From assembly GCA_950295325.1 (NCBI GenBank), contig OX485809.1, positions 3,846,001 through 3,910,000 on the forward strand: a DNA stretch of 64,000 nucleotides. The letters are read 5' to 3'. Below, one piece after another: positions 1-64,000 of the stretch; the stretch's first letter is position 1, and every line of letters begins with the position of its first letter. A program made the translations under genes and the position numbers. A model generated the notes under the pieces. It was not told the DNA's origin. It did not search any database and saw only the letters and a program-made list of their open reading frames with translations. The stretch is from Polytrichum commune. Taxonomy: Eukaryota; Streptophyta; Polytrichopsida; Polytrichales; Polytrichaceae.

Positions 1-259
1 AGCAAGATTCTTCATTTGGATCCGAATCTTCGATATTCAACATTGCAATTGCAACATTCTCGGCATATGATGGGAGACGCGGGCTACGGCTTGGACTTCG
101 TAGGAATTATCTATGTGCCCAAAACGGGAGACATGTCCTCTTTCCAATCGTATTCCTGAAATCAAATCGATGAAACATGTAAGTAATGTGAAGAAATAAA
201 AATGAACCAATGAATTGAATGAAACGAATGAATTGAATAAAAATTTATTGTATCAAAAC
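1..259. other. 3' flank of the methyltransferase-like gene
   Basis: No independent gene is recognised here. On the minus strand an AATAAA-type signal lies at about 249-244, just past the stop of the methyltransferase-like gene. A strong splice donor (GA followed by GTAAGT) overlaps that stop at 264-262, and a TTTCAG acceptor lies near 162. An alternative last exon of about 50 bp, ending at a TAA near 108, is therefore possible. The first ~168 bases are also open on the plus strand, but nothing in that translation is recognisable. Confidence 0.35.
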
Positions 260-3200
260 TTACTCACACTCAAATTCAAGCATATCCTCATCCGAGAGGT
301 CATCATCTTCTTTTGTGAGATCTTGTATATTCTCCTTAGATGACCCCTCTTTCAAAACCTTTTCCAAAAGCGGTTTCAATATGTGCTCAAACATGTCATT
401 ATCACCCTCAAATGCAAGAAGATGTCTGCCACATGCGCGTGTTGCTAGGATAGAAGCTCCAGTGGAACATGTCAAATCAACAACGCGTCCATTCGATGGG
501 TGTAAACAATTCAATAAGATCTTGAAAAAAACGCGGCGATTTTTAATATGGCCCCCTCCAAGGTGTTCCCGATTTTTGAAGAAGCATGTTTTTTTCATCC
601 ACAAAATTGAAAAGCAAGTTTTTGCTTTTCAATTCAGTGCCAAAAAAAGTGGAGTTTGGTTGTCTCGTGGATTTTGTGGTAGTAAAATCCCTTACCAAGA
701 CATGAGCCATAAATGCCGGAGTCTACAAAAAAATATAAATTGTGTTAAAACTATATACAATGCAAATAACACCAAAATAATTAAATATAAACAATTGTGA
801 TGTGTTATACTTACGGTGTAGGTTGGAGACTCTGGATCCTTGAACACCATGTACGAATTGAGGCAAATAAAAGTCCTAAGAACTTTCATGTTGCCGTTGT
901 GTAAGGTTGAATTCAAAACCTTCTTGGTTTGCATATCGATAGCAGAAAATACTATGAGGACGCCATCATCAGACAAGATGAACTTGCATAAGGACATTGT
1001 TGCAACCATCCAGTTCTTGTCATATTTATTCCAAAGAGGAATTTCAGCAGGTCTATTGGAGAGGTTGAAGTCAAGACCGTCCGGAAATTGCAGAAAAACC
1101 AAGTCAACGGCAAATGGAGTCGGACTTCCCATGACATGAAATTCGCGATTGTCTTTGAACTGAAATACCACAACATATCACAATATAAGACACAAAATAA
1201 AATCCAAATGAAAGTAAGAACATTACAGAAAATACAAAATGAAGATTACTTACATTTTCAAGAAATGCCCGCCATTAGATCCTCTCAGGAGGGCCTACTT
1301 CAACCCCTTCATACTTGTTCTTGACAGCAGTAGATCGAGCAAAAGAGAGCGTGAGAAAATTCTTCAGTATGAATAACTCTTTTTTCAAAACATTCGTTGG
1401 CGCACGATGAATAACGTCATAAGTGCTCGAGTAATGAAATTCCAATATATCGCACCCGGATTTTGAACTTTCGCCTCCAAGTGTATTCTTATCCAAATCA
1501 TTGGAAAGAACAAGCAATTCTTCATGTTGTGAAATTTCCGATTGACCTTGTATTTTGGTTTCAGGAACATATTTTCTCTTACGACGTTTTGTCTCTTTTG
1601 ATTCTGGCTCTCTAAGTTTAAGCTGCACAATTTGTGCTTGCAAAATTGCAGTATCACGAGGATCTACGTTTTTGGCATCATTTATCTGACGGATTGTCTT
1701 CTCACTTGACGGACATGCATCCTTAGGACAATCAAGATACCAACCACAATCCTCATAGTGTGGGAGCGACCAATCCAAACAAATTTCAGTAGTGAACATG
1801 CATGAGTCTTCAGCACCAGTGTCACGCCAATTTGGAAAAAAACGAGGTTCCCCTATAACGCATTTGTGCGGAATCAAAATATATCGGAAATACATACACA
1901 CAAAAATATTATGAGCCAAATATTGAATGAAAAGTAAAATGTAATGGAAAAATATCAAGAAATAGTAAAGAGTAAGTTGTACCTGTATAGAACACGCTTC
2001 ATAGCAAGATCAATATTCGGTTGCTCATCCCAAACGTTGTGTTTTTTTACTTTTCCGCTTTTGAATTCACGATAGAATATTGAATTGAAAGCCGCAAATT
2101 TCCAGGTTTGGATATATTCGGAGAGAGTAGGCACATCTGCAGGCAATTGAAGAGGAGATGAAAGAATACTTTGAAGCTCTTCAATAGTTTTTTTTTCTAA
2201 CTGTGCCCAATATGTAGACTTTGATAACCAATCATCAAGTGCAGAATCAGAGAGGGGTGATTTCGGGAAATGCAATGCATCTTTGTCAAATCTATTGCCA
2301 TTCCAAAGCTTGAGCCATCCGACTTTGACATCTGGATCCACATTACTAACAGCAACACGATGAAGTTTCTCTTGTAACATTTCAGGCACCGAAAATGAAC
2401 CCCAATGGTATTTAACTTCTTTAAGAAAAGTAGGGGTGAGGTTGATGTCAGCAATCGCTAGTTGTTTTGTACAACTAGAAGACAACATTGCACGTTTTTT
2501 TTGTTGACAGCTGCGGACATTGCTTTAGAAACTCCTTCTGAAGTTCGTTCAAGAGGATGGGTTTCATTGTAAAGGTTGAGAGCAATATCGCTAGCCTCGG
2601 CAAGTTCTTGCTGAAAAATCAAACAAAATCCAAAATTAATAAGTACATATAGATGTGATGTAAATGAAAGATAAATAAACATTAAAAACATAGTAGAAAA
2701 TGCTAGAAAAACTTACACTGTACATGTAATCAAGAAAAATTGGCCGCGTCAAAGAATACCAAGTTTCGACGGACTTCTCCTCACATCGCTTATAACTTCT
2801 AGGATCCAGTTGTTTTTTAAAAGAAGTCAAAGGCATGGTGCCAATATTTTGCATCCGATACAAAGTATGCACCAAATTGGTAGAAACGTGAGAATTTTTT
2901 GTTGACCTGAAAAAATATTGAATTCATGGATTTAAGATGATATAATTCAAATAACAAAATACAAACCAGAAATAAATGAAAATAAAGAAGTAAGAACATT
3001 ACTTGTTGATGTCGTGCATAGTAGTCAACAAACTTGGAATGTCATCAAGCTCGGGCGTTAAAATGATGGAATCCACAAAGACATGACGCTCGTAATCTTC
3101 GGTATGCAAGCGGTCAATATAACTTTTCCAAGCAAGAAATCTGTGATTACCATCCCATATGAAGGACATCTTGTTCTTGTATGATGTAAATGAAGGATCA

Positions 3201-3727
3201 GCATCTAATTCAGTTTCAAACACCGCATTAGCTTGAGCCCAATTTGGGCTCCAAGATACACGAACCTCGTCATTCACAAATTGAAAATTTCCCTTAGAGT
3301 CGGTAGTCGATAGATAAAACACACAGTCACCATCACGATAACCATTGAAAAAGTCAGCCTCCAATTTAGTGATGTCGCCTTTCAAAGCAGGACGCACAAT
3401 AGGCGTCGGAACCATGCGACATAAGGGTACACGCAAACGAGATTTCGGTCCAGCACGGATTGAGGAAATTGTTGAATTAGAATTAACCTTTCGCTTGTCC
3501 GTAAGCTCCCATACTTTCTGTTGATAGGTTTTATTATCACCATCGTTGTCTTCATCGGAGTCAAAATCATTGAGGGGTTCTTGTAATTTTTTCTTTTTTT
3601 TATTCTTATTGTGAAGGTTTGATGAAATGTCTTGATCATGATGAACTTGTTTGGATGGACGATCTTGAGTTGAGGTTTTTGTGGAATCATCATCCGTGGA
3701 AAGAGGAACTGATTTCTCCACATCCAT
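260..3727 (-). pseudogene. ParB-like / beta-class DNA methyltransferase gene, decayed
   Basis: Exons read on the minus strand: 3727-3003, 2906-2717, 2610-1983, 1852-1254, 1159-815 and 722-260, most with clean GT-AG borders and matching phases. Exon 1 has an acidic/basic low-complexity head with a lysine run (NKNKKKKK, about residues 41-48). It then has WDGNHRFLAW at residues 191-200, which resembles the GxxR box of ParB/sulfiredoxin-fold domains. Exon 5 carries VDLVFLQFPDG, in the place of the DPPY motif IV. The last exon carries FFKILL (motif X) followed by VVDLTCSTGAS and GRHLLAFEGD (AdoMet motif I). The order IV, then X and I, is that of beta-class N4-C/N6-A methyltransferases. Breaks: an A8 frameshift (2495-2502), an in-frame TAA at 1277-1275, a frameshift near the C5 run at 552-556, and an unresolved phase at the exon 3/4 junction. 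The motif IV catalytic residues are also atypical. The gene is probably inactive; intact paralogues may exist. Sequencing error in the homopolymers is the alternative for two of the breaks. Confidence 0.6.
3003..3727 (-). other. Exon 1 of the methyltransferase-like gene: ParB-like part
   Basis: This exon encodes 241 codons from ATG 3727 and ends at a GT donor (3002-3001) in phase 2. It joins in frame to an exon starting at 2906 after a TTTTTTCAG acceptor. The joined text continues MHDINK into STKNSHVSTNLVHTLYRMQ, which reads as one continuous protein. The conserved-looking core runs from about residue 100 (PLCRMVPTPIVRPALKGDI) to the DGNHR motif. I have an unverified impression that similar uncharacterised proteins occur in seedless plants and streptophyte algae. 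Confidence 0.55.
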
Positions 3728-3740
3728 TATTTGGTCTTAA

Positions 3741-4330
3741 ATACAAACAATGACATAAATCTTAGAAATCATCTTGATGTAGTATCTTCTGAAGGTATTT
3801 GATTACATAAGAGAACATGCTTAAAGGTGTAGAGAAAAACAGTACCTGAGCCAACAACAATACCAACACCAACAGTAGAATAACAGCACAAAACATGATA
3901 GCACCACGTCCAACCAAACAAACAGGAACACCAGCTCCAACAGTAGGAACAGGAACAACAACACCAATAGCAGGAACACCAACACCAACAGCAGCAGCAA
4001 CAACAACAACACCAACACTAGGAGCAGCAACAACACCAACAGTAGCCCCAACACCAATAGCAACAGCACCAACACCAGCAGCAACAACAACAACAACAAC
4101 ACCAGCAACAACAACACCACCAATAGCAGTAGCAGCACAAACAACAACAATAAGAACAATATATTAGTATCTGAACTAATACCACCTAAACCAATAGGAA
4201 CAACACTAGAAGTAGTGGCAACACATGAGCAAAAACAAGAGAAGAAGAGCAGCAATAGCAGCAATAGCAGCAACCACCACAACAACAAAGAACCACCAAC
4301 AAAAGGAAGAATGACCAAAAAAAAAATTTA
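3741..4330. repeat. CAA/CAC triplet-repeat tract
   Basis: From about 3846 to 4318 the plus strand is dominated by CAA, CAC, CCA and GCA triplets, which open long low-complexity frames on both strands: Thr/Pro/Ala on plus and Leu/Val on minus. The composition explains these frames, so I do not call them genes. On the minus strand the tract ends in CTCAG followed by GTACTG near 3846, a possible splice donor. Part of the tract could therefore be 5' untranslated exon of the methyltransferase-like gene. Confidence 0.7.
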
Positions 4331-4395
4331 AGGTGTGACTTTGGTAGTTTAAGTACTGTGTGATTAGGGTAGCGGCTTACCCTAAACAACTAGGG

Positions 4396-4622
4396 TAGAC
4401 CCTGTGCGTTAACGCACAGGGTCTATGCCCCTAACTTTGAGGCCTACCAAAGTTGCGGGTATAGACCCTGTGCGTTAACGCACAGGGTCTACGCGCCTAG
4501 CTTTGAGGCCTACCAAAGTTGCAGGCGTAGACCCTGTGCGCTAACGCACAGGGTCTATGCACCTGACTACATATGTATGAAAGTTGCTAGCGTAGACCCT
4601 GTGCGTTAACGCGCAGGGTCTA
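4396..4622. repeat. Palindrome array, block A (4 copies, 66-bp period)
   Basis: Four palindromes with core TGCGTTAACGCA are centred at 4410/4411, 4476/4477, 4542/4543 and 4607/4608, a period of 66, 66 and 65 bp. The first is a perfect inverted repeat of at least 30 bp, with arms extending outward through CCCTG and TAGAC. Copy 3 has GCTAAC for GTTAAC; copy 4 has one arm base changed. The spacers are themselves related (ACTTTGAGGCCTACCAAAGT, itself palindromic). No coding potential is seen. Confidence 0.95.
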
Positions 4623-5078
4623 TGCCAAAGGTTTGAAAAAGTTTTTTTTTAATTTTTTAATTTTTTAATTTTTTGAAATTGGTAGATTTGCCAAAACTTG
4701 TAAAATCTAGAAATAATACTAATCGTGTCCGAACAAAATAATAAAAATATTGTAAATTATCTAAATCTCCGTGGCTACAACTTTCTCTAATATTTTTTTT
4801 TGTGTTTGATATCGTTTTCTTTACTCATTCTTCTATCTATTTCATTGTTTTTGGCCACCTCGTAGATTTTGGATTTTTGGGCACAAAAAAATATTTCACT
4901 ATTTTTGGTCATTTTTAAGCTCTTGTCACATACTACATGAATATCTCAGTACGCATATTACTCATTTTTTACATTCTAACCCCATTTTGAACAAATTTTT
5001 AGTTTCAACACTTTACATGACGTTTTCAATTTATACAATAGCTATTTGTTTTACTTTTAGACATTCTAAGTCGCTGGT
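4623..5078. other. AT-rich spacer between palindrome blocks
   Basis: This is strongly AT-rich, with T-runs and AATTTTTTAA-type repeats near 4645-4675. I find no open frame, palindromic site or recognisable repeat. It separates the two palindrome blocks. Confidence 0.6.
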
Positions 5079-6040
5079 ACATACCCTGTGCGTTAACGCA
5101 CACGGTATTCAATCCTAAATTTTAACCTTCTAAGTCGTTGCCTAATACCCTGTGCGTTAACGCACAGGGTTTTCCCTCCTAACTTTTAGGGTATCTAAGT
5201 TGCTCCCTAATACCCTGTGCATTAACGCACAGGGTATTCCATCCTAACTTTTTACCTTCTAAGTCGCTCCTTAATACCTTGTGCGTTAACGCACAGGGTT
5301 TTCCCTCCTAACTTTTAGGGTATCTAAGTCGCTCCCTAATACCCTGTGCATTAACGCACAAGGTATTTCATCCTAAATTTTAACTTTCTAAGTCGCTCGT
5401 ACATACCCTGTGCATTAACGCACAGGGTTTTCCCTCCTAACTTTTAAGGTATCTAAGTCGCTCCCTAATACCCTGTGCGTTAACGCACAGGGTATTAGGG
5501 AGCGACTTACACAGCGTAAACAACCCCGTGCGTTAACGCAAGGGTATTGGGGAGCGACTTAGTAACCCTAAACAATCCTGTGCGTAAACGCACAGAGTAT
5601 TAGGGAGCGACTTAGATACCCTAAGAGTTGCGAGGGAAAACCCTGTGCGTTAACGCACAGGGTATTAGGTTGCGACTCAGAAACCCTAAACCACCCTGTG
5701 CGTTAACGCATAGGGTATTAGGGAGCAACTTACACAGCGTAAACAACCCCGTGCATTAACGCAGAGGGTATTAGGGAGCGACTTAGATACCCTAAACAAC
5801 CCTGTGCGTTAACGCACAAGGTATTAGGGAGCGACTTAGAAAGCGTAAACAACCCTGTGCGTTAACGCATAGGGTATTAGGAAGCAACTTACACAACGTA
5901 AACAACCCCGTGCGTTAACGCAGAGGGTATTAGGGAGCGACTTAGATACCCTAAACAACCCTGTGCGTTAACGCACAAGGTATTAGGGAGCAACTTAGAA
6001 AGCGTAAACAACCCTGTGCGTTAACGCACAGGGCTTTCCC
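5079..6040. repeat. Palindrome array, block B (17 copies, 64.5- then 53-bp period)
   Basis: Seventeen sites share the 20-base palindrome CCTGTGCGTTAACGCACAGG or close variants. Centres are near 5094, 5158, 5223, 5287, 5352, 5416, 5481, 5534, 5586, 5651, 5704, 5757, 5810, 5863, 5916, 5969 and 6022. Spacing alternates 64/65 up to 5481. After that it is 53 bp, with one 65-bp step at 5586-5651. The 12-bp core is the most conserved part; the commonest change is TGCG to TGCA, as expected from decay of a methylated CpG. In the first half the spacers alternate between two types (129-bp higher-order unit). In the second half three spacer types repeat (159-bp unit), and the spacer orientation is inverted. 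No coding potential is seen. Confidence 0.95.
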
Positions 6041-6160
6041 TCCTATCTTTTAAGCTTTCTAACTCGTTGTCAGAAATGCTTTTCGGGTGGGCCACCGATA
6101 TTCCAAGGATTCACTACTCTCATACCATCGACAAATGTATAAAAGTGTAAGAAAAAATGG

Positions 6161-6355
6161 TATAGACATCCACCTATGGATGCGAGTTGTCTAAAGAAAC
6201 TGATGTTTCGGTCTGCTCCAACTTGGGTTCGAATCTAGTTGGTTGCAGACTGGTGCTATCCCCTAATGAGCTAGTGGTTAGGCAGGAAATACAGTAGATT
6301 GGATACATAGAAGGCTTTCCTACGCAAGTGTGCATAGATCCTTCTAAATAAAGTT
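6161..6355 (+). mobile_element. SINE-like dispersed repeat, copy 1
   Basis: A segment of about 190 bp starts near GACATCCACCTATGGATGCG and has a related, inverted copy at about 10930-11125. It contains GGGTTCGAATC at 6225-6235, which matches the Pol III B box of tRNA-derived SINEs. A weaker A-box-like stretch (TGGATGCGAGTTG) lies about 45 bp upstream, and the 3' end is T/A-rich. The alternative is that the two inverted copies are the terminal inverted repeats of the transposon between them. I found no clear target-site duplication to settle it. Confidence 0.5.
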
Positions 6356-6431
6356 TTTGTTAAATTGACTACTTTGAACAAACTAAAGCATATGCCCAAC
6401 AATATCGTTGATTTACGTTGAGCTGACTTAC

Positions 6432-6701
6432 CTTTTTGTTTGTTGTCTCCTTTGAACTCGTCTTCATTTCCGACTCCGATATACGATCGTCTGCATGTGC
6501 ACCTTCATCACCCTCCATCATATCAAAATCCAGTGCTTTCACAGTTTCTACTATCGTATTCAACATGTTTCTTTTTCCTTCCTTGTTTGCATTCCTCTTT
6601 CCTACACTCAGTCCGAACCTCTTTTTCTCAGAAGTAAAATACAAAGCTTTCCTACGCCTTCTCTTTTGCCTCACGGGTGTTCTCTCTACATCCTCCACCA
6701 T
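6432..6701 (-). CDS. Orphan minus-strand exon with basic NLS-like motif
   Basis: The frame opens with ATG at 6701 and runs 90 codons to AACAAAAAG followed by GTAAGTCAG, a near-consensus splice donor (GT at 6431-6430, phase 0). The translation begins MVEDVERTPVRQKRRRRKAL, so a nuclear localisation signal is likely. The rest is charged and has no domain I recognise. A TATAATAAAA stretch lies upstream on this strand near 6866-6855. The exon is divergent from the transposase gene at 7116 and shares the ~415-bp gap with it. It could be a 5' exon of the methyltransferase-like gene, but it does not join exon 1 (3727) in frame at the only obvious acceptor. It could also be part of a second transposon gene. 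No partner exon was found. Confidence 0.4.
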
Positions 6702-7115
6702 CGTTGGTGTCTATAATGTGTCCTCCATCAATCCACTATCATTTATTCTTCCAATGTGTCTATCCCACATGAATCCGGCGTATATTACGATCATTCATGT
6801 TGCAATTGGCGTCCAATGAACGAAATATTTCAACACGTCTTTCATTTTATTTCTATTTTTATTATAGGGTCCAAAAGTTTCTGACACCCTAGCCTCGTTG
6901 TTTTGTGTGTATCTTGCTTGTAAATATTCTCTAACTATTATTATGATATGTTTACTTCCATATTATTAGATGCTATGGTATCACACGCTTTCATCACCAT
7001 CCATTATTGTATCACGCGTTTTCAATTTCATTCACTTCATCACACACCTCTATATAAAAACAACATTCACCCAAATTTTTTGTGATGTCTTGTTCAATTC
7101 ATCTTTCCATTTTCC
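6702..7115. promoter_or_regulatory. Divergent intergenic region, with TATA box at 7051-7058
   Basis: The gap separates the minus-strand exon (ATG 6701) from the plus-strand transposase (ATG 7116). TATATAAA at 7051-7058 is 58 bp upstream of the transposase ATG, leaving room for a start site about 30 bp downstream and a short leader. The ATG context (TTTCCATGGC) is good for plants. The layout suggests a bidirectional promoter; this is inferred from position only. Confidence 0.5.
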
Positions 7116-10100
7116 ATGGCTACCATTAGAGCTCATGGATCTTTTGTTCCCTTCATTTTGCCACTTCAAGATGATGGTCATGTGAGTGTTTCAGAAGATT
7201 TACTTAGTTTGAGATTCAACCTCCAGATAGGCTCCATGTATTTAGAGGAGGAGATGTACTCTGCAGATAGAGAGGTGTATGAAACGATTTTGGTTCAAAA
7301 AAATAGAACAAATGTTGGTTTTATGTGGATCTTAGGACCTGGTTCATATAGGATGATAGGTCTTTCTGAGTCTCAGATGCAAGCTTCTACTGTCATATTG
7401 ACAAACGAATCTGGAACATCCACAATTCAAATTCCCTCTACCGCACATGTTAAGGTAGAACCCCTTGATGATAGTGTGTTTGTGCTATTGGATTCAGAAG
7501 ATGACATTTGTGCATCTGTTGATTTTTCAAACACATCGCCGTTTCCATTTAAAGGTGTTCATTTTATTCCTTCGCAACTTCCTATACATGTATCCAAATC
7601 TCCTTGCGGTCTTATGTACAAGAGGGTGGTTCCCCTAATTTCACCCTCTCAACGTCCTCCACTACACCCTTCACCTTCATCTACAGGGTTGACTATAGTT
7701 GATGCCTTGAAGCTGACAAAGTCAAGAAAAAAATCAAAGTCAGATCTCGCATCCATTGATTTTGATAGTATAGATGTTCGCAATGTCAAGTACTTACCAT
7801 CTTCTTTTAATGGTGATGTTTTGTTTCTCTTACCCCCTGTGACACTTAAAGTTCCAAGTACGTATGGCCGCTTAATGGACGACATGGACAAGATGTGCGA
7901 CGGTCACCCTTGGTGCACCACCAAAACCACCAATATCCAAAATGATTTTGGATTGTCCTTCCGGCGCTCTACTTGTGTTGGTCATCTCCAATGTCCTAAT
8001 GACTACTGTGATTACATGAATCGCAATGGGGGCCTCCGGAACAACACTGAATGGGCCGGTTCAACTCCTCTCCCATTTGCTGTGGGTAATGTTCCTCCCA
8101 CTAGGTCCATTGTCGAGTGTAAGGTATGTCGTTTCACACCTGTGTACATTGCTTTATGTCATGCTCGAATCATATACATCCACTCCACATCTGTTGGAAT
8201 GTCCAGGGCTTGCATTCATATTGGTGTATATGATCACCCTGTGGCCAATGGCACATGCCGTGAGTCATTGAACATGACATACCAGTGCGTTGCAAATGAA
8301 GTATTGAAAACACCCACAGCCAAAAATTCAGCCATAGTTATGGCAGCAAGCAAACAATTATTAGCCGATTATCTTTTTAAATCTCCCGCAAATGTCGAAG
8401 GCCATCACTTGGTTGGTTCATCCCTAGAGGTCGTCATGGACAAATTCAGCACTCTTGCGTCTCCGAATTGTCGTAACTTTGTATCTGGATCAAAGCGTTT
8501 TTTGCGTAGTGAAATGGGAACTATGGATAGTATTATGGTACTTAAAGACCACTATGCTTTCAAGTTTGTCCATGGTAGTAGCTTTCCAGGGCAGTCAAAG
8601 GACAAAGTGTTTGTTTTCAAGATGTTTGTAGACCTTCCAGGTAGTGGTGTGGAGCTTGTGAAGAGGATGCAAGTCGGTGGGGACATGGAGAATTCATGAA
8701 TTATGTTTGACCATGTCAAACGTTTGAAGGACTGGACGACCATGGCTTGCCATGTGTACGACAGTCGATACTGTAAAGTATTGACTATTGCGTGTTGTGA
8801 CATGCAATCTGAAGATGGTGCAGCACAAATTCTTTTTCGGGAAAATTTGAATGCTGTCATGGCAGAAAATAGTGTACCAAACGTAAATTTCAAAGGGTTC
8901 ATGGCTGATAGTGCTCAAGCTAATTAGAATGCGGTGAGGGCAATTTACGGGGATGGTGATCCAAGTCTACCCATGGTTGCACTTGAGCGTACATGTCTTC
9001 TCCATTGGTCTGCAAGCTTGGATAAGGTGACCCAAAAGTATATCAAACCATCTTTGCAGTTTCAACACAAACAAATATGCAAGGATTACAAAGACGCGAA
9101 AACAATGGACGATGCTGAGACTAAGTACCATGTGATTCGTTCTTGGTGGTTGTCATCTGGAGCTGCCTCGGAAGAAGACATCCTTGGCCTTTCAGAGTGG
9201 TTGGGATTTTGGCACTTTCGTTATAGACAATGGGGTGGTCATATGCTACTTGTAAGTACATATCAAACTTCATTATTCACTGTCATTCAATATCTTGCCA
9301 CTGATATATAATATATCTTATGTTTTTCTTATCCTTGTATTTGTGTGTTGTTCATAGGATATGACAATAGAAGAGCGTGCGGAAATGCCAACATGCAACC
9401 TTGCAGAGACTGTACACAACAAATGGCTCCAACAGTCCGGCAACAAGATGACTTGTTTATATGAAGCTACAGTGGACGACATGATCCGTGTCTTCATGCA
9501 AATTGCAAATTACCGGACATGGTTGAAAGGGGGGCCTGATGGTAAAGGTCCTGATTCGGCATCCTTGAAACTCAAAGCGGCTGCCAAGTGTGGAGATCTA
9601 AAAATGTTGGCCGATGCCATGAAGTCTTATCCAGGGGCAGAAGACGTCAACACTAGAGATTGTGCATTGGAAGGGTCAGAGCTCTTTGGTTCCACCAAAC
9701 GTAAACTCAACCTACCACCGAGTGCTGATTGTGACTCTCATCGACCCGACAAAGTGAACTATTCCATTCCTCGTCCCAACACCCGAGCAACTCGTCAACG
9801 CATAGAGGAATCGTTGAGTTCTGCAATTCATGGTGTGGCTCATACTACATCCGTGTTAGAGACAGATTGTCTTCCTTCCAAGTGGCACATTGCAAGATTA
9901 CCACCCAACTCAGCCAAACGATGTTGGGCACTGCAGGCCATCACAGGGACTATGTGCAATGCCAAATTCGGGACTGGGAAACATGGCACACCTGCTCCAA
10001 CATATAAAGGGCTCAGGAAGGAATTTCGCTCTCCCAACAATGTGGAGTATGAATTTTGGTTTGCCCTGACGACATTAAACGTTGTGTGAGTGGCAGTAAG

Positions 10101-10724
10101 AAGAAATATGTGTTGGACTGGCCTATAGTATCCAACACGTGGCCGGTGAAGATAGGTACCAATCTATTGCGAGAGGAGGTTTTGGCACTTGAAGATGCTG
10201 AATTTCAACTACAGCAGAGGGAGGCATTGTCCCCTTGTCGTAGGCTTTCAACAATCGCAACTCTCCCCATCCCTCGCTCGCATTTTTCTATGCCACCAAA
10301 CCCGGACGCCCACCCTACATTCAGGTTTGGGAAGACAGTGCGTCGTAATCCAACAGCACCGCTAGCGGATCACAAAAACAAATGGGAGAGCGCCGGACTC
10401 ATGGAGGGTTACTATGTGGTTGGGGTCACTGCCATTCCATATCCGGGCTTTGGAGTGATAATCAACATTGTCTCCAAGCAGGATATCACCTACCATGTCA
10501 CAATTGGCGACATCCCGCATTGCACATGCCCGGATTTCACGAAAATGTCCTCTCATGCATTGGGAAAGAAAGGAAAATGGGTGTATTGTAAACATCTTTA
10601 TTATGTGTTTAGATTTTTGTGCAAGGTGGATTACGAGAGTGACAAGTTCATTCATGCACCTACATATATCTATAACGAGGTCATGCGATTACTTGAACTT
10701 GCTGGTATTGTAGAGTGTGAGTAG
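7116..10724 (+). pseudogene. Mutator-like (MULE) transposase, decayed
   Basis: Two exons, 7116-9251 and 9358-10724, join at a GTAAGT donor and a CATAG acceptor in phase 0, giving about 1,165 codons. The middle has the MULE pattern: FMADSAQAN (second catalytic Asp), ERTCLLHW (Cys-x2-His) and, after the intron, NLAETVHNKWL (candidate catalytic Glu). The C-terminal region has a SWIM zinc finger: CTC at 10521-10529 and CKH at 10587-10595. Two in-frame stops interrupt it: TGA 8697-8699 (codon 528) and TAG 8925-8927 (codon 604, where ANxNAV suggests a lost Trp). A frameshift of one base lies near 10060. The frame continues cleanly across each stop, so this is a recently decayed gene. MULE transposases cut and paste DNA through terminal repeats; this copy should be inactive without intact help. 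Confidence 0.85.
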
Positions 10725-10929
10725 TATTGCAAATGGTCTATTAAGTACCATATATTTGAATGTCAAAATATGACATGTTTTGGTTTGGATTTTTATAATA
10801 AAAATCAGCAATGGACTGGAAGTATTTCAAATGATTCAGTAACTTCATTTCTATTTAGACTACGACCCAACCGTGAGCGGTTTGATTGATTGACATGGAT
10901 AAATAATAACAAGTTTCTAAAAATAAAAA
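10725..10929 (+). other. 3' flank of the transposase, duplicated downstream
   Basis: After the stop the sequence includes TATAATAAAAATCA near 10795 and a segment around 10860-10905. Translated, that segment reads LRPNRERFDxLTW, similar to the sequence preceding the tail copy at 11190. There is no separate gene. Confidence 0.5.
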
Positions 10930-11125
10930 ATAATTGAGAAGATTTTACACACATCCGCGTAGTAACGTCTTCTTGGTATCCGCCTATAGATTATTCCTGC
11001 TTTATCACTAGCTCAATTTGGGATAGCACCAGTCAATGTAACCAACCGGATTCAAACCCGGGTTGATACAGACCTAATACCAGTCTCTTACACAACTCGC
11101 ATCCACAGGCGGATGTCTCAAAACC
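10930..11125 (-). mobile_element. SINE-like dispersed repeat, copy 2 (inverted)
   Basis: The reverse complement matches 6161-6355 over its length with many substitutions, by eye roughly three-quarters identical. It includes GGATGCGAGTTGTGTAAG, a B-box-like GGGTTTGAATCC (plus-strand 11048-11059) and ACTGGTGCTATCCC. It lies between the transposase 3' end and a duplicated transposase tail. That position fits an insertion, or alternatively one of two long terminal inverted repeats. Confidence 0.5.
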
Positions 11126-11164
11126 TAGTAGTTACCTACATATTGACTATTTCTAATATCTAAT

Positions 11165-11410
11165 TTCCTTTCATTTGTAGATTCTGGGCCTTAATTCAAC
11201 CCGTGAGCAGTTTGAGTGGCTCACAATTATGGCACCTACATGTACGTATAATGAGGTTATGCACCTACTTGAGCTTGATGGTGTTGTGGAATGTGAGTAG
11301 TTGTGCAAATGTTGGTTGTAACTACATGTATAAGGATGTCAATAAATGACATGTATTGGTTTGGATTATTATAATAAAAATCAACAATAAATTGAAAGTG
11401 TTTTAAACGA
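11165..11410 (+). pseudogene. Duplicated C-terminal fragment of the MULE transposase
   Basis: After a CATTTGTAG acceptor-like site the frame reads REQFEWLTIMAPTCTYNEV and on to LLELDGVVECE and a stop at about 11300. It parallels APTYIYNEVMRLLELAGIVE at the end of the transposase (10655-10724). The sequence after the stop (TATAATAAAAATCAACAAT) is also shared with the flank at 10795, so the copy includes 3' untranslated DNA. It is a partial duplication or remnant of a second, related element. Confidence 0.7.
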
Positions 11411-14400
11411 TCCATGGAAATAGGGCCCTTTCACTTGTGCTTCATTTAAAATATTGGCAATTTACAATTGAAAATATGCAATTAATTTGTCAAAATTTTG
11501 GTTGTGTACCCTAAACCCGTGTGTCTTTACTAAATTTGGAATCATTGATCATATGCTACTGCTCATTGCTCATGTGTTACTGCTCACCGCTCACCGCTCA
11601 CTGCTCATCGCTCATAAGATAGCTTCCCTCGTCCAATTGGAAGAAAACTTGAGAGTGACAAGTGCTACATTTTGCACGGGTAGGTCACTCTAAGGCATTT
11701 TTGTGCACCACGTACGGCTGGGGTTTTTTTTTTGTTTTAGGGTTACTTACCTTCAAGGGCTGAATTAAAGCCTCCCTATAATTACTTAAATTTAAAAAAT
11801 GACCCATTTGTTTGCACCCTTCCATTACTTATATTGTCCAAGTCACTGTAATTTTTTGTACTCTATATTCCTTTTAAGTAATAAAAGCTAATCTACTTCC
11901 TAACGCATTGACGAGTGTTGAGGGAAACCATGGAAACAAAGAAGGGTGCAAACAATAATATCATTGCAAACAAAGTTATAAAGAAAACACATAGGAAACC
12001 ATAGCAAACATACTAAACATACCTTCTAGGATCCTTATCTTCAGCCCCTATATTAATTTTATAGAAAAATAATGGCCCACATTTTATGTCCATCTAACTT
12101 ACTTATAATGGGATTGTCTACATTTAATGGCCCCTTCATTATTTGGAATTCCTTTATAATTTTTATTTCAAATGATTTTAATCCTCTCTATATTATGCCG
12201 CACGTTGTTTTTAAAATGCACTAAGTGACCTACCCGTGACATTTTGAAATGAGGAAGGAAGCTTATCTTTACTAAAGTTGTAAAGGGTATACTCCACCAC
12301 AAAGTGTTCTTCATTTTCAACTATTGTATTGTAAGAGCAAAAATGGCATAATTCATTTTCTTTAGGAATTGGGGTAGTCAACTACCAACCATCTTCAATG
12401 ACAAGTTTATGATTCAAGATGTGATAAGCAACATGCTTTTGCAGTGGGATGGTGTCAATGGTTGCTTCAAGTACAATTCACATTCATAGTTGAGAAAGTC
12501 CTCAAGATGAAAATAACCTAATTTCTTCCTTGCAAGGTGGAAAGAGTTCCACTCTTTAGCAAGAAATGTCTCCTTGAGAGCATCATATTTGTGATGTCAA
12601 ATGGTTTATATTCAATGATTCATGAGATCAAAAAACTCAATAATGTTTTATTGAAGATACAATAAAGAGGAATGATTAATCAAGATCCATTGTTCATTGT
12701 TGTATGAAGATTAACCAATGACGATATTAAAAATATGATTACAATCATCAAAATAATGAAAGGAGATCTTGTAGATTAACTTTCAAATTATCTTCAACAA
12801 TGTAAAGAAATTTTTGAATGAATCTACAGGGGAGATATGGGAATATTTGGACTTTATAATTTTGGGAAATTTTGGAATGTATTCCAAATTCTTTGAAGCA
12901 CTTGGCTTTGAAACAACATCAAGATGAAGGAAATAATCAACACACAAATGAAGTCATTCCAATCACCCAAACTAACAAAAGTGACAAGAATAGATGTGAC
13001 TTTCTTTCTTGTAGCTTGGCCACATGATCACCTTTTAAAGCCGGATGAAGTTAAGATTGAGGTAGACGTGTCTTAATCCAACACATCCAATAACGGAGTT
13101 TTCCTATTTCAAGGTTGAGTTGTGGTCGCCATTATTAAGTGGATGCATGGTCCACCAACCACACAAGTTTCTCATTCGGTTTGGTTGGGGTGAATGAGAA
13201 CTCAAAACCATGATATGTGGCTCAACATGGGAGTGGTAGGGAGCATATTTCAAGCTACAAAATGTTTTCTCCATCCCTCACATTACAAGTCTTAGAAGAA
13301 TTGCATTCCCTGATGTGTTGGGTAATTTGTCCAACATACACATTGGGACCACATGCAAAGACGAGATGTAATCGTCGTATATGAACATACCTCTCATCCA
13401 TCCAACATAAGTTGTTCACCCCCAAACGCAAGTCCTTGGAGGGCTTGTAAGGTGAGGCCCCCATCCATCTTCTACATCATTTGAGGGGTTGTTTACATCA
13501 TGGACCATGAAGTTGTCCCATGTCCTAGGACCTTTTTCTATAGTCACACTTCATGGTCACACTTTCATGACAAATTCACGAAAAGAATGAAATTTAAATC
13601 CTTTGTACCCCTTAATGGGTGTACATAAAATGAACGTGGATCAAGAAGAATGACCATGCACCAAAAAATGGTCGTGGTAAATTATATATATATGTCTTAA
13701 GAAGGCCGGTTTTGAATTTATATTTCATTTGTTACCTTTGTTGAATTGAAAATGGTTTTGTGCTATCTCCTCCATGCACATTTGCAAGTACTTTGGAAAC
13801 ATATGCGTAGAGAATCTCCAACACGAAGGCCTTAAATCCTATAAAAGCGCCCACTTAAGACACATCTACCTTACTCTAGACTGGACAACAAGACCCAAAT
13901 GTAAGGAACCGAGTAACTCAATAAGTATTTATTAATTAGTACATGTCGGCTGGAACAATGGATGGATGATAATTGCCAACCGGGCAGAAGTAGATGAGTA
14001 TTATGCCTACCTGGCAACGCTGAGGTGGACGTTCGACGTATCTCCAAGTCATGCAACATGGACCTGGGTAAAAGAGTGTTTCCGTACCTCAACTCGCCGG
14101 CAGCATAGTTTTTGTGGCGTACCTACCACAGCAAAACACTCACTGTGTCCCCAACCAGTTAATGATTCTTTCACATTTCCCTTAACAGCTTCATAGAATC
14201 AGACACCTCCATAGCCTACCAAGTTACACATAACTTAACCTGGTTGAGCTTGAGAAATGACTGGCCGAAGTTGAGGACTACACGGAATTTACCGATCGTT
14301 TTGGAAGAATTTAGAAATTATGCCTCAAATTGATAAAGGAAAACCGAAAGATGTCAACTTGTAACTAGTTGGACTTGGAAACACGAGGATCTCGAACGAC

Positions 14401-14442
14401 ACATCATGTCCAAAAATCTCCCTGGACTCTATGTTCAATTGG
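11411..14442. other. Intergenic, no supported gene
   Basis: This is AT-rich sequence with a short run of GCTCAT/GCTCAC units at 11551-11612. Only short frames occur, without recognisable domains. From about 14210 to 14440 it carries a decayed copy of a dispersed repeat (AACTAGTTGGACTTGGAAAC, CAAAAATCTCCCTGGAC) also present near 21200, 22140, 56200 and 58270. Confidence 0.6.
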
Positions 14443-14816
14443 AGTAGAGGCATCCATAACCGATCACTTTAGAGATTTTGCGTCAGGTCTGGAGAAGTAT
14501 AAGGCGGTGCAAAATTTGCCCATGTAGGAAGATAGATATGAGGAGGATTGCATTTTTTTGGGGTAACTTTGTTCCTTAAACTGAAATTATTGTGGATTTT
14601 TGAAGCCAAAAGTTGCTATGAACATATCACCAATGTTTAGAGTCTATAATAACAACTCATTTCTCCTCATTTTAGCACTCAAAATCAGGACATTTGTCAT
14701 GACACTATTGGTTCAAGCTTGATCAAGCTTGATCAAAATTGAGTCCTAGACTGATTGAAATTATAGTACCATATAGATTATTGATGGGGTCTTGATCGGG
14801 AATAGGTGCCTCTACT
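14443..14816 (-). mobile_element. MITE family 1, copy A (374 bp)
   Basis: The ends are AGTAGAGGCATCCAT and ATAGGTGCCTCTACT, imperfect terminal inverted repeats. The body matches, in inverted orientation, the elements at 37905, 48282 and 48865: CTTGATCGGGAATAGG near the right end and TTTGCCCATGTAGGAAGATAG near the left. There is no coding capacity. The size and terminal repeats fit a miniature inverted-repeat transposable element. Confidence 0.8.
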
Positions 14817-15640
14817 ATAGTGCAACCTACAAATACTCTACACTGATATGTATGTGCAATTAGGTTCGTCTTGCAATTAGGTTAATCCTTCACCCATGCA
14901 AATAACCTTAGGTCAATACTCAAAAGTGTATTTATTTATGCATATGTACAACAACCACAATGAAAAACTATTTCGTGTATTTTGTTTTGTGATAATAAAC
15001 ATTCAAAATAATGTGGTATGTTGTTGATACATTAACATGTATCAATCTCACAATGCACGTGTATATCGGTAGCTTGCGGCTATGACCAAGGTGAAGTGTT
15101 CCTCATTATTGTCAACCGTACCCTAGAGGATGGTGTCGTCTCTCTCTTTCTCTCTACACATACCAAATGTAGACTATGTGCAAATTAAGTACATTTTGCA
15201 TGTTGAGTTAGCTATCATCCTCATGACATGGATCCAACAAAACTTTGAGGATGGTTTTTTTTTTGGTTGGATTCATGTACATTTTCATTCAAGAAATTCA
15301 AGTAATTAATGTTCCTCTTTTGGCCCCCGAATCGACCAATTCTCCCAAAACACACTACTTATTGGTGATAGTGGCCTCATGTGGATCGACTATAATCATC
15401 ATTGCCGAATTAAGGTATGTTGCACCTTGGCAATATATAAATACAATGTTACAATAACTGTCACTTAGCAAGAGACTTCTCATCCAAATTCCAATCATCT
15501 ATGACAATATTTCATTATTGAAATGTTAGGATGTAGAACAGACCAAACTTTGTCTGAATTATTGGCATGGATGCCATCCAAATTTCATCCTTCCATGACA
15601 ATACTTTAGATCTTGGACAACTAACCAACTAATGCAATTA
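14817..15640. other. Intergenic, no supported gene
   Basis: AT-rich DNA with no long frame, RNA gene or repeat that I can recognise, apart from a short CT-rich stretch near 15139-15155. Confidence 0.6.
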
Positions 15641-16100
15641 TTACTTAGTTAGTTGCCTTTCGTAACTGTAGTTGTTCGCGATTCGACTTGTCAAAAAATG
15701 TAGTTAACTATAGTTATGTCCAGTTAACTAAAGTTGAGCGCAACCTGTTCATGGAATTATGTTGTGGTGTCACTAGTGTGTTATTTGTGTTGGCGGTATA
15801 CATGGAGGTTGTTCCGGAGCCCAACACTATGAGTGATTGTAAATTAAGGTGTTTCTTGATGATCCTTAGTGGCTTGAGGATATTTAACCCCCTCAACTGA
15901 AGCAAATCAAGAGGCGAACTTCTTCCATTACATAATAATACTTGAGAATTTTGTAGTTAACTATAATTGTTCTTGAATATGGTCTTAAAGCATTCTAGTT
16001 AACTATAGTTGTTCTGCAAATCGGTTTGAAATTTTTCCAGTTAACCATAGTTGTTCCCTAAAATGTATTGAAAGAAATCTAGTTAACTATAGTTATTTTG
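15640..16100. repeat. Cluster of AGTTAACTATAGTTGTTC motifs
   Basis: The motif or close variants occur at 15662-15677 (degenerate), 15702-15715, 15722-15735, 15955-15972, 15997-16014, 16039-16056 and 16081-16094, all in the same orientation. It contains the palindrome AGTTAACT. Spacing is about 42 bp for the last four. Just upstream, ACTAACCAACTAATG and the later ACTTAGTTAGTTG form a small inverted repeat. The function is unknown. Confidence 0.75.
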
Positions 16101-18125
16101 GCAGTTGTCCAAGGTGTGCAGTATTTGTATACTTATTCACAAGAAGTGTCATCGAAAAATTACCACAAATGACATAACATACCATATGGCACTCAATGCA
16201 CTATCAATGGTTATACCTATGTCCATGAGTCCGATGTATTCATTGATCGGGAAAATAACACTTGATTGGATGTGGAAGTGTTGTCCTCCTCTTCGTGCGT
16301 GTGGGGCCAAGCCACAACGGCATGACAAAAACGGCCGTGCAAGTGCACCGTCAACACAAGGGAGCTGAAGTTCCTCACATCGACCAGTAATCTAGGACTA
16401 TTGTAGATGGTACCACCGGTGATAGTGGGACATCTACCACTATCCTAGATATTGGGACAGATGTGCTGAGCTGGAAGGCCCCTGGGCCAACCCAAACCCC
16501 ATTATATTCGAGTCAAACAAACACCAGTCTCTATATGGGACGCTCCACACACCAGTGTGCAAACTGATGTTGCACAAGGAACATCGTCTGGTCCATACAT
16601 TGATTATGTTTGTATGTGTTTTGTATGGAAGGATGCGTTGTGGTTGTAGATGCATAGTTATTACATTGTGTTAATTTGTATGTTGAAGCTTTCAATGTCT
16701 GCTGAATTAAGGGTCGGGCGAGCTTTCGCAAGCAGCTTTCCGTCATGTTGAAATGCTGCAAAACAGTCTCCCAAGCTGCTCCTTCATGAAGCTGCATGTG
16801 GATGTAAGGTGTATATGTGGTTTCATTCTGGGCACTTCAAACTCCACCACATACATTTGGGCTGTTGGATCAGATTAAGGATTGTCTTGTCATGTCTTGT
16901 CTTGTCCTGTCCAGTGAGCAATTGTGGATCACAAAGATTTGTCATTTCAAGTTTCCAAAGAGGAGTTGGAATACAATAGTTATTAGAGGTCAGATTAAAA
17001 TTCTTTTTCTCTTCTCACGATTCTCCCTCCCAACTGTGTCAACTGTGTCAACTGTGTTAACTGTTGAACCTAGAACGGTGTTTTGTTTCTGGGCACATTG
17101 TCCGATCCCGTCGTAACATATGTGTCTTTCTCTTGTCCGTTCCGCTCTCAACTACAAGACGTGCCAAATACCGCTGAAATTGGAGCTCAAAATGTAGGTG
17201 TTCGCTTAGAAATATTGATCACATATAAAGCCCGTGTATACCTTAGTATAGCTGAAGAATTTAGGGCCTCCTCTGCAACAGACTCCACGAGGATATATCC
17301 AGCTGAGTACAAGAGAACTCCTTGCAACATGATTGACTTCATGAAACTCAGTATTGTAAGGATTGTAGTATACTCTCGGTTCTCGCTCTCTCCTTCTCTG
17401 CAATCTCAGTGTCGACTATTGCCATGTTACATATGTATCGCATAAAAACTCACTGCTGCATATAAACAGATGGTATAAGAATGGGCAATTTTTAAGCCAT
17501 AACCAAGTTGCCCATCCAAGTGGGAGAGCACTTCCAGCAACTTTCCATGCTCAACGCATTTCTACCATAACCTCCGCTTTCTGTCCACGACAGACCAATC
17601 ATGTTCCATAAACGGCTTGAGTGGGTAGATGTCTTGTTGCCTTGTGCGCTGCTATCACAGCTCATCAATCACGTCTCTCCTCTGGCTCGTTATGTAATTG
17701 TATATATGGGAGTTGTGCCCGGCTTTGCAGTCATGTAGGAAATCTGTCTGTGTGATGTAATTTTCACATTTTGGGTCAAGCAGCATGTCCTTGCCAAATA
17801 TTCCCATTTTCATGTGGAGGAATGCGAATATGCATGATCAATTGTGTGCTGAGACGATGACCGACGTATCTGATTGCTCATCAAGAAATAGTATATTTTT
17901 TTGGGTCGATTCTGGTCATGTAGGATGCAAGCTACAATTGGTGTAGACCTACAGATCAGGTATACGTGGATCCTCTGTATATTAAGCAGACTGCCAGATA
18001 CCCTCTGACCCATATAATATAATTTGTATTGTTGATGTCAAATTGCCATTTGTGTGGTGGGCAGGCGTAGCTGACTTGCGTCCTTGCCGATCGGACTACC
18101 TACCTTATTCGCGGTGTCTGTCAAG
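16101..18125. other. Intergenic upstream of the GT34 gene
   Basis: Several frames of 65-120 codons occur on both strands (for example 17083-17445 plus), none with a recognisable domain. CAACTGTGT is repeated about three times at 17035-17065. A GTGGGCAG acceptor-like site near 18063 leaves room for a 5' untranslated exon of the GT34 gene farther upstream. I see no definite promoter element. Confidence 0.5.
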
Positions 18126-21100
18126 ATGATGAGAAATTCAGGAAGTCCGGTGCAGTATTTGGGCATTTACGTGGCACTCTGTGCCATCACGTGTGTCCTC
18201 GCCTTGTATGGCGCCATGGAGCATGCCAACCTCAAAGCTGCTGAGGCTGCAGCTAACGGTGCGTACTCCTTGGAGCTTATACTGCATGAGATTATAGTAT
18301 CAAATTCTTCAAGAAATTGGAGGAGGAAAAAAATCTGTACGATTCATTACATTGAATTTAATTTGCGTCATATGTTTGTACGTACACTAATAATACATTC
18401 TCTAGTTCCATTAAAAAGCAAGGGACAAGTTCTATTGAAACCACAGCTGCTCCTCATCCATTCCCTAATTCATCATAAAGCGTACGACATCATAATAATT
18501 ATGTACATAACATAACCCACCTACATATATTCCTCCATCTTTTCCATTTCAGGATAATATGCCTCGCTTTAATTTCCTCTCCGAGGACTGATTTGGCTTC
18601 CAAGGAATTTGAGATTGTCCCATTTGAACCAAACCTCAAGCAGAAAGTTACACCAGATACAGACTGAAGATATAAATGTGGAGCCTTTCATTTCAACCTA
18701 TTGATTCTAGGGTCTCGATGAGGATTAGTTTCTTGGAGAGAGAGAGAGGGCGAGTGGAAGTGGTTGAAGAGTTGTCTGTAGCATAATCACAGGAGACGTT
18801 GCCACCCCGGGCGAGCAGGAAATCTCAACGCCTGCACGGCACGACGTCGGATCCAACGAGGAGTTCGAGGATGACGAGGATGACGCCGGCAAGCTGCCTG
18901 GCATCCCCGACGAAGGAGTGGACGACAAGCTGCGCGCGGTGGACGTTGAAATGCAGCGCGTGCTAGCAAACGCCGAGAACGAGTTGACGAACTTTGGGCA
19001 CCACATCACTGGGTGGGACGAGCTCCGGCGAAAGCACGCGCGGATGCGCCGGCCACCGGTGGCTTTGGCAGGGCAAAAGCATGGGGTGGCAACTCCACTT
19101 TCCAAAACAACCATTTATTTATTTATTATTACTCCCTTTCTTCGCTTAATGATGCATCTATCAAAGAGTTTATGGTTTGTTAATATGCAAAGATTCGCAA
19201 CACCCTGTGTAGGAAGAGGACATTGAGAGGAATCTAATGACACCAAATGTGTGTAATTCATAAAAATTCGAACCATTTTAAATCCTTCTAAGAACTTACA
19301 GTAAGTAAGTCTTCTTATACATGGGTCACCATTCAGAAATAGAATAGAATAGAATAGAATAGAAGGGAATAGCTGAAATATTGTTTAATAAGGCATCATT
19401 TCTGTGAGAGTATCATCCTAAGTTCTAATTTTTTCAATCTCAACTCTACAATTATTTCATAACATACTTCAACTTACCAAATTGAGTAGTGGGTCCAGAG
19501 AATAACAAGGTCTTTTCCGCAAACCAAACTTGAATCTTTAGGATACTCATGTGAAGTTTGTTTAATCCTTAAAGGACATGCCCCCTTTTTATATATAGAA
19601 CCTACACATGTACATAGTTGCCCCTAGTAAAAGGATTATGATTATGTAACTTTCTCTTGTCAAGCAAACTTCAAAAGGACAACCCTTGATTGTAATATTA
19701 TGGGCCCATGCAATGGTATGCTCTACCATTATCAATGCATGCCAACTGCCTTTAACTATCCTAGTATTGTAGTGGGAGGAGTAGCTACTCCTCAAACCTC
19801 CTAGCCAGTCGAAATATGATAGTTGTATACCATAAAATAAGAGTTTCTAGCCATGGATTTTTTGAAATTTAAAAAAAAATTATACACATAAAAAATTTCC
19901 TATACACTCAAATGAGCCCACACTAGTTCCAAGAATCAACACATTCATATATATTCGCCTAGAACTATGTGACTTCAAAAATAAAAAATAACTTGAATGG
20001 GTGAGGCTGATAGGATTGTCATTAACCCTTAACATCCCAAGCCTGTGAAAGGGTTGTTTTGAGTGCATTTCACTCAATGTTGGTGGTAGAATTTTCAAGG
20101 ATGAGTGTTGAGGTTAAAACGGGATTTCCACATGGGATCTTGAAACATGGAGATGAGCTATTTTCTTGGGGGGGGGGGGGGATGAGCATGAGTAGGTTTT
20201 GGAGTTTAAGATTATAACAATTGAAGGAAGAATTGCATAAGAAAATGCCATGTTTTCTCCACATGAAAAGACCTTTGACCAATCAAGTTCACATAAACAT
20301 GATAAGAGTGCTTGTGTGATCCACCATATGTGAACAATTCAAAAGTTGAGCACCTCCACATTGAATTCTCATGTCAAAATGTGCTAGCCCCACCTTGCAT
20401 TTGGAGAAAAGAAAATTGTCTCATATTTTAAAATTGCAAAGGATTCCTTGAAAATCTTAGAGTATCCAAACTAAACAGTCGATGTGAGCACAAAGGTTGT
20501 TTTTACATGAACATAAAAAGTATTTCACTTTTGCCAAAGTGGACATCAAAATTGATGTTCATGCAAAGTTTGCATTGGAGTGGTAACCATCGATTGGAGT
20601 CAATACCCTCACATGAGAAGTTCCCAACACAACAAAAAAAAACATGATCACTTCCCACTTTGACATTTTTTACACATTCTAATCATCTCCAAACTGCATG
20701 CCTCATGTGTCTATTGGTAGATATCCATGTTGGCTTGATGTTTATAGTTATTTTGATTGCGGATGAATGAATAAGATGGGGTTAATGATGTAGGGAAGAC
20801 ATCATATATCAACCAAAACAAGGTTGGTTGGAAAGTTAGGAATTGATAAATGAACATAGAAATCTTGTTGAAGGGAGAGAGGGAATCATTGTATATTATG
20901 AGCTTAGTACCTCACCTCCATCCAACATATAAAACTTGACCCCCTTATAAGCTTGTTGTCCATTTGTCCCAAATGACCTTCAGTTAAGGGATCTTTGAAG
21001 CTTAGCTCCGGTGTCATACAGACTTTTAAAAAAGTAACCTCTGGGCTGCATACTATTTCAGGGCTTTTATGTTCAAGGAGGATGAATGAGCTCAGCACGC

Positions 21101-24100
21101 TCGTATACAACAATCCACTCTGAAGTCTCCTTCCTGAAGAATGTTATGTTGTGAAGAATCATCGTCATGGTGACCTGTGCTTATTAGACGAGAGTCAGTG
21201 TCTGGGGAGGATGTTGGGCATGATTGGTCCAGATCCTAGTGTTTCCAAGTCCAACCGGTTACATGTTGTGAATCATCTGTTCGGTTTTTCTTTAATAGTT
21301 TGTGCTTATGTTCAAGGAGGATGAATGAGCTCGGCACACTCATATTCGACAACCCGCTCTGAAGTCTCCTTGCTGAAGAATGTTATGTTGTGAAGAATCA
21401 TCGTCATGGTGACCTGTGCTCATCATACGAGAGTCAGCTGTCTGGGGAGGATTTTGGGCATGATGGGTCCAGATCCCAGTGTTTCCAAGTCCAACCGGTT
21501 ACATGTTGTGAATCATCTGTTCGGTTTTTCTTTGATAGTTTGAGGTATATTCCATAGATTCCTGTAAGACTTCATGAAGTCTCGGAACTTCAATCGGTTC
21601 TTTCTCAAATGGAAAACACCAGTTCACCTGTAACTAGCTAGCAGCTGGTTGACGAGAGTTGCTGCCCCTGTCTGATCCCCAGGGCCCAGCGAAGATCCTG
21701 CTGGTGACGAGCACGCATCCGCACGAGTGCCAGAACGCGCACGGCGACCACATCCTGCTGCAGACGCTGAAGAACAAGGTGGACTACTGCCGGCTGCATG
21801 GGCTGGAGCTCTACCATAACACGGACGTGCTGGACGAGAAGATGTCCGGGTGGTGGGCGAAGGTGTTTGCGATGCGCATGCTGCTGGTCGCGAGGCCCGA
21901 CGTCGAGTGGCTGCTGTGGATGGACAGCGATGCCATCTTCACCAACATGACGTTCGAGTTCCCGATGGAGCGCTACAAGGATCACAACATGGTGATGCAC
22001 GGGCGCGAGCGCAAGGTGTTCGGCCAGAAGAGCTGGCTGGGGCTGAACACAGGTCAGTTTCTAAGTTAGAAATTACGGATCGTTGGCATTTTTATTCCTG
22101 TGTCCGGCGCGCGCGGGGAGAGTTTTCGGCATAATTGGTCAAGATCCTAGTGTTCCCAAGTCCAACAGGTTATATGTATGTTGAAATCTTTCCGATTTTC
22201 TTTCTTTGTTTGAAGTATTTTCTGTAGATTCCTCTGGAATGATGGATAGTTTTCCCGAAGTCTTGAACTTCAAACGGTTCATCTGTAACTAGCGGTCCAT
22301 TCTTCCCGTTCGTTGTTTCATTTGAGTTTGTGAAGGTAGATGGGTGTTAGGGGCGCTTTAGATGGGGTCCACGGTCCAAGAACATGTAGGGGACCAATTT
22401 GAAGCAATGTAAGCCGAATTTAACCCTTGAACTGGACCCTTTCTTTCTTGGATCTTACCTTTTAAAATATGAATATTCAAGTAAATTTGGACCAAGTCTA
22501 AGTCCAAAATTATAACATGTTGAATTCTATCATAAGATCTTTTGATAGGATTGTATGGTTGGATCCTGTTGAGAATATTCAGAGTTGATTTTGGTAATAT
22601 CATGGCAATTTTTTTTAATAATTATATTTAATCTAATAAGCCTTTATATTACTTCTCCATCATGTTTTAATAATATAGCATTCAAGTAATCCCGAGGATT
22701 CATACATCTCCCTTGAATTTAAGTGCAATAGAAGTGTATTGACAGATCCGCCCATAGAATACAAGTAACCCAAGAGTCCTCATTTTGAGAATATGTCTGG
22801 ATTCACTTAAGTACAAGTAAAATGGTTCTCCAAAATTGAGAAGCGCTCCTTTGAGCTTCATTAGAACCTTGGTTTGGACCGTTATGTAGTCTTTTTTCTC
22901 TAATATGATGCGGTTGGACATGTAATATGGGTGCAAGTACGGTAAAGTGGACAGCTCTTGATCCCCTCCTAGTATTCGGTGAAAGTGATTCGAAATTATA
23001 CACTAACTTTGAGTTTTGTGAAGAAAAAAATCATAAACATTCTAAGAATATACTTCTCTACAAAGCTAAGAAAATTATGATGACAGAATAAATTATAAGA
23101 AAAGTCTACATATTTTAGAAGACGGTATAAGTGGTGTGTAAGTAGGTGATATTGAACAAGTGACTGTCTAAAATTTGTTTAAAGTACAATAAAATTACAT
23201 TAAATTGATGGTTTTCCACAGAGTTTTGTGATGATGCCCTCAAGTAGATAATGAATTCAAGGAATATGAAAGAAAATTCCAACTTCAAAATAATTACAGT
23301 CGTGACATCTACATCCAAAACCAGACTCAACCAGTTGCTTTTGAGCATCACTTTTCATGATAAGTACTGAAGATCTCAACTTGGTTTTCCACATTTGAGT
23401 ATTCAACACAACAACAAGAATCATCATCAAAAGAAATCCAATTTAAACACTGTGGGAATTATGACACAAGTGGTACACTTTTTATTTCTATTTTTTTGGT
23501 AGTACAGTGGTTTTGTGTGTGGTGATATTATTGTTTTGATTGATTTGGCTGGCAGGAGTCATTCTTCTTCGCAACTGCCAATGGTCTATCGACCTGCTCC
23601 ATGCATGGGCACGCTTCAGCCCCAAGGGTCCAGTGCGCGAAGCCGCCGGTGCATTGCTCACGGAGGCTTTCCCTGTGCGGCCTCTAGGGGAGGCCGAAGA
23701 TCAATGCTCCCTCGTCTACTTGCTGCTCACTCAAAGGTAACGATCCATTGAACTTTACAAGAACTTTACAAGATAGAAGCTTAACGTACCAAGAACTAGA
23801 AAAGTCCACGCTCACAAAGAGTCTTGTTCTTAGTGTATCTTGTTGTGATCACTGGTAGGAGATAAATTAATTTCAAGTATCGAAGCTGCTGGTGCATTGC
23901 TCACTGAGGCTTTCCCAGTGCGGCCTCTAGGGGAGGCCGAAGATCAATGCTCCCTCGTCTACTTGCTGCTCACTCAAAGGTGACAATCCACTCAACTTTA
24001 CAAGATAGAAGCTTAACCAAGAACCAGAAAAGTCCACGCTCACAAAGAGTCTTGTTCTTAATTAGTGTATCCTGTTGTGATCAATGGTAGGAGATAAATA

Positions 24101-25306
24101 AATTACAAGCTTCGTACGAGGTGCCAGTGCCCAGCTGATCAAGATTCCGTGCACAGTTGTGTGGTGTCAACGTCGTGTGTGTAGTGAGCTCGAATTACCA
24201 TAATTTCCATTCATTAACAGATAGCATGTATTTGAGTCAACTAAGAACAACAACAGAAAAAATAAAAAAATAAAAAATCCTCACTTCTGAAGCAACTTGT
24301 TCGGCTGTTGTTATCGATGTTAGGAGATAAAAGTGCTCTATGATTGTCGATTTTTGAGTGCCCTTGTTAACGACTTCAAAAGCTCATTTCAAATGCCAGT
24401 GCCCGGCTGATCGAGATTTTGTTCGTGTGGCCCACAATGGAATAAGTCTTACATGTGATACCATACAACCTAATAACGACTCCATGTAGATCGCATCTCT
24501 TCAACTAGATCTTGGTTGATGGGAGAAGGCTTTGTGTCCAACAACGATGTGTCAATTAATGATGACTTGCCACTTGACTATGCATGTAAAAAACAACCTT
24601 GATTCTTAGAGATTCATTCTTGGAACTAGAATAGAAAGAGAGCGTCCTTACAAGTGCTTAAGGGTGGCTTTGCATAAGGGTCCAGGTTTCGCAAAAAATC
24701 TCCTAATGTATCTTACTTTTGGATTCAAGATTGGATCCAAATTGTTCAAGTTTATTTTCTCGAATTTGGTAAAGTATATTCTTGAGTTCTGCTCTATCAG
24801 ATAAAGTGGAAAAATGGTGCTACATTGGCACCACTTCATTTTCTCATGCTTTGGATTAATATTTAGTGTAAATTGCTTGGGTTCAAAAAGTTTACTCTCG
24901 ACCCAAAGAATTGTTTGATTTGGGGATTCTTTGGTCTTGGTTCCCAACATAAACCCATCCTAACAAGACTATGCAAATTGATTGTAGGTCACGGTGGGGG
25001 CCAAAGGTGTTTCTAGAGCACAGCTACCACCTGCAAGGGTTCTACGAGATAATGGCGATGAGGACTAACAGGTACCCGGGCATGGGAAACACATGGTGGC
25101 CGATCATAACACACTTCACAGGCTGCCAATTTTGCAGTGGATCTATAAACCCAATCTACACCCCGGAGAGTTGTCGTGATTACTTGCAACGTGGCCTTGC
25201 CTTTGCCAATAACCAAGTCTTGCACGACATTGGTTTCACATACGCTGCGCCTGGTAGCTCCTCCACCGTCGTTAAGCGCATTGCTGCTCCAACCACCAAA
25301 CCCTAG
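18126..25306 (+). CDS. GT34 family glycosyltransferase, five exons, 422 aa
   Basis: Exons 18126-18258, 18793-19058, 21683-22052, 23556-23736 and 24988-25306 join at GT-AG borders with matching phases into 1,269 nt (422 codons plus stop). It is a type II Golgi protein. Residues ~9-29 (VQYLGIYVALCAITCVLALY) are the membrane anchor, followed by an acidic stem and the GT34 core. GWDELRRKHARM matches the WDxxR segment before the catalytic domain. AKILLVTSTHPHECQNAHGDH opens the fold, DSD at 214-216 is the metal/UDP-sugar motif, and LNTGVILLRNCQWSIDLL, EAEDQCSLVYLLLTQ and FANNQVL are family signatures. The family adds xylose or galactose side chains to xyloglucan or galactomannan. The NPIY...C segment near the C-terminus leans toward the galactomannan galactosyltransferase branch, with low confidence. 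No defects are seen. Well-known angiosperm GT34 genes are, as I recall, largely intronless, so five exons is notable. Confidence 0.92.
19059..21682 (+). other. GT34 intron 2, with repeats
   Basis: A 2.6-kb intron. It holds a GAATA pentanucleotide run (about 19337-19362), a run of 14 G at 20168-20181, a copy of MITE family 3 (20909-21091), and two direct copies of a ~238-bp unit (starting near 21065 and 21303) that begins TATGTTCAAGGAGGATGAAT. Within the unit is the dispersed repeat containing TTCCAAGTCCAACCGGTTAC. No nested gene is seen. Confidence 0.7.
20909..21091. mobile_element. MITE family 3 copy in GT34 intron 2
   Basis: The left end reads CTCACCTCCATCCAACATAT and the right end reads the reverse pattern (TTTTATG...GATGAATGAG). 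The body shares ACTTGACCCCCTTATAAG, GGCTGCATACTATTTCAGGG and similar strings with copies at 55831-56018 and the split copy at 34187/37206. It is about 183 bp, with no coding capacity. Confidence 0.65.
22929..23455 (-). mobile_element. MITE family 2, truncated copy in GT34 intron 3
   Basis: It begins with GGGTGCAAGTACGGTAAAGT, the terminal repeat of the element at 25931-26554, and matches it in inverted orientation through AAGACGGTATAAGTGG, CCTCAAGTAGATAATGAATT and TTGGTTTTCCACATTTGAGT. Homology fades after about 23455 and the distal terminal repeat is missing. Confidence 0.75.
23878..23979 (+). CDS. Duplicated half of GT34 exon 4, possible cassette exon
   Basis: A 243-bp direct duplication (23638-23880 copied at 23881-24115) repeats the 3' half of exon 4 and its donor. 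An acceptor-like TTAATTTCAAG precedes 23878 and the donor is AAAG followed by GTGACA at 23980. The enclosed 102 nt are 34 codons, phase 2 at both ends, so inclusion after exon 4 would keep the frame. It encodes EAAGALLTEAFPVRPLGEAE and the following residues with the same amino acids as exon 4. The differences I see in the coding part are synonymous, while the flanking intron copies carry indels. Whether it is spliced is unknown. Confidence 0.5.
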
Positions 25307-25930
25307 TGTGCTTTCTCACAATTTTGTGCGACTAGGTCCAAATTTAACAATTTTGCCTTGAAAACATAATCTCTCTACCACAATAGGTGATTTTAAGGAG
25401 CATGAGTTGGGAGGGCCCATAAATATTAACCTATACAATATGGTCCGCCAATGGGTTTACAGTTGGGAGGCAAATTATTTCATTGTCGATAAAAGTATTG
25501 CTACACCAATTACCAAACAATAGTTTGCATTTTCATTATTTTATGAGGATGTATGCATACTATTCCAAAATTTAGTACATTATGTTTGCTACAATAGGTG
25601 ATTTCAGAGTGCATGACTTGGGAGGCCCCATAGATATCAATTTACATAGTGTGGTTAGCCAATGGATTTCTAGTTGGAAGGCATATTATTACTTGTGATT
25701 TGACAAGGTTGTTGTCACATTTATTTTGAGTACAAGTGGGTTATATAAACCCTTCTTGGGACCTACACCATTATGAGTTTCAAGTGAACGCCTCTTGATG
25801 CATGGTGTTATCAAGTTCAATTGCGGGGAGTTTGAAGCCAAACTCCTTTGCTCCTCCTTTGTTCACATTCTCCCAAATTTGTGAAAGAATGCAAGCAATC
25901 CATGCACACCATGTTTCAATTTTAGCAATT
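25307..25930. other. 3' flank of the GT34 gene
   Basis: AT-rich, no gene. Two related segments, around 25380-25470 (ACAATAGGTGATTTTAAGGA) and 25595-25690 (ACAATAGGTGATTTCAGAGT), form an imperfect tandem repeat of about 210 bp. Confidence 0.6.
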
Positions 25931-26554
25931 GGGTGCAAGCATGGTAAAGTGGACCAAAAAAGTGCTATGGTATACTAAAACCATAATTTATGATCAAAGC
26001 CCTAAAAGTAGTAGCAAAGAGTTATTTAAATTGGAATTTTTTTATGATGACCTCTATTGTTGTGTTAAATACTCAAATGTAGAATATCAAGTTGAGATCT
26101 TCAATACTTAGCATCAAAAGTGATGCTCAAAAACAAATGATTGAGTTTGGTTTTGGATGTAGATTTCATGACCCTCGTCATGACCTTAACTATTTTGAAG
26201 TTAGAATTTTTTTTTATATTCCTTGAATTCATTATCTACTTGAGGGCATCACCACAAAACTTTGTAAAAAACCATCAATTTAATGTAATTTTATCATATT
26301 TTAAACAAATTTTAGACAATCATTTATTCAATATCACCTACTTGCACGCCACTTGCACCGTCTTCTAAAATAGGTAGACTTTTCTTGGAATTCTTTTTGT
26401 CATCACAAATTGCTTGGCTTTGTAGATCAAGATGTTTTTAAAATATCTATGGTTTATTTCTTCACAAAATTCAAAGTTAGTACATAAAATTGAATCACTT
26501 TCACTTAACACTAGGCAAGGATCAGGAGTTGTCCACTTTACCGTGCTTGCACCC
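25931..26554. mobile_element. MITE family 2, complete copy (624 bp)
   Basis: Its 24-bp terminal inverted repeats begin GGGTGCAAGCATGGTAAAGT and end ACTTTACCGTGCTTGCACCC, with one mismatch visible. AATT flanks both sides (25927-25930 and 26555-26558), a candidate 4-bp target duplication. The internal frames have no recognised domain. A truncated inverted relative lies in GT34 intron 3. Confidence 0.85.
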
Positions 26555-28570
26555 AATTACCAAATGAAATATTTATAAACACCACCAGTAAAGATTTCCA
26601 ATACAACATACATCTCTCAAACTTGCATGGAAATATGCACCCCAATATGCTTTACTTTCTCAAGACGAGAAAAAATATGCTACTAAATACCTCAACAAAC
26701 TCCACATGTAAAGCATCACTATCATCACCCAAATTCAAAACCCAACCACCCAACATATGCTACCCCCACAAGAATTTATAATCAAATTCAAAGCCTCCCC
26801 AAAACTAATCAAAGAAGCCTTACAACAAGTTAGAATCCTATTCCCACCCCTAACACAACCAATAGTCACACCCCCACCACAAGAACCAACACATGCTTTT
26901 AACACCAGTAACCATACTAAACACATCGGAAAACAAATATATCTTATCACTGGCACAAAAAGAACCTCCTCCAGAGATAAATGGAGAGCCCAAGCCGTCA
27001 AGAAATCCTACCTATGCCAATGGAACACAACCGCAATTACCACCAAATGAGTAGGAGAATTCCAACTTCTCCACACAGACAATATCACCTTGGATCACAA
27101 CCTATTCTTACTTCACAAATTTACACAAGACACATACAATAAAAACACACTAGCCACCTTGACTCGTGTATCAACTTCTCCCAATCCAAAGATCGGAGAT
27201 TCATTAGACCCCCTATAGAAGCCCCACACTTAACCCTGAACATCAAAGAATGCAACCCAGATAAAGACATCCATGTATCTCAACCCACTATCCAAATCCA
27301 AAGACCCGTTGTACACATACTTGACCACACAAGAGCACACATCATCTCCATCTCATGCACAAAACTCCAGTGGTTGTGGGAGAGATTCACACAAAATAAA
27401 ATACATCACATGGCGAGCTTCCTCAACCATCCCCACAAGACTTTGCCACTAAATTGCTTTAGTTGGCTAAAAAATATGTTCAGGTGGGGATGCACACAAT
27501 GTGGCATATATGGACCCACATGGGTGCATAAAAAGGTATTAATTGTGCCTAGGGGTTACAAAATATACATAAGGTACGGGTATTATTTACTCTAGCTTTG
27601 TAAATATACTAGGTCTGTTATTCACATAATCCTAGTTGTATTTCTACCTTTAAGGCCATGGTCAATTTTAACGAAGTGGGTAATCTACAAAAGGTCCAAG
27701 TGAATATTTCATCCAATATGTAAATCAAATTCATCTTGAAATTAGGGTTTAGGGCCATGGTCGCAAGTCCATGGCCACGTCACTATAGTGTGATGCCCCA
27801 TACCATGACATACTTAGGATCTTTCATGTATGCTACATCTTGTCACATACTTGGTGGGGAACTAAGTCATGCAAAAACTTCTTCCTCATAAAGGTTTTAC
27901 GAAGTAAACTCTATTATGTCCACACTACACTAAACATCTAGATACATGTGACCCACTCTATTGTAATCACTAGATGGCAACCATAGAGGGTGTCATGTGA
28001 CACTTGATGCAATGTGATAATTCTTGAAGACCATCTAATTATCTTAGTACATCAATTTTAATATCACCCTCACATCACACTAAACAAGATGTTCGGTGCA
28101 CCTATTTGTGTTTTGATTGGAAAAACCATAACTTATAATGAATATTTACAACATTTACCTAAAATTGAACATTAAAATTATATTATTTATCATTTGTTTA
28201 GTCTAAAGTGATATTTAGGAGCCGATCACTCTTCCATGACATAAGTTCAACCCCCAACCCAACACCATGATCATGGAAATCATTCCCCACATCTCCTTGT
28301 GTGCAGCTCCTTCTATTTATAAAGACATGCTCATTCACCATACATTTGAAAGAAAATTAGCGCTTGGTCTAAGGTGCTTGTACAATACTAATTCTTTTTT
28401 TTTGCACACACATGCTTGTTAGTGAATAGCACTTGCTAGGATGAGTAGTGCATGTATTGTCAGTGAATAGTGCTACTATGAATAATGTTGAGATGAACAA
28501 TAATTCCTAGATCTTTTGGTGGCACTAATTTTATAATGTGAAAAAGTTTAGGATCATTTGTAGAAAGATT
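26555..28570. other. Repeat-rich intergenic, possible transposon coding remnants
   Basis: 26757-27050 (plus) and 27374-27595 (plus) are open but end abruptly. Between them an uninterrupted reading such as VVHILDHTRAHIISISCTKL into WLWERFTQNKIHHMASFLNH runs 27308-27450, suggesting an old retroelement protein. I cannot name it. 28360-28540 matches, inverted, 36740-36945 (the dispersed repeat containing CTAGATCTTTTGGTGGCAC). Confidence 0.4.
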
Positions 28571-28643
28571 TGGGTGCAGCATGACTTGAACCTGCGACCA
28601 TTAAGTTAAAAGCCTAATGCTCTACCAACTAAGCTAAACACCC
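28571..28643 (-). tRNA. trnK: tRNA-Lys(UUU), mitochondrial-type nuclear copy, probably degenerate
   Basis: The minus strand folds as a tRNA: acceptor arms GGGTGTT and TGCACCC plus A, a D-arm with TAGCTTAGTTGGTAGAGCA, anticodon loop CTTTTAA (UUU) and T-arm GCAGGTTCAAGTCATGC. It closely resembles the plant mitochondrial trnK(UUU) as I recall it, not the cytosolic or plastid one. There is one mismatch at the base of the acceptor stem (T7-T66), one G-A mismatch in the T-stem and several apparent C-to-T changes. This fits a nuclear insert of mitochondrial DNA that is decaying. I see no other mitochondrial gene around it. Confidence 0.75.
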
Positions 28644-29496
28644 AAAGAGTCTTTATTATGAGGCCGAAGATGTATCATTATGTAATCTAATGATAAATTC
28701 ACCAAAAACGACAATGATGTGAAAAGCTCACTAACTTCCCGGGAATTCCCACAACTCACTATTAGCCCTCCCTCACTAATTGGGATAATAATCAGTGTAG
28801 GCTATTTAGTTCCTAACATGACATTTTTGATAAGTTTAGTTAACTTAAGCCCATTTACTTGTAACATAAACAATGAAGAAGGTTAATTACAAGGTTGGGT
28901 ACGATACAAAACAAAACAAATCCCTGATTTTCAAGAACCAACCTGAACCATGGGATGCTGTTCATTAAATCCCATCGAAGGGAGCAAATTGATGAAAGAA
29001 AGGGGGAGTAAAATTGCAGTAAAAAATGATGGAAAATTCATTAAAAGATATCCAGGTTTTTCGTGCTATCATAAACGAACGAAAAATAGCATGGACGATA
29101 TCCGTGCGCAATACACAAATCAGGACATAGGCTGGCGTCACCTGCGATGCGTACAGCCAATGGGATCACTCCAAACACCAACAAACGACAGTTCTCTTTA
29201 TACTCGTCCACTATTCTCGTCATCTCTGCCCAGATGGACGAATAATGATAATTATGTTGACGGACAGCGTCGTCCTTGTGGACCAATGGGAATGAATGAG
29301 GGGAGTCATCTGTGTGCCCGCGAGCCAATCAAATCACCCCTTACTAAGTCAACGAACGAATGTGCAGAGAACGAAGACACGAACGTAACGTCCAGATTTC
29401 TCGTCGTCACTCTCCGTAGAACAGGCCAGGAAAGGAAGGCCCTGTGACCCTGTGCGTAGAGAAGCTTTGACGAAATTTTGCAGAAGCAAAGGAGCG
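28644..29496 (+). promoter_or_regulatory. Upstream region of the FKBP gene
   Basis: No gene is supported; frames on both strands (for example 28950-29447) overlap and lack domains. CCAAT occurs near 29157 and 29326, the latter within GAGCCAATCAAATCACC, and ACG-rich sequence (GACACGAACGTAACGTCC) lies at 29375-29392. The positions suit a promoter, but I cannot assign a TATA box or specific factors. At 28755-28790 is an end-like segment (CTCACTAATTGGGATAAT) shared with 34272. Confidence 0.4.
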
Positions 29497-30012
29497 ATGG
29501 CGAAGTTCAGGATCGCAACAGTGCTGGCACTTGTGGCCTGCTTCGCCTTTGTGTTCGCAGATGCAAAGGTGGACAAAGACGTAACGGAGCTCCAAATCGG
29601 TGTGAAGTTTAAACCAAAGACATGCGAGTTGAAGGCACACAAAGGCGACCAAGTGAGCGTGCATTACCGTGGAACTCTAGTAGACGGAACCGAGTTCGAC
29701 GAGAGCTACGGGAGAGGCCAGCCTCTGGACTTCGCTCTCGGACAAGGCTCCGTGATCAAGGGATGGGACCAGGGCATTCTGGGAATGTGTGTTGGTGAGA
29801 AGCGCAAGTTGAAGATCCCTGCCAAGTTAGGGTATGGTGCTCAAGGTGCTCCTCCGAAGATCCCCGGAGGTGCAACCCTAATCTTTGAGACGGAGCTCGT
29901 GGCTGTTAACGGCAGGACGGGAAATGGCCCTGACGATCTCGTTGAGCCTCTTCCCAATGGAAATGGTGACATGGACTTTGAAGATGACGATGAGGATGGT
30001 GATGAGTTGTAG
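29497..30012 (+). CDS. ER-lumenal FKBP-type peptidyl-prolyl isomerase, 171 aa
   Basis: An intact single exon. Residues 1-23 form a signal peptide: basic start MAKFRI, hydrophobic core [13 protein letters not shown], then ADA. The FKBP domain spans about 45-137 with the ligand/active-site residues in place: Y57, F67, D68, R73, F79, V86-I87, W90, Y113 and F130. C43 and C98 could form the disulfide typical of secretory FKBPs. The C-terminus is acidic and ends GDEL, similar to the K/HDEL retrieval signal but with Gly first. Length and layout match the plant FKBP15 / FKBP2 (FKBP13) group, which assists proline isomerisation during folding in the ER. I chose ATG 29497 because it gives the signal peptide; the frame is open upstream without another ATG nearby. 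The lack of introns is unusual for this group, as I recall, and could mean a retrocopy. Confidence 0.92.
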
Positions 30013-30048
30013 ATTTTGGAAGGTTCGCGAATGCCTTCTTATTTTCTT

Positions 30049-30833
30049 AGTAGCGCGCAATCGGTGAATGTAGGGAACATTCTGATGATGATCTTTAGCT
30101 TGTTCTCTGTTGTCAACTTCACTTGTACATGGAGAGTTACTGATGTACACATGCAACTTCGGGACGTCCAAACCCTAGTTCACAGTAATTATTTATACCT
30201 ATGAATGTAGGGTTCGTTGTACCACGTCTATTTTTTTCGCATTGCAATCTGGTTGCAGCTGTGAAGCTTCGAAGCTCTTCGGGCGTTTTCGTTGTTAATA
30301 TTACAAGAGATGCAGTATTGTCTACTACAGCAGATAAATCCTTGGATCTGGTGTAATTCATGTTGTGCTCTCTGCCATTCGTGTCTCACTTTGATATACA
30401 TCTTTCACGCACTGAGATATGATTGCCTAGTATCGCCCAATCGGTGAGTGTAGGGAACGTTTTGATGATCTCTAGCTCAGTGTTCTTTGTTGTCAACTTC
30501 AGTTGTGCAAGTAGAGTTGGTGATGTGCACGCGCAACATCGGGATGTCCAATTCCTAAGCGACAATAATTATTTGTTACTATGAAAGGGTTTGTTGTACC
30601 ACTTTCCTCTATTTTTTTGCATTGCAATCTGGTTTTATCCGTGAAGTTTCAAAGCTCGAGCCTCAGGCCTTGTTGTAGCAAACCTCGACAACTGCTTGTC
30701 ATTTGATGGTACAACAGTGTTGTGTACTACAGCATGTAAACCTTTAGATGTGGTGCAGTTAAGGTTGTGTTCTTCGCCATTTGTGTCTCACTTTGAGATA
30801 ACATTTCGTGTACCCAGATGTGATTCTCTCAGG
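30049..30833 (+). repeat. Tandem duplication of the FKBP 3' flank
   Basis: The unit at 30049-30427 (starting TAGTAGCGCGCAATCGGTGA) is repeated at 30428-30833 (TAGTATCGCCCAATCGGTGA) with substitutions and small indels. Both contain TTGTTGTCAACTTCA, TTTGCATTGCAATCTGGTT-type strings and GTGTCTCACTTTGA. The unit starts 37 bp after the FKBP stop, so the second copy repeats the 3' untranslated region without the coding part. Confidence 0.85.
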
Positions 30834-31415
30834 GCTTGAGGAGGTTTTGCTGTATTCGTGATCTTGAGTGGTTGATTCTTGACAGCTGCAGCTGCAGATT
30901 GCACTCTGTTCTGATGAATCGATCTGATGCTGAAAATTGATAAGACATATATTATTTATAAAGGATGATTCCCAATTTAGACAAGCATGCTATTTGATGC
31001 CTGTGCAGATGCCACTGACATTCTTGATATCCTTTTGACTTCTCGGACTGTAAAATCAAATTTATTTTATTTCATGTCAATTCAAAGAGGAGTGTATGGT
31101 GTCAGAAAAATTACGTGTATGTGCATTGACTTATCAAAGGCAAGAATATTCTTCAGGATGAAGATGGAGAGAAGGTTTAAGGGACACCTAGTGCTTGCCA
31201 AAGAGGTAGCAAACTACTTAACCTCGTCTACAGGCTGTTTTTTTTTTGTATAAGTTTATGTATGTATATTTTTGTGAAAAGTTGATGTGTCTAGAAATAG
31301 TAATACACCAACAGATACTATGTCATGCGGAGTAGCACTCTGTTTGTGTGTGGGATAATCAAGCTGGTTATGTATTTTAGGTGTGTGGGACTAATGTGGC
31401 CACTGTTTTCAATTG
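30834..31415. other. Intergenic, no supported gene
   Basis: A frame at 30987-31253 (plus, 88 codons) has no recognisable domain. Nothing else is seen. Confidence 0.5.
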
Positions 31416-31985
31416 AGCATTTATATTTGAGTGGTACATGGCAAGTCTTGTAGTGAAGAACAGATTTTCGAAAGACACTTATGATGAGGTTGGACGATGT
31501 GCTCAAAATACAGACACCACTCTAGGCACAATAGTGAATATCAACTGGGAGGATCTCTGTGATCTCTTTAAAGAGAAAGACAAGCTTCAATCTTTAAATG
31601 TCTGCAGTTACTCCAGTTGTGAAATTTGAAGTGGCAATCTTCATGCTCTGCAATCGCTAACTTGATGAGGCAGTTTCTGATATGATCCAACAGCCAGAAT
31701 TGTCTGTGGAGCTGGAAGTGCCCACAATAGGACCACAAATCTAGGTTCAATTGTGAACACATAGCCTCTGATCATCTAAAGAGGAAGAAAATGTTTCACT
31801 TTGGACTCCCATAAGGTTTAAATCTCTACTCTGCTTTTGAAACTTGAATCGATAATCTTATTGATTTGCAATTGCTAACTGAAGTTAGGAGGCAATTCTT
31901 GAAGCAATCCAACAGCCAGAAATGTGTGTGGAGTTGGAAGTGCCTACAATAGGGCCACACATCTTGAGTTAGCAAATTACATGTA
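31416..31985 (+). repeat. Dispersed repeat family 4, with internal duplication
   Basis: 31630-31745 and 31840-31975 are related direct copies (both contain ATCCAACAGCCAGAA, GGAAGTGCC and ACAATAGG). The preceding part (TGAGTGGTACATGGCAAGTC) and these copies recur in pieces near 42545-42660, 44150-44360 and 51710-51930. The family has no recognisable coding capacity. Confidence 0.6.
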
Positions 31986-34186
31986 GGGACTTGGAATGCT
32001 GCAATATGCATTTGGCCTCCAAAATGTTGTGATCCATTGTGTGAATGTTTGGTTAAGCAATTTTTTTAGTTTGAACACTGTTGTTTTGCCTGAACTGGTT
32101 TGATTGATTGCGGATGCATACCCCTTCACCTGCTATTTCCAATGTCCGCTCTAAACCTACCTGCATTGCCAACATGTCATCGATTCTAGAGAAAAGGTTT
32201 TATCTTGTCAAAAGCATTTATCAATGTTGTGGCACATCATTTATTTCAATCACACTAATGCCTAGCTTGGGATGGAGAGAGGATAAGGAAGCTCTGTAGA
32301 AACCAGATGAAGCTCCGGGCCACAACCCCAATGATTCTATTAGGGTGGACTTAGGGTGAGTTTCCATGTAGTTCACACACTAGATTCTAAAGGGACTAAG
32401 GACAAGTGTAGATGAAATCCAATGAGGTGTTTGTATGTGCCAACCAACTAATGCTATTTCAAGTGTTTAATGTTTGTATGTGTCAACCAACTTTGCTATT
32501 TCAAGTGTTTAGTGGGTGCATGAAAGTCTAGTTGCCAAAGGCCACAACCCTCCACATTCTAACTTATAATCTAGAATCCAAGGTAGATGGGTCTTAAGTG
32601 ACTCATTTTCTTAATTGGACCCCCTATATTTGATTGGTATGTGGTTTGGTGAGGATCCAAGAGCAAACACCATAAAGACATGTTTAAAAGAGATTGGAGT
32701 ACGTCTTCAAATATCAATAACTACTTTACACTCAATAGTGAACACAATTGGGAGGATCTATGTATCCAAATAAGAAACCAACAAACATGCACTTCCAATA
32801 ACCATATCTAAATCAGGGGAGGTCTCATTTTCAATCTCGCTTTTGAAAATGTTTCATCATAGATTTGCTAGTGCAACACAAATTGTGTTGTGTAAATCTA
32901 ATCGGTAGAAGTTGGAGAACATGAAAATGAACCAAATAACACCCACATACCTTAGTGGGCGAGCAGCCTATGTGGAAATTCACCCATATCTTACCAACAT
33001 ACATATATATATGCAAAATATATTTACAAAATCCCATAGACTCTGCAAATAGAATTTTCCTCAGAATTGTGCTTTGGGCTCCCTCGGACCTCACACTCCT
33101 ATATACAGAGAGACATAAAAGCTTCCAATGCTATGTAAGTTGGACACCTTTGTGCATTGTTGCACTCGAACAAAAACGCAAAATCACCAATTTCAAAGCA
33201 AAACCTTCAAAGTATACCATACACACAAACCCAAATCTTCCTAACCGGATCATACTCTATTGTCGCATTTGACATAATTGAATCTGCATCTATCTACTTA
33301 TAATTTGATTGATCATAATGGAATTTGAGGTATTCTGGAGAAAGGGAAAGATAATATATCCTGAATTTAAATGTTGGCATGGCAACTTTTTTTTCCAAAT
33401 GCATCTTTTTTTCTGTCTAGTTTGGAGGTCAACATGTTGCCTAAATAATCCCCATTTTGTGCTAAATTTCCTCCGCATCAATTGAACCCATTCAATCCAT
33501 CACATACTATTATCCGTTCCTTGGAAAACTAAAGTTGGGGTGTTGTTCTTGGGTTATATCCCTCTGTTGCATTTTTTGGCAGCTTTAATTGTTGAAGAAA
33601 ACATAGTTGAATTGAATTTTATTGAAATAACATTTGGTTGAGGGCCCACTCACAAATGATTTCACACTGCACTTGAGGATTTGTGACCACACTACATGAT
33701 TTTGGAAGTGTCTTGGGATGGCTTTGGACACTTTTTGGGCTCTCACAATTTCACGGTCACAACTCTTGGCTCGTGTGTGAAGGGCCCTAAACCATGTTAT
33801 TCAATGCTGACTTCTAAATTACATGACTTTTATTCAAGTGAGGTTATTTGGCATCCAGTCCAAATGCATTCATTGAACCTCACATAAATTATTCGTTCGT
33901 TCAAATATATATATATCATAATTTAATAATAAAATTGAATTCCCACCTGTATTTTTCACCTACCCTACTCTAGATATAATATTGTATGGGTCATTTTATC
34001 CAACCTATCGTGATTCCAAAAAATTTACAAACTTTTGCTCTATTGAATTAATTTTATTTATTTTTTCCTCACGTGGTTGATTAAAATTTTGACAATGACC
34101 TTCTTGTGTCCTAAACCAACCTTTGATATTAATATTTTGAATCAGTAACTAGTGTAGGGGAGAGAAAATTATCATATGTGAGCATA
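31986..34186. other. Intergenic, no supported gene
   Basis: Short frames only. 32455-32520 has a local direct duplication (TGTATGTGCCAACCAACTAA and TGTATGTGTCAACCAACTTT, each followed by GCTATTTCAAGTGTTTA). Otherwise it is featureless AT-rich DNA. Confidence 0.5.
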
Positions 34187-37100
34187 CCTCTCATCTGTCC
34201 AACGTAAAACTTGACCCCTATAGGTTTGTTGCTGATTTATATCAAATGACCTCAAGTCCGAGGTCTTTAAGACTACATTGATTATCCCAATTAGTGAGGA
34301 AGGGCTAATAATGTATGTAGGGAATTAGTGAAGGTGATACAAAATTTCTTTACGATGTGAATTTACAGTAATCATCTAATTAATGTGGGTTACCATTGAA
34401 ATGATACCCTCAGTAAAAAATTAAGCAACACGTGACTCCAAATGGTAACTATAGTTACGATTTCGGATAAGATAATAGACCATACAAACACTCAAGGAAG
34501 ACTTACAAGGTGATTTTTATATCATCTAGGTGTCACATATAAGCTTTATTAAGACAATCACATTATTATTTTAAGTTACTTCAATTTTGAGCTAGCAATT
34601 GGATGATGATCTATGGGGTAAAGTCTTACAAACTCTCACAACAACACATGTAATTGTGGTTGTCTCTCAACTCACATTATTTGCCCAAGCAATAGACTAT
34701 TAGTAAGTTCATTTTAATTAGATCAAGAGCGGTGTACAAGCATAGGCATAACCATCAACAATAATCTTGCATAAGTGTGTCCCATTTGAGTCTCGATATC
34801 AAAACCAAAGGCACTTTGATGTAGTCAATAGTCTCATTTCAATTAATCCCATTTAATGCAACTTTAAAATGCAGTGCAGTTATCCTTACAAGATTTTTAG
34901 CATTTTTGGATTAAATATAATTTAAATTACATCATCTTGCAATAGTCTTGTACTTGAGATCTACTCTGTCTCTTCACATACAATGGTCTTGTCACCCTAT
35001 CCTTTCGGTTCTTGCAAAAAGCTTTGAAAAAAAATAAACCTTCAAGTTGCTTGAGAATTTGTAGTTCAGACTGTAGCTTGTTCACTTCAGTAAACCCTTA
35101 CTGTTTTCTCCCAACATGGTAATTCCTTACACACTGAGATTATTGCCTTTACCAAGTTACTTTTACAATAACATTGTAATAGACAATCAAATTCTTCTTC
35201 AACACACTCAATTGGGCATATCAGATTCTTCCTCACTTGTTCACAACACGACTATAGTCTCATGCTTATCCGGATTGATTATTGTAACCAAAAATATATC
35301 TTCATGTATGGACTCACTCCATCACATGGAAAACCAAACTTCCAACGTGCCACTCCAAGATTGCTTTGGAGTCATCTAAATCATAAGCATGCTTGTTCTC
35401 CAAGACAATATTACTAAACATATCAGACATTAAAATCACAAAGTCATTCCTATCAAGTAGTCCCTTGCATTAGTACTTTAATAATTTCCACATGTACTTT
35501 TAATTCAAAACCAATTCCAAGTTCACAGGGACAAACCAATACAATCACCTTATGTGTCCGTCAATAATTTTCCTAAAGGATCTCTCCTCCTTTTGCCTCA
35601 ACCTTTGATTTTGACACATAATATCTTATCACTCTTTCTCTCAAAAAGGGGATGTTACTAATATTATATTACCCCAATATGTAATCACAACATATTGAAT
35701 TGCAATGTCAATATGAAATCAACAAGACCATAGTTTGACTTACACAAACTAGCATCAATTTAGCCTTCACTTTCCAAATTATTGTCACACTCAAGGAATC
35801 ACTCCCTAAAGTTATATCAAATACATTTAAATTCATGATCCTTCACCAAATTAAACTGAGAGTCAAGACAAGTTGTGATCTAGGTTAAACACCCTGGAGG
35901 CACTAAATTGATAATTTGAGTCCATGGTCTTACAAAGAACAAATCTCTCATACTCTGGAGTCTAATTACTCTTATTAGACTCAAATTTATTTCCAAGTCC
36001 AGGGAAATCATAAATTCTGAACTAATTCCAAAAGAGGTTCACCAAAAAATCATCTAAGAAAAAAAAGTCTTCCCTCCCTCCTAATCATCATCTAAATATT
36101 ACTCTATCAACACATGTGGATGCCAAACCACACATCCCACGGGGAGGTCACTCCATTGTAAAGTTGAACAACCACGTGCGAACACTTTACATGTAAGAAA
36201 TCCTACTTTTAACATACAACATCACCAAAATGGATCAAATTTTTATTAATTTTTTCATGAGCAGATATACACGGTATCTTTTACATTGTATAAAATGGTA
36301 ACTAAATTTGATGATTCGCTTTTTTATAAAACATACTGTTTCTACCTAGAATGATGCAAAATTGAACTAAAAAAATTACTACAGAACATGAAGATGATTA
36401 AAAGTTTCAAAAAAATATAGAAAAGATACTTTCAATGGTTATGTATATGTAAAAACAATAATCATAAATTTTAAAACTATCTATGGCATGTAATACAGGG
36501 GTAGCAAACTTTGTTTGCACGTGGTGTTGAACTTGACAATGGAGTGACCTCCCTGTGACACATCCCTTTCAATTAGACTATAGTCTCTCCAACTATCACT
36601 TTTTGATATCTGCATACAATTGCCTATTCGTATCCTTACAATTGTATTTTTCTTGTTCAAGAGTTTGTTCACATTTAAATCCTCTTTAGGCTAAATAAAA
36701 TCAACAAAATTGCTACCATAGTAACCCACATTAATTAGACAATCAATGTAGTGCCACCAAAAGATCTAGGAAGCACCATTCATCCTAATTCGTTCCAACA
36801 TTATTCATTGAGGACATCTTTGTAGCATCAATATTCACTATTCATCTTGGCACTATTTGCCGACAAGCATATGTTTGCATATAGTTTTTTTTTTTTCCTA
36901 AAAAACAATTATCTCTACAAGCACCTTAGAGCACACACTCTGTTTTTTTAGTTTTAGTTTTAGTTTTTTTTTTTAGTTTTTTATATATATGTATGGTAAA
37001 TGATCATGTATTCATGAATTTAGTGTCACTTAGTAAAAAATTTAGCCCTCACTAATTTGAGACTTGGAAATATAGTGTGTGTTTCAAGAATTAGTACCAG

Positions 37101-37206
37101 ACACACTAATTAGGATAATTAGTGTGATTATGGTGTTAAACCAACCAAAATAGTATCCTTTAGATTGCATACTATTTCATAGCTTTTATGTTGGATGAAT
37201 GAGAGA
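34187..37206. mobile_element. MITE family 3 copy split by a ~2.85-kb insertion
   Basis: 34187-34272 matches the left half of MITE family 3 (CCTCTCATCTGTCCAACGTA) and about 37128-37206 matches its right half (ATTGCATACTATTTCATAGC...GATGAATGAGAG). The intervening DNA has similar inverted ends (ATCCCAATTAGTG at 34280 and the reverse complement ATCCTAATTAGTG near 37105). Its left end recurs inverted at 28755-28790, and an internal part (36740-36945) at 28360-28540. No protein domain was recognised in the insert. Confidence 0.45.
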
Positions 37207-37904
37207 TACATACCTTCCTCAACTCCGATTTCAATGATTTCAAATTCTTTGGTCTTGATTCAGAATTGCTAACGTACTCAAGCTTCTAATGATTGAATCC
37301 ATCGGCTAGATGATTCCACAGAGCTAGAGGTGTCCACAATAGGGTGAGTTTCCATGCATGTAGGCCATTTGCCCACCAGATTCTAGTGTGAATAAGGAGA
37401 AACCGCCCAATTGTAAAGGGAATTTGGTGGGGGTAGGGTTCATATGTTGCAACTCCCATCTTCTCAAATTTGGGCCCACCTACTAACCTGCTCCTCCTGG
37501 TTACCAAGGATGGAGTTCTAGACTATCATTGGTTTTCTTTGAGTCTTCAACCGGTCTTAATCCTTGAGTGACCAACACTTGTAGGTTAAAGATTCTTTAG
37601 CGGGCACATGGAAGTCTTATAGCCGGTGTCCATGGCCCTCCACATTTTAGTGGATCACCAAAATGTTGGATGGTAGCTTGTGCTTAACTACATGCAACCA
37701 CCTCCAACTCATTATTAACTAAAATCTAGTGGGCAAGTAGCCTACATGGAAACTCACCCTTAGACACATGTAGATACATCACAACAACATATTTAGATGC
37801 AACAGAATCCAAAGATGCATCCAACAAGCCTAATTTCATAGAGTTTCATATAGTTCAAGACATCACTTTGTTGGCCTCAGTACATTGTTCACTCTCCCCT
37901 ATAT
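37207..37904. other. Intergenic, no supported gene
   Basis: It includes a weak copy of dispersed repeat family 4 near 37265-37340. No gene is seen. Confidence 0.5.
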
Positions 37905-38275
37905 AGTAGAGGCGCCTATTCCCGATCAAGATCCATTGTCAATCTATAGGGTATCGAAATTTTGATTAGGCTAAGATTGAATTTCGACCAGGTTGGAACT
38001 AATAGTGTCATGATGCATGTCCTGGTTTTGAGCGCCAAAGTGAGGCAAAATGAGCGGTTACAATGAGTAGTGATGGTAGACTCTAGCTATTGATAATGTG
38101 TTCATGCCAACTTTTGGCTTAAAAAATTTCACAATACTTTCAATTTAAGGAATTAAATTACTGAGAAAGTTGCAATCCTCCTAATTTCTATCTTCCTACA
38201 TGGCAAAAATTTGCACAACCTTATACTTACCGAGATGCAAAATCGCTTAAGTGATTGTTTATGGATGCCTCTACT
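37905..38275 (+). mobile_element. MITE family 1, copy B (371 bp)
   Basis: The ends are AGTAGAGGCGCCTATTCCCG and ATGGATGCCTCTACT. The body matches the copies at 14443 (inverted), 48282 and 48865, including GTGTCATGATGCATGTCCTG and TCTTCCTACATGGCA. There is no coding capacity. Confidence 0.85.
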
Positions 38276-39019
38276 CTACATGCCCACTCACATTGATGAT
38301 GTTCACCTACTTATGGACATCAAACAATTGTTTTTGCTATCCTCCAACACCCACAATCTTATGTCTCCTTGCACGTGACTTCAATTGCCTTATTTTTCTA
38401 CATGGACATTGCACCAATGGCCACCACTGCACACCTAATCGTCGTGACCTTGATTTGCATTATTTTACAATGCACCTTCTCCTCCAATTCCCAACCGAAA
38501 GGTATTTGCAAGACAAGAGGACACCACTACACATCCTTAAGCCTCATTGAGGGTTATTATACCACCTCCAATATATCCGCAAACCTTTCTAACGCATTCA
38601 TTAATATCAACCTCAACTCCAACACTTTCCGGTCTTCCTCTCCCTCTCCCCAAATTCCATCGTCACCAAAATCAAAGTTGATAAATCCCACCTTCATCTT
38701 CACCCAAAGTTATGATCCCCACACTCTAGACCTCATAAGATTTCTCCCAACACCTACTCCTTTATCCCCTTCCAAGTGGACCACAATCCAAGCTAACCTA
38801 CAAATTATCTTGAATTCTCTAAGCTCCCACACCATTGATAAGTGTACCTCTCCACCTCCTCCTACATTAACCCATTTATAGAACCACAAGGTGGTTCCAT
38901 TCCACACAAACTTCAACACAAATGGAAATCCATTGGGTCGACATTCCCCAAAATTTAGCGACTACGCGTGGCCAAAGATAGGATATACTTTTATTGATAA
39001 TATCAAAAGAACTGAAGCT
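38276..39019 (+). other. Uncertain coding remnant, Ser/Pro-rich
   Basis: 38369-38881 (plus) is open for 170 codons and overlaps another frame at 38251-38550. The later part is Ser/Thr/Pro-rich. I recognise no domain. Given the retrotransposon remnant 1 kb downstream it may be part of an old LINE, but no motif proves this. Confidence 0.3.
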
Positions 39020-39635
39020 CTTCTAAATTGAAATAAGCCCCACAGAATATGTGACTCTAAGTTCAATATAATGCAGGTTGTCATAAATTTGATTAAATCA
39101 TGTTTATATTATTTCTAAGATACCATGTTATTAATGTTTTTCAAAAGAGTTAAATGTAGTAGGATTTCCATCATTATGCTTGGAGATGTCGTTGGTTTAT
39201 GGTTCCGCAATAAATGCACTTCGTGTTCTTCTTGTGTGCATATTTATTTTTGGTATGTTTGTTATGTATTGTGGATTTATGAAATTGCTTTGAGGCTAAA
39301 CCACATCGCAATTAACTATTGGCTTTACCTTTTGAGATAGTTTTTGAATTGAGTCAAAGTTTGGTCTCGGTGGGACAACCAACTAGAATTGGCCACATGT
39401 GAAGGATACTCATAGGTCATAGCACTCTTGCAGTAAAATTCTTGTTGATTTATAATAAACATATGATACATGAAAATGACTAAGCCTCATCCTCCAAAAT
39501 AATTGAAAGGTACTACAAACTATGCACAATTATGAAAATTACTTAATTAAATAAGTCATTTAATTGTTGGTCAACAAGATAATACCCCCAAACAATTACA
39601 CCCTTGCCACACATGATTCTTGTAAGTCACACTAA
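39020..39635 (+). repeat. Left arm of a long inverted repeat
   Basis: This matches the reverse complement of 43018-43545. Shared strings include TTTCTAAGATACCATG, GGACAACCAACTAGAATTGG, GAAAATGACTA and ACCCCCAAACAATTA, in the same order along the arm. Identity is imperfect, with indels. Confidence 0.75.
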
Positions 39636-39959
39636 CTATCAACTCCGGGTGGGAATCTCATCTCAAAATATACCATAGTATATAGCGAGCCATATGACTC
39701 CACAGATCCTTCCCATACTTGGTCCCAACACCCAAACATACTTCATCTCAACCCATATCCCAATATACCTCCGCCATATCAATCAATTATTTCCTCCGAT
39801 ATTCAATTGTGGACTGCAAAGATCACACAAATAGGTTAATTAAGTCACCAACAACCCCACAAAATTACTACTAAACAAACCTCCACGAACTATATAGATT
39901 TTTACTCCCAAAGCAATGTTTAAATTTTTAACATATTTAAGACATAACGCCTAAAAAAT

Positions 39960-41685
39960 ACGAAAGCACATGTTTCATCCCCAAGACTCCATAAACCTTG
40001 ATTTTCTTGGGGACACAAATGGCAACATAGTCACCCACCCAAATGCCATCTCTCTCACCATATTCAACGCACATCAACTTTCATTCCAGTGTCAAATACC
40101 TTCGTGTCTAAACCCCTTAAACCACCTCCCACATTATCATTATTCTATTAGACAATATCCATTGCACTACACCCATGGTTTCACTTTAGATAATAGTTGC
40201 CCAACTCCTTTCCCTCTCGCATCTAAATGTGAACAACCACTTTATAATGAATTTTGTAAAAACCTCTCCAAAGGCAAAACACCCGGGCATATAGTATTCT
40301 CGATGATATCTTTAAAAACCTCACTGACAAATTTCATGACATGCTCTTCCTTCTTTTCTCTCAATGCTACATCAACAATACCCTAAACCCTTGCTTCTCA
40401 AGCTCCCTAACATGCCCCATGCAATTTTAATCGATACCATTCTCCACATATCAAAGATCAAAGATCAATTATTTGGTTCCCTTGGTGCATTTTTCATTTT
40501 ATTTCCAATGGCAAGGTAATGGTTACACTCACCTTGTGGACATCTCATTCCTACCAAAGGTGCTCAAATTGGCCCATGCCTCCATAGAAATGCACTCACA
40601 TAAGCTCACCATCCATATTGTACCCTAAGCGGATTGGTTTTAGAATCCTCCGGACTTCCTTGAACATCTCAACCTACAACACATCATTAGTCCCCCCCCC
40701 CCCCTCACTATTCAATACACCTTGTTGCCCCAATTGCCCACCTATCATCACCACAAAAGGACCTCTTCTCCTTCCCACAACCACCACACCCTCCATCCTC
40801 ACTTTGTGCACTCCTCCTTGCGGTACAACAAACATAATTTCTAAACCATGATATCTTGATTTTCATAAATAGCCTTAAACGTATTTAGCTTCTCTTCAAC
40901 CACATTAAGAAATCCTCTCTCGACACAATCATCCTGATAAACTCCTCATCAATGATATTGTTGCACATATATGTAATACCACTCATTGCGTTGCCATTCA
41001 GAAGATTTGTGCCCATACTAGCAGTCATAGCAATAATAAGCCAATAAACTTGCTTAAAATGGCTCCACCGGCACCAATATCTCACAATATCCATTCCACC
41101 TCATTAGTCACAAGTTTCCTTATTCACTTGCATCAATATCCATGTCTACCCTACATGATGGTTTAGTTAGAAATTTGAAAGGATACATCAAAAAATAACA
41201 TCTATATACAATTGTTCATATTCCACATCAACATTCCCATATATCTCCAAATGGCTAGATAATGAAGACATCCAACCTCAACAGTCAAATTTATTCTTGG
41301 CATCCAAAGCCATGCCAGATGCACAAATTAACCAAACACTTCAATTTTGTCATGAACGTTATATGGGCAACTACCGGAAACAACAATTCTTGAACACACA
41401 GTAACTCCGTTATGCCCTCTTTGTTGACTAAACCAAAATGATAGATGTTTGCATCTCCTCTTGTGTTGCTCCAACATACACATCAACAATCACCAATATA
41501 CACAATAAAATGGATCATGCAATACACCCTCTTAGCCCATCCTTTCACACGTCACTTTTGCTTATGCATGGTGCCATCAACAATAACAAAATCCCCAAAA
41601 ATCCACTATCTTCCCGGCTTCTACCATGCACATGCTATTGTCCCAAATGCAAGTGCCTTGTCAGTCTTGCCATGATATCCTAGGT
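39960..41685 (+). pseudogene. Degraded non-LTR retrotransposon (LINE), reverse transcriptase region
   Basis: 39970-40386 reads ...EFCKNLSKGKTPG, the opening of a reverse transcriptase domain. It then continues after a one-base shift as FHDMLFLLFSQCYINNTLNP (about 40331-40390). Further broken frames follow up to a Cys-rich segment (CTCYCPKCKCLVSL, 41628-41669). Stops and shifts break the frame every 100-400 bases. The call rests on the KGKTPG and FHDMLFLLF patterns, familiar from plant LINEs. The catalytic YxDD box was not found. A C13 run lies at 40692-40704. Confidence 0.5.
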
Positions 41686-43017
41686 ATTAAAGGGAAGGCC
41701 ACCACAGACACTCCTCTTTTTTCCCTTCCCCACAAATCACAGTCCAATTTATTGAATTCACCTATTACAACAATAATTTCGCAAGCATGAGAAATATGTT
41801 GTCCTTATTCCTCATCTTTGAAGCCTCCATTGGACTACACCTCCTCCCATTGTCATTACAAGATGAATCCAAGGCTTTATCCACACCTCCTCCATTCATA
41901 AAGCTACAAACCTTGATATTCCCACATCAAATATGATTCAATTTACTTGTGGAAACCATTTCCTTCAATGTCATCAAATACCTCACTTATATGGCTCTCA
42001 ACAAATGGAAACTCAAAGATGCAAGCCCCAATCTCTTTAAACTAGTTTGTAATCTCTCATCTTGACCATTGTACATAGAGTCCACTTATTGGTAGATAGG
42101 CATTCCACCGTTCCCCTCTTTCATCTCCTATGGTTCTTATATGAGGATGGCTAATGAACCATCTTCATGTTAGTATTAACATTTTATTTTTCTTCTTTCT
42201 TTCTTCACCCACACTCATATCTTAGGTATGTGAGCCTCAAATGAACACTCATTAAATATTATATTTAGTGTCACTTACTATATGGAATTACGCAATACTA
42301 AAACTTTATACTATTTTTTTTTTGCCAAGCAGGCTTTGGCCAAGATGGCCCTAGAAAGTTGGCTACGCTCATGTTCAATCCTAAAGACATTTTGCCAACA
42401 AAGTTCAAAGTGGTTGTTTGGACATTATAGAACATTAACATATATATTTGGTTAAGACCATTAAAATTAAAAAGATAAAGCATTTTGTAACTCCAAATAT
42501 AAGTGTCACTAAATACATTATTTAGTGTAGTCTTATGCACACATCTATATTTGACTAGTATATGGCAAGGTTTGTATTTAAGAGCAATCATTAGTAAGAC
42601 AAGTGTTATGTTAAGAATGAATTGCGTGCTCAAAGTAAGGACACCATTTCAATTGGACCATCAAGTTGGTATTAGCCTCTATCTCAAAGAGGCTGCCACA
42701 TTCACCCACTCTAGGGAATTGGTTGGTTTGGCGCCATCTTGATGTACTTTTAGTCTCGGGGGTGGACTCTTCATAACACGTATGAACTAACATGAGTATA
42801 ATAAGGGTATTATTTGAGGCATAAGTGTACATGATAAACATAAGGGAGAGCTATTATTTTTCTTTAGTTTGTACATTTTAAAATGCTATATTAAGAATGT
42901 TGAAGTAAAGGTAGATGTAAAAAGGAGGCCCTAGGGGTTAGATTTTGTTTTGGATAATAGATTTGTTTGTGTCATCCATTGTTATCATATGGTAATAGTC
43001 GTCAACATGGGGCTGAC
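41686..43017. other. Intergenic inside the long inverted repeat
   Basis: There is no gene. 42545-42660 carries part of dispersed repeat family 4. The rest is AT-rich without recognisable features. Confidence 0.5.
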
Positions 43018-43545
43018 ACTTAGTGTGACTTATGAAAATCACGTGCGGCGAAGGTATAATTGTTTGGGGGTTATTATCTTGCTCAAAAGAAATTAAATGA
43101 CCCATTCAATAAAGTAAAATTTTAATTATTCATATTTTATAGTACCTTTCAATTACTTTGAATGGATGGATATAGTCATTTTCATGTACCATATGTCTAT
43201 TATGAATTAACAAATGGATGGTCAAAATAGTATTATGCCCTATGCTTATCCTCCACTCATGGCCAATTCTAGTCGGTTGGACAACCGATGCCAAATTTCG
43301 ACTCATTTTAAAAACCATCTCAAAAGACAGAGCCAATAAGTCATTACAATGATGCTTAGCCTCAAATTTTCATCTACTATGAGCGGGGCGGGGGAATGTA
43401 TACACTATAACTCTTTTGCAAATGTATTATACCATGGTATCTTAGAATTAACATAAACATAATTTCATGGAATTTATAACACCTTACATTATCTTGGATT
43501 CAAGGTCACATATTATGTGGGACCTATTTTATTTTGGAACCACTT
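43018..43545 (-). repeat. Right arm of a long inverted repeat
   Basis: Reverse complement of the arm at 39020-39635. The loop between the arms is about 3.4 kb and contains the LINE remnant. No target-site duplication was identified outside the arms. Confidence 0.75.
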
Positions 43546-44587
43546 CAATTTTTCAACTACCATCATTACAAAAGACCCATCTTTGGTTGCACATAGTTTC
43601 TGATTTTTGGAGAGTGTGGGCCCTGTGGTCATCAATGACTACCTTGTCCATTCTTGTTGGGTTTTGCATTTGAGTTCTAGGTTCTTACAATTGGAGGCTT
43701 TTGGAGTGCTCATGGGCTCCCCTGAGTTTTGCTCTCCGAATTATGGCTAAGGTATTATACTCTTGTCTTTGTTTTCTTGATCAATGCACTCATTGAGTTA
43801 CATTCTATGGATGACTTCAATGTTCAATGACTTCTCATTGGAAAGTGAAAGTGGATAATATATGTAATATACGTTTCTTTAATTTGAGATTTATATTTTG
43901 TATATGTAGTGGAGGAATTTGTTACATTACATTCAAAAATCAATAGAAATACATGAGTCCATTTCATAGCCTAGTGTTAATACATATACATTCATTTTTC
44001 TCTATAGACTTCTTGTATAGGGGGTTTAATTTCATAGCAACCCACGCATGTTATTTAGGTTTCTAGTTAAGAATCCACCTCCTGGGTTTTTAGTCCCATA
44101 AACCTTTTGGCTTCTCAAACATTGAAATCAATTTCATTTCATTCTAGGTTCAAAAGTTAATACAATTGGGAGGGCCTATGTGATCATGTAAAGAGAAAGA
44201 ATAATGTTTCACTTTGACCTCTTGTAACTTTTGTATCTCAACTGAGTTGCTTTTGACACTTGAAACAACAATCCCCATAATTCACAATTGCTAACTGGAT
44301 GAAACAATTTGCAACACAAAGTGTATGTGGAGTTGGAAGTGTTTGTGGTAGGCTTGCATACTTTACATAACACATGTTGTCTAGGCTTTAGTCTCTTACC
44401 AAGGCTTGAAATAGATGCATTTTAAAGGTATATTAATACATCTCAGATGATATTTTTAAAAGATTTTGAAATTGTAAATATTGCATGAAACTGCTATTCA
44501 AGTACTTGACATGAGACATGCATTTCAATTGAAATATTTTAGTTGGCATCAATAGAGTTAAGTGGAAAGTATGCGGATGAAATTGGG
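43546..44587. other. Intergenic, no supported gene
   Basis: 44140-44360 holds a piece of dispersed repeat family 4 (TGTGGAGTTGGAAGTG). No gene is seen. Confidence 0.5.
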
Positions 44588-45081
44588 TCAAAATCCCGTA
44601 ACCATCCCTTGTTTGAGTGTGACCGGAAAATCTTGTAGGGCTTCTTGGAATTTTAGGCACCCAACATATTTCATCTTCATATAACTAAAGACTCTTTCCA
44701 ATTCTGTTGCCACCTTATGCACATCCTTGTCTAAGCACTCCTTGCTCCTCTCATCAATTCTCATGTACTCCCCAAATAGAATCAAACGCAAGAAAATAGA
44801 CTCAAAATTTTCTCATCGTTTTTTTTAACCTTGTCCAATAGAAGCAAAAGGAGGTCATTGACACATTGTTGAAAATGGCAACAACGGGCATGAAAATCCT
44901 TCACAATTGCAGTTTGCTCCCCACTTTTGGTGACTTTATGGTTCACTTGGATGTGAAAGTGATTCGGGTCTTGATGTCTTCTTGAAACATGGTTTAGAAG
45001 AGCAGAGCAACCCAACTTGGGCTGAGTTAAATTATGGCTCTGAGCAACACTTTGGATTTCTGCCAGCAAGTGTGGCAGCAC
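44588..45081 (-). pseudogene. Unrecognised coding remnant with a frameshift
   Basis: On the minus strand 45081-44782 reads MLPHLLAEIQSVAQSHNLTQ to CVNDLLLLLLDKVKKNDE. A shift near 44800-44815 then gives ENFESIFLRLILFGEYMRID to ALQDFPVTL, ending at 44588. The residue composition and helical pattern look like real protein across the shift, about 165 residues in all. I do not recognise the family. Confidence 0.4.
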
Positions 45082-45280
45082 AGGCGTGAGTTTCTATACA
45101 TATTTTCCCGAATGTGGAGATAGATACTACATATCTGCATGCAGTCTCAGAGGTAATGTATTGTATTCAAGACTAATAAATTCAGGGCTTGGGATCTCGT
45201 TAATAAATAATGCGTATGGTGGCCTACCTCAGTGCGCTTTCGGATTGCCTTAACCCCTACATGAGCATCTGATGCATCAC

Positions 45281-45362
45281 AAAGCCATTGTCATCTTCAT
45301 TAAGCACACAGCCATTGTCATCTTCATCAAGCACAAAGCCATTGTCATCTTCATTAAGCATG
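45281..45362. repeat. 27-bp tandem repeat, three copies
   Basis: The unit AAGCCATTGTCATCTTCATT plus AAGCACA is repeated three times with single-base changes. On the minus strand it would encode a nine-residue repeat (LMKMTMALC). No larger reading frame gives this a function. Confidence 0.9.
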
Positions 45363-45439
45363 AATGCAGGCAAATCTTAGACGATTGTTGGGCATCCACA
45401 TATATCTTCCAGTCTGACAGTGCAGAACAACTTTGAAGT

Positions 45440-45690
45440 GTTCTCATTGTCTCAATCGAAGGGTATGACACGGACGTTCATTGGACCGAGAAGTAAGTGT
45501 TCAAGAGATTCCATCCTGATAGATAGAATGTTCCTTACAACCTTCGCTTTATACGTGACCTCGAGAATGTGGAGAGTCAGGGTGATGATGTTTTGACTTT
45601 CATATATAGCACCGACCAGAATAAGGGGGAGGGTGAATATGTTGATTGCTATGGTAAAGTTTTGGATGTGTTAATCGAAGCCAAATGAAC
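45440..45690 (+). pseudogene. Unrecognised coding remnant, plus strand
   Basis: One frame, interrupted by two stops, reads YDTDVHWTEK, then FKRFHPDR, then NVPYNLRFIRDLENVESQGD and YVDCYGKVLDVLIEAK, ending at a TGA near 45688. It then continues TRHARAEDPVVDS. The composition is protein-like and may belong to an old transposon or host gene. I do not recognise it. Confidence 0.35.
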
Positions 45691-48281
45691 ACGCCATGCC
45701 AGGGCTGAAGACCCCGTAGTAGACTCATGAAGTTAAATCACTACGTGGATGTGAGTCATGGACAATTGTCATGTGTCACTTATGCCCATATATTAGTAAA
45801 GAACAATGCTAGGAAAATGAACTAGCAATTTATGTTTGGGGAAAATCGACGGCTAGTTCATTATCACCCGATGGATTTTCCCTCATGGCCGGTCCAAATT
45901 TCCAACCATCGGATGGCAATCCGATTGTAATTTCAATCCTCCGGCAATTAGACGATGGACCAGAAAATGTCCCGGAAATGTAGCCGATTCTTCTTGTGAC
46001 TCGTGAGTTACTGGATTTCAGCTGGAAGCATCCAGAGCGCTATTTGTCTGGGGCATCTGATGATGCATTTGAGGAAGTACCCTAAACCTTAAACTTTTTG
46101 AATTATGCAACCTTTCCATGACCAAATCCAATTGCTTCTATGAAGAATTGGGGGACCCTTGGCCTTCAAGCAGTGAAGGCATTGCTAGGTTCAATTCCTA
46201 CCAAGGATATTAACTCTTCAAATCTAAAGTTTTGAACATGCCTTTCTTTTCACTTATTCAAGATTTTGTACTAAGAAATGATTTCTAATAACTTTTCATA
46301 CATTTTTTAACAATTAGTGCCAATATGAATTCCATTTAATCGGATATTGGCCAATGAAAATATGAAAATATAGGCAATTGGCCGATTGATTTTACAAAAG
46401 ACCGGCTCTTGCTGATGTAAATTGGAAAAAAACCGACCCTTCGTAGCAACTACCGGCAATTAGCCACTAAGGCTTCAAAAACTTCCCGAACTCTGCTAGC
46501 AATGGTCAAGACTAAATTCTCATACATTGACAAACGGGTCTCCAGCAAGGAAATCCACCATAAACTCTCCAACCAATTCCGGATAGCCCAAGGTATATCA
46601 ATGCCCAGATAGTACAAACACTAAAACTTCACTATGTCCAATATAAGGAAAACCACCAAAAAATAATAATTTGGCTACTAACACACTTAAACCCAAACTA
46701 CATATTATGCCTAAACCATGCAATTGACACATGGTCACATCTTCTCTCTACATGCACACTCATTTATCAAAGGCCTTCTTATTGCCTGCCACAACAATAC
46801 AATCCATCAAATAGTCCACACACTACATTCCAACAAATGTACCTGATCCTTTACCTTGGCAAATGCAAGCGACCAAAACAACCGACAACAAGACATGAGA
46901 ATACCTCAATGATTAGTTAAATGTACGTGCAGCCCCACGCCCTACTCCTACTTGGCCTAGCTATAATGACTGGATATCCTCTATATATCAAGTGCTCTAA
47001 TTGAATGTCAAACTCCATTGGCTCCATCACCAACCTACGCTATCCAATTCATTGAATTTACATATTGCCACAATAGATTCCCTACCACAAACAATCAACA
47101 AAATACACAACAATCTTAGACAAAAACTCCGGCTCGAAGCTGGTTGGCGAGTCCACCCCTAGCCGCAATCAGTGCGGGAGTAAGAGGAGCCATACATGAA
47201 CACTCAATTGAAGTATGCAAGAACCTCAAAACACCCCCAATGAAACAAGCCCAAAAAACAAAACAAAAAAACAAAAAACTCATGAAGCAAATGCAACTGC
47301 AAATTTATCATAAATCTCACTTACCTAGTCCTCAACAAGCAAAAATCGGATAATAAAACAACACTAGTTGACCCCTTGTGAAAAGACCATCCTACCCACC
47401 GTTAAGAACAAACTTGGGAATACTCAACATTTGAAACCCACCTTTCGAAAGGACATAATTAACCATACATTGTTGCTTGGTGACACATGATCAACGAAAG
47501 GATGAACAGACTCCTAATCACATCGTCATCAATGAAACACCAATCTTCTTTGTATTGTATTGTATTGGTTTTTCACCAACGCATGACGTATTGTCTAAGA
47601 CTCATGTGTTGGTAGTGAACTGAGATTACAAGACTTTTGAATTTTGAAACTTTTATGAAGCAAGCGTTCTGATGCAAAAGTTATCGATCAATTCATTTAA
47701 CAACTCCAATGTATGAGAATGGTACATACATAGTGTTTTGGAGTATGAGAATGGTACATACATAGTGTTAGTTCTAGGCTATGTGTTGGGGTTTGGGTAG
47801 AATGCCTACCGTGTCGTCCTTGGCTAGATAAAGAGATAAGTAGCATCATTTGCTCAACTTACAAAACGCTCAAAGACAAAGTACTACTCAAGAAAAGGCT
47901 CTTGATGTCATCATGTTGCACGAAAGAATTTACACATCCTTTTCACCCCATGAATGATACATACCAACCATATAACTTCATGTCCATCTTACTATATTAA
48001 CTTAAAGAGAATTTAGGGAACACAAGGGACTCATCATGAGTCATCTTCATGACTAGAAGATGTGCTTCTCGACTCCAAAGAGGTTCTGCAAGAGCCAGGC
48101 CACCTCATGGGTCAAGCCTTAAAGACGAAAGATCACTGCATGGCACGGTCGCCCTGCAACCCCCTCAATATTCAATTGTAATTGCAGTGCCTCTCATCAG
48201 CTAGTAGCTGTGAGCTGCTGAGGATATTGTTTTTGTATAGCAAAAATCCTTTTGGCACGTGGGCCACATATGCATCACTAT
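45691..48281. other. Intergenic, no supported gene
   Basis: Only short frames. 47712-47772 is a direct duplication of a ~31-bp unit containing TATGAGAATGGTACATACAT. GCCGATTGATTTTAC and related GGC/GCC strings near 46330-46480 hint at an old repeat. Confidence 0.5.
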
Positions 48282-48808
48282 AGTAGAGGCCCCTATTCCC
48301 GATCGGGATTTACAAGATAGAGTTTCGCAATTTCGATAAGGCTGGGGTTGAATCTTCGATTGGCCGAGAACCAATAGTGTCATGACACATGTCCTGGTTT
48401 TTGAGTGCTAAAGTGAGGAGGAATGAGTGGTTGAATGAACGGTTATGGCAGACTTTAGACATGATTGGTAATATGTTTGGGTCAACCTAACATTATTTAC
48501 ATTCATAACAATTGTCTGTGGGATTGACAATGATCCACGGAATATTCCCGGTTATTCCCCACATTTAGATTGAATGTGCGAATATTCTGTGGAATATTGT
48601 CGGTCTCATAGAACATTGTTATGGATATGAATAATGTTATGAACTTTTGGCTTCAAAAATGCATAGTACATTTAATTAAGGAATAAAATTACCAAAAAAT
48701 TTGGAGTCTTCCTAATTTCTATCTCCCTACATGGGATAAATTGCACCTCCTTGTACTCCTCCAACTTTGGAGATAATTCTTAAGTGATCAGTTATTGGCG
48801 CCTCCACT
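48282..48808 (+). mobile_element. MITE family 1, copy C, with a nested insertion (527 bp)
   Basis: The ends are AGTAGAGGCCCCTATTCCCG and ATTGGCGCCTCCACT. It matches copies A, B and D but is about 155 bp longer, because of an inverted-repeat segment at 48488-48640. Confidence 0.8.
48488..48640. mobile_element. Second MITE-like element nested in MITE copy C (153 bp)
   Basis: The segment is an imperfect palindrome from end to end: AACATTATTTACATTCATAA on the left and TTATGGATATGAATAATGTT on the right. It has further matching inner parts (ACGGAATATTC and GAATATTCTGTGG, ATTGACAAT and AATATTGTC). Related MITE copies lack it, so it is an insertion. Confidence 0.7.
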
Positions 48809-48864
48809 CTAAGTAGTAAAGTATATGAGTGCTATGTGGCCACTCTTGTAGATTGGGCACCTAT

Positions 48865-49237
48865 AGTATAGGCGCCTATTCTTGATCATGACCCATCGGC
48901 AATCTATAGGGTATTGGAATTTCGAGCAGGTTGAAACTAAAATTCGACCAAGCTGGAACCAATGGTGCCATGACATATGTCCTTGTTTTGAGTGTCAAAG
49001 TGAAAAGGAATGAGTGGCTATAATGATATGTTATGGCCAACTCTAGACATTGGTTATGTATTCAAGCCAACTTTAAGCTTAAAAAATTTGCCATAATTTA
49101 AATTTAAAGAATAAAATTACCGAAAAAATTGCATTCCTTGTGATTTCTATCTTCCTACACGAGGAAATTTTGCACCACCTTATACTTATAGAAATCTGGT
49201 GCAAAATCTCTTAAGTGATCAGCTATAGGCACCTGTT
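48865..49237 (+). mobile_element. MITE family 1, copy D (373 bp)
   Basis: It starts AGTATAGGCGCCTATTCTTG and ends near ATAGGCACCTGTTAT. It lies only 56 bp after copy C in the same orientation. The body matches the other copies (CAATCTATAGGGTAT, TGACATATGTCCTTG, TATCTTCCTACA). Confidence 0.8.
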
Positions 49238-50760
49238 ATGAGCCCAAATTGTGTACTCACATGTGTTGTTAGGTTTAGAAGATAATAGAATTTGAATTTG
49301 AAGTTCTCGACAAATATTCAAAATATAAAAAGAGTGCTAGCTTTTAGTTTTGGATTGAAATTAGATTAAGCTTGAAGTGTAGGGGTTTGGGTTTGGTTAT
49401 GTCTCGGGATTGTTTGGTGAGGTCTCAGTTAGGATGTTGGAAGCTTGGTGTAAGTGCAAGGAGCTGGGTTTATTAGCCGAATTAGGCAAGTTAGTTGTTG
49501 GTATTGGGAGAGGGGCCCTGTACCCTAGGGAATTCCGGGCCCCTGGATCAGGGTCGGAGGCGGTTGGAAGGCAGAGTCTATCTCTCTCTCTCACTCTCTC
49601 TCGAAGCGGTAGGGCAGGTGGCCGAAGCCAGGCGGAGCGCTGGCCAATTTTCGGAAATTCAAAGGGCTGGGAGACTAACGACAGGGGAGAGGAGCTACTG
49701 CTGAGACGGCGGGGGTTCGGTTGGATTTGCAAAAGAGGTGCGTACAGTGAAGGGAATGAGTGCAGTGAGAAGCCCAACAAAACACAGGAGCTGGGAACCG
49801 AAGAGGTATCCGAGGTACGAGGTGCTAATGGCTACCAACTCAGCTAGCAAGCAAGGATCAACAACTTAGTTGTAAGAGGAAGAGGTTGCGACCAGGGTGG
49901 GGATCCAGCCAACACTCTTCATCATCAGTGAATGCGGAAGGAGGGAACGTTGTTAAGGAGGTTCGGAAAAGCTCAGGTAGAGAGAGTGAGTATTGCTCAC
50001 AGGAGTGAAGAGGGGCGACTGCCTGCTGTAGAATTGAGGTTAGCTACAAGGACGATCCAGCATTCAACCATGAAGCACTCAGCAGACAAGTGAATCAGTT
50101 GGCATTGGGGATCAAGGTCAGAGTGGGAGAGGGTTGAATGGTTGACTTCAGTAGAACGATGCTTGCTAGACAGAGTAAAAACTCTCTACCAGCTTGTGGG
50201 CAATTCAGCAAAATTCAAGGCAGTGTGTTGGTACTGCTATTCGCCGAAGAGGGGATTTCGTGGGCAATGCCAGCTAATCTGTAGCCAACCTTTGGGCATA
50301 ATGGAGTTCCGATTGTAAGCTTACGGTTCTGGCGCGGCAAGCAACCACAGTGTTGGACCACTGATCGATGCCATCCCCAAAGGCAGCGTCTCAGCTGCTG
50401 GAGCAACGACACGTCTCCTCTCGAAGATGACGGGACCTGACGGGCCAGGATGGGCTATGACGGGTACTAGTAAGAGGGAACATCGTGATTTCACTCCCGC
50501 ATGAGCAAGACTGAAGGCCGAAAAACTTATTTAGGGGAAGGACAGGAGTGTTTGGGAGCTGGGATTAATTGGTGATTGGATGGATCATTGGGTGATAAGC
50601 TGATGTTACCATTTTAATGCTAGTTGATGAGTATTAAGGGTGCAATAGTTAGGGAGGTTGGAGGCTTAGGGCTTAGGAAAGGTAGTAAGCTAGGTTAGGA
50701 GGATGATTGTTTACCTAAGTGAATGGTTGGAGTTACCTCAGGGGGGGGGGGGCAGTGTGT
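49238..50760. other. GC-richer segment of unknown nature
   Basis: Base composition rises here relative to the surroundings. 49410-49847 (plus, 145 codons) and 49397-49780 (minus) are open on opposite strands, with a CT-rich microsatellite at 49580-49604, so neither is convincing. The segment begins near TGTTATGAGCCCAAATTG and ends near a G12 run (50741-50752) followed by CA, which could be an LTR or a retroelement end. I found no second copy, primer-binding site or target duplication. Confidence 0.3.
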
Positions 50761-52410
50761 TAAAAAGTTAAGGATATAGATGCGAACAACCACTATTTTA
50801 TAGGGGGGTATTACTTTCAATTCTCTTCTTTTTTTCACATGCTATCATTATGTAAATTTCTACTTTGGGTTAATAGAAAAATGGCTTGCATTACTTATAA
50901 TTCCAAATTACCTATTATTCCATACCCTATAGTACTTTAAAGATGTCTGGTGCCATTTTTGATGCCCTATATTACTCTTAAGTCCATTTATAATTTTTAG
51001 CCCCCATGTTTTTAAAATACCCTATCATTTGTTCGCACGTATATTGCTACTCCAACCAATGACTACCCCCCCCGAGGGAGTTACAAGCTAAGTGTAGATC
51101 CTGTACTTGGCTTAGTTGGATGTGTGTGTGGAATGGACACAAGGTGTGGAGTATCTCTAAATATTGATTACCTTGTGATCCATAATAAAGAGTAGAGTTT
51201 TCTTTAAATTGAGTAATGATTCTTGACACTGATTCATCATTGGAAAAGCAAGGAAAAGTCATGTGAGCTCTAGATCCCCACCTGGACTAGGACGCAAGCA
51301 AGGGTGGAGGTTTAGGGCTGACACCTGTACTGTACATTTGAGTGGTGTATGGTAGCTCATATTTTTTCTATCTTAGAAATGGAGGCTAAGATGGTTATTG
51401 GAAAATTGTGTAGTAGGGCAAGCGAGCAAATAAGGGGTTTAGAATTGCACACTTCACTGATACATCATCAACTATTAGATGTAACCATCTCAATATTCAA
51501 GGTTTAAATGTCGCAAAATTGAGGGCCAAGTTATGGGATTGGGCAAAACCCTACTACATCCATCCATCTAGGTAATAAAACTTTGACAATGGGCAATAAA
51601 TGCGTAAGTGCATGGTAGTAACAAGTAAATGTTGGGTGAGCTCAAGTTGGTGCCCTCCTTACCCTCCCCCAAAAAGAAAAAAACATTCTTTTCATGGCAA
51701 CCAAATTCTGGTTGGTGTATGGTAAGGCTTGTAGTTTAGAACGGACACTAGAAGACATGTGTTTACAATGAGATTGGACTATGTGTGTAAACTATGGACA
51801 TTTTTTAAGGTAACCAACAAGTTAACACAAGTAGGAGGACCTAATATGATGAGGCAATTCCTAGTCTGATCCACCCAAAATTGTTTCTTGATATGGAAGT
51901 ATCCACAACAAGGCCATTTAGGACTAGGTGTCTATATTGTGGACAATTCCATCTCCGCATACAAATTTGGCATTGGATCAACAAATTGAGTAAATTATCA
52001 TCCTACCCATGTCAATCCCTAAAGGTCTAATCAAAATTGACCTAAATTTTCTTGAAATATCCACTCATATTCAAAAGCTCACTAAAGCAAACCAACGCCT
52101 CGTATGGTAAATACGACCATATGGATGAGAACTTTGTAAAGTTAGGATTGTTTGAATTGTTCACACAATTTTTTGTCCATCCTTGCATCTACAATCAAAC
52201 GATTATAACGTAAATATGCGTGTTGGTATTGTCAGGTAGAGGTGATTGCCTTGACAAAAACGTCTGCCTCGGCCTTTTAGGAGTTAAATGAGAAAAAAAT
52301 GTTGGCTTAAGGTTAGCGACAAATTTGTGATTGGAGTTTGTGTGCTCTTGAGGATCTCCAATCAAATTGCATATTTCATGATTCATGTAATGGTCGTGTA
52401 GGGTTATTCA
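50761..52410. other. Intergenic, no supported gene
   Basis: 51710-51930 has a piece of dispersed repeat family 4. There are no recognisable genes. Confidence 0.5.
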
Positions 52411-52418
52411 AGCTTCAT

Positions 52419-53224
52419 CAGGGTTGTCTATTGTGTCGTGACGGAGGCTAATCTCAGCATAATGTTGTGCCATCATGACACGTATCCGTCACGACATTAT
52501 GCCGGATGTTGTCTTTATCCTAACGGACTTGAATTTTTACCGAATTCTGTGTGTAATTACATTACCTCATTTCGGACACGTAGGATGTAAGATGTCCACG
52601 TGTGATGACATGTTAGCAAAGTAGAGGTAAAGTGGGGAAAAAATTACTAGCCCCTGTCCGCCCCCATTCCCACCCCCCCCCCCCCCGTCCGCACCCCTCC
52701 CCCACCGTCCGCCCCCATTCCCACCCCCCCACCGTCCGCCCCCCTCCCTCCCCGTCCGTCACTTTTTCTTTTTTCTTTTTCTTTTCTTTCCTTCCCGTCC
52801 TCCCCCACCGTCCGCCCCCCCCCCCCCCCCCTCCCTCCCCGCCCGTCCCTTTTTTGTTCCCCCCTCCCCCACTGTCCGCACCCGCTCCCCCCCCCCCCCC
52901 CCCCCGTCTGCCCCCATCCGCCCCACATTCGTCCCCCGTCCGCCCCACACACTCCTTAGTCATATTTTACTACTTTGATTTTAACATAATGATAACAGAA
53001 TGGCAAAATGGTTTACTTGCCGCTAGGCATATCCACGTCCACGTCGGCCTTTTCTGCCACATAGGACGCCACCTTGGCAAGAAGGTAAGTATTTTACCCA
53101 CCCTACTAGCTGCCCCCTAGGTTGACCCTACGTGGACCCTATTGTGTCGTGACGGAGGGGTCCGTCACGACACGACACGTCATCACGGCACGACACCGTC
53201 ATGACGTCGGGATAGACAACCCTG
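52419..53224. mobile_element. Non-autonomous hAT-type element (806 bp) with 8-bp target duplication
   Basis: The terminal inverted repeats CAGGGTTGTCTAT (52419-52431) and ATAGACAACCCTG (53212-53224) are exact over 13 bp. The same octamer AGCTTCAT flanks both ends (52411-52418 and 53225-53232). CAGGG ends and an 8-bp target duplication are hAT hallmarks. Subterminal regions are full of CGTGACGG/CCGTCACG units, like the transposase-binding repeats of hAT elements. No transposase is encoded; the long frames inside are by-products of the C-rich tract. Confidence 0.9.
52656..52945. repeat. C-rich tract (G-rich on the minus strand) inside the hAT element
   Basis: About 290 bp of near-pure pyrimidine, built from CCGTCCGCCCCC-like units with C runs up to 19-20 and a CTTTTT-rich middle part (52763-52790). 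Many runs of three or more G on the minus strand could form G-quadruplexes. Frames of 60-160 codons here are low-complexity artefacts. Confidence 0.9.
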
Positions 53225-53232
53225 AGCTTCAT

Positions 53233-54750
53233 ATGTGCTTATTTTGACATTTTTGTATGCCTACTTGGGTGTTAGATAGACAGGGTGTTAAACAATACTA
53301 TCACCACATTCATCAAAATTTGTATGTCTTGTGTTTGGAACTTTTCCTGTGAGGCACATGTTGGATACATGTTCCCAAAAAGTTACAAGAAAAATAAAAA
53401 TCTCTTCTTCTTTGATTTGAAGTTGTTCCAAAATAGTTCAAGCTCCCTCTTTAATTATTGGAATCAAGTTCCATAAATGAAAGTGGATGTTTGCTCTAAA
53501 GTTTTAAACAAATATATGCCTAGAATGGCTTAATTACTTATAATATACAGTGCAACATCAAAATAAATAAATAAATAACCAATATCGGGCAATCCAACGT
53601 GAATTTGAGTCCGTTGGCTGTACCCTGCTCAAGTATCCTCTTGGTGCAAGGTGGGGCTTCCTGCCTACCTTGCGGTGGGTGGGCTCTTGGCTTCCTACCT
53701 ACCTAAGGTAGAGGATGCTTAAACCAACACTTTAAGCTATTGCACATACATGTGGCTACATGGTCAATATAAAAAATATATATTCATATTAGCCTTTGTT
53801 CTATATATAGGTATAAAGACAAAAAAAAATTAGACTCAATTGGATATTTGATGAATATTCAAAGTCAAAACCACTAGCTTCCTTGAACCAATATATAGAC
53901 CTTGTGTATGACGACCTTGGATATGAAGAGGACCCCCACCTTCATTGCCTAGAACCAACAAAACATAGTTGGGTACTAGACCCAAGCTAGATCAAAGACC
54001 AACTACTAATGGTGCGCAAAGCCACATGGCCACCTCCATGATCCCACCTAGTTCGCTTGCAAAACCATCACCTTGCATCTCGGGTACCAACCCCCTTTGT
54101 GCTTTGTGGGCCTACCTCCGTGACTTTGTGAATAGAATGGCTAGAATAGGCATTCAATTTGACAAGCCACCATAAACCCACCTTGAACCAACCCGAGATA
54201 TAGTGAAGCCCCTTACCTACCCTACATGGAGGTAGTGGAGCTTGCTATGAGGTGGTGCCACTAATGGCACCTAAAAGTGTCACTCCGTGGGCCCATACAC
54301 TCCTACACCATGTGGAACGCTTCAAGATAGTAGAGTGTCGGTGATTGGGAGGCGTTTCTAGGTGTTGGTTTTGGGTGGGGTGTTGGTTTTAGCACCCTCT
54401 ACCTTAGCTAGTTTTCTCCATCAAGCAGAGAGAAGATTTCGTAACGGGAATCAAACCGCCAACCACTCCATTTAGAAATGGATATTGTTCCACTTTCACC
54501 CAGTAGTTTAAGGTCATCTCAGACCACAATTCAATATCATAATCAAGCCAAACTCATATGTGCCAAAGTCCAATTTGAACCCCAAACTATGTAGTTAGTC
54601 ACATAAGGAGAGAAGATATTATTGTATTTGAACATTATACCTCTCGTCCCGGGGTACGCAACTGCCATATTATACGCAAGGGGCATCGTACTTAAAACGG
54701 TTTAGAGGACGGCTTTTGTAAAAATTATATCAAATTATATCAAATTAAAA
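53233..54750. other. Intergenic, no supported gene
   Basis: A frame at 53969-54175 and others are short and unrecognised. Near 53640-53710 GGGGCTTCCTGCCTACCTTG and a related string form a local repeat. Confidence 0.5.
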
Positions 54751-54755
54751 TGATC

Positions 54756-54893
54756 AAAAAGTTGGGTGAAGACCAAATTAAATAAAATGAGATGAAAAAA
54801 AAGTTGGGTAAAGACCAAATTAAATAGAATGAGATGAAAATAAAGTTGGGTGAAGACCAAATTAAATAAATGAGATGAAAATAAAGTTGGGTT
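54756..54893. repeat. ~54-bp tandem repeat, about three copies
   Basis: Repeats of AAAGTTGGGTGAAGACCAAA followed by TTAAATAAAATGAGATGAAA, with small changes. The frame on the minus strand (SFYLIWSSPNFIF-like) merely reflects the repeat. Confidence 0.85.
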
Positions 54894-55830
54894 GCATATT
54901 TATTAAAAAAAACTCCAACGTATATCAACAATTGAAACACCTAGTTTTTAAACCTTGTAGAGCGTCTAAGAGGGGTATTCAATGTAGATGTCGGATTAGT
55001 ATTCACAAATGATAGAGGGTCCTTTCGAGGTCTCCCTCTTTTGGAAGGAGTTGTAGCAATTACAGGTGTAACATATTCCTTCTCCCTATCTCTACCTCCA
55101 CTACATGAGCCTCTACGCTTCATCTCACAATCCATGTGTTTGTTTAAGCCAAGGATGACCCTCCCAAATGAGCACAAGCACACTCCAAAGCGACGACAGA
55201 AAGGCTCCAAAGCAAAGCCGCACACTTGAAAGCAAAGACACAAAGGCTCCAAAACCGAACACAAAAGCTTCAAAGCGAATACATAGAAGCCTCAAACCCT
55301 AAGCCCTAACCCTAAACCGGGAACCCATGATATTTTGAAATACCACATGATACCCTTGAGTAGTCGGGGCACCATATGATGTATATGGTCTTAAAAATAC
55401 ATACCTCAACTGTATCCTAACACAAATCATTAGTTTTCTATCCCAACAGTTAGACCAGTAAGTTGCCTATACATAATTTTAAAAAATCCACACGAATATT
55501 TGCCTCCAATTAGAATTATAAGCCACGAATAGTTGCCTCCCATTAAAATTATAAGTCATTCACAATGTTAAAATTTTATTAAAAGTCCAAAAAGTTGGGT
55601 AGTTTGACCTATGGTACATGTATTAAAAAAATCATATAATTAGGTTTTTAATGCAATTATATGCTTCAAAATATATTCATTTCCTATATATAATTACATT
55701 TTTGGATTCCTTGTTAGAAGGGCTACAAGGGTTTCCTACATTAAAACAAATTGTATCACTCAATATTGGACTAAAACGCATTATAAGGGATTATAATCAG
55801 GGACATATAATACAGGAGTTGCGTACCCGG
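54894..55830. other. Intergenic, no supported gene
   Basis: 54941-55273 (minus, 110 codons) contains KRGRPRKDPLSF, which looks like an AT-hook (GRP core), and LRRSTRFKN. The rest is Leu/Cys-rich and unconvincing. A small decayed DNA-binding gene is possible but unproven. Confidence 0.3.
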
Positions 55831-56018
55831 GCCTCTCGTTCATCCGTCCAACATAAAAACTTGACCCTCTACAAGTTTGTTGCCGATTCACCGAGTCAAT
55901 TGATCTTGAGTGTGCTAAATTGGGACCTCTAAAGTTGATTCTGGCGTCAAATCAACTAAGCAAAGTAACCTACAGGCTGCATACCATTTCAGGGCTTCTA
56001 TGTGGGATGAGTGAGAGG
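55831..56018. mobile_element. MITE family 3, complete copy
   Basis: Ends GCCTCTCGTTCATCCGTCCA and TGTGGGATGAGTGAGAGG are imperfect inverted repeats. The body (AACTTGACCCTCTACAAGTT, GGCTGCATACCATTTCAGGG) matches 20909-21091 and the split copy at 34187/37206. Confidence 0.7.
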
Positions 56019-56127
56019 TAAGCTCACAATACGATTAATTCCCTGTGTCCAGCACATAAGACAAATAATCATGTGTGTTCCCTTATATACCTTATGTAAG
56101 TTAAGAGATGGGTGCTGCAGCAATGAA

Positions 56128-56579
56128 TGGGGGGAGAACTGATAGCTAGTTACAAATGATCCGGTTGAGTTTGAGAAATAACCTGTCAAGGTTCAAGACC
56201 AGTGCCCGGGAGTCGGTCAAGATCCTAGTGATTCTAAATCCAGCTGGTTACATGTCGACACCTTCAGGTTTTGCGTTCATCATTTGAGGTACATTCTACT
56301 GATTCCTCTAAAACGATCGGTAACTTTCCTGAAGTCTCCAACTTCAACCGGTTATTTCTCAAACCCAACCGCTTCATCTGTAACTAACCGCCGGGGTTCT
56401 CCCCGGACACAGTTCAAGACTACAGGAGACTTTTACCCCTCATTCTAGAGGAATATGTGGAATATGCTCCAAACCAATAAAGGAAAAACACCCGAAAGAT
56501 CACAACGTGTAACTGGTTGGACTTGGAAGAAGTACTAGGATTCTGACCGACTATGATCAAAAATCTCCCCGGACACTGC
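56128..56579. mobile_element. Fold-back structure of MITE family 5
   Basis: 56202-56410 has ends GTGCCCGGGAG and CTCCCCGGACAC. It is flanked by an inverted copy of its own right part (56128-56195) and an inverted copy of its left part (56410-56579, ending CTCCCCGGACAC). Pieces of the same family occur near 14210-14440, 21190-21300, 21430-21540, 22130-22300 and 58230-58350, recognised by CCAAGTCCAACCGGTTAC-like strings. Confidence 0.65.
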
Positions 56580-57072
56580 TGTTGCTGCAGGTCCACCGTT
56601 TCTGCACCACGAGTCAGAGAGTGACCAGCATCTTCGATTCCCTCGATCCATTCCCATCACCACAACTCAACGGACAACCGCGGAATAATGGTTATGAACC
56701 GCTGCTGCTGCTGCCTCTGCTGCTGCAGTGATATCATTCGATTATTTGCTTCTCACATGAGACAGCAAATACATCCTGGACGACACCGATCAGGACAGTC
56801 CTTGTCCACCTTGCAGTGTAGGAGGAGGAATATACAACGTGTCGCACACACACAGCTTCACGCTGGCTTTTGGAGCAGGGTTCTCCACACCTCCCAGTTC
56901 AGAGACTCACTGATTGTCCTCCTGAGGCCAGGCGAAGGACCCCAGTTAAGTGGGCCACAGTTTGAGGTTGCTCACTCACCACCACCACCACCGCGTCTAA
57001 GTTAACTTAGCAAGCAGGCAGGGGCTGTGTACGGGGCGGCGGTCTATGTACCAAATGGCTCTGACCTTCACT
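56580..57072. other. Short coding-like segment, unrecognised
   Basis: 56688-57005 is open for 105 codons. An overlapping frame at about 56764-56911 reads DSKYILDDTDQDSPCPPCSV and continues GGGIYNVSHTHSFTLAF, which looks more protein-like but is bounded by stops. I recognise neither; an exon of a broken gene is possible. Confidence 0.25.
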
Positions 57073-57808
57073 ACTGACTGAAGATTTCTTTTTCTTTTGC
57101 TTATTATACTGATAGGCTAGGGAGTTTATCTGAGGCATACACGTGTCCCAATGAACGGGGAGAACCGACCGCTAGTTGCAGATGAACTCGTTGAGTTTGA
57201 GAAATGACCGGTCGGCGTTCATCAAGACTTCAGGAAAAAATTGAGGTGGAAGAGGCCACTGACTGAAGATTTCTTTTTCTTTTGCTTATTATACTGATAT
57301 GCTAGGAGTTTATCTTGGGCATACACGTGTCCCGATGACCAGGAGAACCGACCGCTAGTTGCAGATGAACTCGGTGAGTTTGAGAAATGACCGGTGGGCG
57401 TTCATCAAGACTTCAGGAAGAAATTGAGGTCGAGGAGGCCACTGCCTGAAGATTTCTTTTTCTTTTGCTTATTATACCGATATGCTAGGAGTTTACCTTG
57501 GGCATACACGTGTCTTGATGAACGGGGACAACCGACTGCTAGTTGCAGATGAACTCGGTGAGTTTGAGAAATGACCGGTGGGCGTTCATCAAGACTTCAG
57601 GAAAAAATTGAGGTTGAAGAGGCTACTGACTGAAGATTTCTTTTTCTTTTGCTTATTATACTGATATGCTAGGAGTTTACCTTGGGCATACACGTGTCCC
57701 AATGAACGGGGAGAACTGACTGCTAGGTGCAGATGAACTCGGTGTGTTTGAGAAATGACTGGTGGGCGTTCATCAAGACTTCAGGAAAAAATTGAGGTCG
57801 AAGAGGCA
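57073..57808. repeat. 184-bp tandem repeat, four copies
   Basis: Units start with CTGACTGAAGATTTCTTTTT near 57074, 57258, 57441 and 57625. Each contains GGGCATACACGTGTCCC-like sequence and CAGATGAACTCGGTGAGTTT, the latter being a piece of MITE family 5. The copies differ by scattered single bases. Confidence 0.9.
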
Positions 57809-60800
57809 TCCATAGTCGACCAAGTCCATTCAACCGCCGCTCACTAATGTACTACAGTACTTGTGATGCCGACATGGATGAGGACTGTACTTTTTAGGTC
57901 AATTGAGTTAGGGTTTATGCGGTGACGGCATGTGATTGCTTACCTTCATAAGAGTTTCAAGATCTGTTGTTGCCAAGAAGCAGCGTTTAGATGAGCGGTA
58001 ATGGGTTAGCTTGTAAATTGACTATGTGTTGCCCTAAATTTTATTGCCTCAAATTTGTAGCAATTTCTATATTCAAGATTTTATTTTATTTTTTGGTTTT
58101 TGGCATTCTCCTTGGAGTTTGTGTCTCTTCGCAGGAAAAATAATCTCCCGATATTACTCCTCCTAAATGGATGCAAACTCTTTTATTTGATTGGTTATAG
58201 ATGCCTTGACCTTACATATCGTTTTAGAGGAATCTATGGAACATACCTCAAATTAGTATAGACAGACTAGAAGACTAGAACATGTGACCAGTTGGACTTG
58301 GAAATCCTAGAATTTTGACCAATTATGCCCAAACACCTCCCGGGACACTAACACAACCTACACAACATACCGCATCAAGGATGGACATTAGGATTTCGAT
58401 TCACAACGCTTACCATGGGGGTTGTGTTAAAACCATGTCTTTCCTAATTCATTGTTCATTTGTTTCAATAGGGTTTCATTATACCAAATTGAGACTCTGA
58501 CCCCAATATTGGGGTCAATTCAGCTAAAAGTAAAACAATGAAGGTATACAATGTTCTCTTTATTTATACACCGGTTTCTATAAACACGTGTGTCTTTATT
58601 TTTATGTCCGTTCCTAGATCCACACCAAACTAATGATCATACACAACTCAAATAGAGGTGTATGATTAAGATTAGTGGCAATGTTAGACCCACTTACCTT
58701 ATTTATTTGACTCTGATCTAAGCAACAATCATCTCTCAAAAATGACTGAAACTTCTAGGCCTCCTTTACTACACTAGAGATTGAGTTGAGAGCTTGATCT
58801 TGAAATTTTGGGGGGCCTCATATTTGGAGTTAAAATTCATGGAGGTCCATCCAAAGCTCAAACCGTTGAGAGCTGTACAGTTCCTCTTGAAAGCTCACAA
58901 TAGTCTGAGCAATCGTAAAGTTCCCATGACCAAAGTAAGGAATAAAGGGGAGAGGGTAAAAATATAAAGGAGAATTCACAACATGCTAAAGAATACTTTA
59001 AAATAGTCATTAAAAGCAGCTATCAAGGACAAAATGGAAAGTGGAGTACTCAAGTGAACAAGTGTGTGTAAGAGGCTTCTCGCCAATGAGAAGGCTCCTT
59101 CCTTCAACCTCAATCTTCGGGTTCGCCACCTCTCCATTGTAAAGGGGCCATAGTTGTTACAAGTGTTTGAAAGTTTCAAACAAATTGTAATGAAATGGTG
59201 AAGTGTTCCGTGGGGTGGCTTGGTTACTATCATATCAATCACATATTGTGACGAGTGAGTGCCACATGCCCAACAACAAAATGCCATGAAACATGGTCAC
59301 ATTTTCATCCATGATGCACATTAGATGCTGCAAATTCATCTATGCAATATCTCATCATGATCATGGTTTACATCCTTGAATTACATAAGCAACATGATTG
59401 TTTGTTGTTGTTGAATGTGCAACATGTTGGTTGCTAGTTTGTGTGTAAGGTAGCCCAGCAACTACGTGTTGTTTCTAAATCTAAACTAAGATGGAGCATG
59501 TGATCGGCAGTGAGGCCTATGTCCACATCGCTTCCCACCATTCTGACAACGACGGCATGTTGAATTGTCAGTGCAGGGCTTGCTAAGAGGCCATGATAAT
59601 TTCCCTCATAATATTTATGGTTTGTATGATTATGTAAATCATGATCTATGGCTAGGATTCACGTCCACCATGAAGTGGTCATATAAGCCCCCCACTTGCC
59701 CCCCAAATTATGTGGACTATAGAGCCTACAATGGTTGACATATTTTGAGCATATAGTTCAATCTCTTTTAAGTAGATTTTTTTTTGCATCCAATGTTGGA
59801 GCTGCATCTAACATTGTACAACACAGATGTGGGTGTTTGATTAAGAAAGGTAACCAAATTAGGCACATCTACCTTACAACTAGCAGGTTATGAGAGAAAA
59901 ATATATGTTTTAAACCTGCATATATCTTATACATAAAAGTACAGACTTTTGCTATCAACGTTTGGTGTTGTACTAAATAAATGAGACATGTTTAGGGCTA
60001 TTGGCTAGGGGTGCAAGGTGGATATAGTTACGGGGCCAATAATGGGAATGGCCAACAAGAGGGTGGGTAGTGGCCTGTCACGGTTGGCTATGCTAGTGAT
60101 TTTAACTGGAAGCTTCCCAAATTTGGCTCTATGTTAACTATATAATAATGGGATAATACATCAAATGGACAATCAAAATGTATTGACGGGGTGTAATTCA
60201 TGTCCATTCATGTGGTAGTGAAAAGCTTTGTTAACTTTCCATAACAATGGATTGTCATTAAAATGCGTCATCTTCATGCCCCCTTCATGGAGAATTCATA
60301 GGTAACTTCTCATGTAAATATTAAACACAACTAGATTGTGTGGATGTAAAGAAGTTCAAAGTTTCACATATTGGACAAATTCTTCTAGAGAGCTCACCAA
60401 TCCACCTAAGCCAATGTTACAAAGGATACAATCACAAAGGCCAAATTTGGACATATACATGTTTAGTATAATGACAACGTAAATCACAAGTTAACACCTT
60501 GGCCCCACAATCTTGGGAGATCGGAACGACATGATACTCATTCATGTGCTCATTATTCATTTAGGGCATGGGACCCATTTGATTCACCCAATGCAATGGA
60601 ATAAAAATGGTCAACAACCAACCTCCAAACCTCACATTATAATTTAGTTTCCCATTTCCAAGTTGGTTTAATCAAAATACGTGGAATATGGATGGCATAC
60701 TTTGGGAAGGGTGTGGATGAGTGTCCAAGTTCTCTAAGGGTTCTCAATCCCACTTCATTTCATCGTCCTCTCCGAGTTCATAGCTCCACATGGTTATTTT

Positions 60801-63775
60801 ACCTCACATGAAGAACTTGACTTGGAAAGTAACAGCCATCGACCCAGATTTGATTATGGGGCAAGCCTTATAGTTGGTAGCTTGCGGCAAAAGATGGCAA
60901 AAAGAGGGTGGAGCTACGCCACCATGACCTTTGGGCAATGAACATGTGCGTCCAAGCTTGCAGTCCCCAAACAAGGTGGTGGCCTATGGGTGGATGTATA
61001 GTCTATACATAGCCAACTGTGGCGGTGAGAAGAGCAGCGTAGGGAAAGAAAAGTTTGTTGTTGGCGATGAAGATACCACCATCACATAGGAGCGCCTAGT
61101 GGAAGATGGGAGCAGCAAGACACCTTAACTGCGTATGAGAAATTGAGAGCCAATAAAGTTTCATTGGCTAAAGTGGCAATGCAAGCAACGATCCGATATG
61201 TGAGATGGATTCTAGCCTCTTCCTCATATTTGCGTTGTTTGGTGAGTAATTTTTGGTTGTCATGGTTTTTTTTCATGTTGGGTTGTTGCCAGAGGGTACA
61301 AAAATGGTCCTCTTGCTTTAGGGCAAGCAAAATTGCTTGATTGAATTTTGTGCAAGGACAAGAAGATTTTGCCGTTCTAGACGCACCCTCCTAAGGTGTG
61401 TGGGTGTTTATTGGTTTATTTTTCTTTAGGGTTGTTGATAGCTTTGGGTTGTGCATCCCACACTCTTGGCACTTTGTTTACTCGCAAACTCCCAAGAATA
61501 GTGTTATTTATCTCTTCATCTATGAACTTCGCAGCTATCTGATGTTTGTAAATGTTGTATGCATACTACTAAATCTAAGGCCATGTGATGTTGCCATACA
61601 TTTAGTCACCATTCACAATTGGCACTTTTAAGGGTTGTAGATAAGCATTGGATGTGCTCTGGTTACTTGCAAACTCCCAAGGTAAGTGTTTTATATCTTT
61701 ATTCTCTTGACACTTAAGGTCAGTTTGCTGCCACAAAGGGATGTTTTTTTTGTATGATCTCCCCATATGTGATCTACACATCTATATGTAGGTGACCTCG
61801 CTCATTTATTTATTTTTGTTATCCATGTTGGATGCATATTGTTGGCTTTGGTGCTATGTGATCATGACATCCATTTGTGCATATGCATAGGCACATGTGG
61901 AGGATATCAAGGTTGTAAGTCCAGAGGTGTAGACACAAGGACATCAACAATAGAGACTTGCTTGTAGGGCTCACTAGCAAACAAACATCATTTTTGCGTT
62001 AAGCTAATTATACGTGCATGTTAGATAATGGTCATTAGACTTAGAGGCGCATCTTAGTATACTTAGGTAGTTATAAAATAGCCATATTGCACTTGTGCTT
62101 CTTGTGCATTGAATATGCGTCGTTCAAATGTTTTGAAATTAAACAGCAAAGCTGCAATAATTTCCTCATGAGGATTAAATTATGCTAGACAGTTCAGTAT
62201 CCAGACAAGAAAACATAACCGGTTTAGCTCTAAATCCAAAGTTACCCACTAGAAGACTTTCCACAACATTGATTCCCTTGGGCGAATGAATGCAGTCTTC
62301 TGGAGGGTGTGGATGGCTACCATTAAATATTCCATTGTTAGGACTGGGTATGGAATAGGAGCAAGGCACGAACGACATGACAAGGCATGACAAGGCATGT
62401 ATCCATTGGCACAACTGTAGTTGATGCCGATGCAATTGTGGAACCATCTTGGGATGCAACAATTTGATTATCCTTCAGCACAAGCACTCCAACAATACTA
62501 GAGGGCACCTGTACCGTACCCATAGTACCCACTTGGATTTGGATATCCAATGAAACACCCAAATTACAACTATTCGCAATATTATCCAACACATCCTCTT
62601 GCCAACAAACAACAAGGTTTTGTTGGCTAGGCCCCCATGGGACCTTTTGTGGTACATATGCAAACCTAAGAGATACATGGAATGCAACATGCCACCACCG
62701 TGCATGGAAGCACAAAAGGTGCCAAAATGCCAAGCACTAGCAACACTCATACCCCTTCAAAGGACAGTATGCAATTGACGACTAGCAACAAAGGCTATGA
62801 ACGCAATGGCCAAAGAAAGCATGCATTTTGCTGGAGGAATATAAGGGAAAGTTGTCGGAATGTACCCAAAGGCAACACAAAAAGGAGGCATTTGAAGAGG
62901 AGATGAAGACATGCGTGGCGAAAGGCAAGAAGCTACAAGTAGTTTGATGCACTGATAAGGGAAATGTGGATGATTGTGATGTTTATAGGCGACTATTCTT
63001 TTTTGAGTACATGAGGGCCTTTGCAAATATGCATATGGATGTCTCCATTCAAAAAAATGGCAAAACTAAAAACAAAGGATAAGAAAGCAATGAGGCATGA
63101 AGTAAAGAAACGGTGTTGTAATGTAAATATGTACACTGTATAGATGTGTACGTATTTAGAATTGCATTGTGATTTTTGTACCCATAGGTTACTCTTAGTT
63201 ACCTATGCTAAAGAATAGAAATAGATTACCTTTTTGTTTACTCATAGTTTACTCTTGCCTTTTAGTTATCTTGAGTTACTTTGGACCAATAGGTGATTAG
63301 AAGCCATGTGATGGGGATAAGATGGAACTTTGTCTCAGGCATTGAGGGGGGAGAGGCATTGTGAAGAAAAAAGTTGTGGTGTTGTTATGGTATTGAGGAG
63401 GTTGTAGAGAAGAAGGGACTTGATTTGAAGCATGATGTGTGTTGTGTTGAGAAGAATTTGAAATAAAATACGGAGGAGTTGTGATTCAAAAAGTTGTTTC
63501 TTTAAGAGTGATATCACTTGTTTGTTTTGAAGTTAGCAATCGAAATCTGTGCTAGTTTGAGTGGAGGGAGGTTTGTTGGTTCTTAAAAAAGAAGAGCCGA
63601 GGCTTCGACCGACCATAGAAGACAGACAGATTTGAAGATTTGAGAACTTCACAAGACTCAAGAGCGTTGTTTGTTGTGTTTTTTTTTTGTGATTCCAAGC
63701 CGGTTTTGGAGGCTAGTTGCATTTGTATTTTTCATCGTAAATTTGTTGCGGGTTATGTGGGAAACCACAAACCCC
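57809..63775. other. Intergenic, no supported gene
   Basis: Frames of 60-131 codons on both strands (for example 62338-62733 minus and 58976-59287 minus) show no recognisable domain and often overlap each other. 58230-58350 holds part of MITE family 5. I see no RNA gene or clear transposon end. Confidence 0.5.
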
Positions 63776-63869
63776 CGTTTCATGTTTGTGACAACGAAGT
63801 AGGATTGATGACCCACAAGGTTGTTTCATGTTTGTGACAACGAAGTGGGATTAATGACCCGCAAGGTTG
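63776..63869. repeat. 46-bp direct duplication
   Basis: TTTCATGTTTGTGACAACGA and the following GGATTGATGACCC...CAAGGTTG are repeated once in tandem with three changes. The surrounding frame (63640-63837, plus) is open but unrecognised. Confidence 0.8.
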
Positions 63870-64000
63870 TTTTCTATCGTTCCCATTGGTGAGGCGCGAT
63901 TGCTGGTCACCGTGGGTTTGAAAGTTTAGGAGCCAATCTTTCGGACGTCAGCTCATGTTCTGACGTCCCGTTTTACCCGTCCGAGGCCTGTGGTATCTTA
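63870..64000. other. Window end, nothing recognised
   Basis: A short GC-richer end with GACGTCAGCTCATGTTCTGA and a partial repeat of GACGTC. No feature is supported. Confidence 0.4.

Follow-up and report, generated by a model that had tools for sequence, protein, structure and literature searches.

The TnpA protein of Spm/En transposons is element-encoded, binds repeated CpG-containing subterminal motifs and counters methylation. The VANDAL elements of Arabidopsis, as described in passages of PMC5735166, combine a conserved transposase with a fast-evolving second gene and with tandem motif arrays that differ between relatives. Passages of the same paper and of PMC10398659 present the VANC proteins of these elements as anti-silencing proteins that bind their own motifs and cause loss of DNA methylation; the VANC motif is arrayed in one orientation, and the VANC protein has domains other than those described below (PMC5735166). 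ParB folds fused to N6_N4 methyltransferases are frequent in phages according to passages of a survey (PMC12704722), in whose main text no word begins with 'transpos' or 'plant'. Among the titles and abstract openings listed in term searches, none describes an element like the one reported here, which by itself does not prove absence from the literature.

The window analysed here is a 64-kb stretch of the Polytrichum commune genome (a 408-Mb assembly of 64 contigs), in which the genes at this locus have introns. Near its left edge lies an array of palindromes that occupies the middle, non-coding part of a DNA transposon, between two divergent genes, transposase-like on the right and ending in a methyltransferase-like domain on the left. 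The features are, in window coordinates:

1..11630, no strand: DNA transposon of 11,925 bp, with ends common to four copies and junctions checked
260..3727, minus strand: left gene of six exons, interrupted in the window copy; exon model from the uninterrupted copy D
260..1159, minus strand: methyltransferase-like domain, exons 5 and 6 of the left gene (about 815-1159 and 260-722), motif IV being QFPD
3002-3727, minus strand: N-terminal exon (exon 1) of the left gene, matched at least 152 times in the genome
4396..4625, no strand: array block 1, four palindromes in 66-bp units (65-66-bp spacing)
5081..6040, no strand: array block 2, 17 palindromes, first in units of ~64/65 bp and then, with orientation reversed, in units of ~53 bp
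7116..10724, plus strand: transposase-like gene of two exons (about 7116-9278 and 9361-10724), with at least 82 genome matches
11570..11630, no strand: right end of the transposon, an inverted repeat of the left end with subterminal GAGCGGT-like repeats
11631..11639, no strand: target-site duplication GTCCAATTG, the other copy of which lies directly left of the element, beyond the window

The transposon starts 295 bases left of the window (C7:3845706), and its sharp common ends were read from an alignment of four copies at unrelated loci. All four end in short inverted repeats (in the window copy: left, GGGGAGTGCTATCTTATGAGCGGTGAGC; right, inverted, GGGAAGCTATCTTATGAGCGATGAGC), a GAGCGGT-like motif is repeated just inside the ends, and target duplications flank each copy, three of them exact (9, 10 and 10 bp; GTCCAATTG, GTCCTTTTAG and ATCCTACAAG) and one of 10 bp with one mismatch. 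The element, 11.9 kb long and present in high copy number, is a DNA transposon; its inverted ends and its target duplications of 9-10 bp, the latter within the range of about 8-11 bp of Mutator-like elements (MULEs), indicate a Mutator-like element, though a search at E up to 5 gave no match of its transposase to a transposase model of Pfam. The C-terminus of the transposase gave a weak, SWIM-like match below the cut-off, and the protein has invariant D...D and C-x2-H residues, which may be a likeness to Mutator-like transposases. An AlphaFold2 model of the transposase core (5 sequences) reached a pLDDT of 39. Besides the missing Pfam match, the element differs from MULEs in its additional methyltransferase-like gene and palindrome array, and it differs from VANDALs in having inverted ends; to our knowledge, VANDALs lack long inverted ends. 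The window copy looks inactive, since in-frame stops that end at 8699 and 8927 break its transposase frame and since, by comparison with copy D, its left gene is interrupted as well. It is common for copies to have probe exons free of stops.

The sequence TGCGTTAACGCA, with up to two mismatches, has exactly 21 matches in the window, all within 4405-6028, compared with a mean of 1.39 and a maximum of 4 in 100 dinucleotide shuffles. The conserved unit is the 22-bp palindrome CCCTGTGCGTTAACGCACAGGG (21 copies at up to five mismatches, 4400-6033). Block 2 consists of two head-to-head sub-arrays, one of ~64/65-bp and one of ~53-bp units, and contains inverted arms of about 106 bp. The 21 near-identical palindromes that an earlier note had reported at 4396-6040 in two blocks are thereby recovered as 4 and 17 sites, as is the minus-strand gene that it had placed beside them at 260-3727.

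The arrays are tied to copies of the same element throughout the genome. The copy counts for left-gene exon 1 (probe P0002) and the right gene (probe P0001) are lower bounds, as the lists score 150, 82 and 150 candidates, and absence among the matches listed is little proof. Each of 20 further stretches 5' of left-gene copies, picked from the better left-gene matches (19 of them reach a listed transposase match), contained 7-25 sites at up to five mismatches, and the reversed pattern gave none in the same stretches. Sites in the whole genome number 1,412 at up to three mismatches (control, 0). One non-palindromic site variant, listed completely, gave 49 sites in 37 clusters, 35 of which are found at most 5 kb from a left-gene match on its 5' side, a zone that makes up 0.17% of the genome; 136 left-gene matches were used for this count, and 14 listed rows at 41-43% identity were left out. 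The remaining two clusters are element DNA as well, one (C3:52978351) adjoining a listed transposase match and the other (C2:11621800) being a remnant of the same intergenic region. Among the first 55 exact sites on contig C1, 11 of 12 clusters are placed in the same way, and the twelfth also belongs to the element, sharing 91% identity with copy D along 2.1 kb. The suggestion that arrays accompany homologues of the 260-3727 gene across the genome is thus confirmed. The interpretation given with it is supported in part: the genome-wide link holds and a dimer-type site fits the changes at the sites, but the transposon that forms the setting had gone unrecognised.

We read 16 loci of more distant relatives (L028-L033, L034-L042 and L053), and at 13 of them a palindrome recurs 5' of the left gene:

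L028, L029: CATCTCGGATCCGAGATG
L030: GGTTTCGGTCCCGAACCC
L031: TGTGTCGGGGCCGAGACA
L032, L033, L035, L036, L037: GTCTCGGGACCGAGAC and close variants
L034: GGCCTCGGATCCGAGGCA plus GTTTCGGGGCCGAAAC
L042: TGTTTCGGGCCCGAAACA
L053: TGTGCGCCAGCGCACA and variants
L041: an imperfect palindrome in a 94-bp x 6.4 repeat

At L038, L039 and L040, no recurrent palindrome was found within the 5 kb read, and in ten control pieces of 5 kb each, taken from the window beyond the element, no near-palindrome occurred at more than two places per piece. A search for the window motif with up to six mismatches gave no site in L028-L033. In L030, L032 and L033, the tandem arrangement of whole units makes other, AT-rich inverted repeats recur in equal or higher numbers, and the GC-rich repeat was chosen at these loci because it shares the core. 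In the symmetrised consensus of each of 13 motif groups, CG stands at positions -4/-3 and +3/+4 of the dyad, giving CG-N4-CG, and both CGs occur in 133 of 154 sites, a proportion to be read with the facts that the collecting seeds contain CG and that the groups are not independent. Sites of the L028 type occur 63 times at up to one mismatch, and their surroundings were read in L028 and L029. An ordinary or chance satellite is refuted by the genome-wide placement together with the palindromes of the relatives. Two further repeats were observed at these loci: a second inverted repeat of L028 (7515-7689, about TTGGCGGCACCGCCAA, 66-bp unit), which lies on the transposase side and also has CG-N4-CG spacing, and a 169-bp x 28.5 tandem array of L039 (134-5017), which fills the 5' region of the left gene and has no recurrent palindrome.

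On balance, we consider it somewhat more likely than not that dimers of the left protein occupy the palindromes and, against silencing by the host, shield or activate the two divergent promoters. Comparison of families suggests that the array seems to track the left gene. In the L043/L053 family (adjoining stretches of C1), the left end is alike in 64 of 70 bases and the N-terminus of the transposase is 78% identical to that of copy C over 156 residues, while the left gene is only 22-36% identical to that of copy D and the palindrome keeps the half-site TGTGCG with a centre that differs from the window type. The transposase cores of the L028 and L032 families (L046 and L047) are 88% and 58% identical to that of copy C; left exon 1 of these families is 43% and 41% identical to that of the window. 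Such comparisons bear on the rival that the transposase, or a splice form of it, binds the array for autoregulation or transposition. The position of the array 5' of the transposase gene would suit this rival, as would the fact that transposase and array types partly go together: window-type clusters adjoin transposases of 85-100% identity (21 of 37 clusters), and L053-type clusters adjoin transposases of 80-82% identity, a listed one being present at three of ten clusters, with two further clusters of the ten belonging to L043/L044 loci. However, the element ends bear another repeat, the GAGCGGT-like motif, which is kept in the L043 family despite the changed palindrome centre, and in L028 and L032, with transposase cores 88% and 58% identical, the palindromes differ from that of the window. 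Transposase-binding repeats, which the earlier note had named as one option, are less likely, because ends and transposase remain alike in L043/L053 while palindrome centre and left gene differ. A transposase homologue was seen on the far side of the array at the loci checked (L028, L032, L033 and L053). In L053, other open frames, one of them protein-kinase-like by eye, stand between array and left gene and are possibly captured host DNA or a nested insertion.

The array could also be a minisatellite without function that grew within the element and is carried along by it. Copies differ freely in the number and spacing of their units, and the L039 array shows that tandem repeats without recurrent palindromes occur in this position, but the 22 palindrome positions are more conserved than most flanking positions and in other families unrelated units have palindromes of CG-N4-CG spacing at their centre. 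We give this explanation a small chance. The observed/expected ratio of CpG falls from 1.04 in the array to 0.66 in the remaining part of the element within the window and to 0.48 in the window outside the element. The sites have an excess of C-to-T and G-to-A changes, which is no proof of methylation because tandem units are not independent.

The left protein of copy D has 979 residues encoded by six exons. Its exons 5 and 6 matched the N6_N4_Mtase model (PF01555) with E=1.5e-4 and 22.3 bits, below the 26.7-bit cut-off, which the relatives L043 and L044 exceed (32.4 and 35.3 bits), and they matched the phage DNA methyltransferase family phrog_67 with E 9.2e-9. Compared with phages by tblastn, the methyltransferase region had weak matches, most of them to annotated methylases, with 26-35% identity among the matches listed; the same region had no PDB match at E up to 10, and P0002 had no tblastn match in plasmids. 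Scanned against Pfam at E up to 5, the spliced left protein matched nothing besides PF01555, DUF1985 and DUF287 being absent. The canonical catalytic motif of N6/N4 methyltransferases is DPPY, or more generally [DNS]PP[YFW]. All eight copies read have a degraded form of the corresponding tetrapeptide (QFPD in copies A-D, DLPE in L028 and L029, DIPY in L043, DIPD in L044), and methyltransferase catalysis has, to judge by this motif, probably been lost. If the left gene instead encoded an active methyltransferase that methylates the palindromes, as a self-mark against the host or against rival elements, its N6/N4-methyltransferase-like domain and the symmetric sites with conserved CpG would be readily explained. 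A site of 16-22 bp is, however, long for an N6/N4 methyltransferase, and the degraded tetrapeptides make a methylation target, which had been among the options first proposed, very improbable.

The N-terminal exon contains an invariant GNHR-x2-A motif that resembles ParB box II. Comparisons of the left protein with Pfam, PDB and PHROG and between profiles gave no support for a ParB-like domain. A whole-genome search with ParB_N (PF02195) matched only the small contigs C12 and C23 and nothing in these elements, and the profile of the N-terminal exon had only two unrelated PDB matches (E 0.08 and 0.24). An hhalign comparison of the N-terminal domain with four phage or bacterial ParB-methyltransferase proteins was negative, both alignments being shallow and one of the four proteins (L050) having matched the query over its N-terminal part only. 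AlphaFold2 modelled the N-terminal exon (7 sequences) with a pLDDT of 38. Of the two domains previously assigned to the left gene, the methyltransferase-like one is upheld by PF01555, phrog_67 and the relatives, and the ParB-like one has no profile support beyond the short motif. A parS-like site, at which a ParB-like clamp would load or which would serve partition, would accord with the GNHR-x2-A motif and with palindromes of parS-like length, but an integrated transposon needs no partition, and with ParB_N matching nothing in the elements and the phage ParB-methyltransferases giving a negative hhalign result, this further proposal of the note is unsupported and highly unlikely. The small contigs C10, C12 and C23 carry bacterial or phage-type genes and are probably contamination in the assembly; on C12 (L045, 28800-30500), a single ORF matches both ParB_N and N6_N4_Mtase and is 75% identical to an IMG/VR contig.

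Among 302 sites from 21 stretches, 441 arm pairs carried a change; in 417 of them it was confined to one side, and 11 of the 24 two-sided pairs were complementary double changes. Because changes are one-armed, the palindromes are better read as binding sites than as hairpins, and the symmetric site for a dimeric DNA-binding protein that had been postulated fits this pattern. Hairpins of array transcripts that feed or decoy small-RNA silencing, for which the perfect 11-bp arms and the ~106-bp inverted arms of block 2 could be adduced, are set aside as scarcely credible, since compensatory change is lacking.

In the preferred reading, namely dimeric binding of the left protein for the benefit of the divergent promoters, each palindrome would be bound by a dimer of the left-gene protein, and the many dense sites would confine this protein to copies of its own family, where it would act on the two promoters. 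Its most likely action would be sequence-specific anti-silencing of the VANC type, in which CpG methylation by the host and silent chromatin are blocked or reversed, with a methyltransferase fold that reads DNA instead of modifying it. Protein and sites would diverge together, so that each family would possess a private switch, and the family-private palindromes perhaps serve escape from host silencing. Points against this reading are that L038-L040 have no recurrent palindrome, that the palindrome of L041 is imperfect, that open frames separate array and left gene in L053 and that part of the conservation is due to shared ancestry, since tandem duplication by itself maintains likeness among copies.

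As in VANDALs, the transposase is conserved, the second gene evolves rapidly, and dense tandem motifs lie in non-coding DNA and differ between related families. In contrast to VANDALs, the motif is a palindrome between divergent genes and the second gene is methyltransferase-derived, whereas that of VANC has DUF1985/DUF287. The left protein may well be VANC-like in its working, an analogy that we find somewhat more convincing than not, but it is not itself a VANC, as domain and site symmetry differ. The proposed binding of repeated CpG-containing motifs by an element protein against methylation would also resemble Spm/En TnpA, the sites of which are located at the ends and not in palindromic arrays between divergent genes. 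With the phage ParB-N6_N4 fusions, the left protein shares a C-terminal PF01555-type domain and a GNHR-x2-A motif N-terminal to it; it differs from them in its unconfirmed ParB fold, degraded catalytic motif, large central region, introns and eukaryotic transposon carrier. We put forward more tentatively, as a scenario that is possible but that we would not call probable, that in a transposon lineage independent of VANDALs a phage-type (ParB-)methyltransferase became a reader of CG-N4-CG palindromes that has no catalytic activity, is specific to its family and keeps its own copies free of host CpG silencing. Co-diversification of protein and palindrome would then have produced many orthogonal protein-site pairs in one genome. 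If true, transposons evolved sequence-specific anti-silencing more than once and by means of an unrelated protein, and a single genome provides about ten natural protein-palindrome pairs, in which the co-evolution of element-encoded regulators and their targets would be directly testable and which could supply new addressable DNA binders for epigenome editing. Even without anti-silencing, this is a high-copy transposon with a methyltransferase-derived gene beside a palindrome array that varies between families.

Outside the element, the window contains a 184-bp x 4 tandem repeat (57073-57807, 93% matches) and a C-rich repeat tract (52656-52949). Between copies of the element, the array region is much less alike than the genes, and two array types occur among copies with coding flanks that are 92-98% identical (window versus L009-L027), one with 66/64/53-bp spacing in the window, L008 and L011 and one with 64/65/44/115-bp spacing in the others.
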